Part shown: positions 1-64,000 of the stretch, in pieces
How positions within the stretch are numbered: position 1 is the first letter of the stretch
Layout: each line of letters starts with the position of its first letter
Source: Jatrophihabitans sp. GAS493
GTDB lineage: Bacteria > Actinomycetota > Actinomycetes > Mycobacteriales > Jatrophihabitantaceae
Reading direction: 5' to 3'
NCBI RefSeq assembly: GCF_900230215.1
Contig: NZ_LT907982.1
Coordinates: 3,706,001-3,770,000, forward strand
DNA length: 64,000 nt
Position numbers and translations under genes: made by a program
The notes under the pieces: model-generated
Databases searched by the model: none
Seen by the model: the letters and a program-made list of their open reading frames with translations, nothing else
Told to the model about the DNA's origin: nothing

Positions 1-138
1 CTAACTTTTGGCTGTGTCCAGCCTGAGCGTCGCGTCTGAGTTTAAGATGGTAGTTGTCTGTGATTATCCTAAGCAGACGAAACTAATCAAGTTAGCCAGA
101 TCCGGGTCGCAGCCCGTCGAAAGGTCGGTGGCTGGAAG

Positions 139-705
139 CTAGGCGTTCGGATTGGGGTCGATCGGCGAGCCGCCCACCGACTCCAGCAGCGAAAGATCGG
201 CCAGCGGCTCCTCAGCCGCCGGCTCAGCGGCGGCGCGGCGGGACTTGCGCCGTGACGTCACCTTGTCGTTCGCCTCCTGCTGCTCGAATCGCCAGTCGTG
301 CACCCAGTGGTAGGACGCCGGCAGCAACCCCATCACGATCGCGCCGAAGGTGGTGATCACCAGCATCAACGGCACTTCCGGGTCACCGCTGGAGGTGTCC
401 AGCAGAAAGTCGACCGCCACGACCAGCGACAGCAGCTGCCCGAGGAGGAAGAACCAGCGGCGACGCTGCGACAGGAACCAGCCGATACTGACGATGATCG
501 CGACCAGGTAGACGAGCGCCACCACCCCGGCGAAGGCCTCGCCCAGGCGAGAATTGGTGATGTCCGGCGGGTCGACCGGGAAGACGGTGCCGTGCATCAG
601 GAAGATCGCCGAGTACGTCAACAAGAACGGAATCGGGGCTACCCCACAGGCGATAGCACCGATGACGACGGGAGGAGTGTCCTTGAGGTCGTCCTCGCTA
701 AACAT
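139..705 (-). CDS. hypothetical membrane protein, 188 aa
   Basis: I do not recognise the family. The protein shows about four hydrophobic segments (roughly residues 12-37, 57-78, 86-101 and 114-132), then a charged, alanine-rich cytoplasmic-looking tail with a basic patch (RRKSRRAA) followed by an acidic stretch. This suggests a small inner-membrane protein. The ATG at 705 is preceded by a strong GAGGAG with 5-base spacing, so the start is well supported. It lies 123 bases downstream of hisF on the same strand, but a palindrome (728-742) and its own ribosome site suggest separate or additional control. No function can be assigned. Confidence 0.7.
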   Translation of the reverse strand: MFSEDDLKDTPPVVIGAIACGVAPIPFLLTYSAIFLMHGTVFPVDPPDITNSRLGEAFAGVVALVYLVAIIVSIGWFLSQRRRWFFLLGQLLSLVVAVDFLLDTSSGDPEVPLMLVITTFGAIVMGLLPASYHWVHDWRFEQQEANDKVTSRRKSRRAAAEPAAEEPLADLSLLESVGGSPIDPNPNA

Positions 706-727
706 GCATCCTCCTCGACCAACGTAC

Positions 728-742
728 GTAACAGTCTGTTAC
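728..742. promoter_or_regulatory. 15-base palindrome, operator-like
   Basis: GTAACAGTCTGTTAC is a perfect inverted repeat (6-base arms, 3-base centre). Further GTAACG copies follow at about 753 and 770. It sits 23 bases upstream of the membrane-protein start at 705. The size and symmetry fit a dimeric repressor site (TetR- or MarR-like); the regulator is unknown. Confidence 0.4.
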
Positions 743-828
743 CTACCAGACAGTAACGTTGATTCGCCTGTAACGCACCCTCTTGCGGGCGCAATCCTCC
801 TCGATGAAGATACGCGGTCGCCGCGACT

Positions 829-1608
829 TCAGCGCGTCGGAATTCCGCCCGCCCGCAGGGCCGCCTTCACCTCGCCGATCTTGATCTCCCCGAAATGGAA
901 GACACTGGCCGCAAGGACCGCGTCGGCACCGGCGGCGACGGCCGGCAGGAAGTCCCCGACGTCCCCGGCGCCACCACTGGCGATCACCGGGACGCCGACC
1001 GCGGCCCGAGCCAGGGTGATGAGCTCCAGGTCATAACCGTTCTTGGTGCCGTCGGCATCCATCGAGTTCAACAAGATCTCGCCGGCGCCGAGTTCGGCCG
1101 CTCGGGTCGCCCACTCGATGGCATCGATGCCGGTGCCGCGCCGTCCGCCGTGGGTGGTCACCTCGAAGCCGCTCGGTGTCAACGCGCTCTCCTCGGTGGC
1201 GAGGACGCGACGGGCGTCGACCGAGAGCACCAGGACTTGGTTTCCGAATCGGTGGGCGATCTCGCGCAGCAGCTCCGGTCGGGCGATCGCCGCAGTGTTG
1301 ACACCGACCTTGTCGGCCCCGGCCCGCAGTAACGCGTCCACGTCCTCGACTGAGCGGACACCGCCGCCGACGGTCAACGGGATGAAGACCTGCTCGGCCG
1401 TGCGGCGCACCATGTCGTAGGTCGTCTCGCGCTGCGAGGAGGACGCGGTGATGTCGAGGAACGTCAGCTCGTCGGCGCCCTCGTCGTTGTATCGGCGAGC
1501 CAGCTCAACCGGGTCCCCGGCGTCACGCAGATCAGCGAAGTTGACTCCCTTGACCACGCGACCGGCGTCGACGTCCAGACAGGGGATGACTCGTACCGCG
1601 ACAGACAT
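829..1608 (-). CDS. hisF: imidazole glycerol phosphate synthase, cyclase subunit HisF
   Basis: HisF is the cyclase half of IGP synthase. It condenses PRFAR with ammonia delivered by HisH to give imidazole glycerol phosphate and AICAR in the cytoplasm. At 259 aa it has the usual length. The (beta/alpha)8 barrel is recognisable from the N-terminal [12 protein letters not shown] motif with catalytic Asp12, the VGGGVRS phosphate-binding loop, the LSVDARR strand and the C-terminal [10 protein letters not shown] phosphate loop. The ATG at 1608 has GGAG about 9 bases upstream. It is the last recognisable his gene of the minus-strand cluster, 49 bases after hisA; hisI and hisE are not next to it. Confidence 0.96.
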
Positions 1609-1657
1609 TCCTCAAGTCTCCCATTCGTGCTGAACTCAGAAAGGCAACCGGCGCGCG

Positions 1658-2377
1658 CTAGCGGACCGAATCAAGCGCTTCGGGCAGCGTGAAGGCGCCG
1701 GCGTAGAGCGCCTTCCCGACGATCGCCCCCTCGACTCCGAGGTCGGTCAGCGCAGCGATGGCCCGCAGGTCATCCAGCGAGGAGACTCCCCCGCTGGCCA
1801 CGACGGGCTTGTCGGTGGCCGCGCAGACATTGCGCAGGAGCTCCAGGTTCGGGCCGGTGAGGGTGCCGTCGCGGTGCACGTCGGTCACCACGTAGCGGGC
1901 GCAGCCGTCGGCGTCCAACCGGGCCAGCGTCTCGTAGAGGTCACCACCGGACTCGGTCCACCCACGGGCGGCCAGGGTCGTCCCCCGCACATCGAGGCCG
2001 ACCGCGATCTTGTCGCCGTGCTTCGCGATGGCTGAACGCACCCAATCCGGCGACTCAAGAGCAGCGGTGCCGAGATTCACCCGCGCGGCGCCAGTGGCCA
2101 GTGCGGCCTCCAGCGAAGCATCGTCACGAATTCCACCGGAGAGCTCCACCGCGACGTCCAGCTTGGCGACGACGCCGGCCAGCATCTCGCGATTGGATCC
2201 CCGCCCGAAGGCGGCGTCGAGGTCGACGAGGTGGATCCACTCGGCGCCGTCCCGCTGCCAGGTCAGGGCCGCCTCGAGCGGATCACCGTAGGAGGTTTCG
2301 CTGCCGGCCTCCCCCTGGACCAGACGGACTGCGGCTCCGTCGGCGACATCGACGGCCGGAAGTAGGACGAGACTCAT
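1658..2377 (-). CDS. hisA: phosphoribosyl isomerase HisA (PriA type)
   Basis: This isomerase converts ProFAR to PRFAR in histidine synthesis. In many actinobacteria the same enzyme (PriA) also performs the TrpF step of tryptophan synthesis; dual activity here is inferred from lineage only. The 239-aa barrel begins [14 protein letters not shown] with catalytic Asp10 and carries the VELSGGIRD and VVASGGVSS phosphate loops and a second acid in the [11 protein letters not shown] segment. The frame stays open upstream to 2596, but that extension reads through the neighbouring gene, and family alignment begins at the ATG at 2377. It starts 11 bases after the small membrane protein gene. Confidence 0.95.
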
Positions 2378-2388
2378 GGTGGCGCCTT

Positions 2389-2736
2389 TCAAAACTGTTT
2401 GCGATTGACGATGAAGGCGATCAGCACCGGCGAGGCGACGACACAGATCAGCGCTACGACGAGGACCTCGCGCAGCGACCAGGTGAAGAGGTAGGTGACC
2501 AGCAGTACGCACATGAGCAGCGTGCCGAGCGCAGCCCAGCGCTCCCGGTTGCGCTTGTACTGCGAGCCATGCTGCCAGAGCCGAACTCGCCGCCACAGCA
2601 GCGCCCGCCGCTCCCGCCGGTGCCGCCGCTGCGCCTCGGCGGCCTGCTTGGCCGCCTGCTCGGCCTGCCGCTGGGCTAGCAACGCCTGCTGGGCCGCCTG
2701 ACGCTGCTCACGAGTGCGGGCCCGCTCCTTACTCAT
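2389..2736 (-). CDS. small membrane protein between hisH and hisA
   Basis: This 115-aa protein has a highly basic, Gln/Ala/Arg-rich N-terminal half (residues 1-60, probably helical or coiled) followed by two hydrophobic segments (about 69-86 and 91-108) and a short NRKQF end. A small gene of this type often sits between hisH and priA in actinobacteria, and its function is unknown. Spacing to hisA (11 bases) and hisH (34 bases) says it is cotranscribed with the histidine genes. It could be a passenger rather than a pathway component. Confidence 0.75.
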
Positions 2737-2770
2737 GGCGGCTCATCGGCGGCTCATCGGTGTCGCGCCG

Positions 2771-3373
2771 TCACAGCGTGGCCAGCCAGTTGCCCAGCAC
2801 CACCGCGCCAGCGTCGGCCGACTTCTCCGGGTGGAACTGGGTGGCGCTCACAACTCCGTGCTCGACCGCCGCGACGAAGTCCTCGCCGTGGTGGGCGGTG
2901 GTGACCAGCCCGTCGGTGTGGTGGACGGCGTAGGAGTGGACGAAGTAGAAGCGGGTCTGTGGATCCAGCCCGGCGAAGAGCACCGAGTCGGCCGGCGGGG
3001 TCACCGTGTTCCACCCCATGTGCGGCAGGATCGGGGCCTGCAGCAGTTCGACCCGCCCGCTGAGCACGTCCAGTCCTTCGGATTCGATCCCGTGCTCGAC
3101 GCCGGCGCTGAAGAGCACTTGCATACCGACACAGATTCCGAGAACCGGACGCTCGGCGGCGACGCGCTTCTGCAGGATTTCGCGGGCATTCACGCCGTCC
3201 AGACCGGCCATGCAGGCGGCGAAGGCACCGACACCCGGCACCACCAGTCCGGCGGCCTCGATTGCGGCCCCCTCATCGGCGGTGACCGTCACCTCGGCCC
3301 CGACGCGCTGCAGCGCGCGGTAGGCCGAATGCAGATTGCCGGAACCGTAGTCGAGGACGACGACGCGCTTCAG
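2771..3373 (-). CDS. hisH: imidazole glycerol phosphate synthase, glutaminase subunit HisH (CTG start proposed)
   Basis: HisH hydrolyses glutamine and channels ammonia to HisF. The class I amidotransferase triad is visible: the nucleophile Cys in GICVGMQ and the His/Glu pair in FHPEKSA near the C terminus. The first orthodox start in frame is GTG at 3292, but this would remove the first beta strand and the conserved [14 protein letters not shown] segment. That segment is in frame and no ATG, GTG or TTG precedes it. A CTG at 3373-3371 lies in a CTGA overlap with the hisB stop and has AAGGG six bases upstream. With this start the protein is 200 aa, the normal length. The gene is certain; the start codon is inference. 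Confidence 0.88.
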
Positions 3374-3966
3374 AGCACACCCTTGGTCGAGGGAATGCCG
3401 TGCACGCGCGGGTCGGGCTCGGCGGCGGCCCGCAGGGCCCGGGCGACGGCCTTGTACTGGGCCTCGGTGATGTGGTGCCAGTCCCGCCCGCCGTGCACGG
3501 TGACGTGCAGGGCGATCGCTGCGTGGTAGGTGAATGACTCGAAGACGTGCCGGGTCAGCGTGGTGGCGTAGTCCGGGCCGATCGTCGGCGGCGCGCCGTC
3601 GGGCTCACGGTGCACGAGGTACGGACGACCGGAGAGATCGACCGCGGCCTGCACGAGCGCCTCGTCCATCGGGATCATCGCGTCACCGAAGCGTCGGATG
3701 CCGCGCTTCTCACCGGCGGCCTGGGCAAACGCCTGCCCGAGTGCGATCGCGGCATCCTCCACCGTGTGGTGGGCGTCGATGTGAGTATCACCCTCAACCT
3801 GGACCCGCAGGTCGAAGAGCCCGTGCTTTCCGAAGGAGGTGAGCATGTGGTCGTAGAAACCGACACCGGTGGAGATCTCGGTGGTGCCGGTTCCGTCGAG
3901 ATTGATCTCGACCATCACCTTCGTCTCAGAGGTCGTGCGGTCGATCCGCCCGATGCGCTCGCTCAC
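3370..3966 (-). CDS. hisB: imidazoleglycerol-phosphate dehydratase HisB
   Basis: HisB dehydrates imidazole glycerol phosphate to imidazole acetol phosphate. At 198 aa it is the monofunctional form with no phosphatase domain. Metal-binding histidine motifs are clear: GFYDHML near residue 37, DAHHTVED in the first half, and [17 protein letters not shown] in the second, the duplicated fold typical of the family. It starts at GTG 3966 in a 4-base GTGA overlap with the stop of the hisDC fusion, and its own stop overlaps the proposed CTG start of hisH. This indicates translational coupling. Confidence 0.96.
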
Positions 3967-6404
3967 GTAGTTTCTCCTTGTTCGATAGGAAGATCCAGCA
4001 CCTCGGTGAGAGCATCCCGGAAGGCGTCCATCTCGGTCGGCGTGCCGATCGAGACCCGCAGCCAGCCAGCCGGGCCGACCTCGCGAATCAGCACTTCACG
4101 ATCGACGAGCTGCTGCCAGACGTCGTGCCGATCGGGGGTGAATCCGCCGAAGAGCACGAAGTTCGCGTCCGAGTCAGCGACCTGCAGCCCCATCGAACGT
4201 AGCCAGTGAGCGGTCTCATCTCGGGTGTCGCGGAGCTCGTCGACTCGGGCCAGCAGCTCCGCGCTGTTGGCCAGAGCCACCCGCGCCACCGCCTGACTCA
4301 CAGCCGACAGGTGGTACGGCAACCGTACGATGCGCACCGCGTCGACGATCTCCGCACGGGCCGCGAGGTAACCCAGTCGCCCGCCGGCCAGCGCGAAGGC
4401 CTTGCTCATCGTCCGCGTCACCACCAGGTTCGGGTAGCGCGGAAGCAGTTCGAGGGCACTCGGGGTGCCGGCCCGGCGGAACTCGCCGTAGGCCTCGTCC
4501 ACGACCACGATGCCGCCGACGGCGAGGGCGGCCCCGCAGATCGCCTCGATGCGCTGCAGCGGCAGCGCGGTCCCGGTCGGGTTATTGGGTGAGGCGAGCA
4601 GGATCACCGAGGGCTCCTCCCGCGCGATGAGTGCCAGCGCCGCATCCAGCTCGATGGTGAAGTCCTCGGCCCGCTGCCCGACGACCCAGCGGGTGTGCGT
4701 GTCCCGGGCGTACTCCGGATACATCGAGTACGTGGGGGTGAACGAGAGTGCGGTTCGTCCAGGGCCGCCGAAGGCCAGCAGCAGTTGCACCATCACCTCG
4801 TTCGAGCCGTTGGCCGCCCACACCTGGGTGCCGCGCAGACCGTGGCCGAGGTAGGTCGCGAGATCCTCGCGCAGCGCGACGGCATCCCGATCGGGGTAGC
4901 GATTGAGCTCGCCGGCCAGCTCGCGCACCGCATCGGCCATCTCCGCAGCGACCCGGGCCGACGGCGGGTACGGGTTCTCGTTCACATTCAGCTGCAAGGC
5001 GACGTCGAGCTGCGGGGCACCGTAGGGCGTCTCGCCGCGCAGCTCCGGGCGTAGCGGAACGTCGTAATCGCTCGGCAGGACCGGAGCCGGCGAGGTCGAA
5101 TCGCTCTCGGTGAGGCGCGCCGATACCGCCGCTCCGTGGGCCGGCAGGTCCTCGGCGTTCGACAGCGCCAACACATACGGCGCTGCGGCGACCAGCGCCT
5201 CGTGGCTGTACTCGACGAGGTGGACACCCTTGAGAAAGGACTGCACCGACAACCCCGAGGCGTGCCGAGCCGTGCAGCCGGTCGGCAGCACGTGGTTGGA
5301 GCCGGCGCAGTAGTCACCCAAGGAGACCGGGGCGTCGGGGCCGACGAAGATGCAGCCGGCGTTGCGAACCCGCTCGGCCCAGTGGCGGGCGTCGCGCGTG
5401 ATCACCTCCAGGTGCTCGGCCGCGTAGGCATCGACGACGGCGAGGCCCTGCTCGAGGTCACGCACCACGACGGTGGCCGACTGCTCACCCTGCAGCGCCG
5501 CGGTGATTCGGTCAGTGTGCTTGGTGAGGCCTACCTGGCGGCTCAGTTCGGCGTCGACGAGGTCGGCCAGGTGCACCGAATCGGTGACCAGGACGGAGGC
5601 GGCCAGCGGATCGTGCTCGGCCTGACTGATCAGATCGGCCGCCACGTGCACCGGGTCGGCGGTGGCGTCGGCCAGGATGGCGATCTCGGTCGGGCCGGCC
5701 TCGGCGTCGATACCGATCACCCCACGGAGCAGTCGCTTGGCCGCGGCGACGTAGATATTGCCGGGACCGGTGACCAGGTCCACCGGCTCGATCCCGAGCT
5801 CGGAGTCCCCGTAGGCGGCGACGGCGATGGCCTGGGCGCCCCCGATCGCGTACACCTCCTCGATTCCGAGCAGCGCGCAGGCGGCGAGGATCGTCGGGTG
5901 GGGCAGTCCGCCGAACTCCTTCTGTGCCGGGGAGAAGACGGCGATGGACCCGACACCGGCCACCTGTGCCGGGACGACATTCATCACGACGCTGGACGGG
6001 TAGACCGCCAAGCCGCCGGGAACGTAGAGGCCGACCCGTCCGACGGCGATCCAGCGCTCGGTGACGGTGCCGCCCGGTACGACCTGCGTGGTGACATCCT
6101 CGCGGCGCTGGGCATTGTGCCCGATCTTGGCCCGTCGGATCGACTCGACTAGAGCGTCTCGGACCTGCGGATCAAGCTGCTCGGCGGCCGAACGGAGCGC
6201 GGTGCGGGCCACCAGCGGCACCGGCACATCGACTCCGTCGAAGCGGCGAGTCGCGTCCCGGGCGGCTGAGTAGCCATGCTCACTGACCGCGTTCACCAGG
6301 GGCTCGACGACCGACATGGCGGCGGCCACATCCACTTTCGCCCTCGGCAGAACACGCCGGAGATCGGCGGGGGCGGATGAGGTCAGGTCCAATCTGCGCA
6401 GCAC
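3963..6404 (-). CDS. hisD-hisC: bifunctional histidinol dehydrogenase - histidinol-phosphate aminotransferase (HisD-HisC fusion)
   Basis: One uninterrupted 813-codon frame encodes two enzymes. Residues 1-431 are HisD, the NAD- and zinc-dependent oxidation of histidinol to histidine, with [20 protein letters not shown] and the catalytic AEHLEVI (Glu330/His331). Residues about 445-805 are HisC, a fold-type I PLP aminotransferase, with [17 protein letters not shown] and [15 protein letters not shown], in which Lys668 should bind PLP. The two are joined by a Ser/Thr/Pro linker (about 432-444, [11 protein letters not shown]). I find no ATG, GTG or TTG in the junction that would restart HisC. In most actinobacteria these are two overlapping genes, so this looks like a real fusion unless one base is wrong. 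It leads the operon hisDC-hisB-hisH. Confidence 0.93.
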
Positions 6405-6441
6405 CCGGCCAGTTTACGGGGCGGCGCCGAGCGGAATTCGC

Positions 6442-7200
6442 TCAGCGAGTCTCGCCGGCGGAATCAGCACCGGAATCGACACCTGATTCGACGCCCGAGT
6501 CGATACCCGAATCGGCGCCGTATCCAGGCGGGAAACCGGTACCGGGGTCATCAGGGTCATCGGAGTCATCAGGGTCATCGGGGTCATCGGGGTCATCGGC
6601 GGATTCGCCGTCGCCGCGCCCGAGATCGGCGTGATCATTGAAGAGCACGGCCAGTGTGTAGACGACCACGGCGGCGAAGGCTTCGAAGGCGAGCATCGGC
6701 TTGGCGTGGACGGCCAACTGCATCGTGATCACGCTGTTCGGGGCGCCGGTCGCCTTGCCCGAGCCGACCGCGGTGCCGACGACCGAGGTGAGCAGTGCAC
6801 CGACGAGTCCGCCGACGGCCAGGGCCAGCACCATCAGCGGTCCTCGAGTGCCCCGCCGGCTCCAGGCCACCGCGCCGAAGATCGCGCCGGCCAGCGCGGT
6901 GTACAGCGCGAACCGCCCGTCGGAGGCGATGAAGGATTCGGTCTCGTCCGGGATGATCGCGTCCTTCGAGACGACGTAGCCCAGCGGGCGTCCCGGGGCG
7001 AAGTGCGCCCAGATGAGCCCCAGGAGGGCGCCGACGACCACGAACGCGACGAGCAGAATCCCGAGCTCGATCATCTCTCGGCGCCGGCTCTGGGGTTCCA
7101 ATTCGCCGGTAGCACCGCCCGCGCCACCATCGGTAGCGAGGGCTGCCTCGCCCAGCGGTTGGCCAGACGGCGGCGGATAGGCCGGGGCAGAGGATGTCAC
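6442..7200 (-). CDS. DUF2567-like membrane protein with acidic repeat tail
   Basis: A 252-aa membrane protein of unknown function. After a Gly/Ala-rich N terminus it has hydrophobic segments near residues 45-65, 92-110, 118-140 and 162-188, including the segment LGLIWAHFAPGRPLGYVVSK, which I associate with the actinobacterial DUF2567 family. The C-terminal 60 residues are low complexity: an Asp-Asp-Pro repeat, then alternating Asp-Ser-Gly (DSGIDSGVESGVDSG). It lies 37 bases upstream of hisDC on the same strand and may be cotranscribed. The family name is from memory and moderately sure; the acidic tail is seen directly. Confidence 0.7.
   Translation of the reverse strand: MTSSAPAYPPPSGQPLGEAALATDGGAGGATGELEPQSRRREMIELGILLVAFVVVGALLGLIWAHFAPGRPLGYVVSKDAIIPDETESFIASDGRFALYTALAGAIFGAVAWSRRGTRGPLMVLALAVGGLVGALLTSVVGTAVGSGKATGAPNSVITMQLAVHAKPMLAFEAFAAVVVYTLAVLFNDHADLGRGDGESADDPDDPDDPDDSDDPDDPGTGFPPGYGADSGIDSGVESGVDSGADSAGETR
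6544..6600. repeat. 9-base coding tandem repeat (Asp-Asp-Pro units)
   Basis: Six near-identical 9-base units (GGGTCATCG-like on the plus strand) encode DDP/DDS in the tail of the membrane protein on the minus strand. Unit length is a multiple of three, so copy-number change would keep the frame. Confidence 0.85.
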
Positions 7201-7213
7201 GTCACTCAGTGTG

Positions 7214-8449
7214 TCAGTTCTCGATTAGACGAGCATCAGCGAGCACGGCCAGCGGAGCCCGCCACGCGCCGGGCTCAACGATCGGGTCTGCGCCGAGCAT
7301 GACCAGAGCCGCCGGCTCACCGACGCGCAGCAGACCCGAGCGCATCCGCATTCCGGGAGCCTGGGCCGCGAATTCGGTGGCACTGCGCAGCGCCCCCAAC
7401 CGGCCGAGACCGGCGTCGGCCAGGCGATCCAGCTCTCGCGGGTCGACCCCGATCGGGGCGCCGGGACGAAGTCCGAAGTCGGTTCCATAGCGCAGCCGCA
7501 CACCGGCGCGATGCAATGCCGCGGCGTTCGCCGCCGCCTCCCGTCCCTTGCCGGCCGAGAAGAAGGACTGCAGCGTGCTCACGACCGAAATGCCGGCCGC
7601 CGCGATCCGGTCGATGAGCTCCTCGGAGAGTCGTTCGGTCGGCGTGTGCGCCAGTTCGTCGACGCCGGCGTCGACCGCCCGGGTCACCATGTCGGCCCGC
7701 AGCGCATGAGCCACCACCGCCAGTCCGGTGGCGTGGGCGGCCTGGACGATCGCCTCGAGGATGGTCGGCGAGAGCACCGCGAAGCCGTCGGAGCCGTCCC
7801 CCCGATCGAGGATCACCTTGATCACGTCCGCCCCCTCGGCGGCGCACCGGCGGACGAGTTGCTGGGCGTGCCCCGCGGAGTGCACGTACTGCGCGGCCGG
7901 GTGGGCTCCCCGACTCTCACCCGGAAAGCCGTCCGGGGCGGTGAGCATCGGCCCGGAGGCGCTGACGAAGGGCAGGGCCGGGGTGGGATCACGACGCCCG
8001 GTGCGCAGCCTGGCGGCGCGGGCCGCCGACGACCCCAAGTCACGCAGGCCCAACACCCCGCTACGGGTCAGCGTGTGAAGTACAGTCGGGTCGTCCGGCA
8101 GGTGTACGTGCGCGTCACACACAGCCGGGCCGATCCAGGTCTCGCCGCCCCCGATGACCGGGAGGTCGGTGTCGAGGATCTGCGAGCCCACCGGTCCGAG
8201 GTAGGAGATCCGACCGCTCGAGTCGATGATGAGCGCTCCGTCGAATGGCTCGCTCGCGCCGCCGGCCCAGATCCGGCCGAGGAGGGTCGCGCCCCCGGCC
8301 AACGACTCGCCGACGCTCGTGGGGCGCCGAGTGCGCCGTTGGAACCGCTGCATTCGCGCCGCCACCACTGAGCCGAAGAGCCGTTCGACGCTGGAGGCCG
8401 CCGCTCGCGTGCGCAGCCCGCGCCGCTCCGGTGATGTTCGGCCAGCCAT
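7214..8449 (-). CDS. amidohydrolase family protein
   Basis: A 411-aa metal-dependent hydrolase of the amidohydrolase superfamily. Visible landmarks are CDAHVHLPDD (metal-binding HxH after strand 1), IKVIL (position of the bridging Lys in many members), VVAHAL and ELAHT (metal His residues) and YGTDFG (catalytic Asp), followed by a C-terminal small beta domain (LRVGEPAALVMLGADP) typical of imidazolonepropionase-like members. The substrate cannot be read from sequence. An ATG at 8494 is also open, but the ATG at 8449 better separates the gene from upstream sequence. It begins 13 bases before the DUF2567-like gene, whose start lies inside the spacing, so cotranscription is likely. Confidence 0.82.
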   Translation of the reverse strand: MAGRTSPERRGLRTRAAASSVERLFGSVVAARMQRFQRRTRRPTSVGESLAGGATLLGRIWAGGASEPFDGALIIDSSGRISYLGPVGSQILDTDLPVIGGGETWIGPAVCDAHVHLPDDPTVLHTLTRSGVLGLRDLGSSAARAARLRTGRRDPTPALPFVSASGPMLTAPDGFPGESRGAHPAAQYVHSAGHAQQLVRRCAAEGADVIKVILDRGDGSDGFAVLSPTILEAIVQAAHATGLAVVAHALRADMVTRAVDAGVDELAHTPTERLSEELIDRIAAAGISVVSTLQSFFSAGKGREAAANAAALHRAGVRLRYGTDFGLRPGAPIGVDPRELDRLADAGLGRLGALRSATEFAAQAPGMRMRSGLLRVGEPAALVMLGADPIVEPGAWRAPLAVLADARLIEN

Positions 8450-8565
8450 CGTGTCATCCTGCCATCTGCAAGGGGGCTCGGGTCGGATCGCCACGATTCT
8501 TCTGGCCCGGGCCGGACTGAGCCAGTTCAGCCGGACTGGCCGGATGAAGTCAAGTCAGATCAGGC

Positions 8566-9159
8566 TCAACCAGGAGCACCCGGGGACAATGCGAGATGCA
8601 ACGCGTCCAGGTGGGCCGGGGAGACCGCTCGCTCAATCTCGAAGCGCCGCAGCCGCTGCAGCGTAGCGGCGCGTCGGCGCCGGCTGATCAGCCTGACCGC
8701 GAGCAGCGGCACCGTAAAACTGCGGCTCGGCACACCGATACGGCGTAGCTCCCGCTGCACGTCGCCCCGGCTCTCGCGCACCAGCCGGCGCATCGTCACC
8801 TCGGTCGCGCCGATCGTCTGCGCACCGGCCAGCCGCTGCAGCAGGAACTGCAGCGCGCCGCGAGTCAGCAGCAGCCCGACGGCCACGAGGCCGACCAGAA
8901 CACCGAACAACTGCGCTCCGTTGACGTAGACGACGATCGACAACGCGAGGACAACCAGCCCGGCGACCAGCAGAAACTTCGCGATGTAGTCGCCGACCAC
9001 CCGGCTGACCAGGTAGCGAGCCAGCATCCACTGCGACAGTTCGTTGCCCTGCCGGAACGCACCGACCTCCACGTAAGGCCCCTCGCCCGGGTTGGCATGA
9101 CCAGCCGAATAGCGCCGGCCGCCGCCGTTCGGTTGGCTCGGGAGAATCTCGTAACTCAT
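8566..9159 (-). CDS. hypothetical membrane protein, 197 aa
   Basis: I do not recognise this family. A polar N terminus (about 50 residues) precedes two adjacent hydrophobic helices (about 58-82 and 83-101, VVGDYIAKFLLVAGLVVLAL and following), then a strongly basic C-terminal domain with repeated Arg clusters (LISRRRRAATLQRLRRFEIER). The layout suggests a two-pass membrane protein with a cytoplasmic basic domain. It is on the same strand as the neighbours but separated by 116 bases from the amidohydrolase and 22 bases from the hydantoin racemase gene. Confidence 0.65.
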   Translation of the reverse strand: MSYEILPSQPNGGGRRYSAGHANPGEGPYVEVGAFRQGNELSQWMLARYLVSRVVGDYIAKFLLVAGLVVLALSIVVYVNGAQLFGVLVGLVAVGLLLTRGALQFLLQRLAGAQTIGATEVTMRRLVRESRGDVQRELRRIGVPSRSFTVPLLAVRLISRRRRAATLQRLRRFEIERAVSPAHLDALHLALSPGAPG

Positions 9160-9181
9160 ACCCCTACAACGCTCGGCCCGG

Positions 9182-9934
9182 CTAGATAGTTCTCACCGAC
9201 GCGCTGCCGACGCCGAAATCACTCAGCAGCCCGGTGTAGGGCTTTGGATTCGGCGCCGCGAACTCGGCGTGATCTCCGGTTCGCAGCCGCATCGTCACCA
9301 GGGACTGCACGAAGAGGGTGGCGGCCGCGACCCCATCCACCACGGGAACGCCGAGAGTCTCAGTGAGCTCGCCGCAGAGATCAGCCATCCCAGCACAGCC
9401 AAGCACGATCGCATCGGCGCCGTCGGCCGCGATCGCCCGCCGACACTCGTCGAGGATGAGGCGCTTGGCCTGGGGATCGGTGTCGAGTTCGAGCACCGGG
9501 ACGTCGCAGGCCCGGACATTGCGGCAGAGCGACTGCACGCCGTATCGCTGCGCGAGCTCCCAGGCCCGCCCGCGGGTGCGATCCAGCGTAGTGATGACGC
9601 TGAAGCCGCGGCCGAGGAAACTCGCGGCTCGCAGGCCGGCCTCGGCGATCCCGACCACCGGTCCGCGAGCAATCTCGCGGGCCGCATCCAGCCCCGGGTC
9701 ACCGAAGCAGGCGATGACATAGCCATCGGCCCCGGCGAGTTCACCGACGGCGATCTCCTGCAGCACGCCCGGAACACTCAGTGCCTCGTCGTAGTGGCTC
9801 TCGATCGAGACGGGTCCCATCGACGGACTCACGGCTTCGACCAGTGTGCCCGGGCCGGCTACTGCCCGGGCACACTCACCGATCTTCTCCGTCATCGACC
9901 ACGTGGTGTTCGGGTTGATGATCTTGATGAACAT
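9182..9934 (-). CDS. aspartate/glutamate racemase family protein, hydantoin racemase type
   Basis: A 250-aa cofactor-independent racemase. The N terminus IKIINPNTTWSMT matches the NPNT signature of hydantoin racemases. The two catalytic cysteines sit in AYVIACFGDPGLDAAR-like context (CFGDPGL) and GCAGMADL. Enzymes of this type interconvert D- and L-5-substituted hydantoins, which feed hydantoinase/carbamoylase pathways; related proteins act on allantoin. It starts 8 bases after the NCS1 permease stop, so the two are in one transcript and transport plus racemisation of a hydantoin-like purine or pyrimidine breakdown product is a reasonable inference. Confidence 0.82.
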   Translation of the reverse strand: MFIKIINPNTTWSMTEKIGECARAVAGPGTLVEAVSPSMGPVSIESHYDEALSVPGVLQEIAVGELAGADGYVIACFGDPGLDAAREIARGPVVGIAEAGLRAASFLGRGFSVITTLDRTRGRAWELAQRYGVQSLCRNVRACDVPVLELDTDPQAKRLILDECRRAIAADGADAIVLGCAGMADLCGELTETLGVPVVDGVAAATLFVQSLVTMRLRTGDHAEFAAPNPKPYTGLLSDFGVGSASVRTI

Positions 9935-9941
9935 GGACGCC

Positions 9942-11576
9942 CTACACCGCCGAGCCGTCGAGCGCGGACTCCATCAGCGGATCCTCGGCCGGCCGCAGTG
10001 AACCGTCGGTGAATCGCGAGCGCGCCGCCAGCAGGTAGTAGACGCTCAGGCCGAGAGCCATTCCGACGAACCAGCTGTACTGAGCAGCCGTCGGCATCCA
10101 GGAGACGAGGGACTCAGGCGTCAGGACGGGGATCATCGCCACGATGGCGCCGACGGCGGTCGCGATCACCGCCGGCGGGTTGACGCCGTTGCGATAGAAG
10201 TAGCGTCCTCGCTCGGAGAGGGTGAAGAGGTCGTCGACGACCACCCGCTGCTTACGTACCAGGTAGAAGTCGGCGATCAGCACACCGAAGAGCGGACCGA
10301 TGAAGGCGCCGAGAGTCTCCAGCGTGTACTTGATGACCTCCGGGCTGTTGTAGAGGTTCCACGGGGTGATGAGGACCGAGCCGACGGCGGCGATCATGCC
10401 GCCCATCCGCCAGCTGATCCGCTGCGGGCTGACATGGGAGAAGTCGAAGGCCGGCGAGATGAAGTTGGCGACGATGTTGATGCCCATGGTGGCGATGACG
10501 AAGGTGAGCGCGCCGAGCACAATCGCAAACGTGCTGTCGATCTTCGCGACGGTCTCGATCGGGTCGGTCGTCAACGTGCCGAAGACCGGGATGGTCAGCG
10601 AGGTGGTGAAGACGACGAGGAGGGAGAAGAGCAGGAAATTAACCGGCAATCCGAGGAAGTTCCCCTTCTTCACCGCCGAGAAGCTCTTTCCGTAGCGGGC
10701 GAAGTCACCGAAGTTCAGCATCGGCCCGGAGAAGTAAGAGACGACCAGCGCAATCGCACCGAGGGTCACCGACACCGCTTCCCATCCACCCTTGTGAACG
10801 CTTCCGATGTCGAGGGTGAGCTTGCTCCAGCCGGCTTTGTGGATCAAGTAGCCGAGCAGGCAGAACATCACGATGTAGACGGCCGGCCCGCAGAAGTCGA
10901 TGAACTTGCGGATGGTCTCCATGCCGGTCCAGAAGATGGCCGCCTGCAGCACCCAGAGGATCGCGAAGGTCACCCAACCCAGGAGCGGCAGACCGAGGAA
11001 GCCGTAGTCCGCGGTGACGTTGTACTTGGCCAGCGAGGGGAACAGCTTGATGAGGACGACGGTGAGAGCCAGCGACGCGAGGTAGGTCTGAATGCCGTAC
11101 CAGGCTACCGCGATCAATCCCCTGATAACTGCGGGCACATTGGCGCCGCGAACGCCGAAGACGCTGCGGCAGATGACCGGGTACGGGACGCCGGTGAGCT
11201 GGCTCGGCTTGGCGACGAGGTTGCAGAAGATGTTGACGATAGTGATTCCGGCGAGCAGCGCGAAGAGCACCTCCCACGGGCTTAGCCCGAGAAAGAAAAG
11301 ACTTCCCGCCGTGATGTATCCACCGACGCTGTGCACATCGGACATCCAGAAGGCGAAGATGTTGTACGCGCCCCAGGTCTGCTTCTTCAGCGGCGCCAAG
11401 TCTTCGTTGGTCAGGCGCGGGTCGTAGCCCGGCTTGATGAGGCCGCCGCCGATCGGCGCGCCGGCGGCCTCGACCAGATCGTTGTGGCCGGGCGTGGATC
11501 CCGGCGGGAGGCCGCCGGCCCGGGTGGCGGCCAGCGGTTGCGCGGTGGACTGTTTAGGTGCGGCGGTGTCGGTCAT
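9942..11576 (-). CDS. NCS1 family nucleobase/hydantoin:cation symporter
   Basis: A 544-aa, about 12-helix transporter of the nucleobase-cation-symport-1 family (Mhp1, allantoin and cytosine/uracil permeases). Diagnostic stretches are the early NEDLAPLKKQTWGAYNIFAFWMSD segment (positions about 50-75), the GVPYPVICRSVFGVRGANVPA helix and the SYFSGPMLNFGDFARY segment. It should import a ring-shaped nitrogen compound with Na+ or H+. The ATG at 11576 has TAGGAG six bases upstream, preferred over an ATG 21 bases further up. Its place between a GntR regulator and a hydantoin racemase points to a hydantoin, allantoin or related substrate; the exact ligand is not visible. Confidence 0.88.
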   Translation of the reverse strand: MTDTAAPKQSTAQPLAATRAGGLPPGSTPGHNDLVEAAGAPIGGGLIKPGYDPRLTNEDLAPLKKQTWGAYNIFAFWMSDVHSVGGYITAGSLFFLGLSPWEVLFALLAGITIVNIFCNLVAKPSQLTGVPYPVICRSVFGVRGANVPAVIRGLIAVAWYGIQTYLASLALTVVLIKLFPSLAKYNVTADYGFLGLPLLGWVTFAILWVLQAAIFWTGMETIRKFIDFCGPAVYIVMFCLLGYLIHKAGWSKLTLDIGSVHKGGWEAVSVTLGAIALVVSYFSGPMLNFGDFARYGKSFSAVKKGNFLGLPVNFLLFSLLVVFTTSLTIPVFGTLTTDPIETVAKIDSTFAIVLGALTFVIATMGINIVANFISPAFDFSHVSPQRISWRMGGMIAAVGSVLITPWNLYNSPEVIKYTLETLGAFIGPLFGVLIADFYLVRKQRVVVDDLFTLSERGRYFYRNGVNPPAVIATAVGAIVAMIPVLTPESLVSWMPTAAQYSWFVGMALGLSVYYLLAARSRFTDGSLRPAEDPLMESALDGSAV

Positions 11577-11672
11577 CGAGGCTCCTACCCGGAACAAGCG
11601 GACGAGTCGGTATCGGGCGCCTCGCCATTGAGGGCACCTCGAAACTAACTACGCCGTGTTGCACTCCGATGA

Positions 11673-12428
11673 CTAAAGAGATATATCCGTTGCCGCTTCG
11701 GATAAATCTGATTGCACCGCCTCCTCCGAGAACAGCCCGGTGTCACGCGGAAGCGAGGCGATCAAACCCTGCAGGCGACGGTGATGCATCTGGGAGGCGG
11801 CGATCAGGGCCTCGCCGTCGCGGCGCACGAATGCGTCCAGCATCTGCTGGTGATCCGCGTGCAGCAACGCCCGATCCGCCGGTGGCACGTAACTCATCGG
11901 CTGCAGCGGTTCGGTGATGTTCCAGGCCGAGGAGAACATGTGCAGCAGACGCTGCATTCGTGAGGGGGTGAGCAACGCCAGATGGAATCGTCGGCTCTGC
12001 CGATGGTAGGCCCGCGGATCGCCGGTTATCACGGCCTGCAGCAGCGCCTCGTGGGCCTGCAGGGCGAGCGCATCGTCCTCAGCAGTGGCGAGTTCAACCG
12101 AGCCTCGAAGGGCGGCACCTTCCAGCACTTCGCGCACCAGATAGAACTGCTGAAGCTCGTCCGGCGTCAACTGGGCGACCGTGTACCCAGCCCGTGGCCG
12201 GTGCTCGACCAGACCCTCGCCGATCAGCGTCTTCAGCGCTTCGCGCACCGGGATGCGACTGACGTCGAAGCGGTCGGCCACCTCGTCGACCGGCAGCGAG
12301 GTGCCCGGAGCGGCGTAGCCGGAGAGAATCACCTTGCGCAGGCCGTCGAGCACGGTCTCCTGCGTGCTTCCGGACGGCTCCGGCGAGAGACGAGCCAGCC
12401 ATGGCGCCGGCGGTCGGGGAATTCGCAT
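11673..12428 (-). CDS. GntR family (FCD-domain) transcriptional regulator
   Basis: A 251-aa FadR-subfamily regulator. Residues about 22-88 form the winged helix-turn-helix (DEVADRFDVSRIPVREALKTL, with the typical VSRIPVREAL recognition helix), and residues about 92-225 form the alpha-helical FCD ligand domain with several His residues (RRFHLALL, SQMHHRRL) that in the family bind a metal or carboxylate. It lies 96 bases upstream of the NCS1 permease and hydantoin racemase on the same strand, so it most likely controls them in response to a pathway intermediate. Its own promoter must lie in the 66-base gap after dnaE or within dnaE. Confidence 0.88.
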   Translation of the reverse strand: MRIPRPPAPWLARLSPEPSGSTQETVLDGLRKVILSGYAAPGTSLPVDEVADRFDVSRIPVREALKTLIGEGLVEHRPRAGYTVAQLTPDELQQFYLVREVLEGAALRGSVELATAEDDALALQAHEALLQAVITGDPRAYHRQSRRFHLALLTPSRMQRLLHMFSSAWNITEPLQPMSYVPPADRALLHADHQQMLDAFVRRDGEALIAASQMHHRRLQGLIASLPRDTGLFSEEAVQSDLSEAATDISL

Positions 12429-12494
12429 GGTCGCTCCGTCCGAGTCGCGGGGCCGATCAGCCGACGCCGGCGGTCGAACCTGGTGCCGACCTGC

Positions 12495-15400
12495 TCAGCC
12501 GGCGACCGCGTTCGATCCGAGGAGGGCCTTCAGATCACCCATCAATGAGGCTGAGGGGGTGACCCGGTAGTTGTCGCCGACCCTGAGCACATGATTGCGC
12601 TCGCCGTTGAGCAACTGCAGGTGTACTTCGGTGGTGCCTGGATGGGCTGAGAGTACTTCCCGGAGGCGATCCACGAGAGGGGGTGTACAGCGAGCCGGCG
12701 CGATCGAGACCAGAACGGGACCTCGGGCAACCTCGGCGCCGCCGATCTTGAGATCGGGCACAGTGAGATCACTGACGATCAGTTTCACTGTATCTTCACG
12801 GGAGTCCGTGCGACCACGCAGCACCACGACCGCGTCCTCGGCGATGTTGATACCCACCTGCGCGTAGGTGGCGGGGAAGAACATCACGTCGATGGAGCCT
12901 TCAAGATCCTCCAGCGTGGCCTGGGCCCACGGCGCTCCGGCCTTCGTCACCCGCCGGTTCACCGACGAGAGAATTCCGGCGACGGTGACGCTCTGCGGCT
13001 CATCGGTGGCCTCGGCGATCAGCGTCGCCACCGAGTGATCCGCCGCCGCCGCGAGGACATGTTCCAGCCCGAAGAGAGGATGGTCGGAGACATAGAGGCC
13101 GAGCATCTCCCGCTCGAAGGCCAGCAGCACCGACTTGTCCCACTCGATGTCGGGCACCTTGACCGCGAAGACGTCATCCAGTGGCGAGTCCGCGCCACCG
13201 TCGCCGAAGCCGAACAGGTCGAACTGCCCGACCGCCTCGGCCTTCTTGGTGTCGAGCACCGCATCGACCGCCGGCTCGAAGACGTTGACCAGGCCGCGCC
13301 GCTTGTGCCCGAGCGAGTCGAAGGCACCGGCTTTGATGAGTGCTTCGATGGTGCGCTTGTTGCAGACCACCGCGTCGACCTTGCGCAGAAAGTCGGGGAA
13401 ATCAAGGAAGTCACCCTTCGCCTTGCGAGAGGCGACGATGGAGGCGACCACGTTTGCGCCGACATTGCGGACGGCGCCCATGCCGAAGCGGATGTCGGTT
13501 CCGGTGGGGGTGAAGTTTGCCTGCGAGGAGTTGACGTCCGGCGGCAGCACCTTGATTCCCATTCGGCGGCACTCGGCGAGATACACCGCCGACTTGTCTT
13601 TGTCGTCCTTGGTCGAGGTGAGCAGCGCAGCCATGTACTCGGCCGGATAGTTTGCCTTGAGATAGGCCGTCCAGTACGAGACCAGCCCATAGGCCGCCGA
13701 GTGAGCCTTGTTGAAGGCGTAGTCGGAGAAGGGCAGCAGCACGTCCCAGAGCGCCTTGATTGCGCCGGCACTGAAGCCGCGCTCCTTCATCCCGGCGCTG
13801 AAGGTCTCGTACTGGGCATCCAGCTCGGCCTTCTTCTTCTTGCCCATCGCCCGGCGCAGCAGGTCGGCCGCGCCGAGTGAATACCCGGCCACCTTCTGCG
13901 CGACTGACATGACCTGCTCCTGATAGACGATCAGGCCATAGGTCTCACCGAGAATCTCCCCCAGCGGCTCCTCGAGCTCCGGGTGAATCGCGACGACCGG
14001 TTTGCGATTGTTCTTGCGATCGGCGTACTCATTGTGCGAGTTCATGCCCATCGGGCCCGGGCGGTAGAGCGCTCCGACCGCCGAGATGTCTTCGAAGGCG
14101 TCGGGGCGCATGCTGCGCAGCAGCGCGCGCATCGGACCGCCATCGAGCTGGAAGACACCGAGCGTGTCGCCACGGGCCAGCAACGCGAAGGTGACCGGAT
14201 CGTCCAGGGTGAGCGTCTCCAGCACCACCTCCTCGCCCCGGTTGGCCTTGATGTTCACCAGCGCATCGTCGAGGACGGTGAGGTTGCGCAGCCCCAGGAA
14301 GTCCATCTTGATGAGGCCGAGCTTCTCGCAGGATGGGTAGTCGAACTGGGTGATGATCGCGCCGTCCTGCTCCCGACGCATGATCGGGATCAGGTCCAGC
14401 AGCGGTTCGCTCGACATGATGACGCCGGCGGCATGGACGCCCCATTGACGCTTCAAACCCTCCAGACCGGTGGCGGTGTCGACGACCCGCTTCACCTCGG
14501 AGTCGGCGTCATAGAGGCTGCGGAACTCGCCACCCTCGTTGTAGCGCTCGTGCGTCTTGTCGAAGATCCGGCTGAGCGGGACGTCCTTGCCCATCACCGC
14601 GGCCGGCATCACCTTGGTGATGCGGTCGCCCATGGCGAACGGGTAGCCAAGCACGCGGGAGGCATCCTTGACGGCCTGCTTGGCCTTGATCGTGCCGTAG
14701 GTGACGATCTGCGCGACCCGCTCGTCGCCGTACTTCTCGCTGACGTAGCGGATCACCTCGCCGCGGCGGCGTTCGTCGAAGTCGATGTCGAAGTCAGGCA
14801 TCGAGACGCGGTCAGGGTTGAGGAAGCGCTCGAAGATGAGGCCGTGCTGCAGCGGATCCAGGTCGGTGATGCGCATCGCGTACGCGGCCATCGAACCGGC
14901 TCCCGAACCGCGACCCGGTCCGACCCGGATGCCGTTCTTCTTGGCCCAGTTGATGAAGTCGGCGACCACCAGGAAGTAACCCGGGAAGCCCATCTGGACG
15001 ATAACGTCGACTTCGAAGTCGGCCCGCTTGCGGACCTCGTCCGGAATACCGGCCGGGTAGCGGTAGTGCAGGCCGGTCTCGACCTCCTTGACGAACCAGC
15101 TGTGCTCGCTCTCGCCCTCCGGCACCGGGAAGCGGGGCATGTAGTTGGCGTCCTCGTTGAACGTCATGCCGCAGCGCTCGGCGATCAACAGTGTGTTGTC
15201 GCAGGACTCCCGCAGGTCGTACTTGTCGGCCCATAGCGAGCGCATCTCGGCCGGGGACTTGAGGTAGTAGGAGTTGCCGTCGAACTTGAACCGGTTCGGG
15301 TCGGCCATGGTCTTGCCGGACTGGACGCAGAGCAGCACCTCGTGGGTGTCGGAGTCCTCGGCGTGGGTGTAGTGCAGGTCGTTGGTAGCGACCATTGGCA

Positions 15401-16046
15401 GGTCGAGGTCCTTGGCCAGACGTAGCAGCCCGTCACGAACTCGCAGTTCGATGTCGAGCCCGTGGTCCATGAGTTCGAGAAAGTAGTTCTCCTTGCCCAT
15501 GATGTCGCGGAACTCCGCGGCGCTGGCCCGAGCCTTCTCGTAGTCGCCGATGCGAAGCCAGGTCTGGATCTCACCGGACGGGCAGCCGGTGGTGCCGATC
15601 AGCCCCTCGGAGTACTCGCTGAGCAGCTCTCTGTCGGCTCGCGGCTTGTAGAAGAAGCCCTCGAGACTTGAGCGTGAGGCGAGGCGGAACAAGTTGTGCA
15701 TGCCGGTGGTGTTCTCGGCCAGCAGAGTCATATGGGTGAAGGCGCCGCCACCGGAGACGTCGTCGTCGCCGCCCTCATTCCAGCGGACTCGCTTGCGGTC
15801 GTAGCGGGAGGTATCGGGTGTGAGGTAAGCCTCCATCCCGATGATGGGCTTGACGCCGGCGTCCTTGGCCTTCTTGTAGAAGTCGAAGGCGCCGAAGACG
15901 TTGCCGTGATCGGTCATGGCCAGCGCCGGCATGCCCATCCGGGCGGTCTCGGCGAAGAGTTCGGTGAGTCGGGCCGCCCCGTCGAGCATCGAATACTCGG
16001 TGTGTACGTGTAGATGAACGAAGGAATCCGAGTCGCCGTTACTCAT
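12495..16046 (-). CDS. dnaE: DNA polymerase III alpha subunit DnaE
   Basis: The replicative polymerase subunit, 1183 aa, typical for actinobacterial DnaE1. The PHP domain opens the protein ([17 protein letters not shown] and [10 protein letters not shown], His/Asp metal ligands that in DnaE1 can give 3'-5' proofreading). The polymerase palm follows with [12 protein letters not shown] and the catalytic acids in [13 protein letters not shown] near residue 418, then the fingers, a tandem HhH/OB region ([17 protein letters not shown]...) and the tau-binding C terminus. The frame is open to 16103, but family alignment begins at ATG 16046 ([19 protein letters not shown]). It stands alone with 66- and 86-base flanks. 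Confidence 0.97.
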
Positions 16047-16132
16047 GCCGTCACCACGTCCTTGATTGTGCCCTCTGCCTCTGACACTTCTCGACCACGG
16101 CACGCCACGAGTCTCTTAGCCTCGACCTCAGC

Positions 16133-17368
16133 TTGAGCCCATTCGACCATGATTCCCAGGCAGTCATAGGCTCAGCCGATGATCGCGAGCGGAGCCACAC
16201 CCAGCAGTCTCGGCCACCGGTGACATTCTCCACTCTCGCCCTGATCGGGGTGATCGCGCTTCTCGGCCCGCTGCTGGCGCTGCCGGCGGGCTGGCACCTT
16301 CCGGTCGTGCTGGGCGAGCTCCTGGCCGGCCTGCTCTTCGGCGCCACGGGATTGGATCTGGTGCACAGCGGCGACGCGACCTTCACCTTCCTGGCCAGCA
16401 TCGGATTCGCGCTGGTCATGTTCGTCGCGGGCTCCCGGGTGCCCGTCCGGGACGCCCGCCTTCGCGGAGCGCTGCGCGTCGGGGCGCTGCGGGCGGTCGG
16501 CGTTGGGCTGCTCAGCGCCGGCGCCGCATTCGCCATCGCGCGGTCCTTCCATACGGGCCATGCCGGTCTCTATGCCGTGCTGATCGCCTCCTCTTCGGCG
16601 GCGCTGGTCTTGCCGATCGTCGATTCGCTGCGCCTGGAGGGCTCGGACGTGCTGGCGCTCCTGGCGCAGGTCGCGATCGCTGACACGGTATGTGTGGTGG
16701 CGTTGCCGCTGGCCATCGATCCGGCGCACGCAGCGCGGGCGGCGGTCGGCGCCGTCGTAGTCCTGGCAACCTCGGGCCTGCTCTTCTGGGCACTTCGCAA
16801 CCTGGACCGCTCCGGCGTCCGGCAACGAGTGCATCGCCTCTCCGAGGACCGGAAGTTCGCCCTCGAACTGCGCATAAATCTGGCGATCCTCTTCGCGCTG
16901 GCCGCCCTGGCCGTGCAGGTTCACGTCTCGATCATGCTGGCCGGGTTCTGCTTCGGGCTGGCCGTCGCCGGTGTGGGTGAGCCCCGCCGGCTGGCCCGTC
17001 AGCTCTTCGCCATCACCGACGGCTTCCTGGCGCCGCTCTTCTTCGTGTGGCTCGGGGCATCGATCGATCTGGGTGCCCTGGTCCGTCACCCCAAGTTCAT
17101 CGGGCTCGGGGTCGCGCTGGGCGCGGCCGCCATCCTCTGCCATGCGCTCATGCGGCTCAGTGGCCAGCGGGTCGCACTGGGCACGCTGGCCGCGGCCCAG
17201 CTCGGTGTGCCGGTGGCGGCCGCGACATTGGGAACACAGCTGCATCTGCTCGATGCCGGCGAGTCGGCGGCGCTGCTGCTCGGCGCGGTGATCACGATCG
17301 CGGCCGCGATTCTGGGCGGCAGTCTGGCCGCTCGTTCACCCAGCCGCACCGGTGAAGCCGCGAGTTGA
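16133..17368 (+). CDS. cation:proton antiporter, CPA2/Kef-type membrane domain
   Basis: A 411-aa protein with about 11-12 hydrophobic helices and no C-terminal TrkA-N domain. LPVVLGELLAGLLFGATGLDLV near the N terminus and LFFVWLGASIDL late in the protein are hallmarks of CPA2 Na+/H+ or K+/H+ exchangers. The direction and ion cannot be read off. The start is uncertain: TTG at 16133 gives a polar 29-residue leader, while GTG at 16220 starts directly before the first helix; neither has a clear ribosome site. It is divergent from dnaE and convergent with rluD, so probably monocistronic. Confidence 0.83.
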   Translation: MSPFDHDSQAVIGSADDRERSHTQQSRPPVTFSTLALIGVIALLGPLLALPAGWHLPVVLGELLAGLLFGATGLDLVHSGDATFTFLASIGFALVMFVAGSRVPVRDARLRGALRVGALRAVGVGLLSAGAAFAIARSFHTGHAGLYAVLIASSSAALVLPIVDSLRLEGSDVLALLAQVAIADTVCVVALPLAIDPAHAARAAVGAVVVLATSGLLFWALRNLDRSGVRQRVHRLSEDRKFALELRINLAILFALAALAVQVHVSIMLAGFCFGLAVAGVGEPRRLARQLFAITDGFLAPLFFVWLGASIDLGALVRHPKFIGLGVALGAAAILCHALMRLSGQRVALGTLAAAQLGVPVAAATLGTQLHLLDAGESAALLLGAVITIAAAILGGSLAARSPSRTGEAAS

Positions 17369-17410
17369 GCAGACGTCGGTCAGGAGCGGGTGAGGCTTGG
17401 TCAGAGCGGG

Positions 17411-18337
17411 TCAGGACTCCGCCCGCAGCACGTCCAGCGCATGTTGAAGGTCGTCGGGAAGTGGAGCCTCCAGCTCGATCCAATCTCCGGACGACGGGTG
17501 GGCGAATCCCAGGGTGCGGGCGTGCAGCCATTGGCGAGTCAGGCCGAGACGACGCGCGAGTGTGGGGTCGGCACCGTAGGTGAGGTCACCGACGCAGGGG
17601 TGGCGCACTGCGGCCATATGCACCCGAATCTGATGCGTCCGCCCGGTCTCCAGATGCACGTCGAGCAGTGACGCCGCCCGGAACGCCTCGACCGTGTCGT
17701 AGTGGGTGACGCTGGGTCGGCCGCTGGCCACCACTGCGAACTTCCAGTCCGACGAGGGATGGCGGTCGATCGGGGCATCGATGGTGCCACCGCTCGGATC
17801 GGGGTGGCCCTGTACCAGTGCGGAGTAACGCTTGTCGACGGTCCGCTCCTTGAAGGCGCGCTTGAGTACGGTGTAAGCCAGTTCGCTCTTCGCGACCACC
17901 ATCACTCCGGTGGTACCTACATCGAGACGATGCACGATCCCCTGCCGCTCCGAGGCACCAGAGGTGGAGACCCGGTATCCGAGCGCCGCCAGCCCCTGCA
18001 CCACCGTCGGGCCGGTCCAACCGACACTGGGGTGCGCGGCCACACCGACCGGTTTGTTCACCGCGACCACGTGCTCGTCGTCGTAGAGCAGCGTCATGCC
18101 CTCGGCCATCATCGGCTCGGTGGGTGGTCCGGCTGTAGGTTCTGGCATCGTCACGTCCAGGACGGCAGACGCGCTGACCTTGGCCGAGCGGGACGGGACG
18201 ACGCCGTCGACCAGCACAGCCCCCTCGTCGATGAGCGCAGCGGCCGCCGTACGGGAGAAGCCGAACATCCGGGCCAGCGCCACATCGAGTCGCAGGCCGT
18301 CGAGTCCATCCGGCACCGGCATGATGCGCGCGCTCAT
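17411..18337 (-). CDS. rluD: 23S rRNA pseudouridine synthase, RluD family
   Basis: A 308-aa RluA/RluD-family pseudouridine synthase. It has an N-terminal S4-like RNA-binding segment ([29 protein letters not shown]), then the catalytic domain with [16 protein letters not shown], whose Asp is the nucleophile, and the [13 protein letters not shown] motif. The position modified is presumably in 23S rRNA helix 69, by family. The start at ATG 18337 overlaps the lspA stop as ATGA, so the pair is translationally coupled, an arrangement common to lspA-rluD in many bacteria. The longer frame upstream lies inside lspA and is not coding. Confidence 0.93.
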
Positions 18338-18927
18338 GAACGAGACCTTCGCGGACGGGCGCCGTCCAGTTCGATGCCCCGTATGGCCAGAATAGCCGCC
18401 AAGACCGCACCGCAGACGACGGCCGAGTCGGCGATGTTGAAGATCGGCCAGACGTGACCGTCGTCGGCGAAGACGCTGATCCAGTCGACGACATGGCCCC
18501 GACCGACGCTCGGCGCGCGGAAGATTCGGTCGCCCAGATTCCCCAGCGCGCCGCCGAGGATGAGTCCCAATGAGATCGCCCAAGCCACCGACCGTAGCTT
18601 CGCGGCGAAGCGGATGATGACCGCAACGATTCCGGCCGCAACCAGGGTGAAGAGCAGAGTTGCCCCGGCGCCGACCGAGAAGGCCGCCCCGGAGTTCCGC
18701 GTGTACACCAGGTAGACCACACCGTCGAGGGTGCGCACCGGTGCGTGATTCTTCAGCTTGGCGACCACTAGCGCCTTGCTCAGCACGTCGGCCAACAGCG
18801 CCGCCACAGCCACGGCGGCAAAGACACCCAGGCGCCGGGGCCGGGCCGGGGCCGCCTGCACCGGGGTCGTCGCTGTCATCCGGACCGGTTCTTCTCGCGC
18901 TGCCGATTCAGCGTCTGCAGCAGTCAT
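18334..18927 (-). CDS. lspA: lipoprotein signal peptidase II
   Basis: LspA cleaves signal peptides from diacylglyceryl-modified prolipoproteins at the outer face of the membrane. The 197-aa protein has four membrane segments and the family signatures [24 protein letters not shown] and [11 protein letters not shown]; the Asp residues in the last two form the catalytic dyad. The N-terminal 30 residues are polar and Ala/Pro-rich, and an internal ATG (17th codon) could be the real start. It is coupled to rluD by a 4-base overlap and follows the DksA-like gene by 69 bases on the same strand. Confidence 0.94.
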
Positions 18928-18996
18928 GGGTCCTATTGTCGCGCACGTCGCGGGCTCCGATGGACGCCGCCGAGCGCGACCCGGTTCCTCGACCGG

Positions 18997-20349
18997 CTAT
19001 CGACGCTCTTCCCGCTGCTTGCAGGCCACGTCCAGCGTCGCCATCGGAAACGCCTGCAGGCGTGCCTTCGGGATCGGCTTGCCACAGCTCTCGCAGTAGC
19101 CGTAGGTGCCGGCGTCGACTCGTTCGATGGCGTGCTGAGTCTGGGTGAGCAGGTCAAGCCGGTTGGCCGCGATGCTCAACTCCTGCTCGCGTTCGAAGGT
19201 CTTGCTCCCGGCGTCGGCCTGATCGTCGCCGGCACCGTCAGCACTGGACTGCTGGTCGGTCAACTGGCGCATCGATTCGTCGTACTCGTCACGCATGCGC
19301 GCGACGTCGGCTACCAGTGCGCTCCTGATTGAAGCCAACTCAGCGTCGGAGAAGTCGACACGGGCCGTTACGGCAGGAGCCGATGAACCGGCGGTGCTAG
19401 CGGGGGCGGGGGGCTGCGTGGCGGAGGTCTTCACTTGTGCTGCTTTCTGTGCCGATGCCGTCATGTGCTCCGGTCCCTTACCTGTAACGACACCGGTTGC
19501 TGCGGCTGACTTACGAGCCACGGGCGCCGCTGTCGGGGGTTGCTTCGGGACCGCTGCAGACACTGTATTCGTTTCTCCGGCCCTCGCCACGTGCGACGCC
19601 TTTTTGGTCGGTGCGACCTTCTTCACTCCGGCCGGCGGGGCTGCCTTCGTCGACCCGACCGGCTTGGCCGGTGCCGCCTTCTTGACCGGTGCGGCCTTCT
19701 TCGCGGGCACAGCCTTCTTGGCTGGTGCGACCTTCTTGGCTGGTGCGACCTTCTTGGCTGGTGCTGCCTTCTTGGCGGGTGCGGCCTTCTTGGCTGGTGC
19801 TGCCTTCTTCACTGGTGCTGCCTGCTTGGCCACCACCTTCTTTGCGGGGGGCGCCTTCTTAGCCACCGCCTTCTTGGCTGGTGCTGCCTTAGCTGGTGCT
19901 GCCTTAGCTGGTGCTGCCTTCTTAGCTGGTGCGGCCTTTTTAGCTGGTGCTGCCTTCTTCGTCGACACCGCCTTCTTAACTGGCACGGCCTTCTTCGTCG
20001 CCGCCTTCTTAACTGGCACGGCCTTCTTGGCCGGCACCGCCTTCTTAACTGGCGCGGTCTGCTTGGCAGACGCGGCCTTCTTAGCTGGCGCCGCCTTCTT
20101 GACCGGTACCGGACGGGCCGCCGAAGGGGCGCGAGTAGCGGGTACCGCCTTCTTGACCGCCGCTTTCTTGACCGCCGCCTTCTTGACCGCCGCCTTCTTG
20201 ACCGCGGCCTTCTTGACCGCGGTCTTCTTGACCGCCGCCTTCTTGACCGGCGTCGACTTCGCGGGAGGCTTCTCCCGTGTCGCCTGTTTCGCCGCGCCGG
20301 TAGTACCGACGCGTCGCAGGGCTCGTCCTAGTCGTCCGACGGCTGTCAT
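18997..20349 (-). CDS. DksA/TraR-type zinc-finger protein with long Ala/Lys/Pro tail
   Basis: A 450-aa chimera-like protein. Residues about 25-260 are an Ala/Lys/Pro-rich array (KKAAPAKKA and KKAAVKKA units), like the tails of mycobacterial HupB and other histone-H1-like DNA-binding proteins. The last 110 residues are a DksA/TraR domain with coiled-coil helices ([11 protein letters not shown]...) and a C4-type finger, [16 protein letters not shown]. The expected second Cys pair reads LDVACKQ, so one of four zinc ligands is Asp. The family binds RNA polymerase or other partners; here nucleoid binding through the tail is an inference. ATG 20349 lies 12 bases after AAGGAG, while an ATG at 20361 directly abuts it. 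It precedes lspA, as is common in actinobacteria. Confidence 0.85.
19640..20275. repeat. Ala/Lys/Pro-encoding low-complexity repeat
   Basis: A degenerate tandem array dominated, on the plus strand, by GCCTTCTTGGCTGGTGCG-like and GCCTTCTTGACCGCC-like units, encoding KKAxPA and KKAAV repeats on the minus strand. All units are multiples of three bases. A subset near 20150-20250 is nearly identical from copy to copy, which suggests recent expansion. Confidence 0.85.
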
Positions 20350-20569
20350 TTTGCTTACCATCTCCTTGGCAGAGCACAGACATAACACGGAATCCCACAA
20401 AGGTGGCTAAGGATACGAGGCGCATGAATCGTTGCGCTAGTGTCCACGCCGAAGTTTTGCTATCGAATTGTTACAGCCAGCAACGAAAACGAGCGGCGGC
20501 ACGCTCAAAGCGGATGCGACCTTTCATGCGCACCGGCTAAGCTGACAGCGCAGAAACGTGCAGTACCCC
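20350..20569. promoter_or_regulatory. divergent intergenic region upstream of the ileS leader
   Basis: About 220 bases of noncoding sequence between the DksA-like gene and the T-box. It must hold the promoters for both divergent units. It is locally lower in GC around 20440-20490 (TGCTATCGAATTGTTACAG). I could not define a convincing -35/-10 pair. Confidence 0.4.
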
Positions 20570-20830
20570 CGCGAAGACGAGGACAAGTAGCACCGAACGG
20601 GCCGCCGAAACGGTCATAAGGTGTCGAAATCACCTCCGAGCACCGGAAGAACGGGCTGAGCACCCAGCGTCGACACCTTCGATACTGGCAAGGCAGCCTC
20701 AGTAGAACCGGACCAGTAGTGACAACGAAGTGGACAGCACGGCCCCTGCGCCGTGAGTCAATGAGGGTGGTACCGCGGCAGCGAACAGCTGTCGTCCCTC
20801 GAGCGAAGTTCGAACTCGAGGCAAGAGGAG
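20570..20830 (+). promoter_or_regulatory. T-box riboswitch, tRNA-Ile, upstream of ileS
   Basis: The conserved T-box AGGGTGGTACCGCGG lies at 20764-20778 (its UGGU bulge pairs with the free tRNA acceptor end). Upstream, AGTA at 20586-20589 and GAA-ATC at 20626-20631 form the two sides of an S-turn with flanking complementary GCACC/GGTGT, placing the specifier codon ATC (Ile) at 20629-20631. Downstream, CCTCGAG (20797-20803) and CTCGAGG (20815-20821) form a hairpin immediately before the GAGGAG ribosome site at 20825-20830. There is no U-tract terminator, so control is probably at translation initiation, as in other actinobacterial ileS leaders: uncharged tRNA-Ile would expose the ribosome site. 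Confidence 0.9.
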
Positions 20831-20837
20831 TACCCCG

Positions 20838-23800
20838 GTGACTGACCAGTCCCCCACCGTGCAGAGCGATACGACCGATCTGCGATCGGACAGTTATGCA
20901 GCCCTGCCGGCGCACGTCGATCTGGCGGCCATGGACCGCGAGGTGATCGAACTCTGGCGGGCCCGCGATGTGTTCCAGCGAAGCATCGACGCCCGCGCGG
21001 AGGGGCCTCAGTGGACCTTCTACGAAGGACCACCGACGGCCAATGGCCTGCCGGGCACCCACCATGTGGAGGCCCGGGCCTTCAAAGACGTCTTCCCGAG
21101 GTTCAAGACGATGAAGGGCTACCACGTACCGCGTATCGCCGGCTGGGACTGTCATGGGCTACCGGTCGAACTCGCCGTCGAGAAGGAGCTGGGGTTCACC
21201 GGCAAGCCCGACATCGAGCGCTACGGCATCGCCGAGTTCAACGCCCACTGCCGGGAGTCGGTGCAGCGCAACGTCAGTGCGTTCACTCAGATGAGCGAGC
21301 GGATGGGCTACTGGGCCGACTACGACCGCGCCTACTGGACGATGAGCCCGGACTACGTGGAGTCGGTCTGGTGGGCCTTGAAACAGATCTTCGACAAGGG
21401 GCTGCTCACCGAGGACTTCCGGGTCGCGCCGTACTGCCCGCGCTGCGGGACGACCTTGAGCGATCACGAGGTCGCCCAGGGATATGAGGACGTCACCGAC
21501 CCATCGGTCTACGTCCGCTTCCCGCTCACCTCCGGTCCATGGGCCGGGTCGGCCGACCTGCTGGTCTGGACGACCACGCCGTGGACCCTCGTCTCCAACA
21601 CTGCCGTCGCCGTGAACCCGAAGGTCAGCTACGTCGTCGCCCGCACCGACGCCGGGACCTTCGTGGTCGCCGAGCCGCTGCTGCGGCGCACGCTCGGCGA
21701 GGACGTCGAGGTGCTCGACCGGCTGCCGGGCACGGAACTTGAACGCTGGACCTACCAGCGGCCCTTCGAACTGGTCGAACTGCCCGATGCCAACTTCGTC
21801 GTCCTGGCCGACTATGTCACCACCGAGGACGGCTCCGGTCTCGTGCACCAGGCTCCGGCCTTCGGCGCCGACGACCTGGCCACCTGCCGGGCCTACGGAC
21901 TGCCCGTGGTCAACCCGATCGGGCCGGACGGTCATTTCCTGGCCGATACCGGACTGGTGAGCGGGCTCTTCTTCAAGGATGCCGACGAGCCGCTGGTGGC
22001 CGAGTTGCGCAGTCGCGGGCTGCTCTTCAAGCATGTGCCCTACGAGCACGCGTACCCGCACTGCTGGCGCTGCCACACCCCCCTCATGTATTTCGCCCTC
22101 CCGTCCTGGTACATCCGCACCACGGCCATCAAGGAGCAGCTCCTCGCCGAGAACGAGGCGACGAACTGGTACCCGCCGACCATCAAGCACGGGCGGTTCG
22201 GCGACTGGCTCAACAACAACATCGACTGGGCGCTCTCCCGCGACCGTTACTGGGGTACCCCCCTGCCGGTGTGGCGCAACGATTCCGACCCGACCCAGCT
22301 CGTCTGCGTCGGCTCGCTGGCTGAGCTCGGCGAGCTGGCCGGAACCGATCTGAGCAATCTCGACCCACACCGCCCGTATGTCGATGACATCACTTTCACC
22401 CGGCCCAGCGAGGAGGGCACCTATCGCCGGGTTCCGCAGGTGATCGACGGCTGGTTCGACTCCGGCGCCATGCCGTTCGCCCAGTTCGGCGCGCCCCATC
22501 GCAACGCAGAGGCTGCCCGCGCGGCCTACCCGGCCGACTTCATCTGCGAGGCGATCGATCAGACCCGGGGCTGGTTCTACACCCTGATGGCGGTCGGCAC
22601 CCTCGTCTTCGACCAGAGCTCGTACCGCAACGTCCTCTGCCTGGGACACATCCTGGCCGAGGACGGCCGGAAGATGAGCAAGCACCTCGGCAACATCCTG
22701 GAGCCGATCCCGCTGATGGACCAGCACGGCGCCGACGCGCTGCGCTGGTTCATGCTGGCCGGCGGATCGCCCTGGTCGGCCCGTCGGGTCGGGCACAAGA
22801 CCTTGGAGGAGATCGCCTCCAAGGTGCTGCGCACGTACTGGTCGGTCGCCTCCTTCCAGTCGCTCTACGCCCGTGCGAACAACTGGACCCCGGCGACAGC
22901 CGGCCACTCCGGTGGGGTGGCCCCGACCGAGTTGGATCGGTGGGCCCGAAGCGAGGCGCACCGGGTCACGGCCGAAGTGGACGGGGCACTGGAGTCCTTC
23001 GACACCGCCCGCGCCGGCAAACTGCTCGCCGGATTCATCGATGACCTCTCCAACTGGTACGTGCGCCGCTCCCGGCGCCGGTTCTGGGACGGCGATCCGG
23101 CCGCGTTGCAGACGCTGCACGACTGCCTGGAGACGCTGACCCGTCTGATGAGCCCGCTGGTGCCCTTCATCACCGAGCGCGTCTGGCAGTCTCTCTTCGC
23201 CCAGACGTCCGGAATCGATTCGGTGCACCTGGCCTCCTGGCCGGTGAGTGACGCCTCGCTCGTCGACACCCGGCTGAGCGAGCAGGTGGCGCTGGTGCGC
23301 CGGCTGGTCGAACTGGGGCGGGCCGCCCGCGCCGAGTCCAGCGTGAAGACCCGCCAGCCGCTGGCCACTGCCCTCATCTCCGCACCCGGGTGGGGCGAGC
23401 TGCCGGACGAGCTTCGCGCCCAGGTGGCCGAGGAGCTCAACACGATGGCGCTGGCCAACCTCGCCGATACCGGTGAGATGGTCGAGCTATCGGTGAAGGC
23501 GAATTTCCGCGCCCTCGGCAAGCGGTTCGGTAAGCGCACCCAGCTGGTGGCCAACGCAATCGGTGGCTCCGATCCGGTAGCGCTGGTTGAGGCCTACCGT
23601 GCCGGATCGGCGCGTGTCGAGTTGGACGGAGAGACGCTGGCTCTGGAGGAGGACGACCTCATCGTCAGCGAGACTCCGCGCTCGGGTTGGGCCGTGGCCA
23701 GCTCCGGCGCCGACACCGTCGCGCTCGACCTGGAACTCACGCACGAGTTGCGCCAACTCGGCCTGCTCCGCGACATCGTCCGGCTGGTGCAGGAGGCTCG

Positions 23801-24020
23801 CAAGAACGCCGGCCTGGAGGTGACCGATCGGATCCGGCTGAACTGGCGGGTCGGTGGCTCGCCGGACCCGGCCGAGGCGCTCCGTGCGCACGCCGGGCAG
23901 CTGGCCGACGAAGTGCTGGCTACCGAGTTGGTCGAGGGACCGCCGGTGGAGGATGTCGAGGGCTACTTCAGCACGACCGACGACGCCCTCGGCCTGCATC
24001 TGTGGCTACGGCGCAGCTAG
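20838..24020 (+). CDS. ileS: isoleucyl-tRNA synthetase, type 2 (IleS2)
   Basis: A 1060-aa class I aminoacyl-tRNA synthetase charging tRNA-Ile. The Rossmann domain begins near residue 55 (FYEGPPTANGLPGTHH); the usual HIGH motif is replaced by GTHH at 73-76. A CP1 editing insertion follows, then KMSKH at 612-616 in GRKMSKHLGN, the HLGN form of the eukaryote-like type 2 enzymes, and an anticodon-binding domain. Type 2 enzymes are known to be poorly inhibited by mupirocin, and the GxHH variant of the motif has been linked to extreme resistance (recalled, not checked). The GTG at 20838 has GAGGAG 7 bases upstream and is under the T-box. Its end overlaps the convergent gene by 4 bases. Confidence 0.97.
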   Translation: MTDQSPTVQSDTTDLRSDSYAALPAHVDLAAMDREVIELWRARDVFQRSIDARAEGPQWTFYEGPPTANGLPGTHHVEARAFKDVFPRFKTMKGYHVPRIAGWDCHGLPVELAVEKELGFTGKPDIERYGIAEFNAHCRESVQRNVSAFTQMSERMGYWADYDRAYWTMSPDYVESVWWALKQIFDKGLLTEDFRVAPYCPRCGTTLSDHEVAQGYEDVTDPSVYVRFPLTSGPWAGSADLLVWTTTPWTLVSNTAVAVNPKVSYVVARTDAGTFVVAEPLLRRTLGEDVEVLDRLPGTELERWTYQRPFELVELPDANFVVLADYVTTEDGSGLVHQAPAFGADDLATCRAYGLPVVNPIGPDGHFLADTGLVSGLFFKDADEPLVAELRSRGLLFKHVPYEHAYPHCWRCHTPLMYFALPSWYIRTTAIKEQLLAENEATNWYPPTIKHGRFGDWLNNNIDWALSRDRYWGTPLPVWRNDSDPTQLVCVGSLAELGELAGTDLSNLDPHRPYVDDITFTRPSEEGTYRRVPQVIDGWFDSGAMPFAQFGAPHRNAEAARAAYPADFICEAIDQTRGWFYTLMAVGTLVFDQSSYRNVLCLGHILAEDGRKMSKHLGNILEPIPLMDQHGADALRWFMLAGGSPWSARRVGHKTLEEIASKVLRTYWSVASFQSLYARANNWTPATAGHSGGVAPTELDRWARSEAHRVTAEVDGALESFDTARAGKLLAGFIDDLSNWYVRRSRRRFWDGDPAALQTLHDCLETLTRLMSPLVPFITERVWQSLFAQTSGIDSVHLASWPVSDASLVDTRLSEQVALVRRLVELGRAARAESSVKTRQPLATALISAPGWGELPDELRAQVAEELNTMALANLADTGEMVELSVKANFRALGKRFGKRTQLVANAIGGSDPVALVEAYRAGSARVELDGETLALEEDDLIVSETPRSGWAVASSGADTVALDLELTHELRQLGLLRDIVRLVQEARKNAGLEVTDRIRLNWRVGGSPDPAEALRAHAGQLADEVLATELVEGPPVEDVEGYFSTTDDALGLHLWLRRS

Positions 24021-24415
24021 GAGCCGCAGAGGCCGCAGCCCGACATTCCCAGGGCTGCGGCTTCGCTGCGGGTCATCGCTACCGCGCCGTTGCCCAGCAG
24101 CGAGCAGCCGGCCCGGTGATAGCGAAGCCGCCGCTCGGTCACCCAGACCTGAGTCTCGTCGATCCCACGGCCGTCGTTGGCTGGGCGGGCCGGCGCGTCG
24201 ATGGTCAGATTGAGCACTGCCGCGACGACGCCTAGCAGCGCCGACGCGGCGAAGAGGATCCAGCTGCGCTGCACGGCGCCGAGCAGGATCAGCAGCACCC
24301 CGGCAGCGAGCAACCCCACCGTCGACAGCAGCAAGAATCGACCCGGGAATGCCGAGACAGGCGGGCGATCCTCTTCAGGATCACTCCGCCTGTCTCGTTG
24401 AGTACTCGTGGTCAA
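24017..24415 (-). CDS. hypothetical membrane protein with C-terminal Cys motif
   Basis: A 132-aa protein: a polar N terminus, two hydrophobic helices (about 26-47 and 50-70), then a soluble C-terminal segment with YHRAGCSLL and LGMSGCGLCGS. The His/Cys spacing (HxxxC ... CxxC) resembles a small metal- or cluster-binding motif seen at the end of some actinobacterial membrane proteins. The function is unknown. The start is TTG at 24415. Its 3' end overlaps the ileS stop by 4 bases in convergent orientation, and it lies 23 bases downstream of divIVA, so it may be the last gene of the ftsZ-divIVA transcript. Confidence 0.7.
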   Translation of the reverse strand: MTTSTQRDRRSDPEEDRPPVSAFPGRFLLLSTVGLLAAGVLLILLGAVQRSWILFAASALLGVVAAVLNLTIDAPARPANDGRGIDETQVWVTERRLRYHRAGCSLLGNGAVAMTRSEAAALGMSGCGLCGS

Positions 24416-24438
24416 TTCACCACCGGTCAGGACCGAAC

Positions 24439-25389
24439 TCAGTCCTGGCGGGCCGGCTGGTTGTTGTTCGCGTCATTGTGCCCCTGGCTCGGCGGCTCGG
24501 CCCGACCGCTGGCGTCCAAGTCACGCAGCTGCGACTCGAGGTAGCTCTTGAGGCGGGTGCGGTACTCGCGCTCGAAGGTTCGCAGCTGCTCGACCCGCCG
24601 CTCTAGGGCTTCCTTGCGCTGCTCGAACTGAGCGGTGATCGTCGCCGCACGCTGCTCGGCGTCGGAGACGGTCTGCTGGGCCTTCGCCGTGCTGTCTTCG
24701 TTGAGCTTCTTCGCCGTGGCCTGAGCCTCGGCGACGTGCTGCTCGGACTGCGCGCGAGCCGAGTTGACGGTCTGGCTGGCGTTGGCCTGCGCTTCCGAGA
24801 CGAGACGTTCGGCCTCTGCCTTGGACTGGGCCAGGTGAGTGTCGGCCGTCTGCTGGGCCAGCGCGAGCATCTGGACCGCCTGCAGCGTGTGCTGCTGCTC
24901 GCCGGCCGGCTGCTCGGCGGCTGGTGCGTTCTGGGCCGCCGCGGCTGCCTGCTGCTGGGCAGCGACGGCCTGCTGCTGGGCCTCGTGGGCCGCCTGCTGC
25001 GCCGCCTGGAGCTGCTGGCGACTCTCATTGAGCTGCTGCTCGGTCTGCGCGAGCTGGTTCTGCAGCGCCACCAGCTGGTGCTGCGTCTGGTCGCTGCCCT
25101 GGGAGAGGGCGCTCTGCAGCTCGTTCACCTGCACCTTGAGCCGGTTGTTCTCGTCGTGGGCGGCGGCCAACTCGGTGGCGGAGGCACCGTCATCGCCTCG
25201 CGGTGCCTCGACCGGTGCGCTGGGGGCTCCACCGGTCGCGCGGAGGTGGTTGTTCTCTTCGATCAACCGGGCAAGCTCCTCCTCGACCTTGTCGAGGAAC
25301 TCGTCAACCTCTTCCTCGTCATAGCCGCGTTTACCGATCGGCGGCTTCTTGAAGGCCACTGCGTGTACGTCAGCGGGAGTAAGCGTCAT
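24439..25389 (-). CDS. divIVA: DivIVA/Wag31 polar growth and septum-site protein
   Basis: A 316-aa membrane-curvature-sensing coiled-coil protein that recruits polar cell-wall synthesis in actinobacteria. The N-terminal DivIVA domain is clear ([20 protein letters not shown] then [20 protein letters not shown]). A long coiled coil follows, unusually rich in Gln and Ala in the middle (residues about 110-185), ending with a helix ([17 protein letters not shown]) common to Wag31-type C termini. ATG 25389 has GAGGTG 7 bases upstream. It closes the ftsZ-yggS-sepF-yggT-divIVA series but is preceded by a 167-base gap, so it probably also has its own promoter. Confidence 0.95.
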
Positions 25390-25556
25390 TGGTTCACCTC
25401 GTGATAATCGTCAAGCGGGAACCGGGCGGCTCCGACGCCATCTCTTTTGTTGCACGGTCGTACGAACTGCTGCTGTTGCGAATGATGCAGGTGTGACAGG
25501 GGGTGATGCAAGTATTTCCGAAACTGCACTGCTGCCAGTCTGGCCGCCATCCCCCG

Positions 25557-25847
25557 CTACCCGCCGAGCTGGAGCGCGAGGGATCGCAGCGCAAAGATGG
25601 CGATCAATAGAATCATGATGCTGACATCGAGACTAATCTCGCCTATCCGGATGGGCGGAATCAAGCGCCGCAGCAGACGAACCGGGGGGTCAGTGCTGAC
25701 ATAGACCGCCTCGACCCCGAGCGCGGCGAAGCCGGCCGGCCGCCAGCTGCGGGCGAACTGCCGGGTGGTCTCGATGACGATTCTGGCCAGGATCAGCACC
25801 AGGTAAACGTAGAGAGCCAGCGCAGCACTGGCCCAGAACACGTTCAC
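25557..25847 (-). CDS. yggT: YggT family membrane protein
   Basis: A 96-aa integral membrane protein of the YggT family. It has two hydrophobic segments (about 5-25 and 70-92) around the conserved amphipathic stretch TDPPVRLLRRLIPPIRIGEISLD, which is the family signature. The function is not established; in Gram-positive bacteria it lies in the dcw-distal cluster near sepF and divIVA and is thought to assist envelope or division processes. It begins with GTG at 25847, 82 bases after sepF, in the same orientation. Confidence 0.92.
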   Translation of the reverse strand: MNVFWASAALALYVYLVLILARIVIETTRQFARSWRPAGFAALGVEAVYVSTDPPVRLLRRLIPPIRIGEISLDVSIMILLIAIFALRSLALQLGG

Positions 25848-25929
25848 TTGAGGGAACCTTCCGAATCGACGCCTGACAACTTTCCCCCATCATCCCACAT
25901 GAGGCTGGAACGACAGTGCCCGTGCGCCG

Positions 25930-26460
25930 CTACGACTGGTTGAAAAAGCCACCCTCGACGATGCGCTGCTTGTCCTGGGCGGTGACGGTGACGTTGTTCG
26001 GGCTGAGCAGGAACACCTTCGCGGTGACCCGCTCCAGCCGACCGTGCAGGCCGAAGGTCAGGCCCGCTGAGAAGTCGACCAGGCGCTTGGCGTCGGCATC
26101 ATCCATCTCGGAGAGGTTGACGATCACCGGTGTGCCGGCCCGGTAGTGCTCGCCGATCGTGCGGGCCTCGTTGTAGGTGCGCGGATGCAGCGTCGTGATC
26201 CGGTACGAAGGAGCGTCGAGTTCTGCGAAGTCGACGGCGTCGATCTCATCCCAGGCCGCGTGCCCCGCGGCCGGGGCGCCGCTCGTCTCGACCTCGCGGG
26301 CGTAGCCGGCACCGGCGCGGGCGTACTGCGGTGCCGCGACCGTCCGCTCCACACCGCGACCGGCGGCGCGTGGGTAGCTCTCTGCCGCTTCGCCGACGAA
26401 CTCGTCCTCGTCCTCAACCAGGCCGAGATAGACGCCCATCTTGCGCATGGCTCCGGGCAT
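25930..26460 (-). CDS. sepF: cell division protein SepF
   Basis: SepF anchors FtsZ to the membrane and replaces FtsA in actinobacteria. The 176-aa protein begins MPGAMRKMGVYLGL, the amphipathic membrane-targeting helix, followed by a flexible linker (residues about 20-90) and the C-terminal SepF fold (ITTLHPRTYNEARTIGEHYR, PVIVNLSEMDDADAKRLVDFSAGL, LSPNNVTV) that dimerises and binds the FtsZ C-terminal peptide. ATG 26460 is set by GGAGG 5 bases upstream; the frame extends to 26577 without a supporting ribosome site. It is 123 bases after yggS and no ftsA is present nearby, in agreement with its role. Confidence 0.95.
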   Translation of the reverse strand: MPGAMRKMGVYLGLVEDEDEFVGEAAESYPRAAGRGVERTVAAPQYARAGAGYAREVETSGAPAAGHAAWDEIDAVDFAELDAPSYRITTLHPRTYNEARTIGEHYRAGTPVIVNLSEMDDADAKRLVDFSAGLTFGLHGRLERVTAKVFLLSPNNVTVTAQDKQRIVEGGFFNQS

Positions 26461-26583
26461 GTGTTCCTCCAGTAGATCCGCTGCGTGGCTTGTCTTCAGA
26501 CTCGATGTAACGGTGTTGACAACTGTCTTGTAGCTGGGGTGGAGCTGACTGACGCGCAGTGCACGGTCGTGCTGCACCAGACG

Positions 26584-27336
26584 CTAGCCGAAACCGGTGG
26601 TTCTATGGCCGAGCAACGCCGATCCGACACGAACATGTGTCGCGCCGTGCCGGATCGCCGCCGGGAAGTCGCCACTCATCCCGGCCGAGATGGCGGTCGC
26701 AGCCGGGTGTTCTCGCTGTAGATCCGCTGATATTCGCGCCAATTCGGCGAATGCCCGGTCGGCGTCAGCCCCGTTCGGGGCGACCGCCATCACGCCGCGC
26801 AGTCGCAGTTGGGGGCGCTGGGCGACATCGGCCGCAAGCGCGTTCAGCACACCCTCGACCACGCCACCCCGCGTCGGGCTAGCGGCCGAATCACCGTATC
26901 TATCGAGGTTTACCTGCAGAAAGACGTCGATCTCCCGCTCCGCCCGCTGGGCCGCATCCGACAGCGCCGAAGCAAGTTCCGGACGATCCACCGAGTGCAC
27001 CGCATCGGCGTAGCGGGCCACGGACCTGCACTTGTTGGTCTGCAACTGCCCAATGAAATGCACCCGAACCGCACGATCAGCCAAATCGGTCGGAAGTTTC
27101 CCCCGAGCCTCCTGATCACGGCTCTCGCCGATGTCGCTCACACCGAGGCCGAGCAGCAGCTCGAGGTCCTGGACTCCGAAGCCCTTGGTCACCGCGATGA
27201 GCGTGATCTCGGCGGCGTCACGACCAGCGGCAGCCGCCGAGTCGGCGATGGCGGCCCGCACTCGCGCCAACGCGGTGACGAGCTCCGCTGCGCGCTCGGG
27301 GTCGGCCGAGCGCGCAGCGGACGGGGCGTCCATCAT
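26584..27336 (-). CDS. yggS: YggS/PROSC family PLP-homeostasis protein
   Basis: A 250-aa pyridoxal-phosphate-binding protein of the YggS/PLPBP family with a fold-type III barrel and no known enzymatic reaction; it buffers PLP and affects amino acid metabolism. The PLP lysine is in LIAVTKGFGV, and the family motifs VHFIGQLQTNK, VNLDRYG and MSGDFPAAIRHGATHVRVGSALLG are intact. It begins 12 bases after ftsZ (ATG ATG at 27336/27333) with no clear ribosome site, so is cotranscribed with it. The pgeF/yfiH gene usually found between ftsZ and yggS in actinobacteria is absent. Confidence 0.93.
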   Translation of the reverse strand: MMDAPSAARSADPERAAELVTALARVRAAIADSAAAAGRDAAEITLIAVTKGFGVQDLELLLGLGVSDIGESRDQEARGKLPTDLADRAVRVHFIGQLQTNKCRSVARYADAVHSVDRPELASALSDAAQRAEREIDVFLQVNLDRYGDSAASPTRGGVVEGVLNALAADVAQRPQLRLRGVMAVAPNGADADRAFAELARISADLQREHPAATAISAGMSGDFPAAIRHGATHVRVGSALLGHRTTGFG

Positions 27337-27348
27337 CGGCGAAAGTCG

Positions 27349-28524
27349 TTATCCGCGCAGGAAGTCCGGCACATCCAGGTCATCATCGACCGCGATGGCC
27401 CGCCGCTCCCCGGCCGACGGAAGCGGCCAGCCGCTGCCGTTACTCGACTGCGCGCCGGCCGACGTCGACGACGCGGAGGAAGACGCCGCGGATGCCGTGG
27501 TGGAGGTGCTGGGCGGGGAGACGTTCGTCGATGTGATCGACGGCTCCCGGCGAACCTCCACCTTCTTATAAGGAAGCTGTCCACTGTCGAAACCGGCAGC
27601 GATGACCGTTACCTTGACCTCGTCACCGAGCGTGTCGTCGATGACCGCACCGAAGATGATGTTGGCGTCGGGGTGGGCCGACTCGGCGACCAGAGACGCG
27701 GCGTCGTTGATCTCGAAGAGGCCCAGATCCGAACCGCCGTAGATTGAGAGCAGCACTCCGTGCGCCCCCTCCATGCTGGCCTCCAACAGCGGACTCGCGA
27801 TGGCGATCTCGGCCGCGTTGCGGGCCCGGTTCTCACCGCGGGCCGAGCCAATCCCCATCAACGCAGAACCCGCCCCGCTCATGACGCTCTTCACGTCGGC
27901 GAAGTCGAGGTTGATCAGACCCGGCGTCGTGATCAGATCGGTGATGCCCTGCACACCGGAGAGCAGCACCTGGTCGGCACTGCGGAAGGCGTCCATGACG
28001 CTGACGTTGGAGTCCGAGATCTGCAGCAGCCGGTCGTTCGGGATGACGATGAGCGTGTCGCACTCTGCCCGCAGCTGCTCGATTCCCTCCTCGGCCTGGG
28101 TCGCGCGGCGCTTCCCCTCGAAGCTGAACGGGCGGGTGACCACACCGATGGTGAGGGCGCCGAGCTTGCGGGCGATGCTCGCGATCACCGGCGCTCCACC
28201 GGTGCCGGTGCCACCGCCCTCGCCTGCGGTCACGAAGACCATGTCGGCACCCTTGAGCACCTCTTCGATCTCGTCGCGGTGATCTTCAGCCGCCTTCTTG
28301 CCGACGTCAGGCTGAGCGCCGGCACCGAGGCCACGGGTGAGTTCACGTCCGACATCGAGCTTGACGTCGGCGTCGCTCATCAGCAGCGCCTGGGCGTCAG
28401 TGTTGACCGCGATGAACTCGACGCCCTTGAGACCGACCTCGATCATTCGGTTGACGGCGTTGACTCCGCCTCCGCCGACACCGACGACTTTGATAACCGC
28501 GAGGTAGTTGTGCGGTGGTGTCAT
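27349..28524 (-). CDS. ftsZ: cell division GTPase FtsZ
   Basis: The tubulin-like GTPase that forms the division ring. The 391-aa protein has the nucleotide-binding [11 protein letters not shown] segment, the tubulin signature [12 protein letters not shown], the synergy loop with the catalytic acids [11 protein letters not shown], and a C-terminal conserved peptide [11 protein letters not shown] that binds SepF. A Ser/Thr/Ala-rich linker spans about residues 315-370. ATG 28524 is chosen by family alignment ([20 protein letters not shown]); the open frame upstream is not conserved-looking. Unlike the usual actinobacterial order ftsQ-ftsZ, 6.3 kb with four metabolic genes separate it from ftsQ, so it needs its own promoter. 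Confidence 0.98.
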
Positions 28525-28743
28525 GTTTGTTCGTTCCGTTCTTCCGGCGCTGCGCTTGGTAACCGTGGGTGCTGTCGACTCGTGAGGGGCGAGCCTCTCG
28601 ACTCTCACCCTCAGGTAGACCGTTAACGTTATGTCAACCTGCGATGTAATTCAGGACGCTAACGAACACCCACGCCGTTTCAAGCAGGCGCGCCGTGCAA
28701 CACGCCGACCGCCCGCACATTCATCGGCGATCTCACCACCCGC
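28525..28743 (-). promoter_or_regulatory. ftsZ upstream region with a perfect TTGACA and a leader hairpin
   Basis: On the minus strand a perfect TTGACA is at 28637-28632, next to the palindrome CGTTAACG (28621-28628), but I see no good -10 at 16-18 bases. A dyad of GTCGA/TCGAC with nested GAGG/CCTC (28574-28602) could fold in the leader. Transcripts probably start here because ftsQ is no longer adjacent. Confidence 0.4.
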
Positions 28744-30108
28744 TCAGCCGCTGGGCGCTGCCCCGAGCACTCGGTCCAGGTATCGATTGCCGAACAACCC
28801 GGCTGGATCCAGCCGATTGCGCAGGGCCACGAACTCGTCGAAGCGCGGATACCGGAGCCGCAGCGCGGCGGCGTCCAGGTAGTGCATCTTGCCCCAGTGC
28901 GGGCGCCCGCCCACGGCGGCGGCGATCCCCTCCATCGCCTGGAAGTACTGGTCGTGGGGCACACCTACCGGCAGGTGAATCGCGATGTATGCACTCTCCC
29001 GCTGATAGGCGGTGGAGAGCGGGATGTCGTCGGCGGCCGCCACCCGGACCTCGACCGGGAACGCGATCCGCCAGCCGTTGCGTTCGATCGTGACATCGAG
29101 TTCGGTGAGCACCTGCTCGAGCGCCTCGCGGGGAACGGCGTACTCCATCTCGACGAAGCGGACCCGTCGCGGCGAGGCGAAGACCCGATAGGAGAGATCG
29201 GTGAAGTCTCGGGCCCCGAGGGCTCGGGCGGCGATGCCGTTGAAGCTGCGGACGGTCGCCGGCAGGCGACGGCCGGTGGCGATGAGCGCGCCGAAGATCG
29301 TGTTCGCCATGAACTCGTCGTCCCACCATCGCCGTCGGGTCGAGAGCGGACGAAGGCCGTCGGTCACCGGCACCCGCGTATTGCGCTTGGTCAGCGTGCG
29401 ATCGGTATGCGGAAACCAGTAGAACTCGAAATGGTCGGTTCCCTCGACCAGCTCGTCCAGCTGCTCGAAGACCTCAGCCAGCCGCATCGGCCCCTCCTGG
29501 GCGCGGAGCGCGAAGAGCGGCTCAGCCTGCAGAGTGACGGTCGAGATGACCCCGAGGGCACCGAGGCCGACCCTAGCGTGTGTGAAGACGTCGGTGTTCT
29601 CAGTCGGCGTGCAGTTCAGCGTCGACCCGTCGGGCTGGACGAGTTCGAGCCCGCGGATCTGGGTGGCGATCCCACCGAAATGCAGGCCGGTGCCATGGGT
29701 TCCGGTCGAGACGGCTCCGGCTATGGTCTGGACGTCGATGTCACCGAGATTGGTCAGGGCCAAGCCCTCGGCGGCCAGATCCCCGTTCAGCTGATGCAGC
29801 GACGTGCCCGCCCGGACCCTGACCAGCCCGGTCTCGCGCTGCAGGTCGACGATGCCGGAGTAGGCGTCCATTCTGAGCTGGAGCTGCTCCGGGCGGCCGA
29901 TACCGGTGAAGGAGTGCCCCGTTCCGATCGGACGGATCCGGGTGCCGGCGGCGGCGCTGCGGGCCACCGCCTCGCTGAGCTGCTCAGCGCTGCTGACGCT
30001 TACCTCGGTCACCACCTCGGCGCGCTGATTGCCCGCCCAGTTCTCCCAGGTTCGGACTGAACTCACTGATACTTCCCTTCGTCCCGTGGCTGGCTTCGGC
30101 TCAGACAT
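28744..30108 (-). CDS. FAD-linked sugar-lactone oxidase (D-arabinono-1,4-lactone / L-gulonolactone oxidase family)
   Basis: A 454-aa VAO-family flavoenzyme. The FAD-binding half has IRPIGTGHSF (His of the family's covalent-flavin position) and GAVSTGTHGTGLHFGG. The C-terminal substrate domain ends with LRYPRFDEFVALRNRLDPAGLFGNRYLDRVLG, typical of aldonolactone oxidases or dehydrogenases such as the mycobacterial L-gulonolactone enzyme. The substrate (arabinono-, gulono- or galactono-lactone) cannot be fixed. ATG 30108 lies 12 bases after the MFS stop with TGAGGA as ribosome site; GTG 30066 is an alternative. It ends a three-gene run, ceramidase-MFS-oxidase. Confidence 0.85.
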   Translation of the reverse strand: MSEPKPATGRREVSVSSVRTWENWAGNQRAEVVTEVSVSSAEQLSEAVARSAAAGTRIRPIGTGHSFTGIGRPEQLQLRMDAYSGIVDLQRETGLVRVRAGTSLHQLNGDLAAEGLALTNLGDIDVQTIAGAVSTGTHGTGLHFGGIATQIRGLELVQPDGSTLNCTPTENTDVFTHARVGLGALGVISTVTLQAEPLFALRAQEGPMRLAEVFEQLDELVEGTDHFEFYWFPHTDRTLTKRNTRVPVTDGLRPLSTRRRWWDDEFMANTIFGALIATGRRLPATVRSFNGIAARALGARDFTDLSYRVFASPRRVRFVEMEYAVPREALEQVLTELDVTIERNGWRIAFPVEVRVAAADDIPLSTAYQRESAYIAIHLPVGVPHDQYFQAMEGIAAAVGGRPHWGKMHYLDAAALRLRYPRFDEFVALRNRLDPAGLFGNRYLDRVLGAAPSG

Positions 30109-30120
30109 CCCGAAGCATCC

Positions 30121-31365
30121 TCAGCGAACCGATTTGATCCGGTAGATCATCGCCGCACCGGCCAGTGTCGTCACACCGGCGGTGGCGAATAGGACCGGAT
30201 ACCCGCCCAGGCTCGAGATGATCAGGCTCGCAACCAGCGGAGCCAGTGCCTGCGGTCCGACTGAGCCCACGTTCATGATGCCGAGATCCTTGGCCCGCGA
30301 CAACGCATCCGGCAGTACGTGGGTGATCAACGCCTGATCGACGGACATGAAGGCACCGTATCCGGCACCCAGCAACGCCGCGGCAACCATCGCCGACGGA
30401 AAGCTCGGAAAGAAGGTGAGCAGGATGCAGGCCATCGCCTGTAGCAGTGACGCCCAGAGCACGAAGATCCGCCGCCGGCCGCTGCGGTCGGAGAGGTAGC
30501 CGCCGCCGTAGGTTGCCGTGACGGTGAAGACGAGGTAGATGAGGGTGAGGATCAGCAGCCCACCATCCGGATCCTTGAGCTTGAGATCGTCCTGCAGGAA
30601 GAAGAGCAGATAGGTGGTACCGAGGGCATTGCCGATGTTCACCAGTAGGCGCCCCCCGAACCCCCAGGCAAAGTCGGGGTGTTCTCGCGGCGAGATCCAC
30701 ATGCCGGCGACGATCGAGCGCAGCGTCAATGGCGCCACCGCGACGGTGATGCCGGTCGACTCCCGGTAGAACCGGATGAAGGGCCACGCGGTGGCGACCA
30801 GGGCAACCGCGAGGATCGAGTAGGCGAGCAGGCCGGAGTTTCCGGTGGCCGTGATGACGACGAGCCCGAACAGCAGGCCGACCGCCTGCGGGCCGTAGAT
30901 CGCGCTGGAGATGGCGCCGCGCTGCCGATCCGGAACCTCGTCGGCGATGGCCGCGGTGAGGCCGGAGGTGGCCATATTGATGCCGAGGGTCGCGAAGAGC
31001 CAGCACGCGCCGAGCGCCACCGGGCTGGTCTGAGCGCCGGTGAGGAGCAGTCCGACCGCGAAGACGGCGACGCCGGCGATAACCCATACCCGGCGCCGTC
31101 CCAACTTGGAGCGGGTCCGGTCGCAGAGGGCGCCGAAGAGCGGCAGCGTGATCAGTGCCGCGACGCCGGCGGCGCCGTTGATGGCCCCGAAGTCGCGGAT
31201 CTTGTGGGCATGATCGATGACGTCGAGCTGGTTCGGCAGCAAAAGCTGGATCGGCACCAGATTGGCCATCCAGAAGCCGAACCAGAGCAGGCTGAAGCGA
31301 AGTGTCCAGCCGCGGGAGACCGGCGTCTGCGGCTCAGCTGTGAGGAGTTCCTCGGATCCGCTCAT
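30121..31365 (-). CDS. MFS transporter
   Basis: A 414-aa major facilitator protein with about 12 helices. The loop 2-3 signature DRTRSKLGRRRVWV and its weaker repeat YLSDRSGRRRIFVLW mark the two halves, and the loop resembles that of sugar-type (GPH or sucrose-like) carriers. The substrate is unknown. The ATG at 31365 overlaps the ceramidase stop as ATGA and the lactone oxidase follows after 12 bases, so the three proteins are made from one message. A role in taking up or exporting a product of lipid or sugar-lactone breakdown is possible but unproven. Confidence 0.85.
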   Translation of the reverse strand: MSGSEELLTAEPQTPVSRGWTLRFSLLWFGFWMANLVPIQLLLPNQLDVIDHAHKIRDFGAINGAAGVAALITLPLFGALCDRTRSKLGRRRVWVIAGVAVFAVGLLLTGAQTSPVALGACWLFATLGINMATSGLTAAIADEVPDRQRGAISSAIYGPQAVGLLFGLVVITATGNSGLLAYSILAVALVATAWPFIRFYRESTGITVAVAPLTLRSIVAGMWISPREHPDFAWGFGGRLLVNIGNALGTTYLLFFLQDDLKLKDPDGGLLILTLIYLVFTVTATYGGGYLSDRSGRRRIFVLWASLLQAMACILLTFFPSFPSAMVAAALLGAGYGAFMSVDQALITHVLPDALSRAKDLGIMNVGSVGPQALAPLVASLIISSLGGYPVLFATAGVTTLAGAAMIYRIKSVR

Positions 31366-33419
31366 CGGACCTCGAACGGAGGTGTCTGGCCGGAGAAGTC
31401 GTAGCTGCCGTGCGAACCGGTGCGGGCCGTCCCGTGGTGAATGATGCGATACTCCCCTCCTGTCGTGCCGACTGGAATCTGCCAAGTAATACTGATGATT
31501 GAGCCCTGCTCACGGTCGCGACGGCCGGGACGCAGCGCGTTGCCGAGCCGGTGCGGCCGCCCGAGTCGGTACCGGTCTCCAGGTCGGGATCGAGATCGCT
31601 GCCACCGCAGCATGGTCTGCGGATCCCCGTCGTCCGCGACGCGCTCCCACCCGGGCTCGGCGCCGGGCTCTCGTCGCTGCACCTCCAGGAAGCGCTCGAC
31701 ACGTCCGACGCCGTTGTTGAGGTTCCCGCTGTGGAAGGAGACGACCACTCGGTCGCCGGGGCGGTAACGCGGGCGCGGTCCGGCGATCAGATCTCCGAAA
31801 CGCCGCCCGGCATCCAGCCGGTCCAGCGGTTGCCGGTAGCTGACCCGAGGCGGCCGAGGTGCCGCCGGCGGCTGGGGCAGCAGTCCGGGCCCGGTTGGAA
31901 CTCGGCGCTGAACCATCGCCTCGGCGAGCTCATGGGCAACCTGGCACATGGCCGGCAACTGCCAGCGACCGAAGAGCGTGCTCCCCCCCTCGTAGCGCTG
32001 TTCGTCGTACTCCGCGGGCGTGGTGACGTAGTGCAGGTAGCCGTTGCTGTAGCCGCAGACAAGCACGTGGTCGAGGTCGGCGCCCAGGACGCCGGCCACG
32101 GTACGACGCAACTGCAGCCCGGCGACGATCGTCACTTCGGCCGGAACCCCCAGCAAGTACAGGTCGCCGATGCGCAGCAGTTGCATCGGCGCGGCGTCGG
32201 CCACGAACGGAACCCGCCGATTCAACGTCGCGCCGCTGACCGCCACGCACTTCGGAGCCTGTCGACCGGCCAGGTCCGGCTGCAACCGATAGCGCAGCCG
32301 GTTGGTCCAGTCGCCGATCCGCCCCCGACCCTCACGAAATCCGGCGAAGCCGCGCCCGTCGGCGCCGGCGCCGGCCAGCGCCGAACTGCCGGCACATACC
32401 TGCCCGGTGCGATGTACCTCGCCATCACCGGTGAACCGCGGGGCAACCGGTAAATCCGCGAAGCGGACGTAGGACATCACCGCATCCAGGTGGACGGGCA
32501 TCGGGGTGGCGGGGACCTGGGCCAGGGCCAGTGCGCTGGCCGCCTGGCGAGCGCCGATCAGCGAAGCGTTGGCGAACTCGTCGTCGGTCGGGCCGTGCCC
32601 GGGGCGCAGCGCGAGGTTCGGCGACATGTCGCCGGAGTTCGTCTGGGCGAAAGCAAAGACCGGCCCAGCACTGGCCCCAGAGCCACGCTCCGGCGGTACC
32701 GATCGTTCACAGCTGTACGCAGCGAATCCCTTGTTGTCGGAGCTGATCAGGTTGTTCTTGTTGGTCATGCTCGTGCCGTGCGTCGCGAAGAAGTGCACCG
32801 CCGCCGTCAGCTCGCCGCCCCGCTCGATCCGCAGCAGGGTGCTCAGCGGGTCCACCGCGTGCGGGAAGGGTGCCCGGTCAGCGGCCGGATTGCGTTCGAA
32901 GGAACTGCGCGATCGGTTCACGCTGGCCCCGAACAGTTCGGCCTGCGTGAGCCTGAGGATCGCATCGGCTGGGTTCTCGGTCAGGTCCCGTTCGGCCCGC
33001 CGCACCGCGGTCACGATGCCGCCGACGATCGCGTCGAAGGTGGCGGGACGGAACCCGTGTGTCGTGCTGTTGTACATCCGGTGGTGGGAGTAGCCCCCGG
33101 GTCCACAGTGGGTGTGGGTAGCGGTGATCAGCGTGTTCGTCGCGTCGTAGCCGCCGCCGCCTTCCGCGGCCAGCCGGGCCAGGACCGCCCGGTGCACGCT
33201 GTCGAAGATCAGCGGCAACTCGGCGACCACCAGCAGCACCCGTTCCACACCATCGCCCCCGGCGGCCGAGCGGGCAAAGATGAAGGCTCGGGCGTTGAGG
33301 CGCAGATGGATGCCGGCGCTGCGCTGGGTCCGCTTGCCGTAGCCGAGCATTCCGCAGTCCGCGGGCTCACCGGTGATGTCGGCCCGACCGGATCCGACCC
33401 TGAAACCGACGTTGGGCAC
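31362..33419 (-). CDS. neutral/alkaline ceramidase family amidase
   Basis: A 685-aa zinc amidase that by family hydrolyses the amide bond of ceramide to sphingosine and a fatty acid. Zinc-site motifs are THTHCGPGGY (His102/His104), FFATHGTSMTN and GYLHYVTTPAEYDEQRYEGGST. The catalytic hexapeptide appears as NSGDMSPN with Ser266 as nucleophile. A C-terminal immunoglobulin-like domain (about 540-685) is present. GTG 33419 follows GAGGAG by 4 bases; the frame stays open to 33740 over the divergent gene but is not coding there. I see no obvious signal peptide, which is odd because known bacterial ceramidases are secreted. It opens the ceramidase-MFS-oxidase operon. Confidence 0.88.
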   Translation of the reverse strand: MPNVGFRVGSGRADITGEPADCGMLGYGKRTQRSAGIHLRLNARAFIFARSAAGGDGVERVLLVVAELPLIFDSVHRAVLARLAAEGGGGYDATNTLITATHTHCGPGGYSHHRMYNSTTHGFRPATFDAIVGGIVTAVRRAERDLTENPADAILRLTQAELFGASVNRSRSSFERNPAADRAPFPHAVDPLSTLLRIERGGELTAAVHFFATHGTSMTNKNNLISSDNKGFAAYSCERSVPPERGSGASAGPVFAFAQTNSGDMSPNLALRPGHGPTDDEFANASLIGARQAASALALAQVPATPMPVHLDAVMSYVRFADLPVAPRFTGDGEVHRTGQVCAGSSALAGAGADGRGFAGFREGRGRIGDWTNRLRYRLQPDLAGRQAPKCVAVSGATLNRRVPFVADAAPMQLLRIGDLYLLGVPAEVTIVAGLQLRRTVAGVLGADLDHVLVCGYSNGYLHYVTTPAEYDEQRYEGGSTLFGRWQLPAMCQVAHELAEAMVQRRVPTGPGLLPQPPAAPRPPRVSYRQPLDRLDAGRRFGDLIAGPRPRYRPGDRVVVSFHSGNLNNGVGRVERFLEVQRREPGAEPGWERVADDGDPQTMLRWQRSRSRPGDRYRLGRPHRLGNALRPGRRDREQGSIISITWQIPVGTTGGEYRIIHHGTARTGSHGSYDFSGQTPPFEVR

Positions 33420-33518
33420 AGTGCTCCTCTGCAGCGTCCACGGCGACGATCGGACGAACGTAGCATCACAGACGGCGCGCTGCCCGGCGCGATCACATCC
33501 CAGCGAAAGGCGAGCCTC
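33420..33518. promoter_or_regulatory. divergent promoter region, ceramidase operon / deaminase gene
   Basis: Only 99 bases separate the two divergent GTG starts. Each has its own ribosome site: GAGGAG for the ceramidase (about 33424-33429, minus) and AAAGG at 33506-33510 for the deaminase (plus). Both promoters must overlap here or in the coding ends, so coordinated regulation is likely. No operator symmetry stood out. Confidence 0.45.
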
Positions 33519-34841
33519 GTGCTTGATCTGGATGCAGTAGGTACCAGCAACGGCGTCGACGGCCTGCGTGCAGCCACCGCCCACCTGCAGCCGCCCTATG
33601 CCGTGATCGATCTCGGAGCGCTGCGCCACAACGCGCTCGACATGACCCGCCGGGCGTCGGGGACGGCCATCCGGGTCGCCAGCAAGTCGATCAGGTGCCG
33701 GGCCATCGCCGACAGCGTGCTGGCCGTCGACGGGTTCCACGGCGTGCTTGCCTTCACCCTCCCGGAGGCCATCTGGCTCGCGTCGGGCGACTCGGACCTG
33801 CGTGACATCGTGGTCGGCTATCCGACCGCCGACACTGACGCGATCCGGCAGCTGGCGGCCGACGACGAGCTACGAGCCCGAATCACTCTGATGGTGGACT
33901 CAGCCGATCACCTGGATTTCCTCGCCACCGCCACCGCCACCGCCGCCGCCACTGCCACCGACACTGCCACCGACACCGCCGCCGACACCGCCGCCGACAC
34001 CGCCGCCGACACCGCCGCCGACACCGCTACCGCGGCCAGTGCCGGCGCCGCGCCTCTTCGGGTGTGCCTGGACCTGGACGCCTCGCTCCGTGCCGCCGGC
34101 GGCCGAATTCACCTCGGGACCCGGCGCTCCCCCACTCACTCGCTCGACCAGGCCATCGAGCTGGCGCAGGCGATAGTCGCCCACCCCGGCGTGACGCTGG
34201 TCGGGTTGATGTCCTACGAGGGGCAGATCGCCGGCATCGGCGACAATCAGCCAGGCTCCGGGTTCAAGCGAGCGCAGATCCGTGCGATGCAGCGGATCTC
34301 GGCGGCCGAGCTGAGCCGCCGCCGCGCCGAGGTGGTGGCGGCCATCGGCCCGCTGGCCGACCTGGAGTTCGTCAACGGCGGGGGCACCGGAAGTCTGGAG
34401 CGCACCTCGGCCGAGACCGCGGTCACCGAGATCGCCGCCGGCTCCGGCCTCTTCGCGCCGGCACTCTTCGACAACTACCGAACGTTTCACCCGCTTCCGG
34501 CGGCCTACTTCGTGCTGCCGGTGGTACGGCGCCCGAGCCCCGGCATCGCCACCGTGCTCGGTGGCGGTTGGGTGGCCTCGGGTCCGGCCGGCCTGGACCG
34601 CCTCCCCACCCCGACCTGGCCCCGGGGCCTGAAGCTCTCCGCGCTCGAGGGCGCGGGCGAGGTGCAGACGCCGCTCAGCGGGGCGCCGGCCGCGCAGCTG
34701 CAAGTCGGCGACCGGGTCTGGTTCCGCCATGCCAAAGCCGGCGAGCTCTGCGAGCGGGTCAACGAACTGCATCTGGTAGACGGTGGGGAGATCGTGGCGA
34801 CGGTGCCGACCTACCGGGGTGAGGGGAAAGCCTTCGCTTAG
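33519..34841 (+). CDS. PLP-dependent amino acid deaminase/aldolase (D-threonine aldolase-like)
   Basis: A 440-aa fold-type III PLP enzyme of the alanine-racemase-like group that includes D-threonine aldolase and D-serine dehydratase. Lys56 in RVASKSIRC should carry PLP; LVGLMSYEGQIAG, EFVNGGGTGS and the C-terminal metal-site segment WFRHAKAGELCERVNELHLV follow the family. The predicted reaction is cleavage or deamination of a D-hydroxy amino acid. It has an unusual Ala/Thr/Asp insert at residues about 136-172 made of 12-base repeats, inside the barrel. The start GTG 33519 has AAAGG 8 bases before it. It is divergent from the ceramidase and convergent with ftsQ. Confidence 0.82.
   Translation: MLDLDAVGTSNGVDGLRAATAHLQPPYAVIDLGALRHNALDMTRRASGTAIRVASKSIRCRAIADSVLAVDGFHGVLAFTLPEAIWLASGDSDLRDIVVGYPTADTDAIRQLAADDELRARITLMVDSADHLDFLATATATAAATATDTATDTAADTAADTAADTAADTATAASAGAAPLRVCLDLDASLRAAGGRIHLGTRRSPTHSLDQAIELAQAIVAHPGVTLVGLMSYEGQIAGIGDNQPGSGFKRAQIRAMQRISAAELSRRRAEVVAAIGPLADLEFVNGGGTGSLERTSAETAVTEIAAGSGLFAPALFDNYRTFHPLPAAYFVLPVVRRPSPGIATVLGGGWVASGPAGLDRLPTPTWPRGLKLSALEGAGEVQTPLSGAPAAQLQVGDRVWFRHAKAGELCERVNELHLVDGGEIVATVPTYRGEGKAFA
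33924..34035 (+). repeat. 12-base tandem repeat within the deaminase gene
   Basis: A run of GCCACC/GCCGCC units passes into four to five near-perfect copies of GACACCGCCGCC (about 33970-34025), encoding DTAA repeats. Unit length keeps the frame. Such arrays expand and contract by slippage, so length should vary among strains. Confidence 0.85.
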
Positions 34842-34872
34842 CGGGGCGCCCGACCAGGCGTCGCCAGGTGGA

Positions 34873-35571
34873 TCAGTGGGAGTACACCAGGCTGGGATCG
34901 CTGACGTCGAAGACGGTGCCGGCGTGCTCCAACAGGGCCGGCAGCAGCGCTGCCTTCTCCGCGTTTTGTTCGGCGCGCCCCCAACGGACCCAGCGGCCGT
35001 CGGCGAGTTGCAGCGTGATCGAACTCGGGCTCTGCGAGTTGATCGACGTCAGTCTGCTGCGGATCTGGCTGGAGAGGGCGGCGGCCACGCTGGCCACTCC
35101 TTGCCCGGTCGCGTCGTCCCCCGACTGGGCGTCGGAGGGAACGCTTGGAATGAGGAACTTCGGCAGGCCGCTCGGGGCGGCCGAGACGGCGCGGAACTGC
35201 CGCCCGGTCTTGTCCACCAGCATGTACCCGTCAGAGGCGACTACGTAGCCGACCGGCTCACGTTCCTGGACGGTGATGGTGACCGTGCTGGGCAGGCGCG
35301 TGCTGACCGTCGCGCTGGCCACGTCGGGAAGTCGCTCCACCCGGTGCGCGATCGCCTCGGTGTCCAGGCGCAGCAGCGGCGCCCCGGTGCCGATTCCGGC
35401 CGCCGTCGTGATGGCCTGCCGGCTGAGCACGGAGGTGCCCTGAACCTGAACGTGCTTGGCGCCGAGAAGTGAGCTGAAGGCCAGCACCCACACCAGACCC
35501 ACGACCATTAGCGCCGCCCCGCCGAGCCAGGCCAGCCGCCGCCGGGTGAGCAAGGCCGCCCGCCCGCTCAC
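34873..35571 (-). CDS. ftsQ: cell division protein FtsQ
   Basis: A 232-aa bitopic protein of the FtsQLB complex. It has a short basic cytoplasmic part, one membrane helix (about 14-33), the POTRA domain (VQVQGTSVLSRQAITTAAGIGTGAPLLRLD) and the beta domain ending in WVRWG and DVSDPSLVYSH. It starts with GTG 35571 in a 4-base GTGA overlap with the murC stop, so is translated by coupling. It is the last gene of the long dcw transcript; ftsZ does not follow, and the next gene downstream is convergent. Confidence 0.94.
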   Translation of the reverse strand: MSGRAALLTRRRLAWLGGAALMVVGLVWVLAFSSLLGAKHVQVQGTSVLSRQAITTAAGIGTGAPLLRLDTEAIAHRVERLPDVASATVSTRLPSTVTITVQEREPVGYVVASDGYMLVDKTGRQFRAVSAAPSGLPKFLIPSVPSDAQSGDDATGQGVASVAAALSSQIRSRLTSINSQSPSSITLQLADGRWVRWGRAEQNAEKAALLPALLEHAGTVFDVSDPSLVYSH

Positions 35572-37070
35572 GGTCGCCCGTAGGCGCCCCGGTCGGCGAT
35601 GGCGCGCAGCATCTCCGGGCAGAGCAGGTAGACGTTACCGATCCCCATGGTGATCACGATGTCACCCGGACGGGCCAGCGCCGCGATGCGCGCCGGAGTC
35701 TCGGAGAAGTTCGTTTCGTAGACGACCTGCTCGGCCGGCAGCGGGATCTGATCCGAGATGAGCGCCGCGGTGACGCCTGGGATCGGCTCCTCCCGCGCCG
35801 GAAAGATGTCCATCACCACGGCGATGTCCGCGATCGCCATCGACTCCGCGAACTCGCGGGCGAAGGTCTGCGTCCGGCTGTAGGTCCCCGGCTGGAATAC
35901 CGCGATGACGCGCCCCTCACCGGCGACCGCCTTCGCCGCCGTCAGCGACGCGGCGATCTCGGTCGGGTGGTGGGCGTAGTCGTCATAGACCCGCACCCCG
36001 TTGGCGATTCCATGAAGCTCAAAACGCCGATGTACGCCGGCGAAATTCGCCCACGCGGTGCGCACCTTCTCCAGGTCGAAGCCGAACTCGGAGGCCAGGG
36101 TCAGCGCCGCGGCCGCGTTCAGGGCCATGTGATGGCCGACCAGCGCGCCGACCCGCAGTCCGGCCTCGGAGACTCCGGAGCCGAGCGCGTCGAACTCGAC
36201 GGAGTCGGAGTGCTCCACCACTGAGGTGACCCGAACGTCGGCCTCGGCCGATTCGCCGTAGGTGAGGACCCGGCGTCCGATCGAGCGCGCGTACCCGGCC
36301 ATTCGCACGGCCCCCGGATCGTCGGCGCAGCACAGCAGCAGGCCGTCGACATCCAACCGGTCGACGAAGATCTCGAAGGCCCGGAAGATGCCCTCAAGAT
36401 CTCCGTGGTTCTCCAGATGATCTGCCTCGACGTTGGTGATGATCGCCGCCGACGGACGCAGTAGCAGGAACGATCCGTCGCTCTCGTCGGCCTCGATGAT
36501 CGCCAGTTCGCCACTGCCGAGGTGCGCGTTGAGCCCAGTCTCGTAGAGATTGCCCCCGATGGCGAAGGAGGGATCGAGGCCGCAGGCCTGGGCGGCGACG
36601 GTGAGCAGCGACGTGGTCGTGGTCTTGCCGTGGGTCCCGCTTATGGCGATACAGCGCCGATCCTCGAGCACACTGGCCAGCGCCGCGGCCCGCCGGATGA
36701 CCCGCTTCCCACTCCCCCGTGCGGCCACGAACTCCGGATGGGACGGGTTGATCGCGGTTGTGTAGACGAACGTGTCGGTGTTGTCGAGATGGTCGGCCGA
36801 GTGTCCGATCAGCACCTCGGCCCCGACCGCGCGCAGCGCGGTGACGGTGGATGATTCGCGGGCCTCACATCCGCTCACCGACACGCCGCGGTTGACCAGC
36901 AACCGGGCCAGTGCACTCATCCCGGCCCCGGCGATCCCCATGATGTGCACCCGGCCGAGGTCGGCCAGCGCCGGGATCTCGTCGGTGGCGGCGCTGCGCA
37001 CCAGGGCGGCACCGGGCGCGGCCCAGTCCTCCGGCCGTTCAGCGGAGGCGTCTTGCGTCGGGCGGGTCAC
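35568..37070 (-). CDS. murC: UDP-N-acetylmuramate-L-alanine ligase MurC
   Basis: MurC adds L-alanine to UDP-MurNAc, using ATP, in the cytoplasm. The N-terminal Rossmann domain begins RVHIMGIAGAGMSALARLL, the central ATPase carries ISGTHGKTTTTSLL and EADESDGSFL, and the C-terminal domain has YDDYAHHPTEI and FQPGTYSRT. About 500 aa is the usual length. I prefer GTG 37070, which has AGGAG 9 bases upstream; ATG 37088 would overlap murG by 14 bases without a ribosome site. It sits in the order murG-murC-ftsQ. Confidence 0.96.
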   Translation of the reverse strand: MTRPTQDASAERPEDWAAPGAALVRSAATDEIPALADLGRVHIMGIAGAGMSALARLLVNRGVSVSGCEARESSTVTALRAVGAEVLIGHSADHLDNTDTFVYTTAINPSHPEFVAARGSGKRVIRRAAALASVLEDRRCIAISGTHGKTTTTSLLTVAAQACGLDPSFAIGGNLYETGLNAHLGSGELAIIEADESDGSFLLLRPSAAIITNVEADHLENHGDLEGIFRAFEIFVDRLDVDGLLLCCADDPGAVRMAGYARSIGRRVLTYGESAEADVRVTSVVEHSDSVEFDALGSGVSEAGLRVGALVGHHMALNAAAALTLASEFGFDLEKVRTAWANFAGVHRRFELHGIANGVRVYDDYAHHPTEIAASLTAAKAVAGEGRVIAVFQPGTYSRTQTFAREFAESMAIADIAVVMDIFPAREEPIPGVTAALISDQIPLPAEQVVYETNFSETPARIAALARPGDIVITMGIGNVYLLCPEMLRAIADRGAYGRP

Positions 37071-37074
37071 GGTG

Positions 37075-38214
37075 TCATTCTCCTGCATTCGGCTGGGTGG
37101 CGGGGTCAGATTCGGCGAGTTCGAGGACGGCCCGGGCGAGGACCTCATCGGCGTCCCGGACGCCGGCACCGGCCGCGGCGGCGGTGAGCCGGGCCAGGCG
37201 AGCGGGATCGACCAGCCGTGGGACCACCTCGTCGATGATCCACTGCGCGGTGAGATCGGCGTTGTCGACGAGAATGCCACCGCCGGCTGCGACCACCGGT
37301 TCGGCGTTGCGACCCTGCTCCCCGCCGCGCAACGGGAACGGCACGTAAGCCGCCGGGAGACCGACCGCACTCAACTCGGCCACCGTCATCGCACCGGAGC
37401 GGCAGAGCACGAAGTCAGCCGCGGCATACGCGTACTGCATCTCTTCGACGAACTTCACCGCGACGTAGGGGGCTGCGGTCTGCTCCATCCCCTCATCGGC
37501 AGGTTGGCCGGCATCGTTGCGCGGGCCGACGATGTGCAGCACCTGCACGTCAGCGCTGGCGAGTGCCGTGCGCGCTCCGGCGACGGCGGCGTTGATCGCC
37601 TGCGCGCCCTGCGAGCCACCGGTGACCATCAAGGTGATGAGGTCCGGTCGCAGTCCGAATCGCCGGCGGGCCTCGTCCCGCAATGCCGCCCGATCGAGGT
37701 GACTGATCTGCGGACGCAGCGGAATGCCGATCGCTGTGGCGTGCGGGAGGCGGACCCCGGTCGAGGCGGTGAAGACGTGCCGGGTCAGCCGGGCCCCGAC
37801 CTTGTTGGCCACACCGGGGCGGGCGTTTGCCTCGTGAATCACGATGGGGATGCCAAGTCGGCGCGCGGCCAGGTAGGCCGGCATCGCGATGTAACCGCCG
37901 AATCCGACGACCACGTCGGCGTCGACCCGGCGCAGAATCTCGGTGGTCGCCTTCACCGCGTTGCGCACCCGCCCCGGGGTAGCCAGCAGGTCCCGGTTGA
38001 GCTTGCGGGGCAGCGGGACGGGAGGAATCAACTCCAGCGGGTACCCCCGGGCTGGGATGAGGCGGGTGTCCAGGCCGCGCACTGTACCCAGCGCGGTGAT
38101 GACCGCCGCCGGATTCAAACGGCGGACGGCGTCGGCCACCGCCATAGCCGGTTCTATATGCCCGGCGGAGTGACCTCCGGCGACCACGATGCTCGGATTG
38201 GCTGAGTTCGTCAT
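37075..38214 (-). CDS. murG: UDP-GlcNAc:lipid I N-acetylglucosaminyltransferase MurG
   Basis: MurG makes lipid II at the inner face of the membrane. The 379-aa GT-B glycosyltransferase has the N-terminal IVVAGGHSAGHIEPAMAVAD glycine-rich loop (normally GGTxGH, here GGHSAGH), VVGFGGYIAMP, the IVIHEANARPG segment (family HEQN, here HEAN), the second loop MVTGGSQGAQAIN and the donor-binding RSGAMTVAELSAVGLPAAYVPFP. The ATG at 38214 overlaps the ftsW stop as ATGA. The slightly altered signature motifs are worth noting but the gene is otherwise complete. Confidence 0.95.
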   Translation of the reverse strand: MTNSANPSIVVAGGHSAGHIEPAMAVADAVRRLNPAAVITALGTVRGLDTRLIPARGYPLELIPPVPLPRKLNRDLLATPGRVRNAVKATTEILRRVDADVVVGFGGYIAMPAYLAARRLGIPIVIHEANARPGVANKVGARLTRHVFTASTGVRLPHATAIGIPLRPQISHLDRAALRDEARRRFGLRPDLITLMVTGGSQGAQAINAAVAGARTALASADVQVLHIVGPRNDAGQPADEGMEQTAAPYVAVKFVEEMQYAYAAADFVLCRSGAMTVAELSAVGLPAAYVPFPLRGGEQGRNAEPVVAAGGGILVDNADLTAQWIIDEVVPRLVDPARLARLTAAAAGAGVRDADEVLARAVLELAESDPATQPNAGE

Positions 38215-39719
38215 GTGCGACGGGAGTCCGATCGCCGGTTCGGGTCTGACGCCGACCTCCGGGGCCGGCCGTCGGTGCCGGTGGCGGCAAGGTTCGGTGT
38301 GCGGGGCGGACGCGCCGCCGGGCGGGCCGTGGATTTGGCTGCGGGCTTGACCGGCGGTTTGGCTGCCGGTCTCGCTGCGGGCTTTGGCGGCCGCTGCGCT
38401 TCGGCTGGCGACGTCGCCGGCCGCCGTCCTCGCGCGGGCGCCAGATAGGGCTTGGCCGCGGTGATGCGCAGCCACCGCTCGATGCGACTGCGCTGCCCGC
38501 TGGCAGTTCGAGCCTGGGCGGCCGCCACCGCCTCCGGCTCGTGGCGGGCAAACGACACCAGCATCCCGAAGACCACGAAGGTGGCCAGCAGCGAGGTGCC
38601 GCCGGCCGAGATGAACGGAAGCGGGATGCCGGTGACCGGAAGCAGACCGGTCACGTAACCGATGTTGATCAGGGCCTGGCCACAGATCCAGATCGTGGCG
38701 GCACCGGCCACCAGCCGGGCGAAGGGGTCGGCGCTGCGTCGCGAGATCCGCATGCCGGTGTAGGCGAAGAGACCGAAGAGGAGCAGCACCACCACGGTCC
38801 CGATGAGGCCGAGTTCCTCACCGATGACGGAGAAGACGTAGTCGGTGTTCGCGTTCGGGACCCAGGTGTACTTGGACGTCCCGTTACCGAGGCCGACCCC
38901 GTAGAACCCACCAGACGCGAGCGCATAGAGACCCTGCACGGTGTGGTAGCCGCTGCCCTGCTTGTCTTTGAACGGGTCGGTGAAGGTGAGCAGTCGCTGC
39001 AACCGGTAGCTCGCACTCACCGCGAGTAGGGAGACGGCCCCGGCAACGAGCAGCAGCAGGCCGGCGAAGTAGCGCAGTGGCAGGCCCAGCGTCCACAGCA
39101 GTCCGATGAGAATCATCAGCAGACATAGGGTCGTTCCGAGGTCTGGTTCGAGCATGACCAGCCCACAGACGAGCACGAAGACCGGCACCAACGGGACGAA
39201 GACGTGCCGGGCCCGGGTCAAGGTCCCCCGCTGCTGCTTGCGCACCAGCAGGTCGGCCCCCCAGAGCAGAATGGCGAGCTTCGCGAACTCCGACGGCTGA
39301 AACGGCAGCGGTCCGAGGTCGATCCAGCGGCGGGCGTTGTAGTTGAGAACACCGACACCCGGAATCAGCACCGCGGTCAGCGCCAGAAAGGCGATGAGCA
39401 GCGCCGGATAGACGATCATGCGGTACGAGCGGGGCGGCATCCGTGCGGCGACGTAGAAGATCGGCAGACCGATGGCGACGAAGAGCACCTCTTTGACCAG
39501 CTGGCTCCAGATCCCGCTGTTGATCTCGCTACCGGCCGAGATCGTCGTCGAGGCGGCCATCATGATGCCGAAGGCCAGCAGTCCCCCGCCGGCCAGAATG
39601 ATCAACTGCAGGGAGGCGAAGGGACGCTCCAAGTAGCGCTGTCCCTGAGCGGCGGCGCTGCGCAGACCGTCGCGGGCGCGGACGCGCTCCCGGCGGGCTG
39701 GCGGTACCTGCGCGCTCAT
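38211..39719 (-). CDS. ftsW: septal peptidoglycan glycosyltransferase FtsW
   Basis: A 502-aa SEDS-family polymerase that works with FtsI at the septum. Ten or so membrane helices span residues about 35-405, with the family motifs WIDLGPLPFQPSEFAKLAILL, NANTDYVFSVIGEELG and PLPFISAGGTSLLA. The last 80 residues form a basic Pro/Ala/Lys/Arg tail (RPAAKPPVKPAAKSTARPAARPP), unlike the short tails of most FtsW proteins but reminiscent of the long tails in mycobacteria and relatives. The start at ATG 39719 overlaps the murD stop as ATGA. Confidence 0.96.
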   Translation of the reverse strand: MSAQVPPARRERVRARDGLRSAAAQGQRYLERPFASLQLIILAGGGLLAFGIMMAASTTISAGSEINSGIWSQLVKEVLFVAIGLPIFYVAARMPPRSYRMIVYPALLIAFLALTAVLIPGVGVLNYNARRWIDLGPLPFQPSEFAKLAILLWGADLLVRKQQRGTLTRARHVFVPLVPVFVLVCGLVMLEPDLGTTLCLLMILIGLLWTLGLPLRYFAGLLLLVAGAVSLLAVSASYRLQRLLTFTDPFKDKQGSGYHTVQGLYALASGGFYGVGLGNGTSKYTWVPNANTDYVFSVIGEELGLIGTVVVLLLFGLFAYTGMRISRRSADPFARLVAGAATIWICGQALINIGYVTGLLPVTGIPLPFISAGGTSLLATFVVFGMLVSFARHEPEAVAAAQARTASGQRSRIERWLRITAAKPYLAPARGRRPATSPAEAQRPPKPAARPAAKPPVKPAAKSTARPAARPPRTPNLAATGTDGRPRRSASDPNRRSDSRRT

Positions 39720-41197
39720 GAGGCACTGACGGGTGCGGCCGCCGAGCCCGATCCGGGGTCGAGCCGACCCTCGTCGAGCACCGCGGCGACGAAGGCCGCA
39801 CCGCGGGCCGGGTAGCCGGTGAACATGTCGTAAGAGGCTGCGGCCGGCGCGAGCAGCACTGTGTCACCCGCCTTCGCCGCCGCCGTCGCGGCCCGCACCA
39901 CCTCGATCATCGCTCCATCGTCGGTGCTGGCCACCGTGAAGACCGGCACATCCGGTGCGTGTCGCAACAACGCGGCGGCGATCACAGCGCGGTCGGCCCC
40001 GAGCAGCACCACCGCCCGCAGTCGCGGAGCGAATTCGGCCACCAACTCATCTACCGGCGCATCCTTCAACTGGCCGCCGGCGATCCAGACCACTCTTTCG
40101 TACGCGGCCAGCGAAGCCGCAGCCGCGTGCGGGTTGGTCGCCTTGCTGTCGTCGACGTACCGCACGCCGCCGCGGGTCCCCACCAGCTGGTTGCGGTGCG
40201 GGTCGGGGACGAAGCTGCGCAGACCTTCGGCGACCGCCTCGCTCGTCACACCGTAGGCGCGGGCCAGGGCGGCGGCGGCCAGGGCGTTGGCCACGTTGTG
40301 CGCACCGACCGGACGGATCTCGTCGGCCGCGATCAGGTCGATGCCGGAGCCGGAGCCACCGCCGATACCCGAGCCGGGGCCATCGGTGAAGGCCCGGTCG
40401 ACGAGCACCCCGCCTCGCACTCCCAGCTGCCCGAGAGCGGGCTCGGCGAGCGTGACCGTGACGCCCCTGGTCGCCGGGCGACGCAGCAGTTTCGCGTCGA
40501 GCAACCGGCTCACCAGCGGATCGTCGGCATTGCCGATGGCGATCGGGGTGTTCCAGATCTTGGCCTTGGCCTCGGAGTACTCATCCATCGTGATGTGCCA
40601 GTCAAGATGGTCTGGGGCCAGGTTGAGCACGGCCGCCGCCGCCGGACGCAGCGTGGAGGACCAGTGCAACTGATAACTGGAGAGTTCCACGGCCAGCACA
40701 TCCAAGTGCTGATCACTGGTGACGGCGTCGATGATCGAGACCCCGACGTTACCGACCGCCAGTGCCCGCAGGCCGGCCGCGCGCAGGATCGACTCGAGCA
40801 TGCGGACGGTGGTCGTCTTCCCATTTGTGCCGGTGATCGCGAGCCACGTCGCGGCATTGGGCCCGCGCAGTCGCCAGGCGAACTCAACCTCGCCGAGCAC
40901 CTCGATCTGCGTCTGGGCCGCGTGCACGAGCACCGGGCTACTCGGCCGGAAGCCCGGTGAGGTGACGACCAGCGACACCCCGTCCGGGACCACGTCGACC
41001 GCACCCAGAAACTCTGCACCGGCGGCGACGAGCTCATCGACGCCGGCCGGACGGGCGTCGTCGGTGAGTAGTACCCGGGCTCCGCGGCTGAGCAGCACGC
41101 GGGCCGCACTGGCTCCGGCAAAGCGAGCGCCACAGACGAGCACGGTGCGGCCGTGAAGCTGCAGCGGCGTTACGGCCGGCGCAGTCGGATCATCCAT
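39716..41197 (-). CDS. murD: UDP-N-acetylmuramoyl-L-alanine-D-glutamate ligase MurD
   Basis: MurD adds D-glutamate to UDP-MurNAc-L-Ala. Its 493 aa include the Rossmann start ([18 protein letters not shown]), the ATPase motif [46 protein letters not shown], and the C-terminal [12 protein letters not shown] with the glutamate-binding Lys/Thr. A small Gly/Ser insert ([15 protein letters not shown]) occurs in the middle domain. ATG 41197 overlaps the end of mraY by 8 bases; the frame further upstream runs inside mraY. Confidence 0.96.
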
Positions 41198-42281
41198 GGC
41201 CGGAGAACTCGGCATAGAACAACCCCATCCCGAACGCCACCGAGACTCCGGAGAGGATCCAGAAACGAACGATGATGGTGACCTCGTCCCACCCGGCGAG
41301 CTCGAAGTGATGGTGGATGGGAGCCATTTTGAAGACCCGCCGGCCGGTTCCGGTCCGTATCCGGGTGAACTTGAACCAGCCGGTCTGGATGATCCCGGAG
41401 AGGGTAACCATGACGAAGAGGCCACCGAGCACGATCAGCAGCAGCTCCGTACGGCTGAGGATCGCGAACCCGGCCATCAGACCTCCGAGCGCCATCGACC
41501 CGGTATCACCCATGAAAATCTGCGCCGGGGAGGCGTTCCACCACAGGAAACCGAAGCAGGCACCGACCGCTGCGGCGGCGACGATGGCGAGATCCCGGGC
41601 GTCGCGAACTTCGTAGCAGCCACCGTGGAAGGTCGGCGCGCAGGGGTTTCGAGCCTGAATGAAGGCGATCAGCGTGTAGGCGCCGAAGACCATGGCCGAC
41701 GCACCGGCGGCCAGGCCGTCGAGACCATCGGTGAGATTCACCGCGTTGGAGGTCGCCGACACGATGATGTAGGCGACGACGATGAACCCGACCACGCCGA
41801 GCCCGATCTCCGGGATATCCCGGACAAAGGAGAGGTAGGTCGAGGCCGGGGCGAGACCGAGGTGGTTCTTGAAGAGCAGGGCCATACCGGCGAAGGTCAC
41901 GCCGACGAAGAACTGACCGCCGAACTTGGCCCGGGCTCGCAGGCCGAGGTTGCGCTGGCGACGGAGCTTGATGAGGTCGTCGAGAAACCCGACCAGGCCC
42001 ATGCCGACGAAGATGTAGAGCAGCAGCAGCCCGGAGGCCGTCGGGCCGGCACCACTGCGCAGGATCGAAACCAGGTGCGCGCAGATATAGCCGAAGGCGG
42101 TGGCGCCGACGATGACGACCCCACCCATGGTCGGCGTTCCACGCTTGACCAGGTGGCTCTGCGGGCCGTCGTCGCGAATCTCCTGGCCGAATCCGTGCCG
42201 CCGGAAGTACGCCACCACCAGCGGCGTGCAGAGAATGGAGCAGAGCAATGAGGCCACCGCAGCGGCCAGAACAGTCCTCAC
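41190..42281 (-). CDS. mraY: phospho-N-acetylmuramoyl-pentapeptide transferase MraY
   Basis: MraY transfers phospho-MurNAc-pentapeptide to undecaprenyl phosphate, giving lipid I. The 363-aa, ten-helix protein carries [12 protein letters not shown], the acidic FLDDLIKL pair, [33 protein letters not shown] and the cytoplasmic [13 protein letters not shown] motif, all catalytic or metal-binding segments. It starts with GTG 42281 in a GTGA overlap with the murF stop. No anomalies are seen. Confidence 0.97.
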
Positions 42282-43702
42282 AGCTCTACGCCCTCCGCTC
42301 GCCCATCCGAGACATCCTCGCCCAAGGCGACCGCGATCCGTTCGAGGCCCGCCGAGCGGGACGCCTTGACCAGCAGAATGTCACCCGGACGGATCCGAGC
42401 CCGCAGTTCGGCGACCGCCGCGTCGACGTCCGCTACCCAACCGGACTCGCCGTTCCAGGAACCCTCCAACGACCCGCCGTGCGCGATGGGCTTAGCCAGC
42501 TCGCCGACCGCTAGTAGATGGGAGATGTCCAGCCGGACCGCCAGCCGTCCGAGGGCGTCGTGCTCGGCCTGCGAATCCTCGCCCAGCTCGCCCATCGGCC
42601 CCAGCACCGCCCAGGTGCTGGCCGCCCGGGCCCGTCCGACGTAGGCCAGCGCCTTCAGCGCGGCCCGCATGGATTCGGGGTTGGCGTTGTAGGCATCGTT
42701 GATGATGACCACACCGTCGGCCCGCTCGGTGAGCTCCATGCGCCAACGCGATCGGGCCGTCGCCGAACTCAAGGCGGCGGCGATCTCATGAATGTCCAGA
42801 CCGCACTGCAGCGCCACCGCCGCGGCGGCGAGCGCGTTGCTGACGTGGTGCTCACCGATGAGGCGCAGCTGCACACGGGCCTCGTGCGGTCCCGCGACGA
42901 TGGTGAACCCGGCCCGGCCGAAGTCGTCGAGCACGATCTCGACGGCGCGGACATCAGCGCCGGCCGACTCACCGAAGCTAACAATCCTAGCTTTGGTGCG
43001 GGCGGCCATCGCCGAGACCGCCGGATCGTCGAGATTGAGCACGGCGACTCCCCCGTCGACGGCCGCCGGCAACGATTCGACGAGTTCCCCCTTCGCCTGG
43101 GCGATCGCCTCCCGTGAGCCGAACTCACCGATGTGGGCCGAGCCGACGTTCATCACGACGCCGATCCGGGGCGGGGCGATCTCGGTGAGGTAGCGAATAT
43201 GGCCGATCCCGCGGGCGCCGGTCTCCAACACCAGAAACTCAGTGGTCTCCCCGGCCTGAAGCACGGTGTACGGATGCCCCAGTTCGTTGTTGAAGTTCCC
43301 GGCCGGTGCCACCGTGGTGCCCCGTACCTGCAGCACCTGGGCCAGCAAGTCCTTGGACGAGGTCTTGCCACTCGAGCCGGTGATGGCGATCGTGATCGCG
43401 TTCAGCCGGCGCGCCACCGCCATGGCCAGTGCCGCGATCGCCGCCTGCGGATCGTCGATGACGATGGCCGGGCCGTCGACATCGTGGGTGACGAGCGCGG
43501 CCACGGCGCCCCGCGCGTGTGCGGCGCCGACGAAGTCATGGCCGTCGACGTGCTCCCCGGCGATGGCAAGGAAGAGCGACCCCTCGCCGACCTTCCGCGA
43601 GTCGTACTCCACACCGGCGGTCACCAGCGCGGTCGGGTCGGCATCGGCATTGAGGGTCCCGCCGACGATCTGGGCGACCTCACCCAGCGTCATCGCGATC
43701 AC
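42278..43702 (-). CDS. murF: UDP-MurNAc-tripeptide-D-alanyl-D-alanine ligase MurF
   Basis: MurF adds D-Ala-D-Ala to complete the pentapeptide. The 474-aa protein shows the N-terminal uridine-binding domain ([15 protein letters not shown]), the ATPase motif [29 protein letters not shown], and the C-terminal [19 protein letters not shown]. The start is either GTG 43702 (GTGA overlap with murE) or ATG 43693. It continues the uninterrupted run of coupled mur genes. Confidence 0.96.
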
Positions 43703-45387
43703 GAGGCGAGCACCGCGCGGGCGACGTCCCGGTCATCGAATGGGTGAATCTCGCCGTTGATCTCCTGCCCGGCCTCGTGGCCCTTGCCGGCGATCAGCAC
43801 GGTGTCTCCGGGCTCGGCCAATCCGATGGCGTGGGCAATCGCCGCGGCCCGATCGCCGATCTCGATCACCTCGGCCGGGTGGGCATAGGGATCGACACCG
43901 GCCAGCATGGCCGCGCGAATAGTGGCCGGGTTCTCCGATCGTGGGTTGTCGTCGGTGACGATGAGGATGTCGCTGTCCCGAGCGGCGACGGCTCCCATGA
44001 GCGGACGCTTCTGCCGATCGCGGTCACCACCGCAGCCGAGCACGATGATCAGCCGACCCTGAGTGAGCGGGCGCAGCGCGGCCAACGCCCCCTGCACCGC
44101 CGCCGGCTTATGGCTGTAGTCGACGACGACCAGAAACGGTTGTCCGCTGTCGATGCGCTCCATCCGCCCCGGCACCGATGCCGCCGCCACCGCCGGCGCA
44201 GCAACCTCCAGGGAGACACCGGCATAGTGCAGAATCGCCAATGCCAGCACGGCATTCGCCACGTTGTAGCGCCCGGGCACCTGACAGCCACCCTGCCCCT
44301 GCTGCCCCGGCCCGCTGACCCGGAAGGACGTGCGGCCACTACCGTCGACGGTGATGTCGCGCGCCGTCCAGGTCGCGGGGACATCGTCGCGGGTGCTGAC
44401 CGTAACGGCCCTTCCGGCAAGCTGCTCGGCCAGCCGCACTCCCCACTCGTCGTCGACCATCACGATCGGCACCAGCGTGCGCCAGTCGAAGAGGCGGGCC
44501 TTGGTCTGGAAGTAGTCCTCCATCGTCGGGTGAAACTCCAAGTGATCGTGCGAGAGGTTGGTGAAGGCGCTCACGGCGAAGTCGATTCCGTCGGCCCGGC
44601 CCAGGGCCAGCGCATGGCTGGAGACCTCCATCGCGACGCTCTGCGCGCCGCGTTCGATCATGCGGGCCAGTAGTGCCTGAAGATCGGGGGCCTCCGGGGT
44701 GGTGAACCCGGTGTGCACCGACTCGTCGCCGATCATCGTCGCCACCGTGCCGATGAGACCGCAGCCGATTCCCGCGGCCTGCAGGCCGGCTCGCACGAAG
44801 AAGGTCGTGGTCGTCTTCCCGCTCGTGCCGGTGACGCCGATCATCTGCAACGCGACACTCGGGAAGCCGTAGACCTGCGAGGAGACCGACCCCAGTCGAG
44901 CCCGGACGTCGTCGACCACGATGCCGGTGATCACGACATCGGTCGGGGTGTCGTCCACCACCTTGTCCACCAGTTCGGCCAGCAGTTGTGCGCCGGCGGC
45001 GTCGGTGAGGATCGCGACCGCGCCGCGCGAGATCGCCTCGGCCGCGAAGCGGGCCCCGTGCCCGGAGGCGCCGGGGAGCGCGGCGAAGAGGTCGCCGGGA
45101 AGAACCTGCGAGCTGCTTGCGGTGATCCCGGTGACTTCGATCTGGGCGACCTGCGCACCGTCGCGGCGAGACGGGGCCGTCTGCGAATCGAGGGGAGCCG
45201 TATCTATAGCAGCGGAATCTGTAGCAGCGGAATCGATGGCGAAGGTGACGATTTCGCCTTCGCAGACCTGGGCGATCAGGCCCAGCGACGTGTGCGTGAC
45301 GGTTGCCGGGCGTGGCCTCGGCTCGGACTTCGATGCGGCTGCCACGTCAGTAGAACTTACCGTCGCGGGCAGCGCGTCCGTGCACAA
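43699..45387 (-). CDS. murE: UDP-MurNAc-tripeptide synthetase MurE (meso-DAP adding)
   Basis: MurE adds the third amino acid. The 562-aa ligase has GVTGTSGKTTTTFFV, EVSSHALALGR, NLSHDHLEFH and the substrate-selecting DDNPRSE, whose DNPR is the signature for meso-diaminopimelate. The N terminus is long: after about 45 residues comes a repeated stretch of DSAATDSAAID type (15-base DNA repeats around 45195-45240) before the first conserved strand. The start is uncertain: TTG 45387 is the longest, GTG 45345 is also possible, and neither has a good ribosome site. It lies 36 bases after ftsI. Confidence 0.95.
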   Translation of the reverse strand: MCTDALPATVSSTDVAAASKSEPRPRPATVTHTSLGLIAQVCEGEIVTFAIDSAATDSAAIDTAPLDSQTAPSRRDGAQVAQIEVTGITASSSQVLPGDLFAALPGASGHGARFAAEAISRGAVAILTDAAGAQLLAELVDKVVDDTPTDVVITGIVVDDVRARLGSVSSQVYGFPSVALQMIGVTGTSGKTTTTFFVRAGLQAAGIGCGLIGTVATMIGDESVHTGFTTPEAPDLQALLARMIERGAQSVAMEVSSHALALGRADGIDFAVSAFTNLSHDHLEFHPTMEDYFQTKARLFDWRTLVPIVMVDDEWGVRLAEQLAGRAVTVSTRDDVPATWTARDITVDGSGRTSFRVSGPGQQGQGGCQVPGRYNVANAVLALAILHYAGVSLEVAAPAVAAASVPGRMERIDSGQPFLVVVDYSHKPAAVQGALAALRPLTQGRLIIVLGCGGDRDRQKRPLMGAVAARDSDILIVTDDNPRSENPATIRAAMLAGVDPYAHPAEVIEIGDRAAAIAHAIGLAEPGDTVLIAGKGHEAGQEINGEIHPFDDRDVARAVLAS

Positions 45388-45423
45388 GGTGCGGCCGGGG
45401 ACGACTCCCGCACAGGCTCACAC

Positions 45424-47601
45424 TCAGCACACGCCGTTGCCGTAGAAGATCCGGATCGTGTCGCTGCAGGTGAACAGCGGTACATGCTTCGACGTCGACC
45501 CGGTCGGGGCGATCTGTGCGTGCTGCACCTCGTAGGTCGCGATCTCGTGGAAAAGCGGAGCGGCGACGTCGCCGCCTTCGAGCCCGTGGGCCGGAGCGTC
45601 GACCATGATCGCAACCACGAACTGCGGATTGTCAGCCGGAACCATGCCGGCGAAGGTGTCCCAGTTCAGCGTGCTGCTGTAACGGCCGCCGTGCGCCGGA
45701 TCAGGCTGCTGGGCCGTGCCGGTCTTGCCGGCCACCCGGTACCCCGCGATCGCCGCCTTCTTACCGGTGCCGCCGGCCAGGGTCACCGACTCCAGCATGG
45801 TGCGGACGGTCTGCGCGGTGCCGGGCGAGACGACGCGCACTCCAGCCGGCTGCGGTGTGACAGTGACGCCACCGTTGGCCTCGGTCACCGACTGGGTAAT
45901 GCGCGGCGGGATGCGCACCCCGTTGTTGGCGATCGTCTGATACATCGAGGCCAACTGCAGGACCGTCATGGCGATTCCCTGCCCGATCGGCAGGTTGGCG
46001 AAGGAGGAGTCCGACCAGGTGTCCATCGGCGGCAGGATCCCGGCGCTCTCGCCCGGCAATTCGATGCCGGTGGTCTGGCCGATGCCGAACTTCTGCTCGT
46101 ACTCGTCCCAGGTCTGGGGACCGAGCTTCTGCGCGATCTGTAGCGTGCCGACATTCGAGGACTCGGCCAGGATGCCGGTCGCGGTGAAGGGCTGGGTGGG
46201 GTGGCCCCACGCGTCGTTGACGGTGACCCCACCGGTGGTGATTCGACCAGGGACGTCGAAGACCGACGAGGGGGTGATGAGGCCCTTCTCCAGAGCTGCC
46301 GAGAAGGTGACGACCTTGTTCACCGAGCCCGGCTCGAAGACGCTCTGGATCGGGGCGTTGAGCGCGGTGCTCGAGGTGATGGTGCTCGGGTCGGCTGAGT
46401 TGAAAGTGCCGTTGCCGGCCAGCGCCAGCACCTGGCCGGTCTTGGTCAGGATCGCCACCTGGACGCCACGGGCTCCGGAGGCGGACTTGGCCGAGTCAGC
46501 GTAGCGCTGGGTTGTGAACTGTAGATCCTGATCGAGGGTGAGCTGCACGTTGGCGCCGTTGACGGCGTTCTTGCGGTCGTCCGGGCCGCTGGGGTTCATC
46601 TGCCCCTTGCCGTCAACCGAGTAGGTGAGCGAACCGTCATGTCCGGCCAGCAGCGAGTTGAACTGAGCCTCGATGCCGGCGGCCCCGGTGCCGTCGGAGT
46701 GCACCAGCCCCACGACGTTCGCCCCGGTCGTCTGCCCCGGATACTGCCGTTGCGTGGTGGCCTGCGTGTAGATCCCGTGCAGCGGCTCATCGTTGATGGT
46801 GAGGGCCTCGATCTTGTTCGCCGCGACCAGGCTCACCGCCTGGGCCAGCAGTGCGTACTGGCTCTTCACGGCCAGCGCCTTCTCGATCGTTGCGGCCGGG
46901 ACACCGACCAGCGGTGCCAGCGCGGTGGCGTAGGCGCCGCGTTCGGCGGCCGAGATCTGCTCCGGATCGGCGGTGATGTCCTGGGCGTCGGTGGTGTACG
47001 CCATCGGCGTTCCGTTGCGGTCCAGGATCTCGCCGCGCAGCGCATGCAACTCGATCGTCGCCGTTCGCTCGGCGTTGGCCGCCGTCGCGTAGCCGCCGTG
47101 GTCGAGACCCTGCACCTGCACGAGGCGGGCACCGATGACCAGTAGCAGCACGCAGACCGCGGCGAATCCCCAGTGCAGCCGTCGTTCGGAGCGTCCAAGT
47201 TTCAACTCGCGCGGTGGCTTCGGTGGCTTCGGCGGACGGGCCGGCGCCGGTCGGCGGGGCTGAGCTGGTCGGCGGGGCTGAGCCGGACGCTGCCCTGACG
47301 GCCGCCCCGGGACCGGGTGTCCCTGCACCTGGCGCTGCTGTGCCGTCCGGGGCTGTGTTGCCCGAGTCTGGGCCGTCCGGGGCTGGGCCGTCCGGGGCGC
47401 GGGGCGCTGCTGCCCGGTCCGGGGGGCCTGGGTACGGGGGGCCTGGGTACGGGGGGCCTGGGTACGGGGGGCCTGGGTACGGGGGGCCTGGGTACGGGGG
47501 GCCTGGGTACGGGGGGGCTGGGTACGGGGGGCCTGGGTACGGGGGGCCTGGGCGCGGGTCTGGGTGGGGCGCGCCGGCGCATCGGTCGGCGGCCGATTCA
47601 T
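45424..47601 (-). CDS. ftsI: septal transpeptidase FtsI (PBP2b/PbpB type)
   Basis: A class B penicillin-binding protein, 725 aa, that cross-links septal peptidoglycan with FtsW. A single membrane helix lies at about 149-170, the dimerisation or pedestal domain follows, and the transpeptidase carries FEPGSVNKVVTF (SxxK nucleophile), ESSNVG (SxN) and AGKTGTAQ (KTG). No PASTA domains are seen. The cytoplasmic N terminus (about 145 residues) is a long, basic low-complexity region including nine APRTQ pentapeptides and further PRTAQ and RRPAQP repeats. ATG 47601 overlaps the ftsL-like stop as ATGA. Confidence 0.96.
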   Translation of the reverse strand: MNRPPTDAPARPTQTRAQAPRTQAPRTQPPRTQAPRTQAPRTQAPRTQAPRTQAPRTQAPRTGQQRPAPRTAQPRTAQTRATQPRTAQQRQVQGHPVPGRPSGQRPAQPRRPAQPRRPAPARPPKPPKPPRELKLGRSERRLHWGFAAVCVLLLVIGARLVQVQGLDHGGYATAANAERTATIELHALRGEILDRNGTPMAYTTDAQDITADPEQISAAERGAYATALAPLVGVPAATIEKALAVKSQYALLAQAVSLVAANKIEALTINDEPLHGIYTQATTQRQYPGQTTGANVVGLVHSDGTGAAGIEAQFNSLLAGHDGSLTYSVDGKGQMNPSGPDDRKNAVNGANVQLTLDQDLQFTTQRYADSAKSASGARGVQVAILTKTGQVLALAGNGTFNSADPSTITSSTALNAPIQSVFEPGSVNKVVTFSAALEKGLITPSSVFDVPGRITTGGVTVNDAWGHPTQPFTATGILAESSNVGTLQIAQKLGPQTWDEYEQKFGIGQTTGIELPGESAGILPPMDTWSDSSFANLPIGQGIAMTVLQLASMYQTIANNGVRIPPRITQSVTEANGGVTVTPQPAGVRVVSPGTAQTVRTMLESVTLAGGTGKKAAIAGYRVAGKTGTAQQPDPAHGGRYSSTLNWDTFAGMVPADNPQFVVAIMVDAPAHGLEGGDVAAPLFHEIATYEVQHAQIAPTGSTSKHVPLFTCSDTIRIFYGNGVC
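47417..47551. repeat. 15-base tandem repeat encoding APRTQ in FtsI
   Basis: Nine units of GTACGGGGGGCCTGG (two with single changes) lie in perfect 15-base register and encode APRTQ pentapeptides on the minus strand. The plus strand carries nine closely spaced runs of five or more G, so it could form G-quadruplexes. Copy-number change keeps the frame. Confidence 0.92.
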
Positions 47602-48011
47602 CGGGGGGCTCCGTCGATCGGGACCGTCGTGGGGGCGGGCGTCGGTGTCGGTGTCGGCGTCGGCGCGGCGACCGCGGCCACCGGAGTACCCCGCAGCGAG
47701 ACCTTGCCGTTCGGGGCGACGACCAGGAACGCGGGATTGCCGGCCGGCACCATACCCAGCTTGGTCGCCGCGGTGGCCAGCGCACCCGGGGCCTGCGCGG
47801 CCGCGACCTGCGCGCTGAGCTGCTGGACCTGGCCGACCAGATCCTGATTGGTCGCCGCCAGCTCGTGCCGGCGCAGCTCATCGGCCGCGGCCGCAGTGTT
47901 CAACGCGAGCAGGGCGCATAGGCCTCCGAGCACCAGACCCATGATCAGCAGGACGAATGGCAGCCGACGGGGAGTCGCGGCACCGGCGGCCGGGGTTGAC
48001 GCGCTCATCAT
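47598..48011 (-). CDS. ftsL: FtsL-like septum protein
   Basis: A 137-aa bitopic protein in the FtsL position (between rsmH and ftsI). It has a short N terminus, one membrane helix (about 18-42), then a periplasmic coiled coil ([30 protein letters not shown]) and a [13 protein letters not shown] segment resembling the Mtb-type FtsL region. The tail is a threonine-proline repeat ([12 protein letters not shown]). FtsL joins FtsQ and FtsB in activating FtsW-FtsI. The assignment rests on position and architecture since sequence is poorly conserved. It starts at ATG 48011, overlapping the rsmH stop. Confidence 0.85.
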
Positions 48012-48976
48012 GCGGAGAGCCGAACTCGCTCGGCGGCCCTGAGCCGCACCGATGCCGCCCGGGAGTTCTCCTCGATCTCAGCCTCGGTGGCCGTCTCCCC
48101 CCGGGTCAGCAATCGTAGCTGCGGGCCGCTCTGGGCCAGCGTGACCGGCAGGTCGACCGGAGTCGTGTCCCGAGCCAACGCGGCGAAGTGCTGTTTGACG
48201 ATGCGGTCCTCCAGCGACTGGTAGGAGAGCACCACGATTCGGCCGCCGACGCGCAGGGCCGCGGTGGCGGCCGGGATAGCGCCTTCGACGGCCTCCAACT
48301 CCGAGTTCACCTCGATACGCAGCGCCTGGAAGGTTCGCTTGGCCGGATGCCCGCCGGTTCGCCGGGTAGCCGCCGGGATCGCGTCCCGCACCAGCTCGGC
48401 CAACCGAGCGGTGGAGTCAAGCGGGGCGACCCTGCGCTCCCGGCCGATCGCCTGGGCGACCCGTAGCGCGAACCGCTCTTCGCCGTACTCGCGCAGGATG
48501 CGGGCCAGGTCCGAGACCGGGTACGTATTCAGCACCTCGGCCGCCGTGAGCCCCTGACTCTGGTCCATGCGCATATCCAGCGGCGCGTCCTGGGCGTAGG
48601 CGAAGCCACGCTGCGCCTGGTCGAGCTGCATCGACGAGACTCCGAGGTCGAAGAGAACACCGTCGACGTGCTCGAAGCCCAGTTCGGCCAGCACTGAGGG
48701 CATCTGGTCATAGACCGCGTGCACGAGATGGGTGCGGCCGATGAAGGGCGACAGCCGCTGCGCGCTGCGTGAGAGTGCATCCAGATCGCGGTCCAGGCCG
48801 ACCAGCGTCAACTGCGGATGTGCGGCAAGCAGGGCTTCGGCGTGACCACCGAGGCCCAGAGTGGCATCGACGACGACGGCTGGGCGGTCAGCCAGCGCTG
48901 GTGCCAGCAGCGCCAGCACACGATCGAGCATGACCGGCACGTGGACCGCCGGTGGCGGGCTGGTAGGGCCGCTCAT
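48008..48976 (-). CDS. rsmH: 16S rRNA (cytosine-1402-N4)-methyltransferase RsmH
   Basis: RsmH (MraW) methylates C1402 of 16S rRNA. The 322-aa protein has [10 protein letters not shown] at the N terminus, the SAM-binding [45 protein letters not shown] and, near the C terminus, [19 protein letters not shown] 48976 has GGAG 5-6 bases upstream, and alignment with the family starts here, not at the longer open frame to 49123. It is 281 bases downstream of mraZ, an unusually wide gap for this pair, and it heads the chain of overlapping dcw genes. Confidence 0.97.
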
Positions 48977-49257
48977 GCTTGCTCCGTTCTGCTGCTCAGG
49001 CCGTCGCTGTGCTGCTTGCTGCGATGTCGTGCGCTCAGGTCCCCGCCCGTCCCGTGGCTGCCCTGGCACCGGGGAAGTGGTGTCAGGGCCGAGGTCGTCG
49101 GGGACGGGAGGAGGCCTGAGCAAACGGCAATTCGGTGACGCACTGCGGTCTGGGGGTGGATTTGGGAGGAAACTTGTGGTGATGGGGCGGAGTTGCGGCG
49201 GAAAGGATTGAAGGCTGGGGCAAGGTGCGGGGGAAGGTGGGGGGAAGGTGGGGAATC
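48977..49257. other. mraZ-rsmH intergenic leader, strongly strand-biased
   Basis: 281 bases without a gene. The part at 49142-49257 is purine/G-rich on the plus strand (GGGGGAAGGTGGGGGGAAGG), so a transcript of the dcw operon would be C-rich and unstructured here, a feature of rut-like Rho sites. I see no ORF or clear hairpin. Confidence 0.5.
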
Positions 49258-49689
49258 TCAGAAGAGTCCGGGCAGCACCTCCTCCTCAGCCTCGGCGAAG
49301 GCCTGTTCAGTGCTGTCGAGGTAGCTCTGCCAGGCGACCGCGTCCCAGATCTCGACCCGGGTGTTGGCGCCGATCACGACGCAGTCCTTGGTGAGCCCGG
49401 CGTAGGTCCGCAGCGCCTGGGGGATGGTGATCCGGCCCTGCGCGTCCGGCACCTCGTTGGAGGCGCTGGCAAAGAAGACCCGGCTGTAGTCACGCGCGCG
49501 ACGGTCGGTCATCGGCGCGGTTCGCAGCAGGTCGGTGAGACGCCCGAACTCCCCGATACCGAAGACGAAGAGGCAGCGCTCCTGCCCCTTTGTGATCACG
49601 AGGCCACTGTCCAGTTCGGAGCGGAACTTCGCCGGCAAGGCAAGGCGGCCCTTGTCGTCCAGACGCGGCGTGTGCGTGCCGAGAAACAA
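49258..49689 (-). CDS. mraZ: transcriptional regulator MraZ
   Basis: MraZ is the dcw operon's DNA-binding repressor with two SpoVT/AbrB-like half domains. The 143-aa sequence shows both: residues 1-55 ([23 protein letters not shown]) and about 78-125 ([24 protein letters not shown]), each ending in the DxxGRxxLP/IP motif. It begins with TTG 49689, with GGGTGA 7 bases upstream. Three TGGGG boxes at 10-base spacing lie just upstream over the promoter, so autoregulation is very likely. It is the first gene of the dcw cluster. Confidence 0.97.
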
Positions 49690-49729
49690 GACAATTCACC
49701 CGCGCCCTTCTATTCGGAAGCCACCTGAT

Positions 49730-49754
49730 CCCCACTCTCCCCCACCGTACCCCA
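49730..49754 (-). promoter_or_regulatory. MraZ binding boxes (three TGGGG at 10-base period)
   Basis: On the minus strand TGGGG occurs at 49754-49750, 49744-49740 and 49734-49730, exactly 10 bases apart, with a weaker TGGTG at 49764-49760. MraZ is known to bind three or four TGGGN repeats separated by 5 bases, which is this pattern. The boxes overlap the predicted -10 and start point. Confidence 0.9.
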
Positions 49755-49771
49755 CCATTCACCACCGTCAA
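49744..49771 (-). promoter_or_regulatory. mraZ (dcw operon) promoter
   Basis: Minus-strand TTGACG (49771-49766) and TACGGT (49749-49744) are 16 bases apart and resemble a housekeeping sigma-A-type promoter. The start point would be near 49737, giving a leader of about 48 bases to the TTG at 49689. Overlap with the MraZ boxes explains how MraZ would block it. Confidence 0.7.
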
Positions 49772-50020
49772 CTCAGAGACACGGTCGATTCGGCGGCCCA
49801 TCCCCCACGTAGTGGCAGCCGTTGGCGCTTCCTGCCCTCCGCGAACGATGCTCGTGAACGCGCCCCGCGTGTCGCCGCCGCCCTCCGCTCGCCCGCAGCT
49901 CGGGCGCAATTGGCCTGGTGGCACTACAGTGCGAAAGCGGCATACTCGATGCAAGTGTCAGTTGCGCGCGCCCAGACTCACGCCCCAGACGGACGACTAC
50001 ATGAATGCGAGGCAACGCCG
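49772..50020. other. noncoding region between the mraZ promoter and moxR
   Basis: About 250 bases, holding the promoter of the rightward moxR operon. The frame of MoxR is open across it but begins with sequence that is antisense to mraZ and has no family similarity. Apart from GAGG at 50009-50012 before the GTG start I could not define a promoter with confidence. Confidence 0.4.
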
Positions 50021-51100
50021 GTGAGCGTGGCAATCAACGGCTTCGACGGTTCGCCGGCCCCTGTCGATGTACAGGCGACCGCCGCCGCCATCGCCGCCAA
50101 CATCGCTCGGGTCATTGAGGGGAAGCCAGAGGCGATCGAGCTCGGCTTGATCGCGCTGCTCGCCGAGGGACACCTGCTGATCGAGGACATTCCGGGCGTC
50201 GGAAAGACCACCTTCGCGAAGGCGATCGCCCGCTCGATCGACTGCACGGTGCGCCGAGTGCAGTTCACGCCCGATCTGATGCCGAGCGACCTGACCGGAG
50301 TAAGTGTCTTCAACAGCCTCACCAGCGACTTCGACTTCAAGCCCGGGCCGGTCTTCGCCAACGTCGTCATCGGCGACGAGATCAATCGCGCCTCCCCCAA
50401 GACGCAGTCCGCGCTCCTCGAATGCATGGAGGAACGACAGGTCACCGTCGACGGTCGGACGTTCACCCTCGAAGCACCGTTCTTCGTCGTCGCGACGCAG
50501 AACCCGATCGATATGGAGGGCACCTACCCACTGCCCGAGGCTCAGCGGGATCGATTCATGCTGCGTGTGTCGATGGGGTACCCAACCCACAACGCCGAGA
50601 TCGCAATGCTCTCCGAACACGCCGCCGCCGACCCGATGGCCGATCTCGGTCCGGTCTGCGACGCCGAGACGATGCGCCGCCTCATCCGGGCGACCCGCGA
50701 CATCTTCGTCGCCGATTCACTGAAGGCCTACGCCGTGGATATCGCAGTGGCCACCCGGCGGTCTCCGCACGTGAAGCTCGGCGCCTCTCCCCGGGCCTCG
50801 CTGCAACTCCTGCGTGCCGCGAAGGCCCGGGCCGCCGTACGGGGGCGGGGACATGTGCTTCCCGATGACCTACAGGCGATGACCATTCCGGTGCTCGCGC
50901 ACCGAATCCTGCTCAGCTCGAGCGGCGCCGCGGCCGGGGTCACCACCTCGACTCTGCTCAGCACGCTGCTGAACGCGGTTCCGATACCGACCCAAGTCAA
51001 CTCGGTCAACTCGGTCAACCCGGTGAACACCGGTGGCGTCGGTGCCCTGCCCGCAGCCCGCAGCCAAACCGCGGGCGCGCCTGACTACCAGGTGGGCTAA
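50021..51100 (+). CDS. MoxR family AAA+ ATPase
   Basis: A 359-aa MoxR-type AAA+ chaperone. Walker A is EDIPGVGKTTFAKA, Walker B is VVIGDEINRASPKTQSALLE, sensor 1 is FFVVATQNPIDMEGTYPLPEAQRDRF and the lid domain follows. MoxR proteins are thought to remodel or insert metal into partner proteins such as DUF58/VWA proteins. The C-terminal 40 residues contain an Asn-Ser-Val repeat (VNSVNSVNPVNT). The chosen start is GTG 50021 with GAGG 8 bases upstream. The DUF58 gene follows after 5 bases and a transglutaminase after that, a well-known three-gene set next to the actinobacterial dcw cluster. Confidence 0.93.
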   Translation: MSVAINGFDGSPAPVDVQATAAAIAANIARVIEGKPEAIELGLIALLAEGHLLIEDIPGVGKTTFAKAIARSIDCTVRRVQFTPDLMPSDLTGVSVFNSLTSDFDFKPGPVFANVVIGDEINRASPKTQSALLECMEERQVTVDGRTFTLEAPFFVVATQNPIDMEGTYPLPEAQRDRFMLRVSMGYPTHNAEIAMLSEHAAADPMADLGPVCDAETMRRLIRATRDIFVADSLKAYAVDIAVATRRSPHVKLGASPRASLQLLRAAKARAAVRGRGHVLPDDLQAMTIPVLAHRILLSSSGAAAGVTTSTLLSTLLNAVPIPTQVNSVNSVNPVNTGGVGALPAARSQTAGAPDYQVG

Positions 51101-51105
51101 CCGGC

Positions 51106-52461
51106 ATGAAGCGGGTGCACCCAGGTTTCACCAAGCGAGCACGCTGCCTGCTCGCGGCCGGTGTCGCCGCGGTCGTCTGCGGAGCGGTGCTGAGCGAACA
51201 GGAGCTGGTTCGTGGGGGTGCCTTCGCCGCCGTCATTCCTATCGTGGCCGCGATCGTCGTCGGTCGTGAGCGGCTGACCATCTCCAGCACCCGCCGCCTG
51301 GAACCGAACCGGACCGCGGTCGGGGAGCGCGCGATCGTACAGCTGACGGTGACCAGTCGCTCCGCACTGCCGACCAGCAGTCTGATGCTCGAAGACACAC
51401 TGCCCCGTCAGGCCCGAGGCCGGGCCCGCTTCGTGCTGGACCGGCTCAGTCCGCACCAGACCCGAACGGTCGGCTACCGACTACCGGAACTTCCTCGCGG
51501 TGAGCACGCTGTGGGTCCGCTGCACATCCGGCTCACCGACCCATTCGGTCTGATCGACCGCACCCGCTCGTTCACGGCGCGCTCGACACTGCTCGTCACC
51601 CCGAAGGTGGAACTGCTCCCGCGGGGTTCGACGAGTCTGGTCGCCGGATTCGGCGACGGCGTAGCCAGCGCCTACATCGGCAGCAACGGCGTCGACGATC
51701 ACACGACGCGGGAGTACCGCGACGGCGACGACCTGCGCCGAATCCATTGGCGTCTGACCGCACGCGCCGGGACCTTGATGGTGCGCCAGGACGAGCAGCC
51801 GGCGCCGAGTGACATCATGCTCGCCCTCGACGTTCGATTCAGTGCCCACCCGATCTCTTCATCGGGGGCCGGCGAGCCGGCCGTCTCGGCGAGCTTCGAG
51901 TGGCTGGTGAGCGCGGCCGCCAGCATCGCAAGCCACCTCATCACCGAACATCGGCCAGTCACGATCTTGGATACGCCCCAGAACGTCGGCGGCATCCGAT
52001 TCGCCGCCCGTGACGAGCTATTGACCTACCTCGCCCTCGCGCAGCCCCGTCAGGACGTGCATGCGTCGGAGATGGTCGACCGGATGGCCGCGGGCGCCGA
52101 TCATTCGATGACTATCGCGCTGCTCGCCGGGCTCGACGAGGCAACGGCCCAGCGCATGGTCGACAAGGCCCGCGGCCGGGGCCGATCGCTCGCCATCGTC
52201 ATCGACACCGACAGCTATGGCGAGCTCGAGGCAGATTCCCCGCCGACTGCGGCCCGACCCGGCTCCGGCGGTGCCACGGTCGAGGTCGATCAGACGGCGG
52301 CAGCCGCTGCCTCGTGGGCACCGTCGGCGGCGCTGCAGCACGCTTGCGGCCTGCTCCGGGCGGCCGGATGGACGGTGTCGATCGCCGGCCCGGGCGAGTC
52401 GGTCACGAACGTCTGGTCTCGGTTGCTGGGGCAACCGGAGTTGCTGGGAGGCCTGCGATGA
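51106..52461 (+). CDS. DUF58 domain membrane protein
   Basis: A 451-aa protein with two N-terminal hydrophobic segments (about 12-30 and 36-52), a beta-rich region, and the DUF58 motif REYRDGDDLRRIHWRLTARAGTLMVRQDE-like segment (key residues about 203-230), followed by a VWA-like domain (MLALDVRFS...). In this family it acts with MoxR, probably in assembly or regulation of an envelope function. It starts 5 bases after moxR, and the next gene overlaps its stop as ATGA. The biochemical role is not known. Confidence 0.9.
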   Translation: MKRVHPGFTKRARCLLAAGVAAVVCGAVLSEQELVRGGAFAAVIPIVAAIVVGRERLTISSTRRLEPNRTAVGERAIVQLTVTSRSALPTSSLMLEDTLPRQARGRARFVLDRLSPHQTRTVGYRLPELPRGEHAVGPLHIRLTDPFGLIDRTRSFTARSTLLVTPKVELLPRGSTSLVAGFGDGVASAYIGSNGVDDHTTREYRDGDDLRRIHWRLTARAGTLMVRQDEQPAPSDIMLALDVRFSAHPISSSGAGEPAVSASFEWLVSAAASIASHLITEHRPVTILDTPQNVGGIRFAARDELLTYLALAQPRQDVHASEMVDRMAAGADHSMTIALLAGLDEATAQRMVDKARGRGRSLAIVIDTDSYGELEADSPPTAARPGSGGATVEVDQTAAAAASWAPSAALQHACGLLRAAGWTVSIAGPGESVTNVWSRLLGQPELLGGLR

Positions 52462-54920
52462 CCCGGCCTTCGGCCACTCTCGAGTCGGGAGGGTCGACGG
52501 CGACGGCCCCGCAGGCGCGACCACCAACGGGACGCCCCCCGACCCACCGGTCGCCGCTCGGACCACCCGCACTGGCACTCACGCCGGACACGCGGGCGAC
52601 GCTGATCGTGATGGTGGCGACCTGCTGTGCGGTGGTGCCGCTGCGGGCGCTGTTCACCGATACGAACTGGATCTACTTCACCTGGCTGTCGATCGTGCTG
52701 CTGCTGGCTCCGGCCGCGGCACTGCGGATGCGATGGGAGGCGCATATCGCGCAGGTGCTTCCCGGCCTGGCATTGGTGACCCTGCTGGTCACCGCCCGCT
52801 TTCTGCCCGACCAGGCGATTGGTGGACTCCTGCCGACCCCCGGCTCGGGCGCGGCGATCTCCAGCTACGGCGCTGACCTCGGCACCTACATCCGCGATAC
52901 CGTGTCGCCGGACCAGTCCATCCCGGCAGCCATCTTCGTCCTGACGGTCCTGATGGTCGCGGTCGGCGTCTTCAGTGACGCCATCGCAGTCGTCTTCCGA
53001 GCGGGTGCGCTGCTCGCCGCGCCGTATCTGCTGATCCTCACCCTCTGCGCGTCAGTTCCACGCACGCCCGTCCCGTGGTGGTCCTTCGCGGTGGTCGCCG
53101 CGGGCTACCTGCTGCTGCTCTCCGAGGGGGCGCGCGAGCAGCACCTGCGCTGGGGACCGGTGATGGCCGGTCGCAATAGTTCCGACTCCTCCCCCCGTCG
53201 GGTCTCCGTCGTCGCCGCCACCGGAATGCGAATCGGCGCCGTTGCTTTCGTGACTGCACTGGTATTGGCGGCGGTGCTGCCGAGTAATTCGCACAATCCG
53301 CTGGCCAACGCGGTCCACAACGGCGATTCGGCCACCAATGGCAGCGGCGGCAACGGCACGGCGCTCGACCCGTTCGTGTCACTGAAGGGGAACCTCAAAC
53401 GCACCACCCCCATCCCATTGCTGTCCGTGCACGTCACCGGCGCGAACCCGTACTACCTGCGGCAGCTGGTACTCGACAACTTCACCGGGACGCGGTGGCA
53501 GCAGAGCCTCAACTCGCCGACCGTCGGTCTCCGGCAGGACGACCTGCCGATGATCCCGGATGACCAGCCGGCGAATGCGGTCCAGTACGACGCCAACATC
53601 ACCGTCAAACAGCTTTCGGGCAACGCACCGACCCTGCAATCTCCGTCCGCTATCCACGGTCTGGCCCGAGGCACGACGTGGAACGAACGAACCGCCGTGG
53701 TCGGCGGTCCAGGTCTGCGCTCCGGCGAGCGTTATACGGTCACCGTCAGCGCTCCTCAGCCGACCAGCGCAGACCTGGCCGCCGCACCAGACCTGGTCAA
53801 CCCGACGATCAGCGATGTCGCCGCAGACCTGGACACTCCAACCACCCTCCCTCCCCAGATTGCTCAGTTGACCGCGCGAATCGTGGCCGGTCTGACCGGC
53901 CCGTATGCCAAGGCCCGCGCGTTGTCGGATTACTTCACGACGCCGGCCAACGGCTTCACCTACACGCTTTCGACAAAGCTGGGCGACTCCGGCAACGATC
54001 TGCTCGACTTCCTGACGAATAAGCAGGGTTTCTGCCAGCAGTACGCGGGCGCGATGGCGGTGATGCTGCGATTGGCCGGGGTCCCGTCCCGGGTCGTCAT
54101 CGGCTACACCCACGACCAGGCCGACAGCGGCGGAAACTTCGGCGTGACCACCAGCGATGCGCACGCCTGGGTGGAGGCCTACTTCACCGGATTTGGCTGG
54201 ACTGCCTTTGACCCCACTCCGTTGAACGGCGCGGACGCGGCCCGGGCCCAGAGCCTGCCTTATGTGCCGGCTCCGGTCACCAACAACCAACCGGTTCCGA
54301 GTACCTCGCCCCGGGCGACGGCGGCTCCGGTCGCACCGACCAAACCCCGCAACCAGCCCTCAACTGATGCAAGTTCCGCGAACTCCAATCAGAGCGCATG
54401 GTGGTCGGGTCCGCTGGGCACCGTGAGCGCCTCAGTGTTGGGGCTGCTTGCGGTGACGCTGATCGTGCTGCTCATTCCAGTCGCGCGTCGTGCAGTGCTG
54501 CGTCAGCGAAGGATTTCGGCGGCTACCGCCGACCCGCTCTGGGACGAACTCACCGCGACCGCACGGGACCTGGGCTACGTCTGGTCACCGTCGAGATCAC
54601 CGCGCCAGGTCACCGCTCTGCTCGGTGCCACTGCTGTTCAGGGCGAGGCACTGAATTCGCTCACGACCCTGTCTGATGCCGTCGAGCAGGCTCGCTACGG
54701 CCGACCGAGCAGTAGCGCGCACAGGGGTGCCGATCGGGCGCTGGTGGAGGACCTAAAGGCGGTGGAGTCGGCGCTGCGGGACAACCGCGGCAAAGCGGCA
54801 CGTCTACAGGCCCGCTTCATGCCGGCGGACGGGTGGAGCGGGCTGCGACTGGTACTACGCGGAGGCTGGGGCCGCAGCAGGTCGCGAAGCAGTTCCGGAG
54901 GAGATGGCGCTGACGGCTAG
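52458..54920 (+). CDS. transglutaminase-like membrane protein (TgpA/DUF3488-transglutaminase-DUF4129)
   Basis: An 820-aa protein. After a polar start come about seven membrane helices (residues about 48-275, the DUF3488 region), an extracytoplasmic domain with a transglutaminase core, another membrane helix (about 655-675) and a cytoplasmic DUF4129-like tail. The Cys-His-Asp triad is visible in NKQGFCQQYAGAMAVMLR, TSDAHAWVEAYF and WTAFDPTPLN. Related proteins (TgpA) are needed for envelope integrity in some bacteria; the acyl acceptor is unknown. The start ATG 52458 overlaps the DUF58 stop; the 3' end overlaps the convergent DUF3040 gene by 4 bases. Confidence 0.92.
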   Translation: MTRPSATLESGGSTATAPQARPPTGRPPTHRSPLGPPALALTPDTRATLIVMVATCCAVVPLRALFTDTNWIYFTWLSIVLLLAPAAALRMRWEAHIAQVLPGLALVTLLVTARFLPDQAIGGLLPTPGSGAAISSYGADLGTYIRDTVSPDQSIPAAIFVLTVLMVAVGVFSDAIAVVFRAGALLAAPYLLILTLCASVPRTPVPWWSFAVVAAGYLLLLSEGAREQHLRWGPVMAGRNSSDSSPRRVSVVAATGMRIGAVAFVTALVLAAVLPSNSHNPLANAVHNGDSATNGSGGNGTALDPFVSLKGNLKRTTPIPLLSVHVTGANPYYLRQLVLDNFTGTRWQQSLNSPTVGLRQDDLPMIPDDQPANAVQYDANITVKQLSGNAPTLQSPSAIHGLARGTTWNERTAVVGGPGLRSGERYTVTVSAPQPTSADLAAAPDLVNPTISDVAADLDTPTTLPPQIAQLTARIVAGLTGPYAKARALSDYFTTPANGFTYTLSTKLGDSGNDLLDFLTNKQGFCQQYAGAMAVMLRLAGVPSRVVIGYTHDQADSGGNFGVTTSDAHAWVEAYFTGFGWTAFDPTPLNGADAARAQSLPYVPAPVTNNQPVPSTSPRATAAPVAPTKPRNQPSTDASSANSNQSAWWSGPLGTVSASVLGLLAVTLIVLLIPVARRAVLRQRRISAATADPLWDELTATARDLGYVWSPSRSPRQVTALLGATAVQGEALNSLTTLSDAVEQARYGRPSSSAHRGADRALVEDLKAVESALRDNRGKAARLQARFMPADGWSGLRLVLRGGWGRSRSRSSSGGDGADG

Positions 54921-55294
54921 TTCTCGTCGAAGCGGCGCTTGAGCCGATCTTCCATCCGACTGCGAACGCCGTCCTTGCGAGCCGTGTTGCTGTTCGCCTG
55001 GTTCGACGCCGTCGGCGGCGCCGCGTTGCGGGCGGTGAGCAGCGTGGTGGCGTAGACGCAGGACGCGACTATCAGCACAAATCCGAGAACACCCAGCACG
55101 ATGAGCTTGGCCGCCAAGCCGGCGAGCACGATGGCGAGGCCACCGACAACACCGAACAGACAGAGCACCAACCATCGGCGAGCATGCGACCTGGGGCGGG
55201 CGCTGCGCACGGTTGTAGCGAACTTGGGGTCTTCGGCGTAAAGCGCCTGTTCGATCTGGTCGAGCAGTTGTTGCTCACGATCGGAGAGCGGCAC
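54917..55294 (-). CDS. DUF3040 family membrane protein
   Basis: A 125-aa protein beginning PLSDREQQLLDQIEQALYAEDPKFA, the DUF3040 signature, then two hydrophobic helices (about 42-60 and 65-84) and a basic tail ending RSRMEDRLKRRFDEN. Proteins of this type lie beside mraZ in mycobacteria and many other actinobacteria; the role is unknown. The GTG at 55294 has a very strong ribosome site (AAGGAGGG, 4-base spacing), which fixes the start within a longer open frame. It is separated from dinB and has degenerate 13-base repeats upstream. Confidence 0.9.
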   Translation of the reverse strand: MPLSDREQQLLDQIEQALYAEDPKFATTVRSARPRSHARRWLVLCLFGVVGGLAIVLAGLAAKLIVLGVLGFVLIVASCVYATTLLTARNAAPPTASNQANSNTARKDGVRSRMEDRLKRRFDEN

Positions 55295-55333
55295 TGTGCC
55301 CTCCTTAGCTTTGGGCTGATGCGAAGTAGATCT

Positions 55334-55372
55334 ACGGGCAATTCTGAGGGGCAAATCTAACGGGCAATACTT
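55334..55372. repeat. three 13-base direct repeats upstream of the DUF3040 gene
   Basis: GGGCAA occurs at about 55336, 55349 and 55362 in 13-base register (units ACGGGCAATTCTG, AGGGGCAAATCTA, ACGGGCAATACTT). They lie 40-78 bases upstream of the GTG start in an AT-richer stretch and could be binding sites for a regulator. No known motif was recognised. Confidence 0.45.
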
Positions 55373-55532
55373 TAGTTGTACACGTTCTGACGCGTTGTGG
55401 CTGGCATTCGTTCAAAGTTTCGCCGAACGAGTAACACACCTGTCATGTTCGAGCATACGAGCCGTTTCGGCTTGGCGAAAGCTGCAACCGAAATAGGCGG
55501 AGATCTTCTCAGGTTCATCGCCGCCGACTCGG

Positions 55533-56828
55533 TCATTTCGGGCGTTGACGGTTGGTTTCGGGCGCCCGTAGCAGCGAAGCCCGGCTCAGCGCCGAATCCC
55601 CGAAGCGGGCCCGTGCGGCGTCTGCCACCAGCTCCGACTTGGCCCTCGCCCGGGCGCGCGCGTCCGGCGCCGACGCGGCCAGCGGCCGGCCACTGTCGGC
55701 CGGCACCGGGTCGAGATCGAAACTGAGCTGCTGCGACGTGCTCGCTGCCTCGCGCAGGTTCTCGCACTTCACGCCGACCAGCCTGATTCGCGGGCGATCC
55801 AAGGCGAGGTGATCGTAGAGATCGGCCACCTCGGCGTGAATCGCATCGGTGGTGTCCACCCAGGTCGGCAGCGTTCGCACGCGGGTGATCGTCGTGAAGT
55901 CGGCGAAGCGGATCTTGATCCCGACGGTCCGAGCAACCAATCCGCGCGATCTCACGCGTGCGGAGACGTCGGCCGACAAGCGCAGGAGTTCGGTGTGGAC
56001 CTGATCGGCCCGGGTGAGGTCTGTGTCGTAGGTCCGGTCCGAGCTGATCGAGCGCTCAGGCTCTCGCTCGGTGACGGCCCGCGAGTCACGCCCCCAGGAG
56101 AGATCGTGCAAGTGCTGTGCCGTGCTGACGCCAACCGCGCGTCGCAGGGTGTCCAGCGGAGTCGCGGCAAGGTCGGCGACGCTGCGGATGCCGAGGCGGT
56201 GCAGTGGTTCGGCGGTGCGCGCCCCCACCCCCCAGAGCACCGTCACCGGGAGCGGATGCAGGAATTGCAAGACTCCGTCCGCCGGGACGACCAGCAGGCC
56301 GTTCGGTTTGCAGCGGGCCGAGGCCAGCTTGGCCACGAACTTGCTGGTGGCCACGCCGACCGAGCAGGTGAGTCCGAGCGCGTCGAAGACGCTCCGTCGA
56401 ATGCCCTCGGCGGTCTCCCGGGGCGGGCCGTTGAGTCGGCGGACGCCGGAGATGTCCAGGAAAGCCTCGTCGAGCGACAGCGGCTCGACGTGCGGCGTGA
56501 CATCCCGCAGAATCGCCATGACCTGCTGGGATGCGGCGGTGTAGGCCTCCCGGTCGGGGGCAATCACCACCGCCTGCGGGCAGAGCCGAAGCGCCTGGCC
56601 GATCGGCATAGCGCTGCGGACGCCGTATCGTCGTGCGGCGTAGGACGCCGCGGCCACCACCCCGCGCACTCCCCCGCCGACGATGACCGGCTTGGAGCGC
56701 AGCTCGGGGCGGCGCCGGATCTCCACGCTGGCGAAGAAGGCGTCCATATCGACGTGCAGGATTGTGCAGCCTGCGTCGTCGGCCGAGGCATCTGAGGCGG
56801 CCCGAGGCACATCGGCGCTACGCCCCAT
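55533..56828 (-). CDS. dinB: DNA polymerase IV (DinB)
   Basis: A 431-aa Y-family translesion polymerase. Palm motifs HVDMDAFFASVE (Asp27, Asp29) and SLDEAFLDIS (Asp120, Glu121) hold the catalytic metals; YGVRSAMPIGQA, CSVGVATSKFVAKLAS and the HhH segment VTVLWGVGARTAEPLHRLG follow. A C-terminal QQLSFDL fits a beta-clamp-binding peptide. It is the last gene of the HEPN-methyltransferase-dinB run, which has a LexA box at its head. The ATG at 56828 is embedded in 16-base tandem repeats that copy its ribosome site. Confidence 0.96.
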   Translation of the reverse strand: MGRSADVPRAASDASADDAGCTILHVDMDAFFASVEIRRRPELRSKPVIVGGGVRGVVAAASYAARRYGVRSAMPIGQALRLCPQAVVIAPDREAYTAASQQVMAILRDVTPHVEPLSLDEAFLDISGVRRLNGPPRETAEGIRRSVFDALGLTCSVGVATSKFVAKLASARCKPNGLLVVPADGVLQFLHPLPVTVLWGVGARTAEPLHRLGIRSVADLAATPLDTLRRAVGVSTAQHLHDLSWGRDSRAVTEREPERSISSDRTYDTDLTRADQVHTELLRLSADVSARVRSRGLVARTVGIKIRFADFTTITRVRTLPTWVDTTDAIHAEVADLYDHLALDRPRIRLVGVKCENLREAASTSQQLSFDLDPVPADSGRPLAASAPDARARARAKSELVADAARARFGDSALSRASLLRAPETNRQRPK

Positions 56829-56878
56829 CAGTCACCTGCCCCATCAGTCACCTGCCCCATCAGTCACCCGTCCCATCG
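56823..56878. repeat. 16-base tandem repeat spanning the dinB start
   Basis: CCCCATCAGTCACCTG is repeated three and a half times in exact 16-base register (A of CCCCA at 56827, 56843, 56859; CCCA at 56875). On the minus strand each unit contains an AGGTGA-like ribosome site followed by ATG. Because 16 is not a multiple of 3, the ATGs at 56828, 56844 and 56860 are in different frames; only 56828 opens dinB. Confidence 0.93.
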
Positions 56879-56914
56879 GACATCCGGCACCGGCAGCCAT
56901 GCGGCGGGTCGAAC

Positions 56915-57781
56915 CTAGGCGGGGCGTCGGGCGAGCAGCCGCAGCCGCCCGGCGATGTCACGAAATGGCGGTAGCTGCGCCCCGAGCGATTCGAGCTCGC
57001 CGACCACTTCGGCCGCGTAGGGCAACCCGTCTATCTCGCCACCTGGGATGAGTTCGGTGAAGACGCCGACCCCGTGAACCTGCTCCACCAGTAGACCGGC
57101 AGTAACGCAGGCCGCAGTCACTTCCGCAACTCCGAGACGCAGCTGACGGGCCTGACCGGCATCGGCGCCGGCATCATGGGCGCCAGCAAGGACCCGCAAC
57201 TCCTGCAGCGCCACCCCGACTTCGCCCGAGAGCACCCGGGCCAGGACCGTGGAGACGGGGTTCGCGACCAGGATGCTGATCAGCCCGCCCGGCCGAACCG
57301 AGGCCGCTAGGAATGACACCGCGCCGGCCAGGGCATCGATCGAGTCGAGCGCCTCCAGGACACCGTGCGCGACGACCAGGTCATAGCCACCCTCCGGCGC
57401 ATCGCTGAGCCCGGTGGGGTCGGGTGCCTCGAGGTCGCCCTGGACCGCCTTCACGTGCGAGGAGACGCCGGCCTCCTGCGCCCGTCGGTTCAAGGTGGCG
57501 AGAGCATCGATGCTGATGTCGAGCACTGTGACCTCGGCGCCGGCCTGGGCGAGGGGGACGGCGAGCGTGCCGGTGCCGCCGCCGCAGTCGAGGACGGTCG
57601 GGGTTCGCCCAGCGACGGTGACCTCCTGCAGCGACGCGCGAACGAGGCCCCAGACCGCCGCTTGGCGGAGAGCAGAGGGGCGGCTGCCGGCTGCGCGCGG
57701 ATCACCGCCGCCAATCACCGATGATCGAACGTCTGATGAATAGCGGTCGGCGGGGCCGCCGTCGTCGAGTGCCACGGTCAT
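56915..57781 (-). CDS. SAM-dependent methyltransferase
   Basis: A 288-aa class I methyltransferase. Motif I is TVLDCGGGTGTLAVPLAQAG, an acidic residue ends the next strand (VTVLDIS), and the post-I and motif IV segments (VQGDLEAPDP, YDLVVAHGVLEAL) are typical of small-molecule, UbiE/CmoA-like enzymes. The substrate is unknown. A family member often lies next to the SAV_6107 HEPN gene and dinB in actinobacteria. ATG 57781 is preferred; the frame runs further upstream without good support. It is 86 bases from both neighbours and probably shares the LexA-controlled transcript. Confidence 0.85.
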   Translation of the reverse strand: MTVALDDGGPADRYSSDVRSSVIGGGDPRAAGSRPSALRQAAVWGLVRASLQEVTVAGRTPTVLDCGGGTGTLAVPLAQAGAEVTVLDISIDALATLNRRAQEAGVSSHVKAVQGDLEAPDPTGLSDAPEGGYDLVVAHGVLEALDSIDALAGAVSFLAASVRPGGLISILVANPVSTVLARVLSGEVGVALQELRVLAGAHDAGADAGQARQLRLGVAEVTAACVTAGLLVEQVHGVGVFTELIPGGEIDGLPYAAEVVGELESLGAQLPPFRDIAGRLRLLARRPA

Positions 57782-57867
57782 TGACCCTAGTCGTGATGCA
57801 TACACAATTTCACTGCCTGACCATTTTGACCCTAGTTCTGCGGCGTGTTCACGGGTGACGTCGTCTA

Positions 57868-58305
57868 TCAGCTCGCGATCGGCTCGGCGAGCAGGCCGAG
57901 TGAGCCCTCCACGATTCGCAGGAAATCGAAGGCGGCTCGTAGTTGGTCGTCGGCGTCTCGCGAGGTCACAACGTTGACCGACCCGGCCTCGATCGCCTCC
58001 CGCTTGCCGGCGCCGGAGGCGAAGTAAGCCGCCCAATCGGAGAACTCGGGCGCGGTGGAGTCGATCAGCACCCAGGCGCTTCGCAACCGACGAGGACCGG
58101 AGGCTGGACGAGCACGCTCGGCCAGCAGCGCCGCCGCGGTTCGTAGCGCGCTGAGATGGGCCAGCCGGAACCGCTCGGCCGCGCTCGGCGCGTCCACCGC
58201 TTCAGCAAGGACGCTCCGCGCGTGCGAGACGAGCGACACCGCGCTGCGGGAGACGGGCGCCGGCGGAACCCCAGTGCCGCCGGTGGAGAGAATCGAGTGA
58301 ACCAT
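57868..58305 (-). CDS. SAV_6107 family HEPN-domain protein
   Basis: A 145-aa all-alpha protein of the SAV_6107-like HEPN family. The characteristic stretches are RFRLAHLSALRTAAALLAERA, RSAWVLIDSTAPEFSDWAAYF and AFDFLRIVEGSL. HEPN proteins are often RNA- or nucleotide-binding and some are RNases, but the RxxxxH catalytic motif is not evident here and the function is open. ATG 58305 has AGAGGGG 8 bases upstream. The gene heads the dinB operon directly behind a perfect LexA box and a good promoter. Confidence 0.87.
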   Translation of the reverse strand: MVHSILSTGGTGVPPAPVSRSAVSLVSHARSVLAEAVDAPSAAERFRLAHLSALRTAAALLAERARPASGPRRLRSAWVLIDSTAPEFSDWAAYFASGAGKREAIEAGSVNVVTSRDADDQLRAAFDFLRIVEGSLGLLAEPIAS

Positions 58306-58322
58306 GGAGAATACCCCTCTGT

Positions 58323-58338
58323 TCGAACTTATGTTCGA
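58323..58338. promoter_or_regulatory. LexA SOS box
   Basis: TCGAACTTATGTTCGA is a perfect match to the actinobacterial SOS consensus TCGAAC-N4-GTTCGA. It lies 18 bases upstream of the HEPN start codon and abuts the predicted -10, where LexA binding would block transcription of HEPN-methyltransferase-dinB. Confidence 0.93.
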
Positions 58339-58366
58339 TCGTATCGCATCTGCAACCGCTGTTCAA
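58338..58366 (-). promoter_or_regulatory. promoter of the HEPN-methyltransferase-dinB operon
   Basis: Minus-strand TTGAAC (58366-58361) and TACGAT (58343-58338) are separated by 17 bases, close to the sigma-70-type consensus. The start point would fall near 58331, inside the LexA box, giving a leader of about 25 bases. Confidence 0.75.
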
Positions 58367-58407
58367 GGATCTGCCGCGACTACAGGTGAGTCGCAGAGCC
58401 CAGCGAT

Positions 58408-58433
58408 GTCAGACGCTAGCGAGGGGGTCTGAC
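58408..58433. other. inverted repeat between the cobA end and the dinB operon promoter
   Basis: GTCAGAC (58408-58414) and GTCTGAC (58427-58433) form a perfect 7-base stem with a 12-base loop. It could terminate cobA transcription, although no U-tract follows, or be an operator. Confidence 0.4.
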
Positions 58434-58501
58434 AATTTCCGGTCCCGGAGTGCAGCTCCGAGACGCAGCGCGGATGCGCAGCAGTCTGGGGAGCCTGGCG
58501 T

Positions 58502-59731
58502 TCAGTCGCTCGCGGCAGTTCCGGTTGGATCGAAGAGATCAACCACCTCACCGACGATCACCACGCTGGGCGCGCTCAGGCCGGCTTCCCGAACCTGGGA
58601 CGCCAGGTCGCCGAGCGTGGACCGCACCGTCTGCTGGCCGGCGAGAGTCGCTCGGTGTATCGCCGCGGCGGGAGTCTGAGCGGGGCGACCGTGCCGAATA
58701 AGCTCGCTCGTGATCTCCCCCAGGTGCTCCATGGCCATCAGCAACACGATCGTCGCCGGGCCGGTGGCCAGCGTGGCCCAATCGAAGCCCTTCGAGCCGC
58801 TGGCCGGATCGAGATGCCCCGAGACAACCGCGAAGTCGGCCGCCACCCCACGATGGGTCAGTGGAATCTGCGCGGCCGCGGGAGCGGCCAGTGCCGAGCT
58901 GATTCCGGGCACAACACTCACCGGAATACCGGCTGCCATGCAGGCCAGCATCTCCTCGGAACCGCGACCGAAGACGAATGGATCGCCACCCTTGAGACGG
59001 ACCACCCGCTTCCCGGCTCCGGCCCGGGCAATCAGGATCTCGTTGATCTGCGCCTGCGTCAGGTTGTGTCGATGGGCGGACTTTCCGCAGTCGATGATCT
59101 CCACGTGATCGGGCAGATCGGCCAGCAGTTCTCTGGGAGCCAGGCGGTCGACCACGACGACATCGGCCTCCGCGACCAGGCGGCGGCCACGGACGGTGAT
59201 CAGCTCGGGATGGCCGGGACCGCCACCGACCAGTGCCACCGACCCATGCTTGGCCGCGCGCACCGGGCGGGATTCGAGCGAACCGAGATCGATCGCCAAG
59301 GCGATCGCGTCCCGCAGGGCGAGCGAACGCTGCGGGTCGTCTCCGCTGGTGATTGCGACGGTGACTTCGCCGCGGCGCAGCAGAGCCGGAGTTCGGGCTG
59401 ACCCACCGGGCGCGTGGTCGGAGCGAATACAGAAGACCCGCGCTCGGGCCGCGACCGACGCCACAATCTCATTGGTCCGGGCATCGTCGGTGCAGGCGCA
59501 GACGAGCCACGCGCCGTCAATGTCGCCCTCGACGAAGGTTCGCCGGGTGACGGTGAGCTGTGGGCCGGCCTGAGCGTTGAGCTCGGCGACGACCTCAGGC
59601 GCGACAACCTCGATCTGAGCCTGCGCCTCGAGCAGGCGGGTGACGCGGCGAGCCGCCACCGCACCGCCACCGACGACCAGCACCCGACGCCCGGCCAGGT
59701 CGAGCATCAGCGGGAAGTCAGTCACGGACAT
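58502..59731 (-). CDS. cysG: siroheme synthase: precorrin-2 dehydrogenase fused to uroporphyrinogen-III C-methyltransferase
   Basis: A 409-aa CysG-like protein. Residues 1-150 are the SirC/Met8-like NAD-dependent dehydrogenase (RRVLVVGGGAVAARRVTRLL; CIRSDHAPGGSARTPALLRRG). Residues about 155-400 are the SAM-dependent methyltransferase (VALVGGGPGHPELITVRG, VRLKGGDPFVFGRGSEE, VVPGISSALAAPA, PLTHRG). Together they turn uroporphyrinogen III into sirohydrochlorin or siroheme, the cofactor of the sulfite reductase encoded at the right end. ATG 59731 is preferred over an upstream ATG at 59776. It lies 119 bases after cysN in the same orientation. Confidence 0.93.
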   Translation of the reverse strand: MSVTDFPLMLDLAGRRVLVVGGGAVAARRVTRLLEAQAQIEVVAPEVVAELNAQAGPQLTVTRRTFVEGDIDGAWLVCACTDDARTNEIVASVAARARVFCIRSDHAPGGSARTPALLRRGEVTVAITSGDDPQRSLALRDAIALAIDLGSLESRPVRAAKHGSVALVGGGPGHPELITVRGRRLVAEADVVVVDRLAPRELLADLPDHVEIIDCGKSAHRHNLTQAQINEILIARAGAGKRVVRLKGGDPFVFGRGSEEMLACMAAGIPVSVVPGISSALAAPAAAQIPLTHRGVAADFAVVSGHLDPASGSKGFDWATLATGPATIVLLMAMEHLGEITSELIRHGRPAQTPAAAIHRATLAGQQTVRSTLGDLASQVREAGLSAPSVVIVGEVVDLFDPTGTAASD

Positions 59732-59850
59732 ATGGTCGCAGGCTCCGCCGATAGGACCACCAGCGAGCCGCCGCATTGTGCTGCAGAGCTACCTCCGGCA
59801 GCGCGTGGCAGCCCAGTGTCTGACGCCGCCGCGCCCGCGACCGGCGGCAT

Positions 59851-61107
59851 TCAGTTGGGGAATTCGGCGACCATGCCCGCCGCCACGGTCGCCCCAGAGG
59901 CGTCGTCGACGAGCAGGAAGGCACCAGTGGAACGATTCGTGGCGTAGGCATCGACGATGATCGGATCGGCCAGCCGGATGCGGACGTTCCCGATGTCATT
60001 GAGCCCGAGTTCCGTAGCGGGCTCACTCGTCACGGTCGCCACATCGAGCTTGCTGACCACCCCGTCCACGACCGCCCGCACGTCGCGGGTGGTGTGACGC
60101 AGCGAGAATCGGTCGCCCGCGCGGAGCGGACGGTCGGTCAGCCAGCAGAGGGTGGCGGTGACCTCTCGGGTGACGACCGGTCGCGGATCACGATCGACCG
60201 CGAGCAGGTCCCCGCGGGCGATGTCGATGTCGTCGGTCAGGCGCAGCACGACCGAGCGCCCGGCGGGTGCCTCAGTGAGCTCGCCGTCGGGCGTATCGAT
60301 GCCTTCGACGGCGCTGCTGCGCCCGGACGGGAGCACGACGATCTTGTCGCCGACCCGTAGCGTGCCGGCCTCGACCCGACCGGCGTATCCGCGGTAGTCG
60401 GGGTATTCGGCTGAACGGGGCCGGACGACGACCTGTACCGGGAATCGGGCTGGAACATCCAGGGCCGGCCGCGACTCGACATCCTCCAGGAACTGCAGCA
60501 GGGCGGGCCCGGTGTACCAATGCATGTGGGTCGATGCATCGACGACGTTGTCGCCGGCCAGGGCCGCGATCGGGATCGGGGTGAAACTCGCAAGTTTCAA
60601 GCTGGCCGCGGCTGCCGCGAAATCGGTGACGATCTGGTCGAAGACATCCTCCGCGTAGTCGACCAGATCCATCTTGTTCACGGCGAGCACGACGTGTTCT
60701 ACCCGCAGCAATTGCGCGACGGCGGCATGCCGCTTCGTCTGCTCAACCACACCGCTACGGGCGTCGACCAGAATCACCGCGACGTCAGCCGTCGATGCAC
60801 CGGTGACTGTATTTCGGGTGTACTGCACATGACCCGGCGTGTCGGCCAGGATGAACGTGCGCCGGGCAGTGGCGAAGTAGCGATAGGCCACGTCGATGGT
60901 GATGCCCTGCTCGCGCTCGGCGCGTAGCCCGTCGACCAACAGCGCCAGGTCGGCGCCGTCGTAACCACGTCGTTCACTTGCAGCCTCAACGGCGGTGAGC
61001 TGATCGCTCAGCACTGCCTTCGCATCGTGCAACAGGCGGCCGACGAGGGTGGATTTGCCATCGTCGACCGAGCCGGCCGTAACGACACGCAGAAGCTGTC
61101 CTGGCAT
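59851..61107 (-). CDS. cysN: sulfate adenylyltransferase subunit 1 (GTPase) CysN
   Basis: The regulatory GTPase of ATP sulfurylase, 418 aa, related to EF-Tu. G1 is AGSVDDGKSTLVGRLL, G3 is ADTPGHVQYTRN and G4 is NKMDLVD, followed by two beta-barrel domains. GTP hydrolysis drives APS formation by CysD. It lacks a fused APS kinase domain, in agreement with the separate cysC upstream. ATG 61107 is 4 bases after the cysD stop. Confidence 0.96.
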   Translation of the reverse strand: MPGQLLRVVTAGSVDDGKSTLVGRLLHDAKAVLSDQLTAVEAASERRGYDGADLALLVDGLRAEREQGITIDVAYRYFATARRTFILADTPGHVQYTRNTVTGASTADVAVILVDARSGVVEQTKRHAAVAQLLRVEHVVLAVNKMDLVDYAEDVFDQIVTDFAAAAASLKLASFTPIPIAALAGDNVVDASTHMHWYTGPALLQFLEDVESRPALDVPARFPVQVVVRPRSAEYPDYRGYAGRVEAGTLRVGDKIVVLPSGRSSAVEGIDTPDGELTEAPAGRSVVLRLTDDIDIARGDLLAVDRDPRPVVTREVTATLCWLTDRPLRAGDRFSLRHTTRDVRAVVDGVVSKLDVATVTSEPATELGLNDIGNVRIRLADPIIVDAYATNRSTGAFLLVDDASGATVAAGMVAEFPN

Positions 61108-61111
61108 GAGG

Positions 61112-62080
61112 TTAGAAGTACCCCTGACGTTTCCGGTCTTCCATGGCGGCCTCGCTTGCGCGATCGTCGGCCCGCGAGGAACCCCGCTCGGAGATGGTCG
61201 AAGCTGCCGTCTCGACGAGAACAGCGGCGACATCGGTAGCAACTGAGCGGACCGCTCCGGTGCAGGTGACGTCCCCGACGGTACGGTAGCGGACCGACTC
61301 GACGCGAACCGTCTCACCATCCCGCGGCTGGGTCCAGCCGGTGACGGCGACGATCATGCCGTCGCGGTCGAAGACCTCACGCTCGTGGGCGTAGTAGATG
61401 CTGGGCACCTCGATGCCCTCACGTTCGATGTAGGCCCAGATGTCGAGCTCGGTCCAGTTGGAGAGCGGGAAGACACGGACGTGCTCACCCGGGCGGTGCC
61501 GCCCGTTGTACAGATCCCAGAGTTCGGGGCGCTGGTTACGCGGATCCCACTGGCCGAAGTCGTCACGCACCGAGAAGACGCGCTCCTTGGCCCGGGCCTT
61601 CTCCTCGTCGCGGCGCGCGCCGCCGAGCACGGCGTCGAACTTTCCGGCGGCGATGCCATCCAGCAGCGTCACCGTCTGCAGCGGGTTACGCGGCTGCCCC
61701 GGGGTCTCGTGAACGCGGCCGGTGTCGATCGACTCCTGCACGCTGGCGACGGTGAGCTTGAGGCCCATCTCGGCCAGGTGACGGTCGCGGTACTCGATGA
61801 CCTCATCGAAGTTCTGCCCGGTGTCGACGTGCATCACCGCGAACGGCACCTTGCCCGGCCAGAAGGCCTTAGCTGCGAGGTGCAGCATGACGATGGAGTC
61901 CTTGCCACCGGAGAAGAGGATGACCGGGCGCTCGAACTGGCCGGCCACCTCGCGGATGATGTGCAGTGACTCATCCTCCAAGTCGGTGAGCCAGGAGCGG
62001 TTGAGCACATCGGGGCTTGTCGCATTACGCCCTAGTTGGACGCCAGCCCCGCCCACCGGACGGGTTGCAATTGCAGTCAC
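61112..62080 (-). CDS. cysD: sulfate adenylyltransferase subunit 2 CysD
   Basis: The catalytic subunit of ATP sulfurylase, 322 aa, forming adenosine 5'-phosphosulfate from ATP and sulfate. The PP-loop ILFSGGKDSIVMLHL, VDTGQNFDEVIEYRD, GGARRDEEKARAKERVFSVRD and FPLSNWTELDIWAYI are all family hallmarks, and the C terminus ends RKRQGYF as usual. It starts with GTG 62080 in a GTGA overlap with the cysC stop and is followed by cysN after 4 bases. Confidence 0.97.
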   Translation of the reverse strand: MTAIATRPVGGAGVQLGRNATSPDVLNRSWLTDLEDESLHIIREVAGQFERPVILFSGGKDSIVMLHLAAKAFWPGKVPFAVMHVDTGQNFDEVIEYRDRHLAEMGLKLTVASVQESIDTGRVHETPGQPRNPLQTVTLLDGIAAGKFDAVLGGARRDEEKARAKERVFSVRDDFGQWDPRNQRPELWDLYNGRHRPGEHVRVFPLSNWTELDIWAYIEREGIEVPSIYYAHEREVFDRDGMIVAVTGWTQPRDGETVRVESVRYRTVGDVTCTGAVRSVATDVAAVLVETAASTISERGSSRADDRASEAAMEDRKRQGYF

Positions 62081-62670
62081 AGGACTCTCTCCTTTTGCAG
62101 TAGAGCAACCAGCTCGTCGACGACGCCGTCGACCGTCCGATCACTCGTGTCTAGCCGAAGTTCAGGGTTTTCCGGTGCTTCGTATGATCCGTCGACGCCG
62201 GTCAGGCCGAGCAGCCCACCATTGCGCTGCTTGCCATAGAGGCCCTTCACGTCACGGGCCTCGCACACCGCGACCGGTGTGGCGATGTGAATCTCAAAGA
62301 AGCTGACTCCGGCGCCACGGTGCGCGTCCCGGACCGCATCCCGGGCCTGGGCGTACGGGGAGACAACGGAGGCAATGGTGACGACTCCGTGCGCCGACAG
62401 CCGCTGCGCAACCCAGCCGATACGGGCCACGTTTAGGTCGCGGTCCTCGCGGCTGTACCCGAGCTCCGTCGAGAGGACCGGCCGAACCGCATCGCCGTCG
62501 AGGATCTCGACGGCCACTCCCCGACCGGTCAGACGGGCGGCCAGGGCATTGGCGACGGTGGTCTTGCCGGAGCTCGGAAGGCCGGTGAGCCAGAGCGTTG
62601 CACCAGTCGTGCGCACGCCGGATGCAACCGCGCCGTCGGGCGCGAATCCGGTCTGGGCATCGAGCGACAT
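62077..62670 (-). CDS. cysC: adenylylsulfate kinase CysC
   Basis: APS kinase, making PAPS from APS and ATP. The 197-aa protein has the P-loop LWLTGLPSSGKTTVANAL (Walker A at 30-37), the family motif VEILDGDAVRPVLSTELGYS, RIGWVAQRLSAHG and the substrate segment ARDVKGLYGKQRNG. The start ATG 62670 has AAGGA 5 bases upstream; an ATG at 62685 is weaker. It is the first structural gene of cysC-cysD-cysN and has a leader peptide gene 177 bases upstream. Confidence 0.95.
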   Translation of the reverse strand: MSLDAQTGFAPDGAVASGVRTTGATLWLTGLPSSGKTTVANALAARLTGRGVAVEILDGDAVRPVLSTELGYSREDRDLNVARIGWVAQRLSAHGVVTIASVVSPYAQARDAVRDAHRGAGVSFFEIHIATPVAVCEARDVKGLYGKQRNGGLLGLTGVDGSYEAPENPELRLDTSDRTVDGVVDELVALLQKERVL

Positions 62671-62846
62671 GTTCGTCCTTCGCATGGGCTGCGCACGGCA
62701 GCGATGGCGGTCAGCTACTGGTGAGATCGACTTGACAATTGGCTACCTGAGAGTCAGCCGGGCATACGCCGGGAATCATCAGGAGCAGGATCGGTCCGTC
62801 ATCGCCTACCGCAGAGGGCAGCGAGACCGCTCGGGGAACCGATCAG
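62671..62846 (-). other. cysC leader region downstream of the leader peptide
   Basis: 176 noncoding bases between the leader peptide stop and cysC. If attenuation occurs, the alternative RNA structures or a Rho-dependent stop should be in this stretch. I did not see a textbook terminator with a U-tract. Confidence 0.4.
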
Positions 62847-62924
62847 TCAGGACATCAGACACGCCGCGCTGGTCACGCGCTGCAGATCAACATGCAGGCG
62901 AGCGACGAGCAGGACGGTGAACAT
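62847..62924 (-). CDS. putative sulfur/cysteine leader peptide, 25 aa
   Basis: A 26-codon ORF reads MFTVLLVA then RLHVDLQRVTSAAC and a short end. The HVDL-x-R-x-x-S-A-x-C core matches the actinobacterial leader peptides found upstream of sulfate and cysteine genes (consensus RRHVDLxRVxSAxC). The Cys near the end would make ribosomes stall when charged tRNA-Cys is low, altering access to the downstream cys genes. It lies between the cys promoter region and cysC on the same strand. No strong ribosome site is seen before the ATG. It is far too short for ordinary ORF finders and is supported by motif and position only. Confidence 0.75.
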   Translation of the reverse strand: MFTVLLVARLHVDLQRVTSAACLMS

Positions 62925-63153
62925 GAGCTAATCGTCTCACACGCTCGCGCAGTTGGGCCAGCGGCGTAACGTATGTAACGCTCTAGCTCGGTCACTGTCG
63001 GCTAATCCCGCTCAGATGCTTGTCTCGTCCATCCGGTGCTCATCCGCTCGGGTGCGGCCGTGGCAGTGCAGACTTAGTCGCCAGCTCAGCCGCCTGCGTC
63101 GACACGGCCGGCTTGAAATGTCGTCACAAGACTTCCACGAGAGGAACCGTTGC
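62925..63153. promoter_or_regulatory. divergent promoter region between cysCDN and the siroheme reductase
   Basis: 229 bases hold both outward promoters. A direct repeat GTAACG-TAT-GTAACG lies at about 62966-62980, 45-55 bases upstream of the leader ATG, and is a candidate regulator site. Toward the reductase GAGAGGA (63139-63145) precedes the ATG at 63154 by 8 bases. An in-frame ATG at 63118 has no ribosome site. I could not find an HVDL-type leader on the plus strand. Confidence 0.45.
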
Positions 63154-64000
63154 ATGGCCGTGCGCCGAGGACAGGGTCAATGGGCGCTGGGATACCGCGA
63201 GCCACTGAATCCGAATGAGCGTAGTAAACGCGACAATGACGGGCTCCTCGTCCGCCAGCGGGTCCTCGACATCTATCAGCACACCGGCTTCGCCGGCATC
63301 GACGCAGCGGACCTGCGCGGTCGACTGCGCTGGTACGGCCTCTACACGCAGCGCCGTCCCGGGATCCCGGGTGGCCGCACCGCCATCCTCGAGCCGGAGG
63401 AGCTCGAAGACGAGTACTTCATGATGCGCATCCGCACTGACGGCGGCGCCACTACGTCGGAGCAGCTGCAGGTCATCGGCGAAATCTCCACCGAATTCGG
63501 ACGCGATGTGGCGGATATCACCGACCGCCAGAACATCCAGTTGCACTGGATCCGGATCGAGGACGTGCCGGAGATCTGGCGCCGGCTGGAGGCCGTCGGG
63601 CTCAACACGACCGAGGCCTGCGGCGACACCCCCCGCGTCATGCTGGGCTGCCCGCTGGAAGGCGTGGCGCAGGATTCGGTGCTGGACGCGGGACCGCAAC
63701 TGCGTGAGACCGTCGCGAAGTACGTCGGCGACCCGGCGTTCTCCAACCTCCCGCGCAAGTTCAAGACCTCGATGACCGGCTGCTCACGCCACTGCACCAA
63801 CCACGAGATCAATGACGTGTCGTTCGTCGGCGTGATCGGCCCGGACGGCACGCCCGGCTTCGACCTCTGGGTCGGCGGCGGCCTCTCCACCAACCCGATG
63901 TTTGCGCAGCGCCTCGGCGTCTTCGTGCGCCCGGAGGAGGTCAGCGACGTCTGGGTCGGGGTCATCTCGATCTTCCGCGACTACGGCTACCGCCGCTCCC
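63154..64000 (+). CDS. ferredoxin-type nitrite/sulfite reductase, partial (3' end beyond the window)
   Basis: The first 282 codons of a siroheme and 4Fe-4S reductase. Reading from ATG 63154: a GQGQWALGYREPLN start as in actinobacterial SirA, the ferredoxin-like half domain (FMMRIRTDGGATTSEQL), DRQNIQLHWI, EACGDTPRVMLGCP, KFKTSMTGCSRHCTNHE with the first cluster Cys pair, and GFDLWVGGGLSTN. By neighbourhood (cysCDN, cysG) it should reduce sulfite to sulfide rather than nitrite; sequence alone does not separate the two. AGAGGA lies 8 bases before the ATG. The gene is cut by the window edge, not broken. Confidence 0.93.
   Translation, partial: MAVRRGQGQWALGYREPLNPNERSKRDNDGLLVRQRVLDIYQHTGFAGIDAADLRGRLRWYGLYTQRRPGIPGGRTAILEPEELEDEYFMMRIRTDGGATTSEQLQVIGEISTEFGRDVADITDRQNIQLHWIRIEDVPEIWRRLEAVGLNTTEACGDTPRVMLGCPLEGVAQDSVLDAGPQLRETVAKYVGDPAFSNLPRKFKTSMTGCSRHCTNHEINDVSFVGVIGPDGTPGFDLWVGGGLSTNPMFAQRLGVFVRPEEVSDVWVGVISIFRDYGYRRS

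Follow-up and report, generated by a model that had tools for sequence, protein, structure and literature searches.

Leaderless open reading frames (ORFs) that respond to cysteine were reportedly described in Mycobacterium smegmatis by Canestrari in 2020, and we take Ms4527A (family NF042936) and Ms5788A (family NF042933), from their names, to be two such M. smegmatis ORFs. The tna leader of E. coli, a TnaC-type upstream ORF (uORF), is said to act through Rho-dependent termination. In the sections available of two studies of M. smegmatis (PMC13236596, PMC9031893), cysteine-responsive control is presented as translation attenuation. The cys leaders of Seliverstov 2005 (PMC1262725), as far as the accessible text goes, resemble the locus studied here in being ORFs placed before a cys operon with no terminator; they differ in carrying runs of Cys codons near the stop. 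Likewise, uORFs of the TnaC and CruR type (for CruR, in the available part of PMC9426467) share with our locus a conserved nascent peptide near the stop and the lack of a hairpin terminator, and with its family C-rich RNA past the stop.

The window analysed here is a 64,000-nucleotide stretch of DNA from Jatrophihabitans sp. GAS493. It contains MFTVLLVARLHVDLQRVTSAACLMS, which reads as 25 codons plus TGA on the minus strand, from 62924 to 62847. These are exactly the coordinates at which an initial annotation had proposed a leader peptide; the plus strand over 62847-62924 encodes another peptide. That annotation had also assigned the ORF to a sulfur leader family and suggested a family search, and the leader scores 36.7 bits against NCBIfam NF042934 (cis_reg_atten, "putative leader peptide"), which passes the cut-off of 27; this NCBI model would itself give the ORF a name. 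Against NF042936, the Ms4527A family, it reaches 30.4 bits, under the cut-off of 45. The motif is shared with Ms4527A and Ms5788A, but the window leader has one Cys codon and not a Cys run, where the Ms4527A family is Cys-rich. A known RNA family was rejected as a candidate, since no Rfam cis-regulatory RNA match reached its gathering score (best match isrG, 9.7 bits against 100).

Gene order and Pfam domains bear out the claimed position of the leader before cysC-cysD-cysN (Table 1), where the GTG start of cysD overlaps the cysC stop. The reductase gene described as divergent is sir, which starts at 63154 on the plus strand. It had also been remarked that the reductase often belongs to the same unit. 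In many of the 80 loci listed from a pattern scan of named contigs, sir comes before any other gene that could be recognised and cysD or cysC follows later, in line with that remark. The scan was peptide-based, allowed TGT or TGC, and found at least 120 stretches; all 80 listed stretches reach a stop 15 to 22 codons past the first Arg. Inspection by eye of the three plus-strand frames before 63154 revealed no remnant of a sir-side leader in the window, and this candidate was rejected.

Table 1. Coordinates of the leader and neighbouring features in the window.
Feature	Position	Strand	Basis or remark
Leader ORF, ATG to TGA	62847..62924	-	NF042934 score; synonymous-only sister differences
Conserved motif R-L-H-V-D-L-Q-R, residues 9-16	62877..62900	-	12/12 cysC/cysD-type leaders; synonymous changes
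Control Cys codon TGT, residue 22	62859..62861	-	TGT bias across leader sets
GUCCU, predicted partner of cysC Shine-Dalgarno AGGAC	62849..62853	-	Folding prediction
Post-leader 60 nt, conserved RNA or DNA element	62787..62846	-	59/60 identical to sister
Predicted -10 hexamer GACGAT	62931..62936	-	6 nt before ATG; TGTGA at 62937-62941 precedes
GTTACATACGTTAC, direct repeat GTTAC-ATAC-GTTAC	62966..62979	-	Identical in sister genome (alignment)
cysC, adenylylsulfate kinase	62077..62670	-	PF01583 8.5e-55; alternative upstream ATG 62685 possible
AAGGA, probable cysC Shine-Dalgarno before ATG 62670	62676..62680	-	Read from sequence
cysD, sulfate adenylyltransferase subunit 2, PAPS-reductase-fold	61112..62080	-	PF01507 2.6e-42; gene name putative
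cysN, sulfate adenylyltransferase GTPase subunit	59851..61107	-	PF00009 2.2e-40; gene name putative
cysG-like siroheme synthase, start approximate	58502..59776	-	PF00590 and PF13241
sir, divergent sulfite/nitrite reductase (NIR_SIR)	63154..64000, past window end to 64806	+	PF01077 and PF03460

The leader ORF is conserved and selected as a peptide. It is identical to the sister genome at 75 of 78 nucleotides, and all three differences are synonymous. Identity is 66/70 in the nucleotides before the leader ATG, 59/60 directly past the leader, 75/102 in the next stretch and 54/66 at the beginning of cysC, where the far end of the alignment is rough. Within codons -13 to 0 (relative to the control Cys), the 12 cysC/cysD-type leaders described below show, with respect to the window sequence, distinct single-base variants that are synonymous in 16 cases out of a possible 34 and non-synonymous in 2 out of a possible 92 (Fisher p 3e-9, relatedness ignored). 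Judged by its sequence, the window ORF is a genuine, conserved leader of a known family, to which it adds a further member with a clear operon subtype. With NF042934 it shares score, motif and position before sulfur genes; the subtype, which reads RLH, and a rule for the Cys codon are what is added here. By eye, an inverted repeat, GATCGGT...ACCGATC, is seen in the post-leader stretch (62787-62846, minus strand).

The 4.88 Mb genome yields 11 NF042934 matches at E <= 10, five of them at E <= 1e-4, the threshold at which matches were taken as leaders, and four over the cut-off. All five leaders precede sulfur-related or transport genes: cysC, a rhodanese-domain protein, two binding-protein-dependent transport permeases and a luciferase-like monooxygenase. 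The presence of several independent leaders in a single genome agrees with the mycobacterial type of cysteine-responsive attenuator. The leader before the monooxygenase scores 25.6 bits, below the NF042934 cut-off, and the rhodanese leader scores 41.0 bits against NF042933, under the cut-off of 45. Besides the cysC leader, the genome (G000) has its four leaders outside the window, at 428445-428498 (-), 4380247-4380294 (-), 4386268-4386315 (-) and 4387102-4387152 (+).

Within the taxonomic family, 21 of 24 genomes have a match over the NF042934 cut-off. The search gave 65 hits at E <= 0.001, one of which had no region and was left out, and the next gene of each of the remaining 64 leaders was assigned by tblastn against the window genome's own proteins. 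Five gene kinds account for 58 of these leaders (cysC/cysD 12, sir 15, rhodanese-domain 20, permease 5, monooxygenase 6), and six were unassigned by tblastn. Absence from relatives had been named as grounds for refuting the leader; we find it conserved before the same kinds of gene. Leaders occur on both arms of the cysC/sir pair in five genomes (G003, G011, G016, G017 and G021), with match edges 175-238 bp apart, and in G014 the cysC-side and sir-side leaders lie on one contig, about 2.9 kb from each other. The two genomes of the window's genus gave no hit for a leader before sir.

At the level of the order, 53 of 61 genomes are over the NF042934 cut-off. In an even draw from the phylum, the count is 6 of 119 genomes with the window genome included, all from one class. 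The 14 control genomes gave no match at E <= 0.001 and none over the cut-off in any search; 10 of them have weak matches at E <= 10. Three leaders from another family of the order (L216, L217 and L218) contain five or six consecutive Cys codons, and L216 precedes a rhodanese homologue.

The initial annotation had described the first Arg of the usual RRH as replaced. The gapless profile alignment shows Arg retained at -13 and Leu in place of the second Arg, at -12. This Leu is shared by all leaders of the same operon type: each of the 12 cysC/cysD-type leaders reads R-L-H-V-D-L-Q-R-V-[V/T]-S-A-A-C, and RLHVDL is found in none of the rest of the family set (n=64). RLH is therefore no oddity within the family set, where it is the signature of the cysC/cysD operon. 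Among the new loci from beyond the family, four RLH leaders found in the order stand before cysC (two), cysD (one) and a cysG-like gene (one). The RLH leaders L242 and L248, from another family of the class, lie ahead of genes that we take to resemble cysO and cysM, so that RLH is not tied to cysC everywhere. With the one correction at the second Arg, the initial reading of the leader is supported and was essentially right.

The control Cys codon is TGT in all 64 family leaders (63 of 64 until a single partial profile match was read through to its last Cys). Among the named-contig matches listed, TGT is found in 77/80 and TGC in 3/80, the exceptions being from Lentzea, Geodermatophilus and Streptomyces humidus. 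The order and phylum searches add 39 further loci, 38 with TGT and one with TGC. For comparison, long GC3-rich frames at these loci, some of the frames being non-genes, have TGT at 738/4394 and 221/1304 Cys codons (17% each), and the frames of the window at 44/231. Cys at -7 shows the opposite of the control codon, being TGC in 21/21 and 8/8 cases (29/29). At -4, -2 and -1, the site of Cys runs in mycobacterial and rhodococcal leaders, TGT accounts for 6/13, 5/7 and 6/7 in the named set listed. A C follows the control codon directly in 54/64 family leaders, 67/80 of the listed named loci and 25/39 further loci.

A per-codon table of the 132 unique leaders among 144 (64 family plus 80 listed, duplicates removed) places the peak of codon bias at the control Cys, with TGT in 129/132 and a G/df of 432, the strongest of the tabulated positions, in counts that share ancestry and are non-independent. 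The Arg at -6 and the Asp at -9 are also biased, and codons -8, -5 and -2 are at background (G/df 1.3, 0.9 and 1.1). The Ser at -3 is encoded by AGY in 90 of the 97 unique leaders with Ser at that position, against a background of about 29%. Even within the window's genome alone, whose five leaders encode differing peptides, the control codon is TGT in all five.

An exact pattern search, which a second copy could escape, found one tRNA-Cys gene, with anticodon GCA. By analogy, UGU, which would be read by wobble, should be the slower of the two Cys codons at the control point. In a study of the his leader (PMC4046918), the sections available link a G:C over a G:U third-position pair to faster reading at particular codons. 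The accessible part of PMC1183508 calls the early idea of rare codons, with leu as the example, an oversimplification, since major codons are preferred elsewhere, for instance in the thr leader. Codon bias in attenuators is known, so that the principle behind UGU is not new and rarity is by itself an insufficient reason. As far as the available passages of the following reports go, UGC dominates in the Cys-codon uORF that precedes cysS in Rhodobacterales (PMC8632094), the likely essential Cys codons of six cysteine-rich regulatory ORFs of M. tuberculosis lower the G/C skew (PMC9094748), and none of eight leader peptides of S. lividans is named as cysteine-dependent (PMC8079986). We found no description of a UGU rule for NF042934-type leaders in open-access papers, and PMC6429828 and PMC3862929 yielded nothing on such leaders.

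Upstream of the leader, TGTGA and the hexamer GACGAT end six nucleotides before ATG 62924, from which we predict a leaderless mRNA starting at 62924. A pattern of this kind, TGTGN-NANNNT, lies 5 to 7 nt upstream of an in-frame start codon in 23/64 family leaders against 0.1 expected from shuffles, the pattern having been picked after viewing these same sequences. By type, it is present before 10/12 cysC/cysD and 13/15 sir leaders; in the named loci listed, it is found in 2/80 (0.2 expected). A sigma-70 scan gave nothing. The direct repeat, which lies roughly 42 to 55 bp upstream of the predicted start, is a possible regulator or -35 region site. Four cysC-type leaders of related genomes (L045, L048, L053 and L082) have a palindrome-like CGAGAC-N4-GTCTCG upstream, with one mismatch in L045; none is seen by eye upstream of the window leader.

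Taking these observations together with those on the peptide and its Cys codon, we consider it on balance probable that the ORF is a leaderless, translated control element, in which stalling at UGU carries a cysteine signal and releases the masking of cysC. The leaderless start, the UGU stalling, the cysteine signal and the output step are all parts that we infer. RNA polymerase would start at or near the leader ATG, and the ribosome would read the R-L-H-V-D-L-x-R motif and then the single UGU, which tRNA-Cys(GCA) would decode with a G:U wobble pair. A shortage of charged tRNA-Cys would keep the ribosome waiting at UGU, and the parked ribosome would let cysC-cysD-cysN be expressed. With ample cysteine, it would reach the stop four codons on and leave, and the operon would be held down. 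The published work on mycobacterial relatives, in the parts available, is the ground on which the window leader very probably senses cysteine shortage. For this locus, the output step that we prefer is one in which the leader end (UGU plus GUCCU) masks the ribosome-binding site of cysC, because the accessible descriptions of those relatives speak of translation attenuation.

Folding predicts that the window locus is able to mask the cysC start. GUCCU pairs with AGGAC with a probability of about 0.6 in the shorter fold and 0.94-1.0 in the longer one. Both sister genomes show this pairing, and in two folds, the longer one of the window and that of the sister, the UGU also pairs with the AUG region. 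In these two folds the AUG becomes more accessible once a ribosome is placed at UGU, going from 0.00 to 0.33 and from 0.05 to 0.49, respectively. The outcome depends on length: in the shorter fold the AUG is already 0.34 accessible, and UGU is unpaired with it. In the stalled state, the accessibility of the window Shine-Dalgarno sequence falls, from 0.40 to 0.22 in the longer fold and from 0.36 to 0.11 in the shorter.

Release of the Shine-Dalgarno sequence as a family-wide output was rejected on two negative results, both drawn from leaders with a placeable next start (59 and 62 of 144). Folding with a ribosome footprint at UGU leaves the downstream Shine-Dalgarno region no freer across 59 leaders (mean change +0.020, median -0.002), and in 62 leaders own leader/Shine-Dalgarno pairs have no advantage over swapped ones (-8.60 and -8.57 kcal/mol). 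For the cysC type, with some starts uncertain, own pairs are worse than swapped ones (11 leaders, -9.35 versus -10.64, permutation p 0.93); the permease type alone comes near significance (5 leaders, p 0.06). A transcription attenuator with an intrinsic terminator was also rejected, as no terminator-like site occurs in 62640-63200 and the folded leader RNA has no extra stability against shuffles (z -0.17). Consensus folds were matched by column shuffles in a share of 0.03 of 60 (leader only), 0/60 (leader plus 60 nt) and 0/40 (sir type). Against synonymous recoding, the mean z is -0.23 overall (126 leaders), -0.12 for RRH (102), -0.42 for RLH (11) and -0.98 for the rhodanese type (13). From this weak effect, we conclude that peptide constraint explains most of the consensus-fold signal. 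An in-leader hairpin as the cause of codon choice was rejected, the effect being small and larger only in the rhodanese type.

The same sensor could instead act through Rho: a parked ribosome would cover a C-rich, G-poor loading site, and on its exit Rho would stop transcription before cysC. We regard this output as plausible, yet tend to doubt it. It agrees with the missing terminator between leader and cysC and with the near-complete conservation of the 60 nt past the leader stop. Over the 40 nt past the stop, 96% of 140 leaders have more C than G; the share is 61% among 834 control 5' intergenic stretches, a coarse control set whose stretches may enter coding DNA where the next gene is unplaced. 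Mean C-G is 0.201 in leaders and 0.051 in controls, and the leader value drops further downstream to 0.130 (114) and then 0.116 (94). This composition table holds 143 of the 144 leaders after removal of duplicates, including the listed named loci, and 140 were used for the first stretch. Rho termination was proposed for the terminator-less mycobacterial cys leaders in 2005, as a "rather weak" prediction in the text available (PMC1262725), and the CruR uORF is described, in the part accessible, as having a C>G bubble and Rho termination (PMC9426467). The window, however, hardly shows a bubble, with 15 C to 13 G among the first 41 nt; over 165 nt, C is 0.352 and G 0.279. The C-rich, G-poor RNA after the leader stops thus suggests Rho family-wide, but hardly so in the window. 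The locus would accordingly differ from TnaC and CruR in its weak C>G excess and in its signal, which would be cysteine. The description of the mycobacterial relatives as translation attenuation also speaks against Rho and for the masking that we prefer.

A different role for the peptide, which we judge rather unlikely, is that nascent R-x-H-V-D-L-x-R would be more than a passive spacer and serve as an arrest signal, one that either reads a sulfur metabolite or makes the ribosome hypersensitive at the next Cys codon. The motif is kept as amino acids, with codons -8, -5 and -2 at background use, and in 63/64 family hits the control Cys is where the profile match stops, the remaining match being partial; fixed spacing, however, is built into both profile and pattern. 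The model of PMC1183508, as far as the available text shows, predicts low sensitivity where regulatory codons make up only a small share, so that a contribution by the peptide would be reasonable. Against this, the poly-Cys relatives suggest that codon sensing alone can suffice. That the leader is only a translation enhancer or coupling ORF, with no sensing, is very improbable. PMC4833913, in its accessible part, describes a proposal that short leader ORFs help reinitiation and gives actinobacterial examples, but the window leader stops 176 nt from cysC, far past the peak at 10-11 bp given there, and the Cys codon rule would have no role. A chance ORF can practically be dismissed: short ORFs are common, and 15 of at least 20 aa overlap a 551-base stretch here, but the family score, the controls, the synonymous-only change in the sister and the mainly synonymous variants among the 12 cysC/cysD-type leaders contradict this explanation.

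A wider reading, which we offer only tentatively and think improbable as a whole, would make the actinomycete sulfur leaders dual sensors. The conserved nascent peptide would prime the ribosome, so that the single wobble-read UGU, at its set distance and with C mostly next to it, would be enough to sense cysteinyl-tRNA, and exit of the ribosome would expose a C-rich Rho site. If so, changing UGU to UGC would break or blunt control without a change in the peptide. What the analysis adds is the near-invariance of UGU, a codon rule without an explanation, which offers a one-base, peptide-neutral handle on single-codon amino-acid sensing. For the organism, the sulfate-activation operon and four other loci gain likely cysteine control, pointing to a small regulon run by ribosomes without a repressor, and the leader family to which it belongs is present over the cut-off in most sampled genomes of the order.
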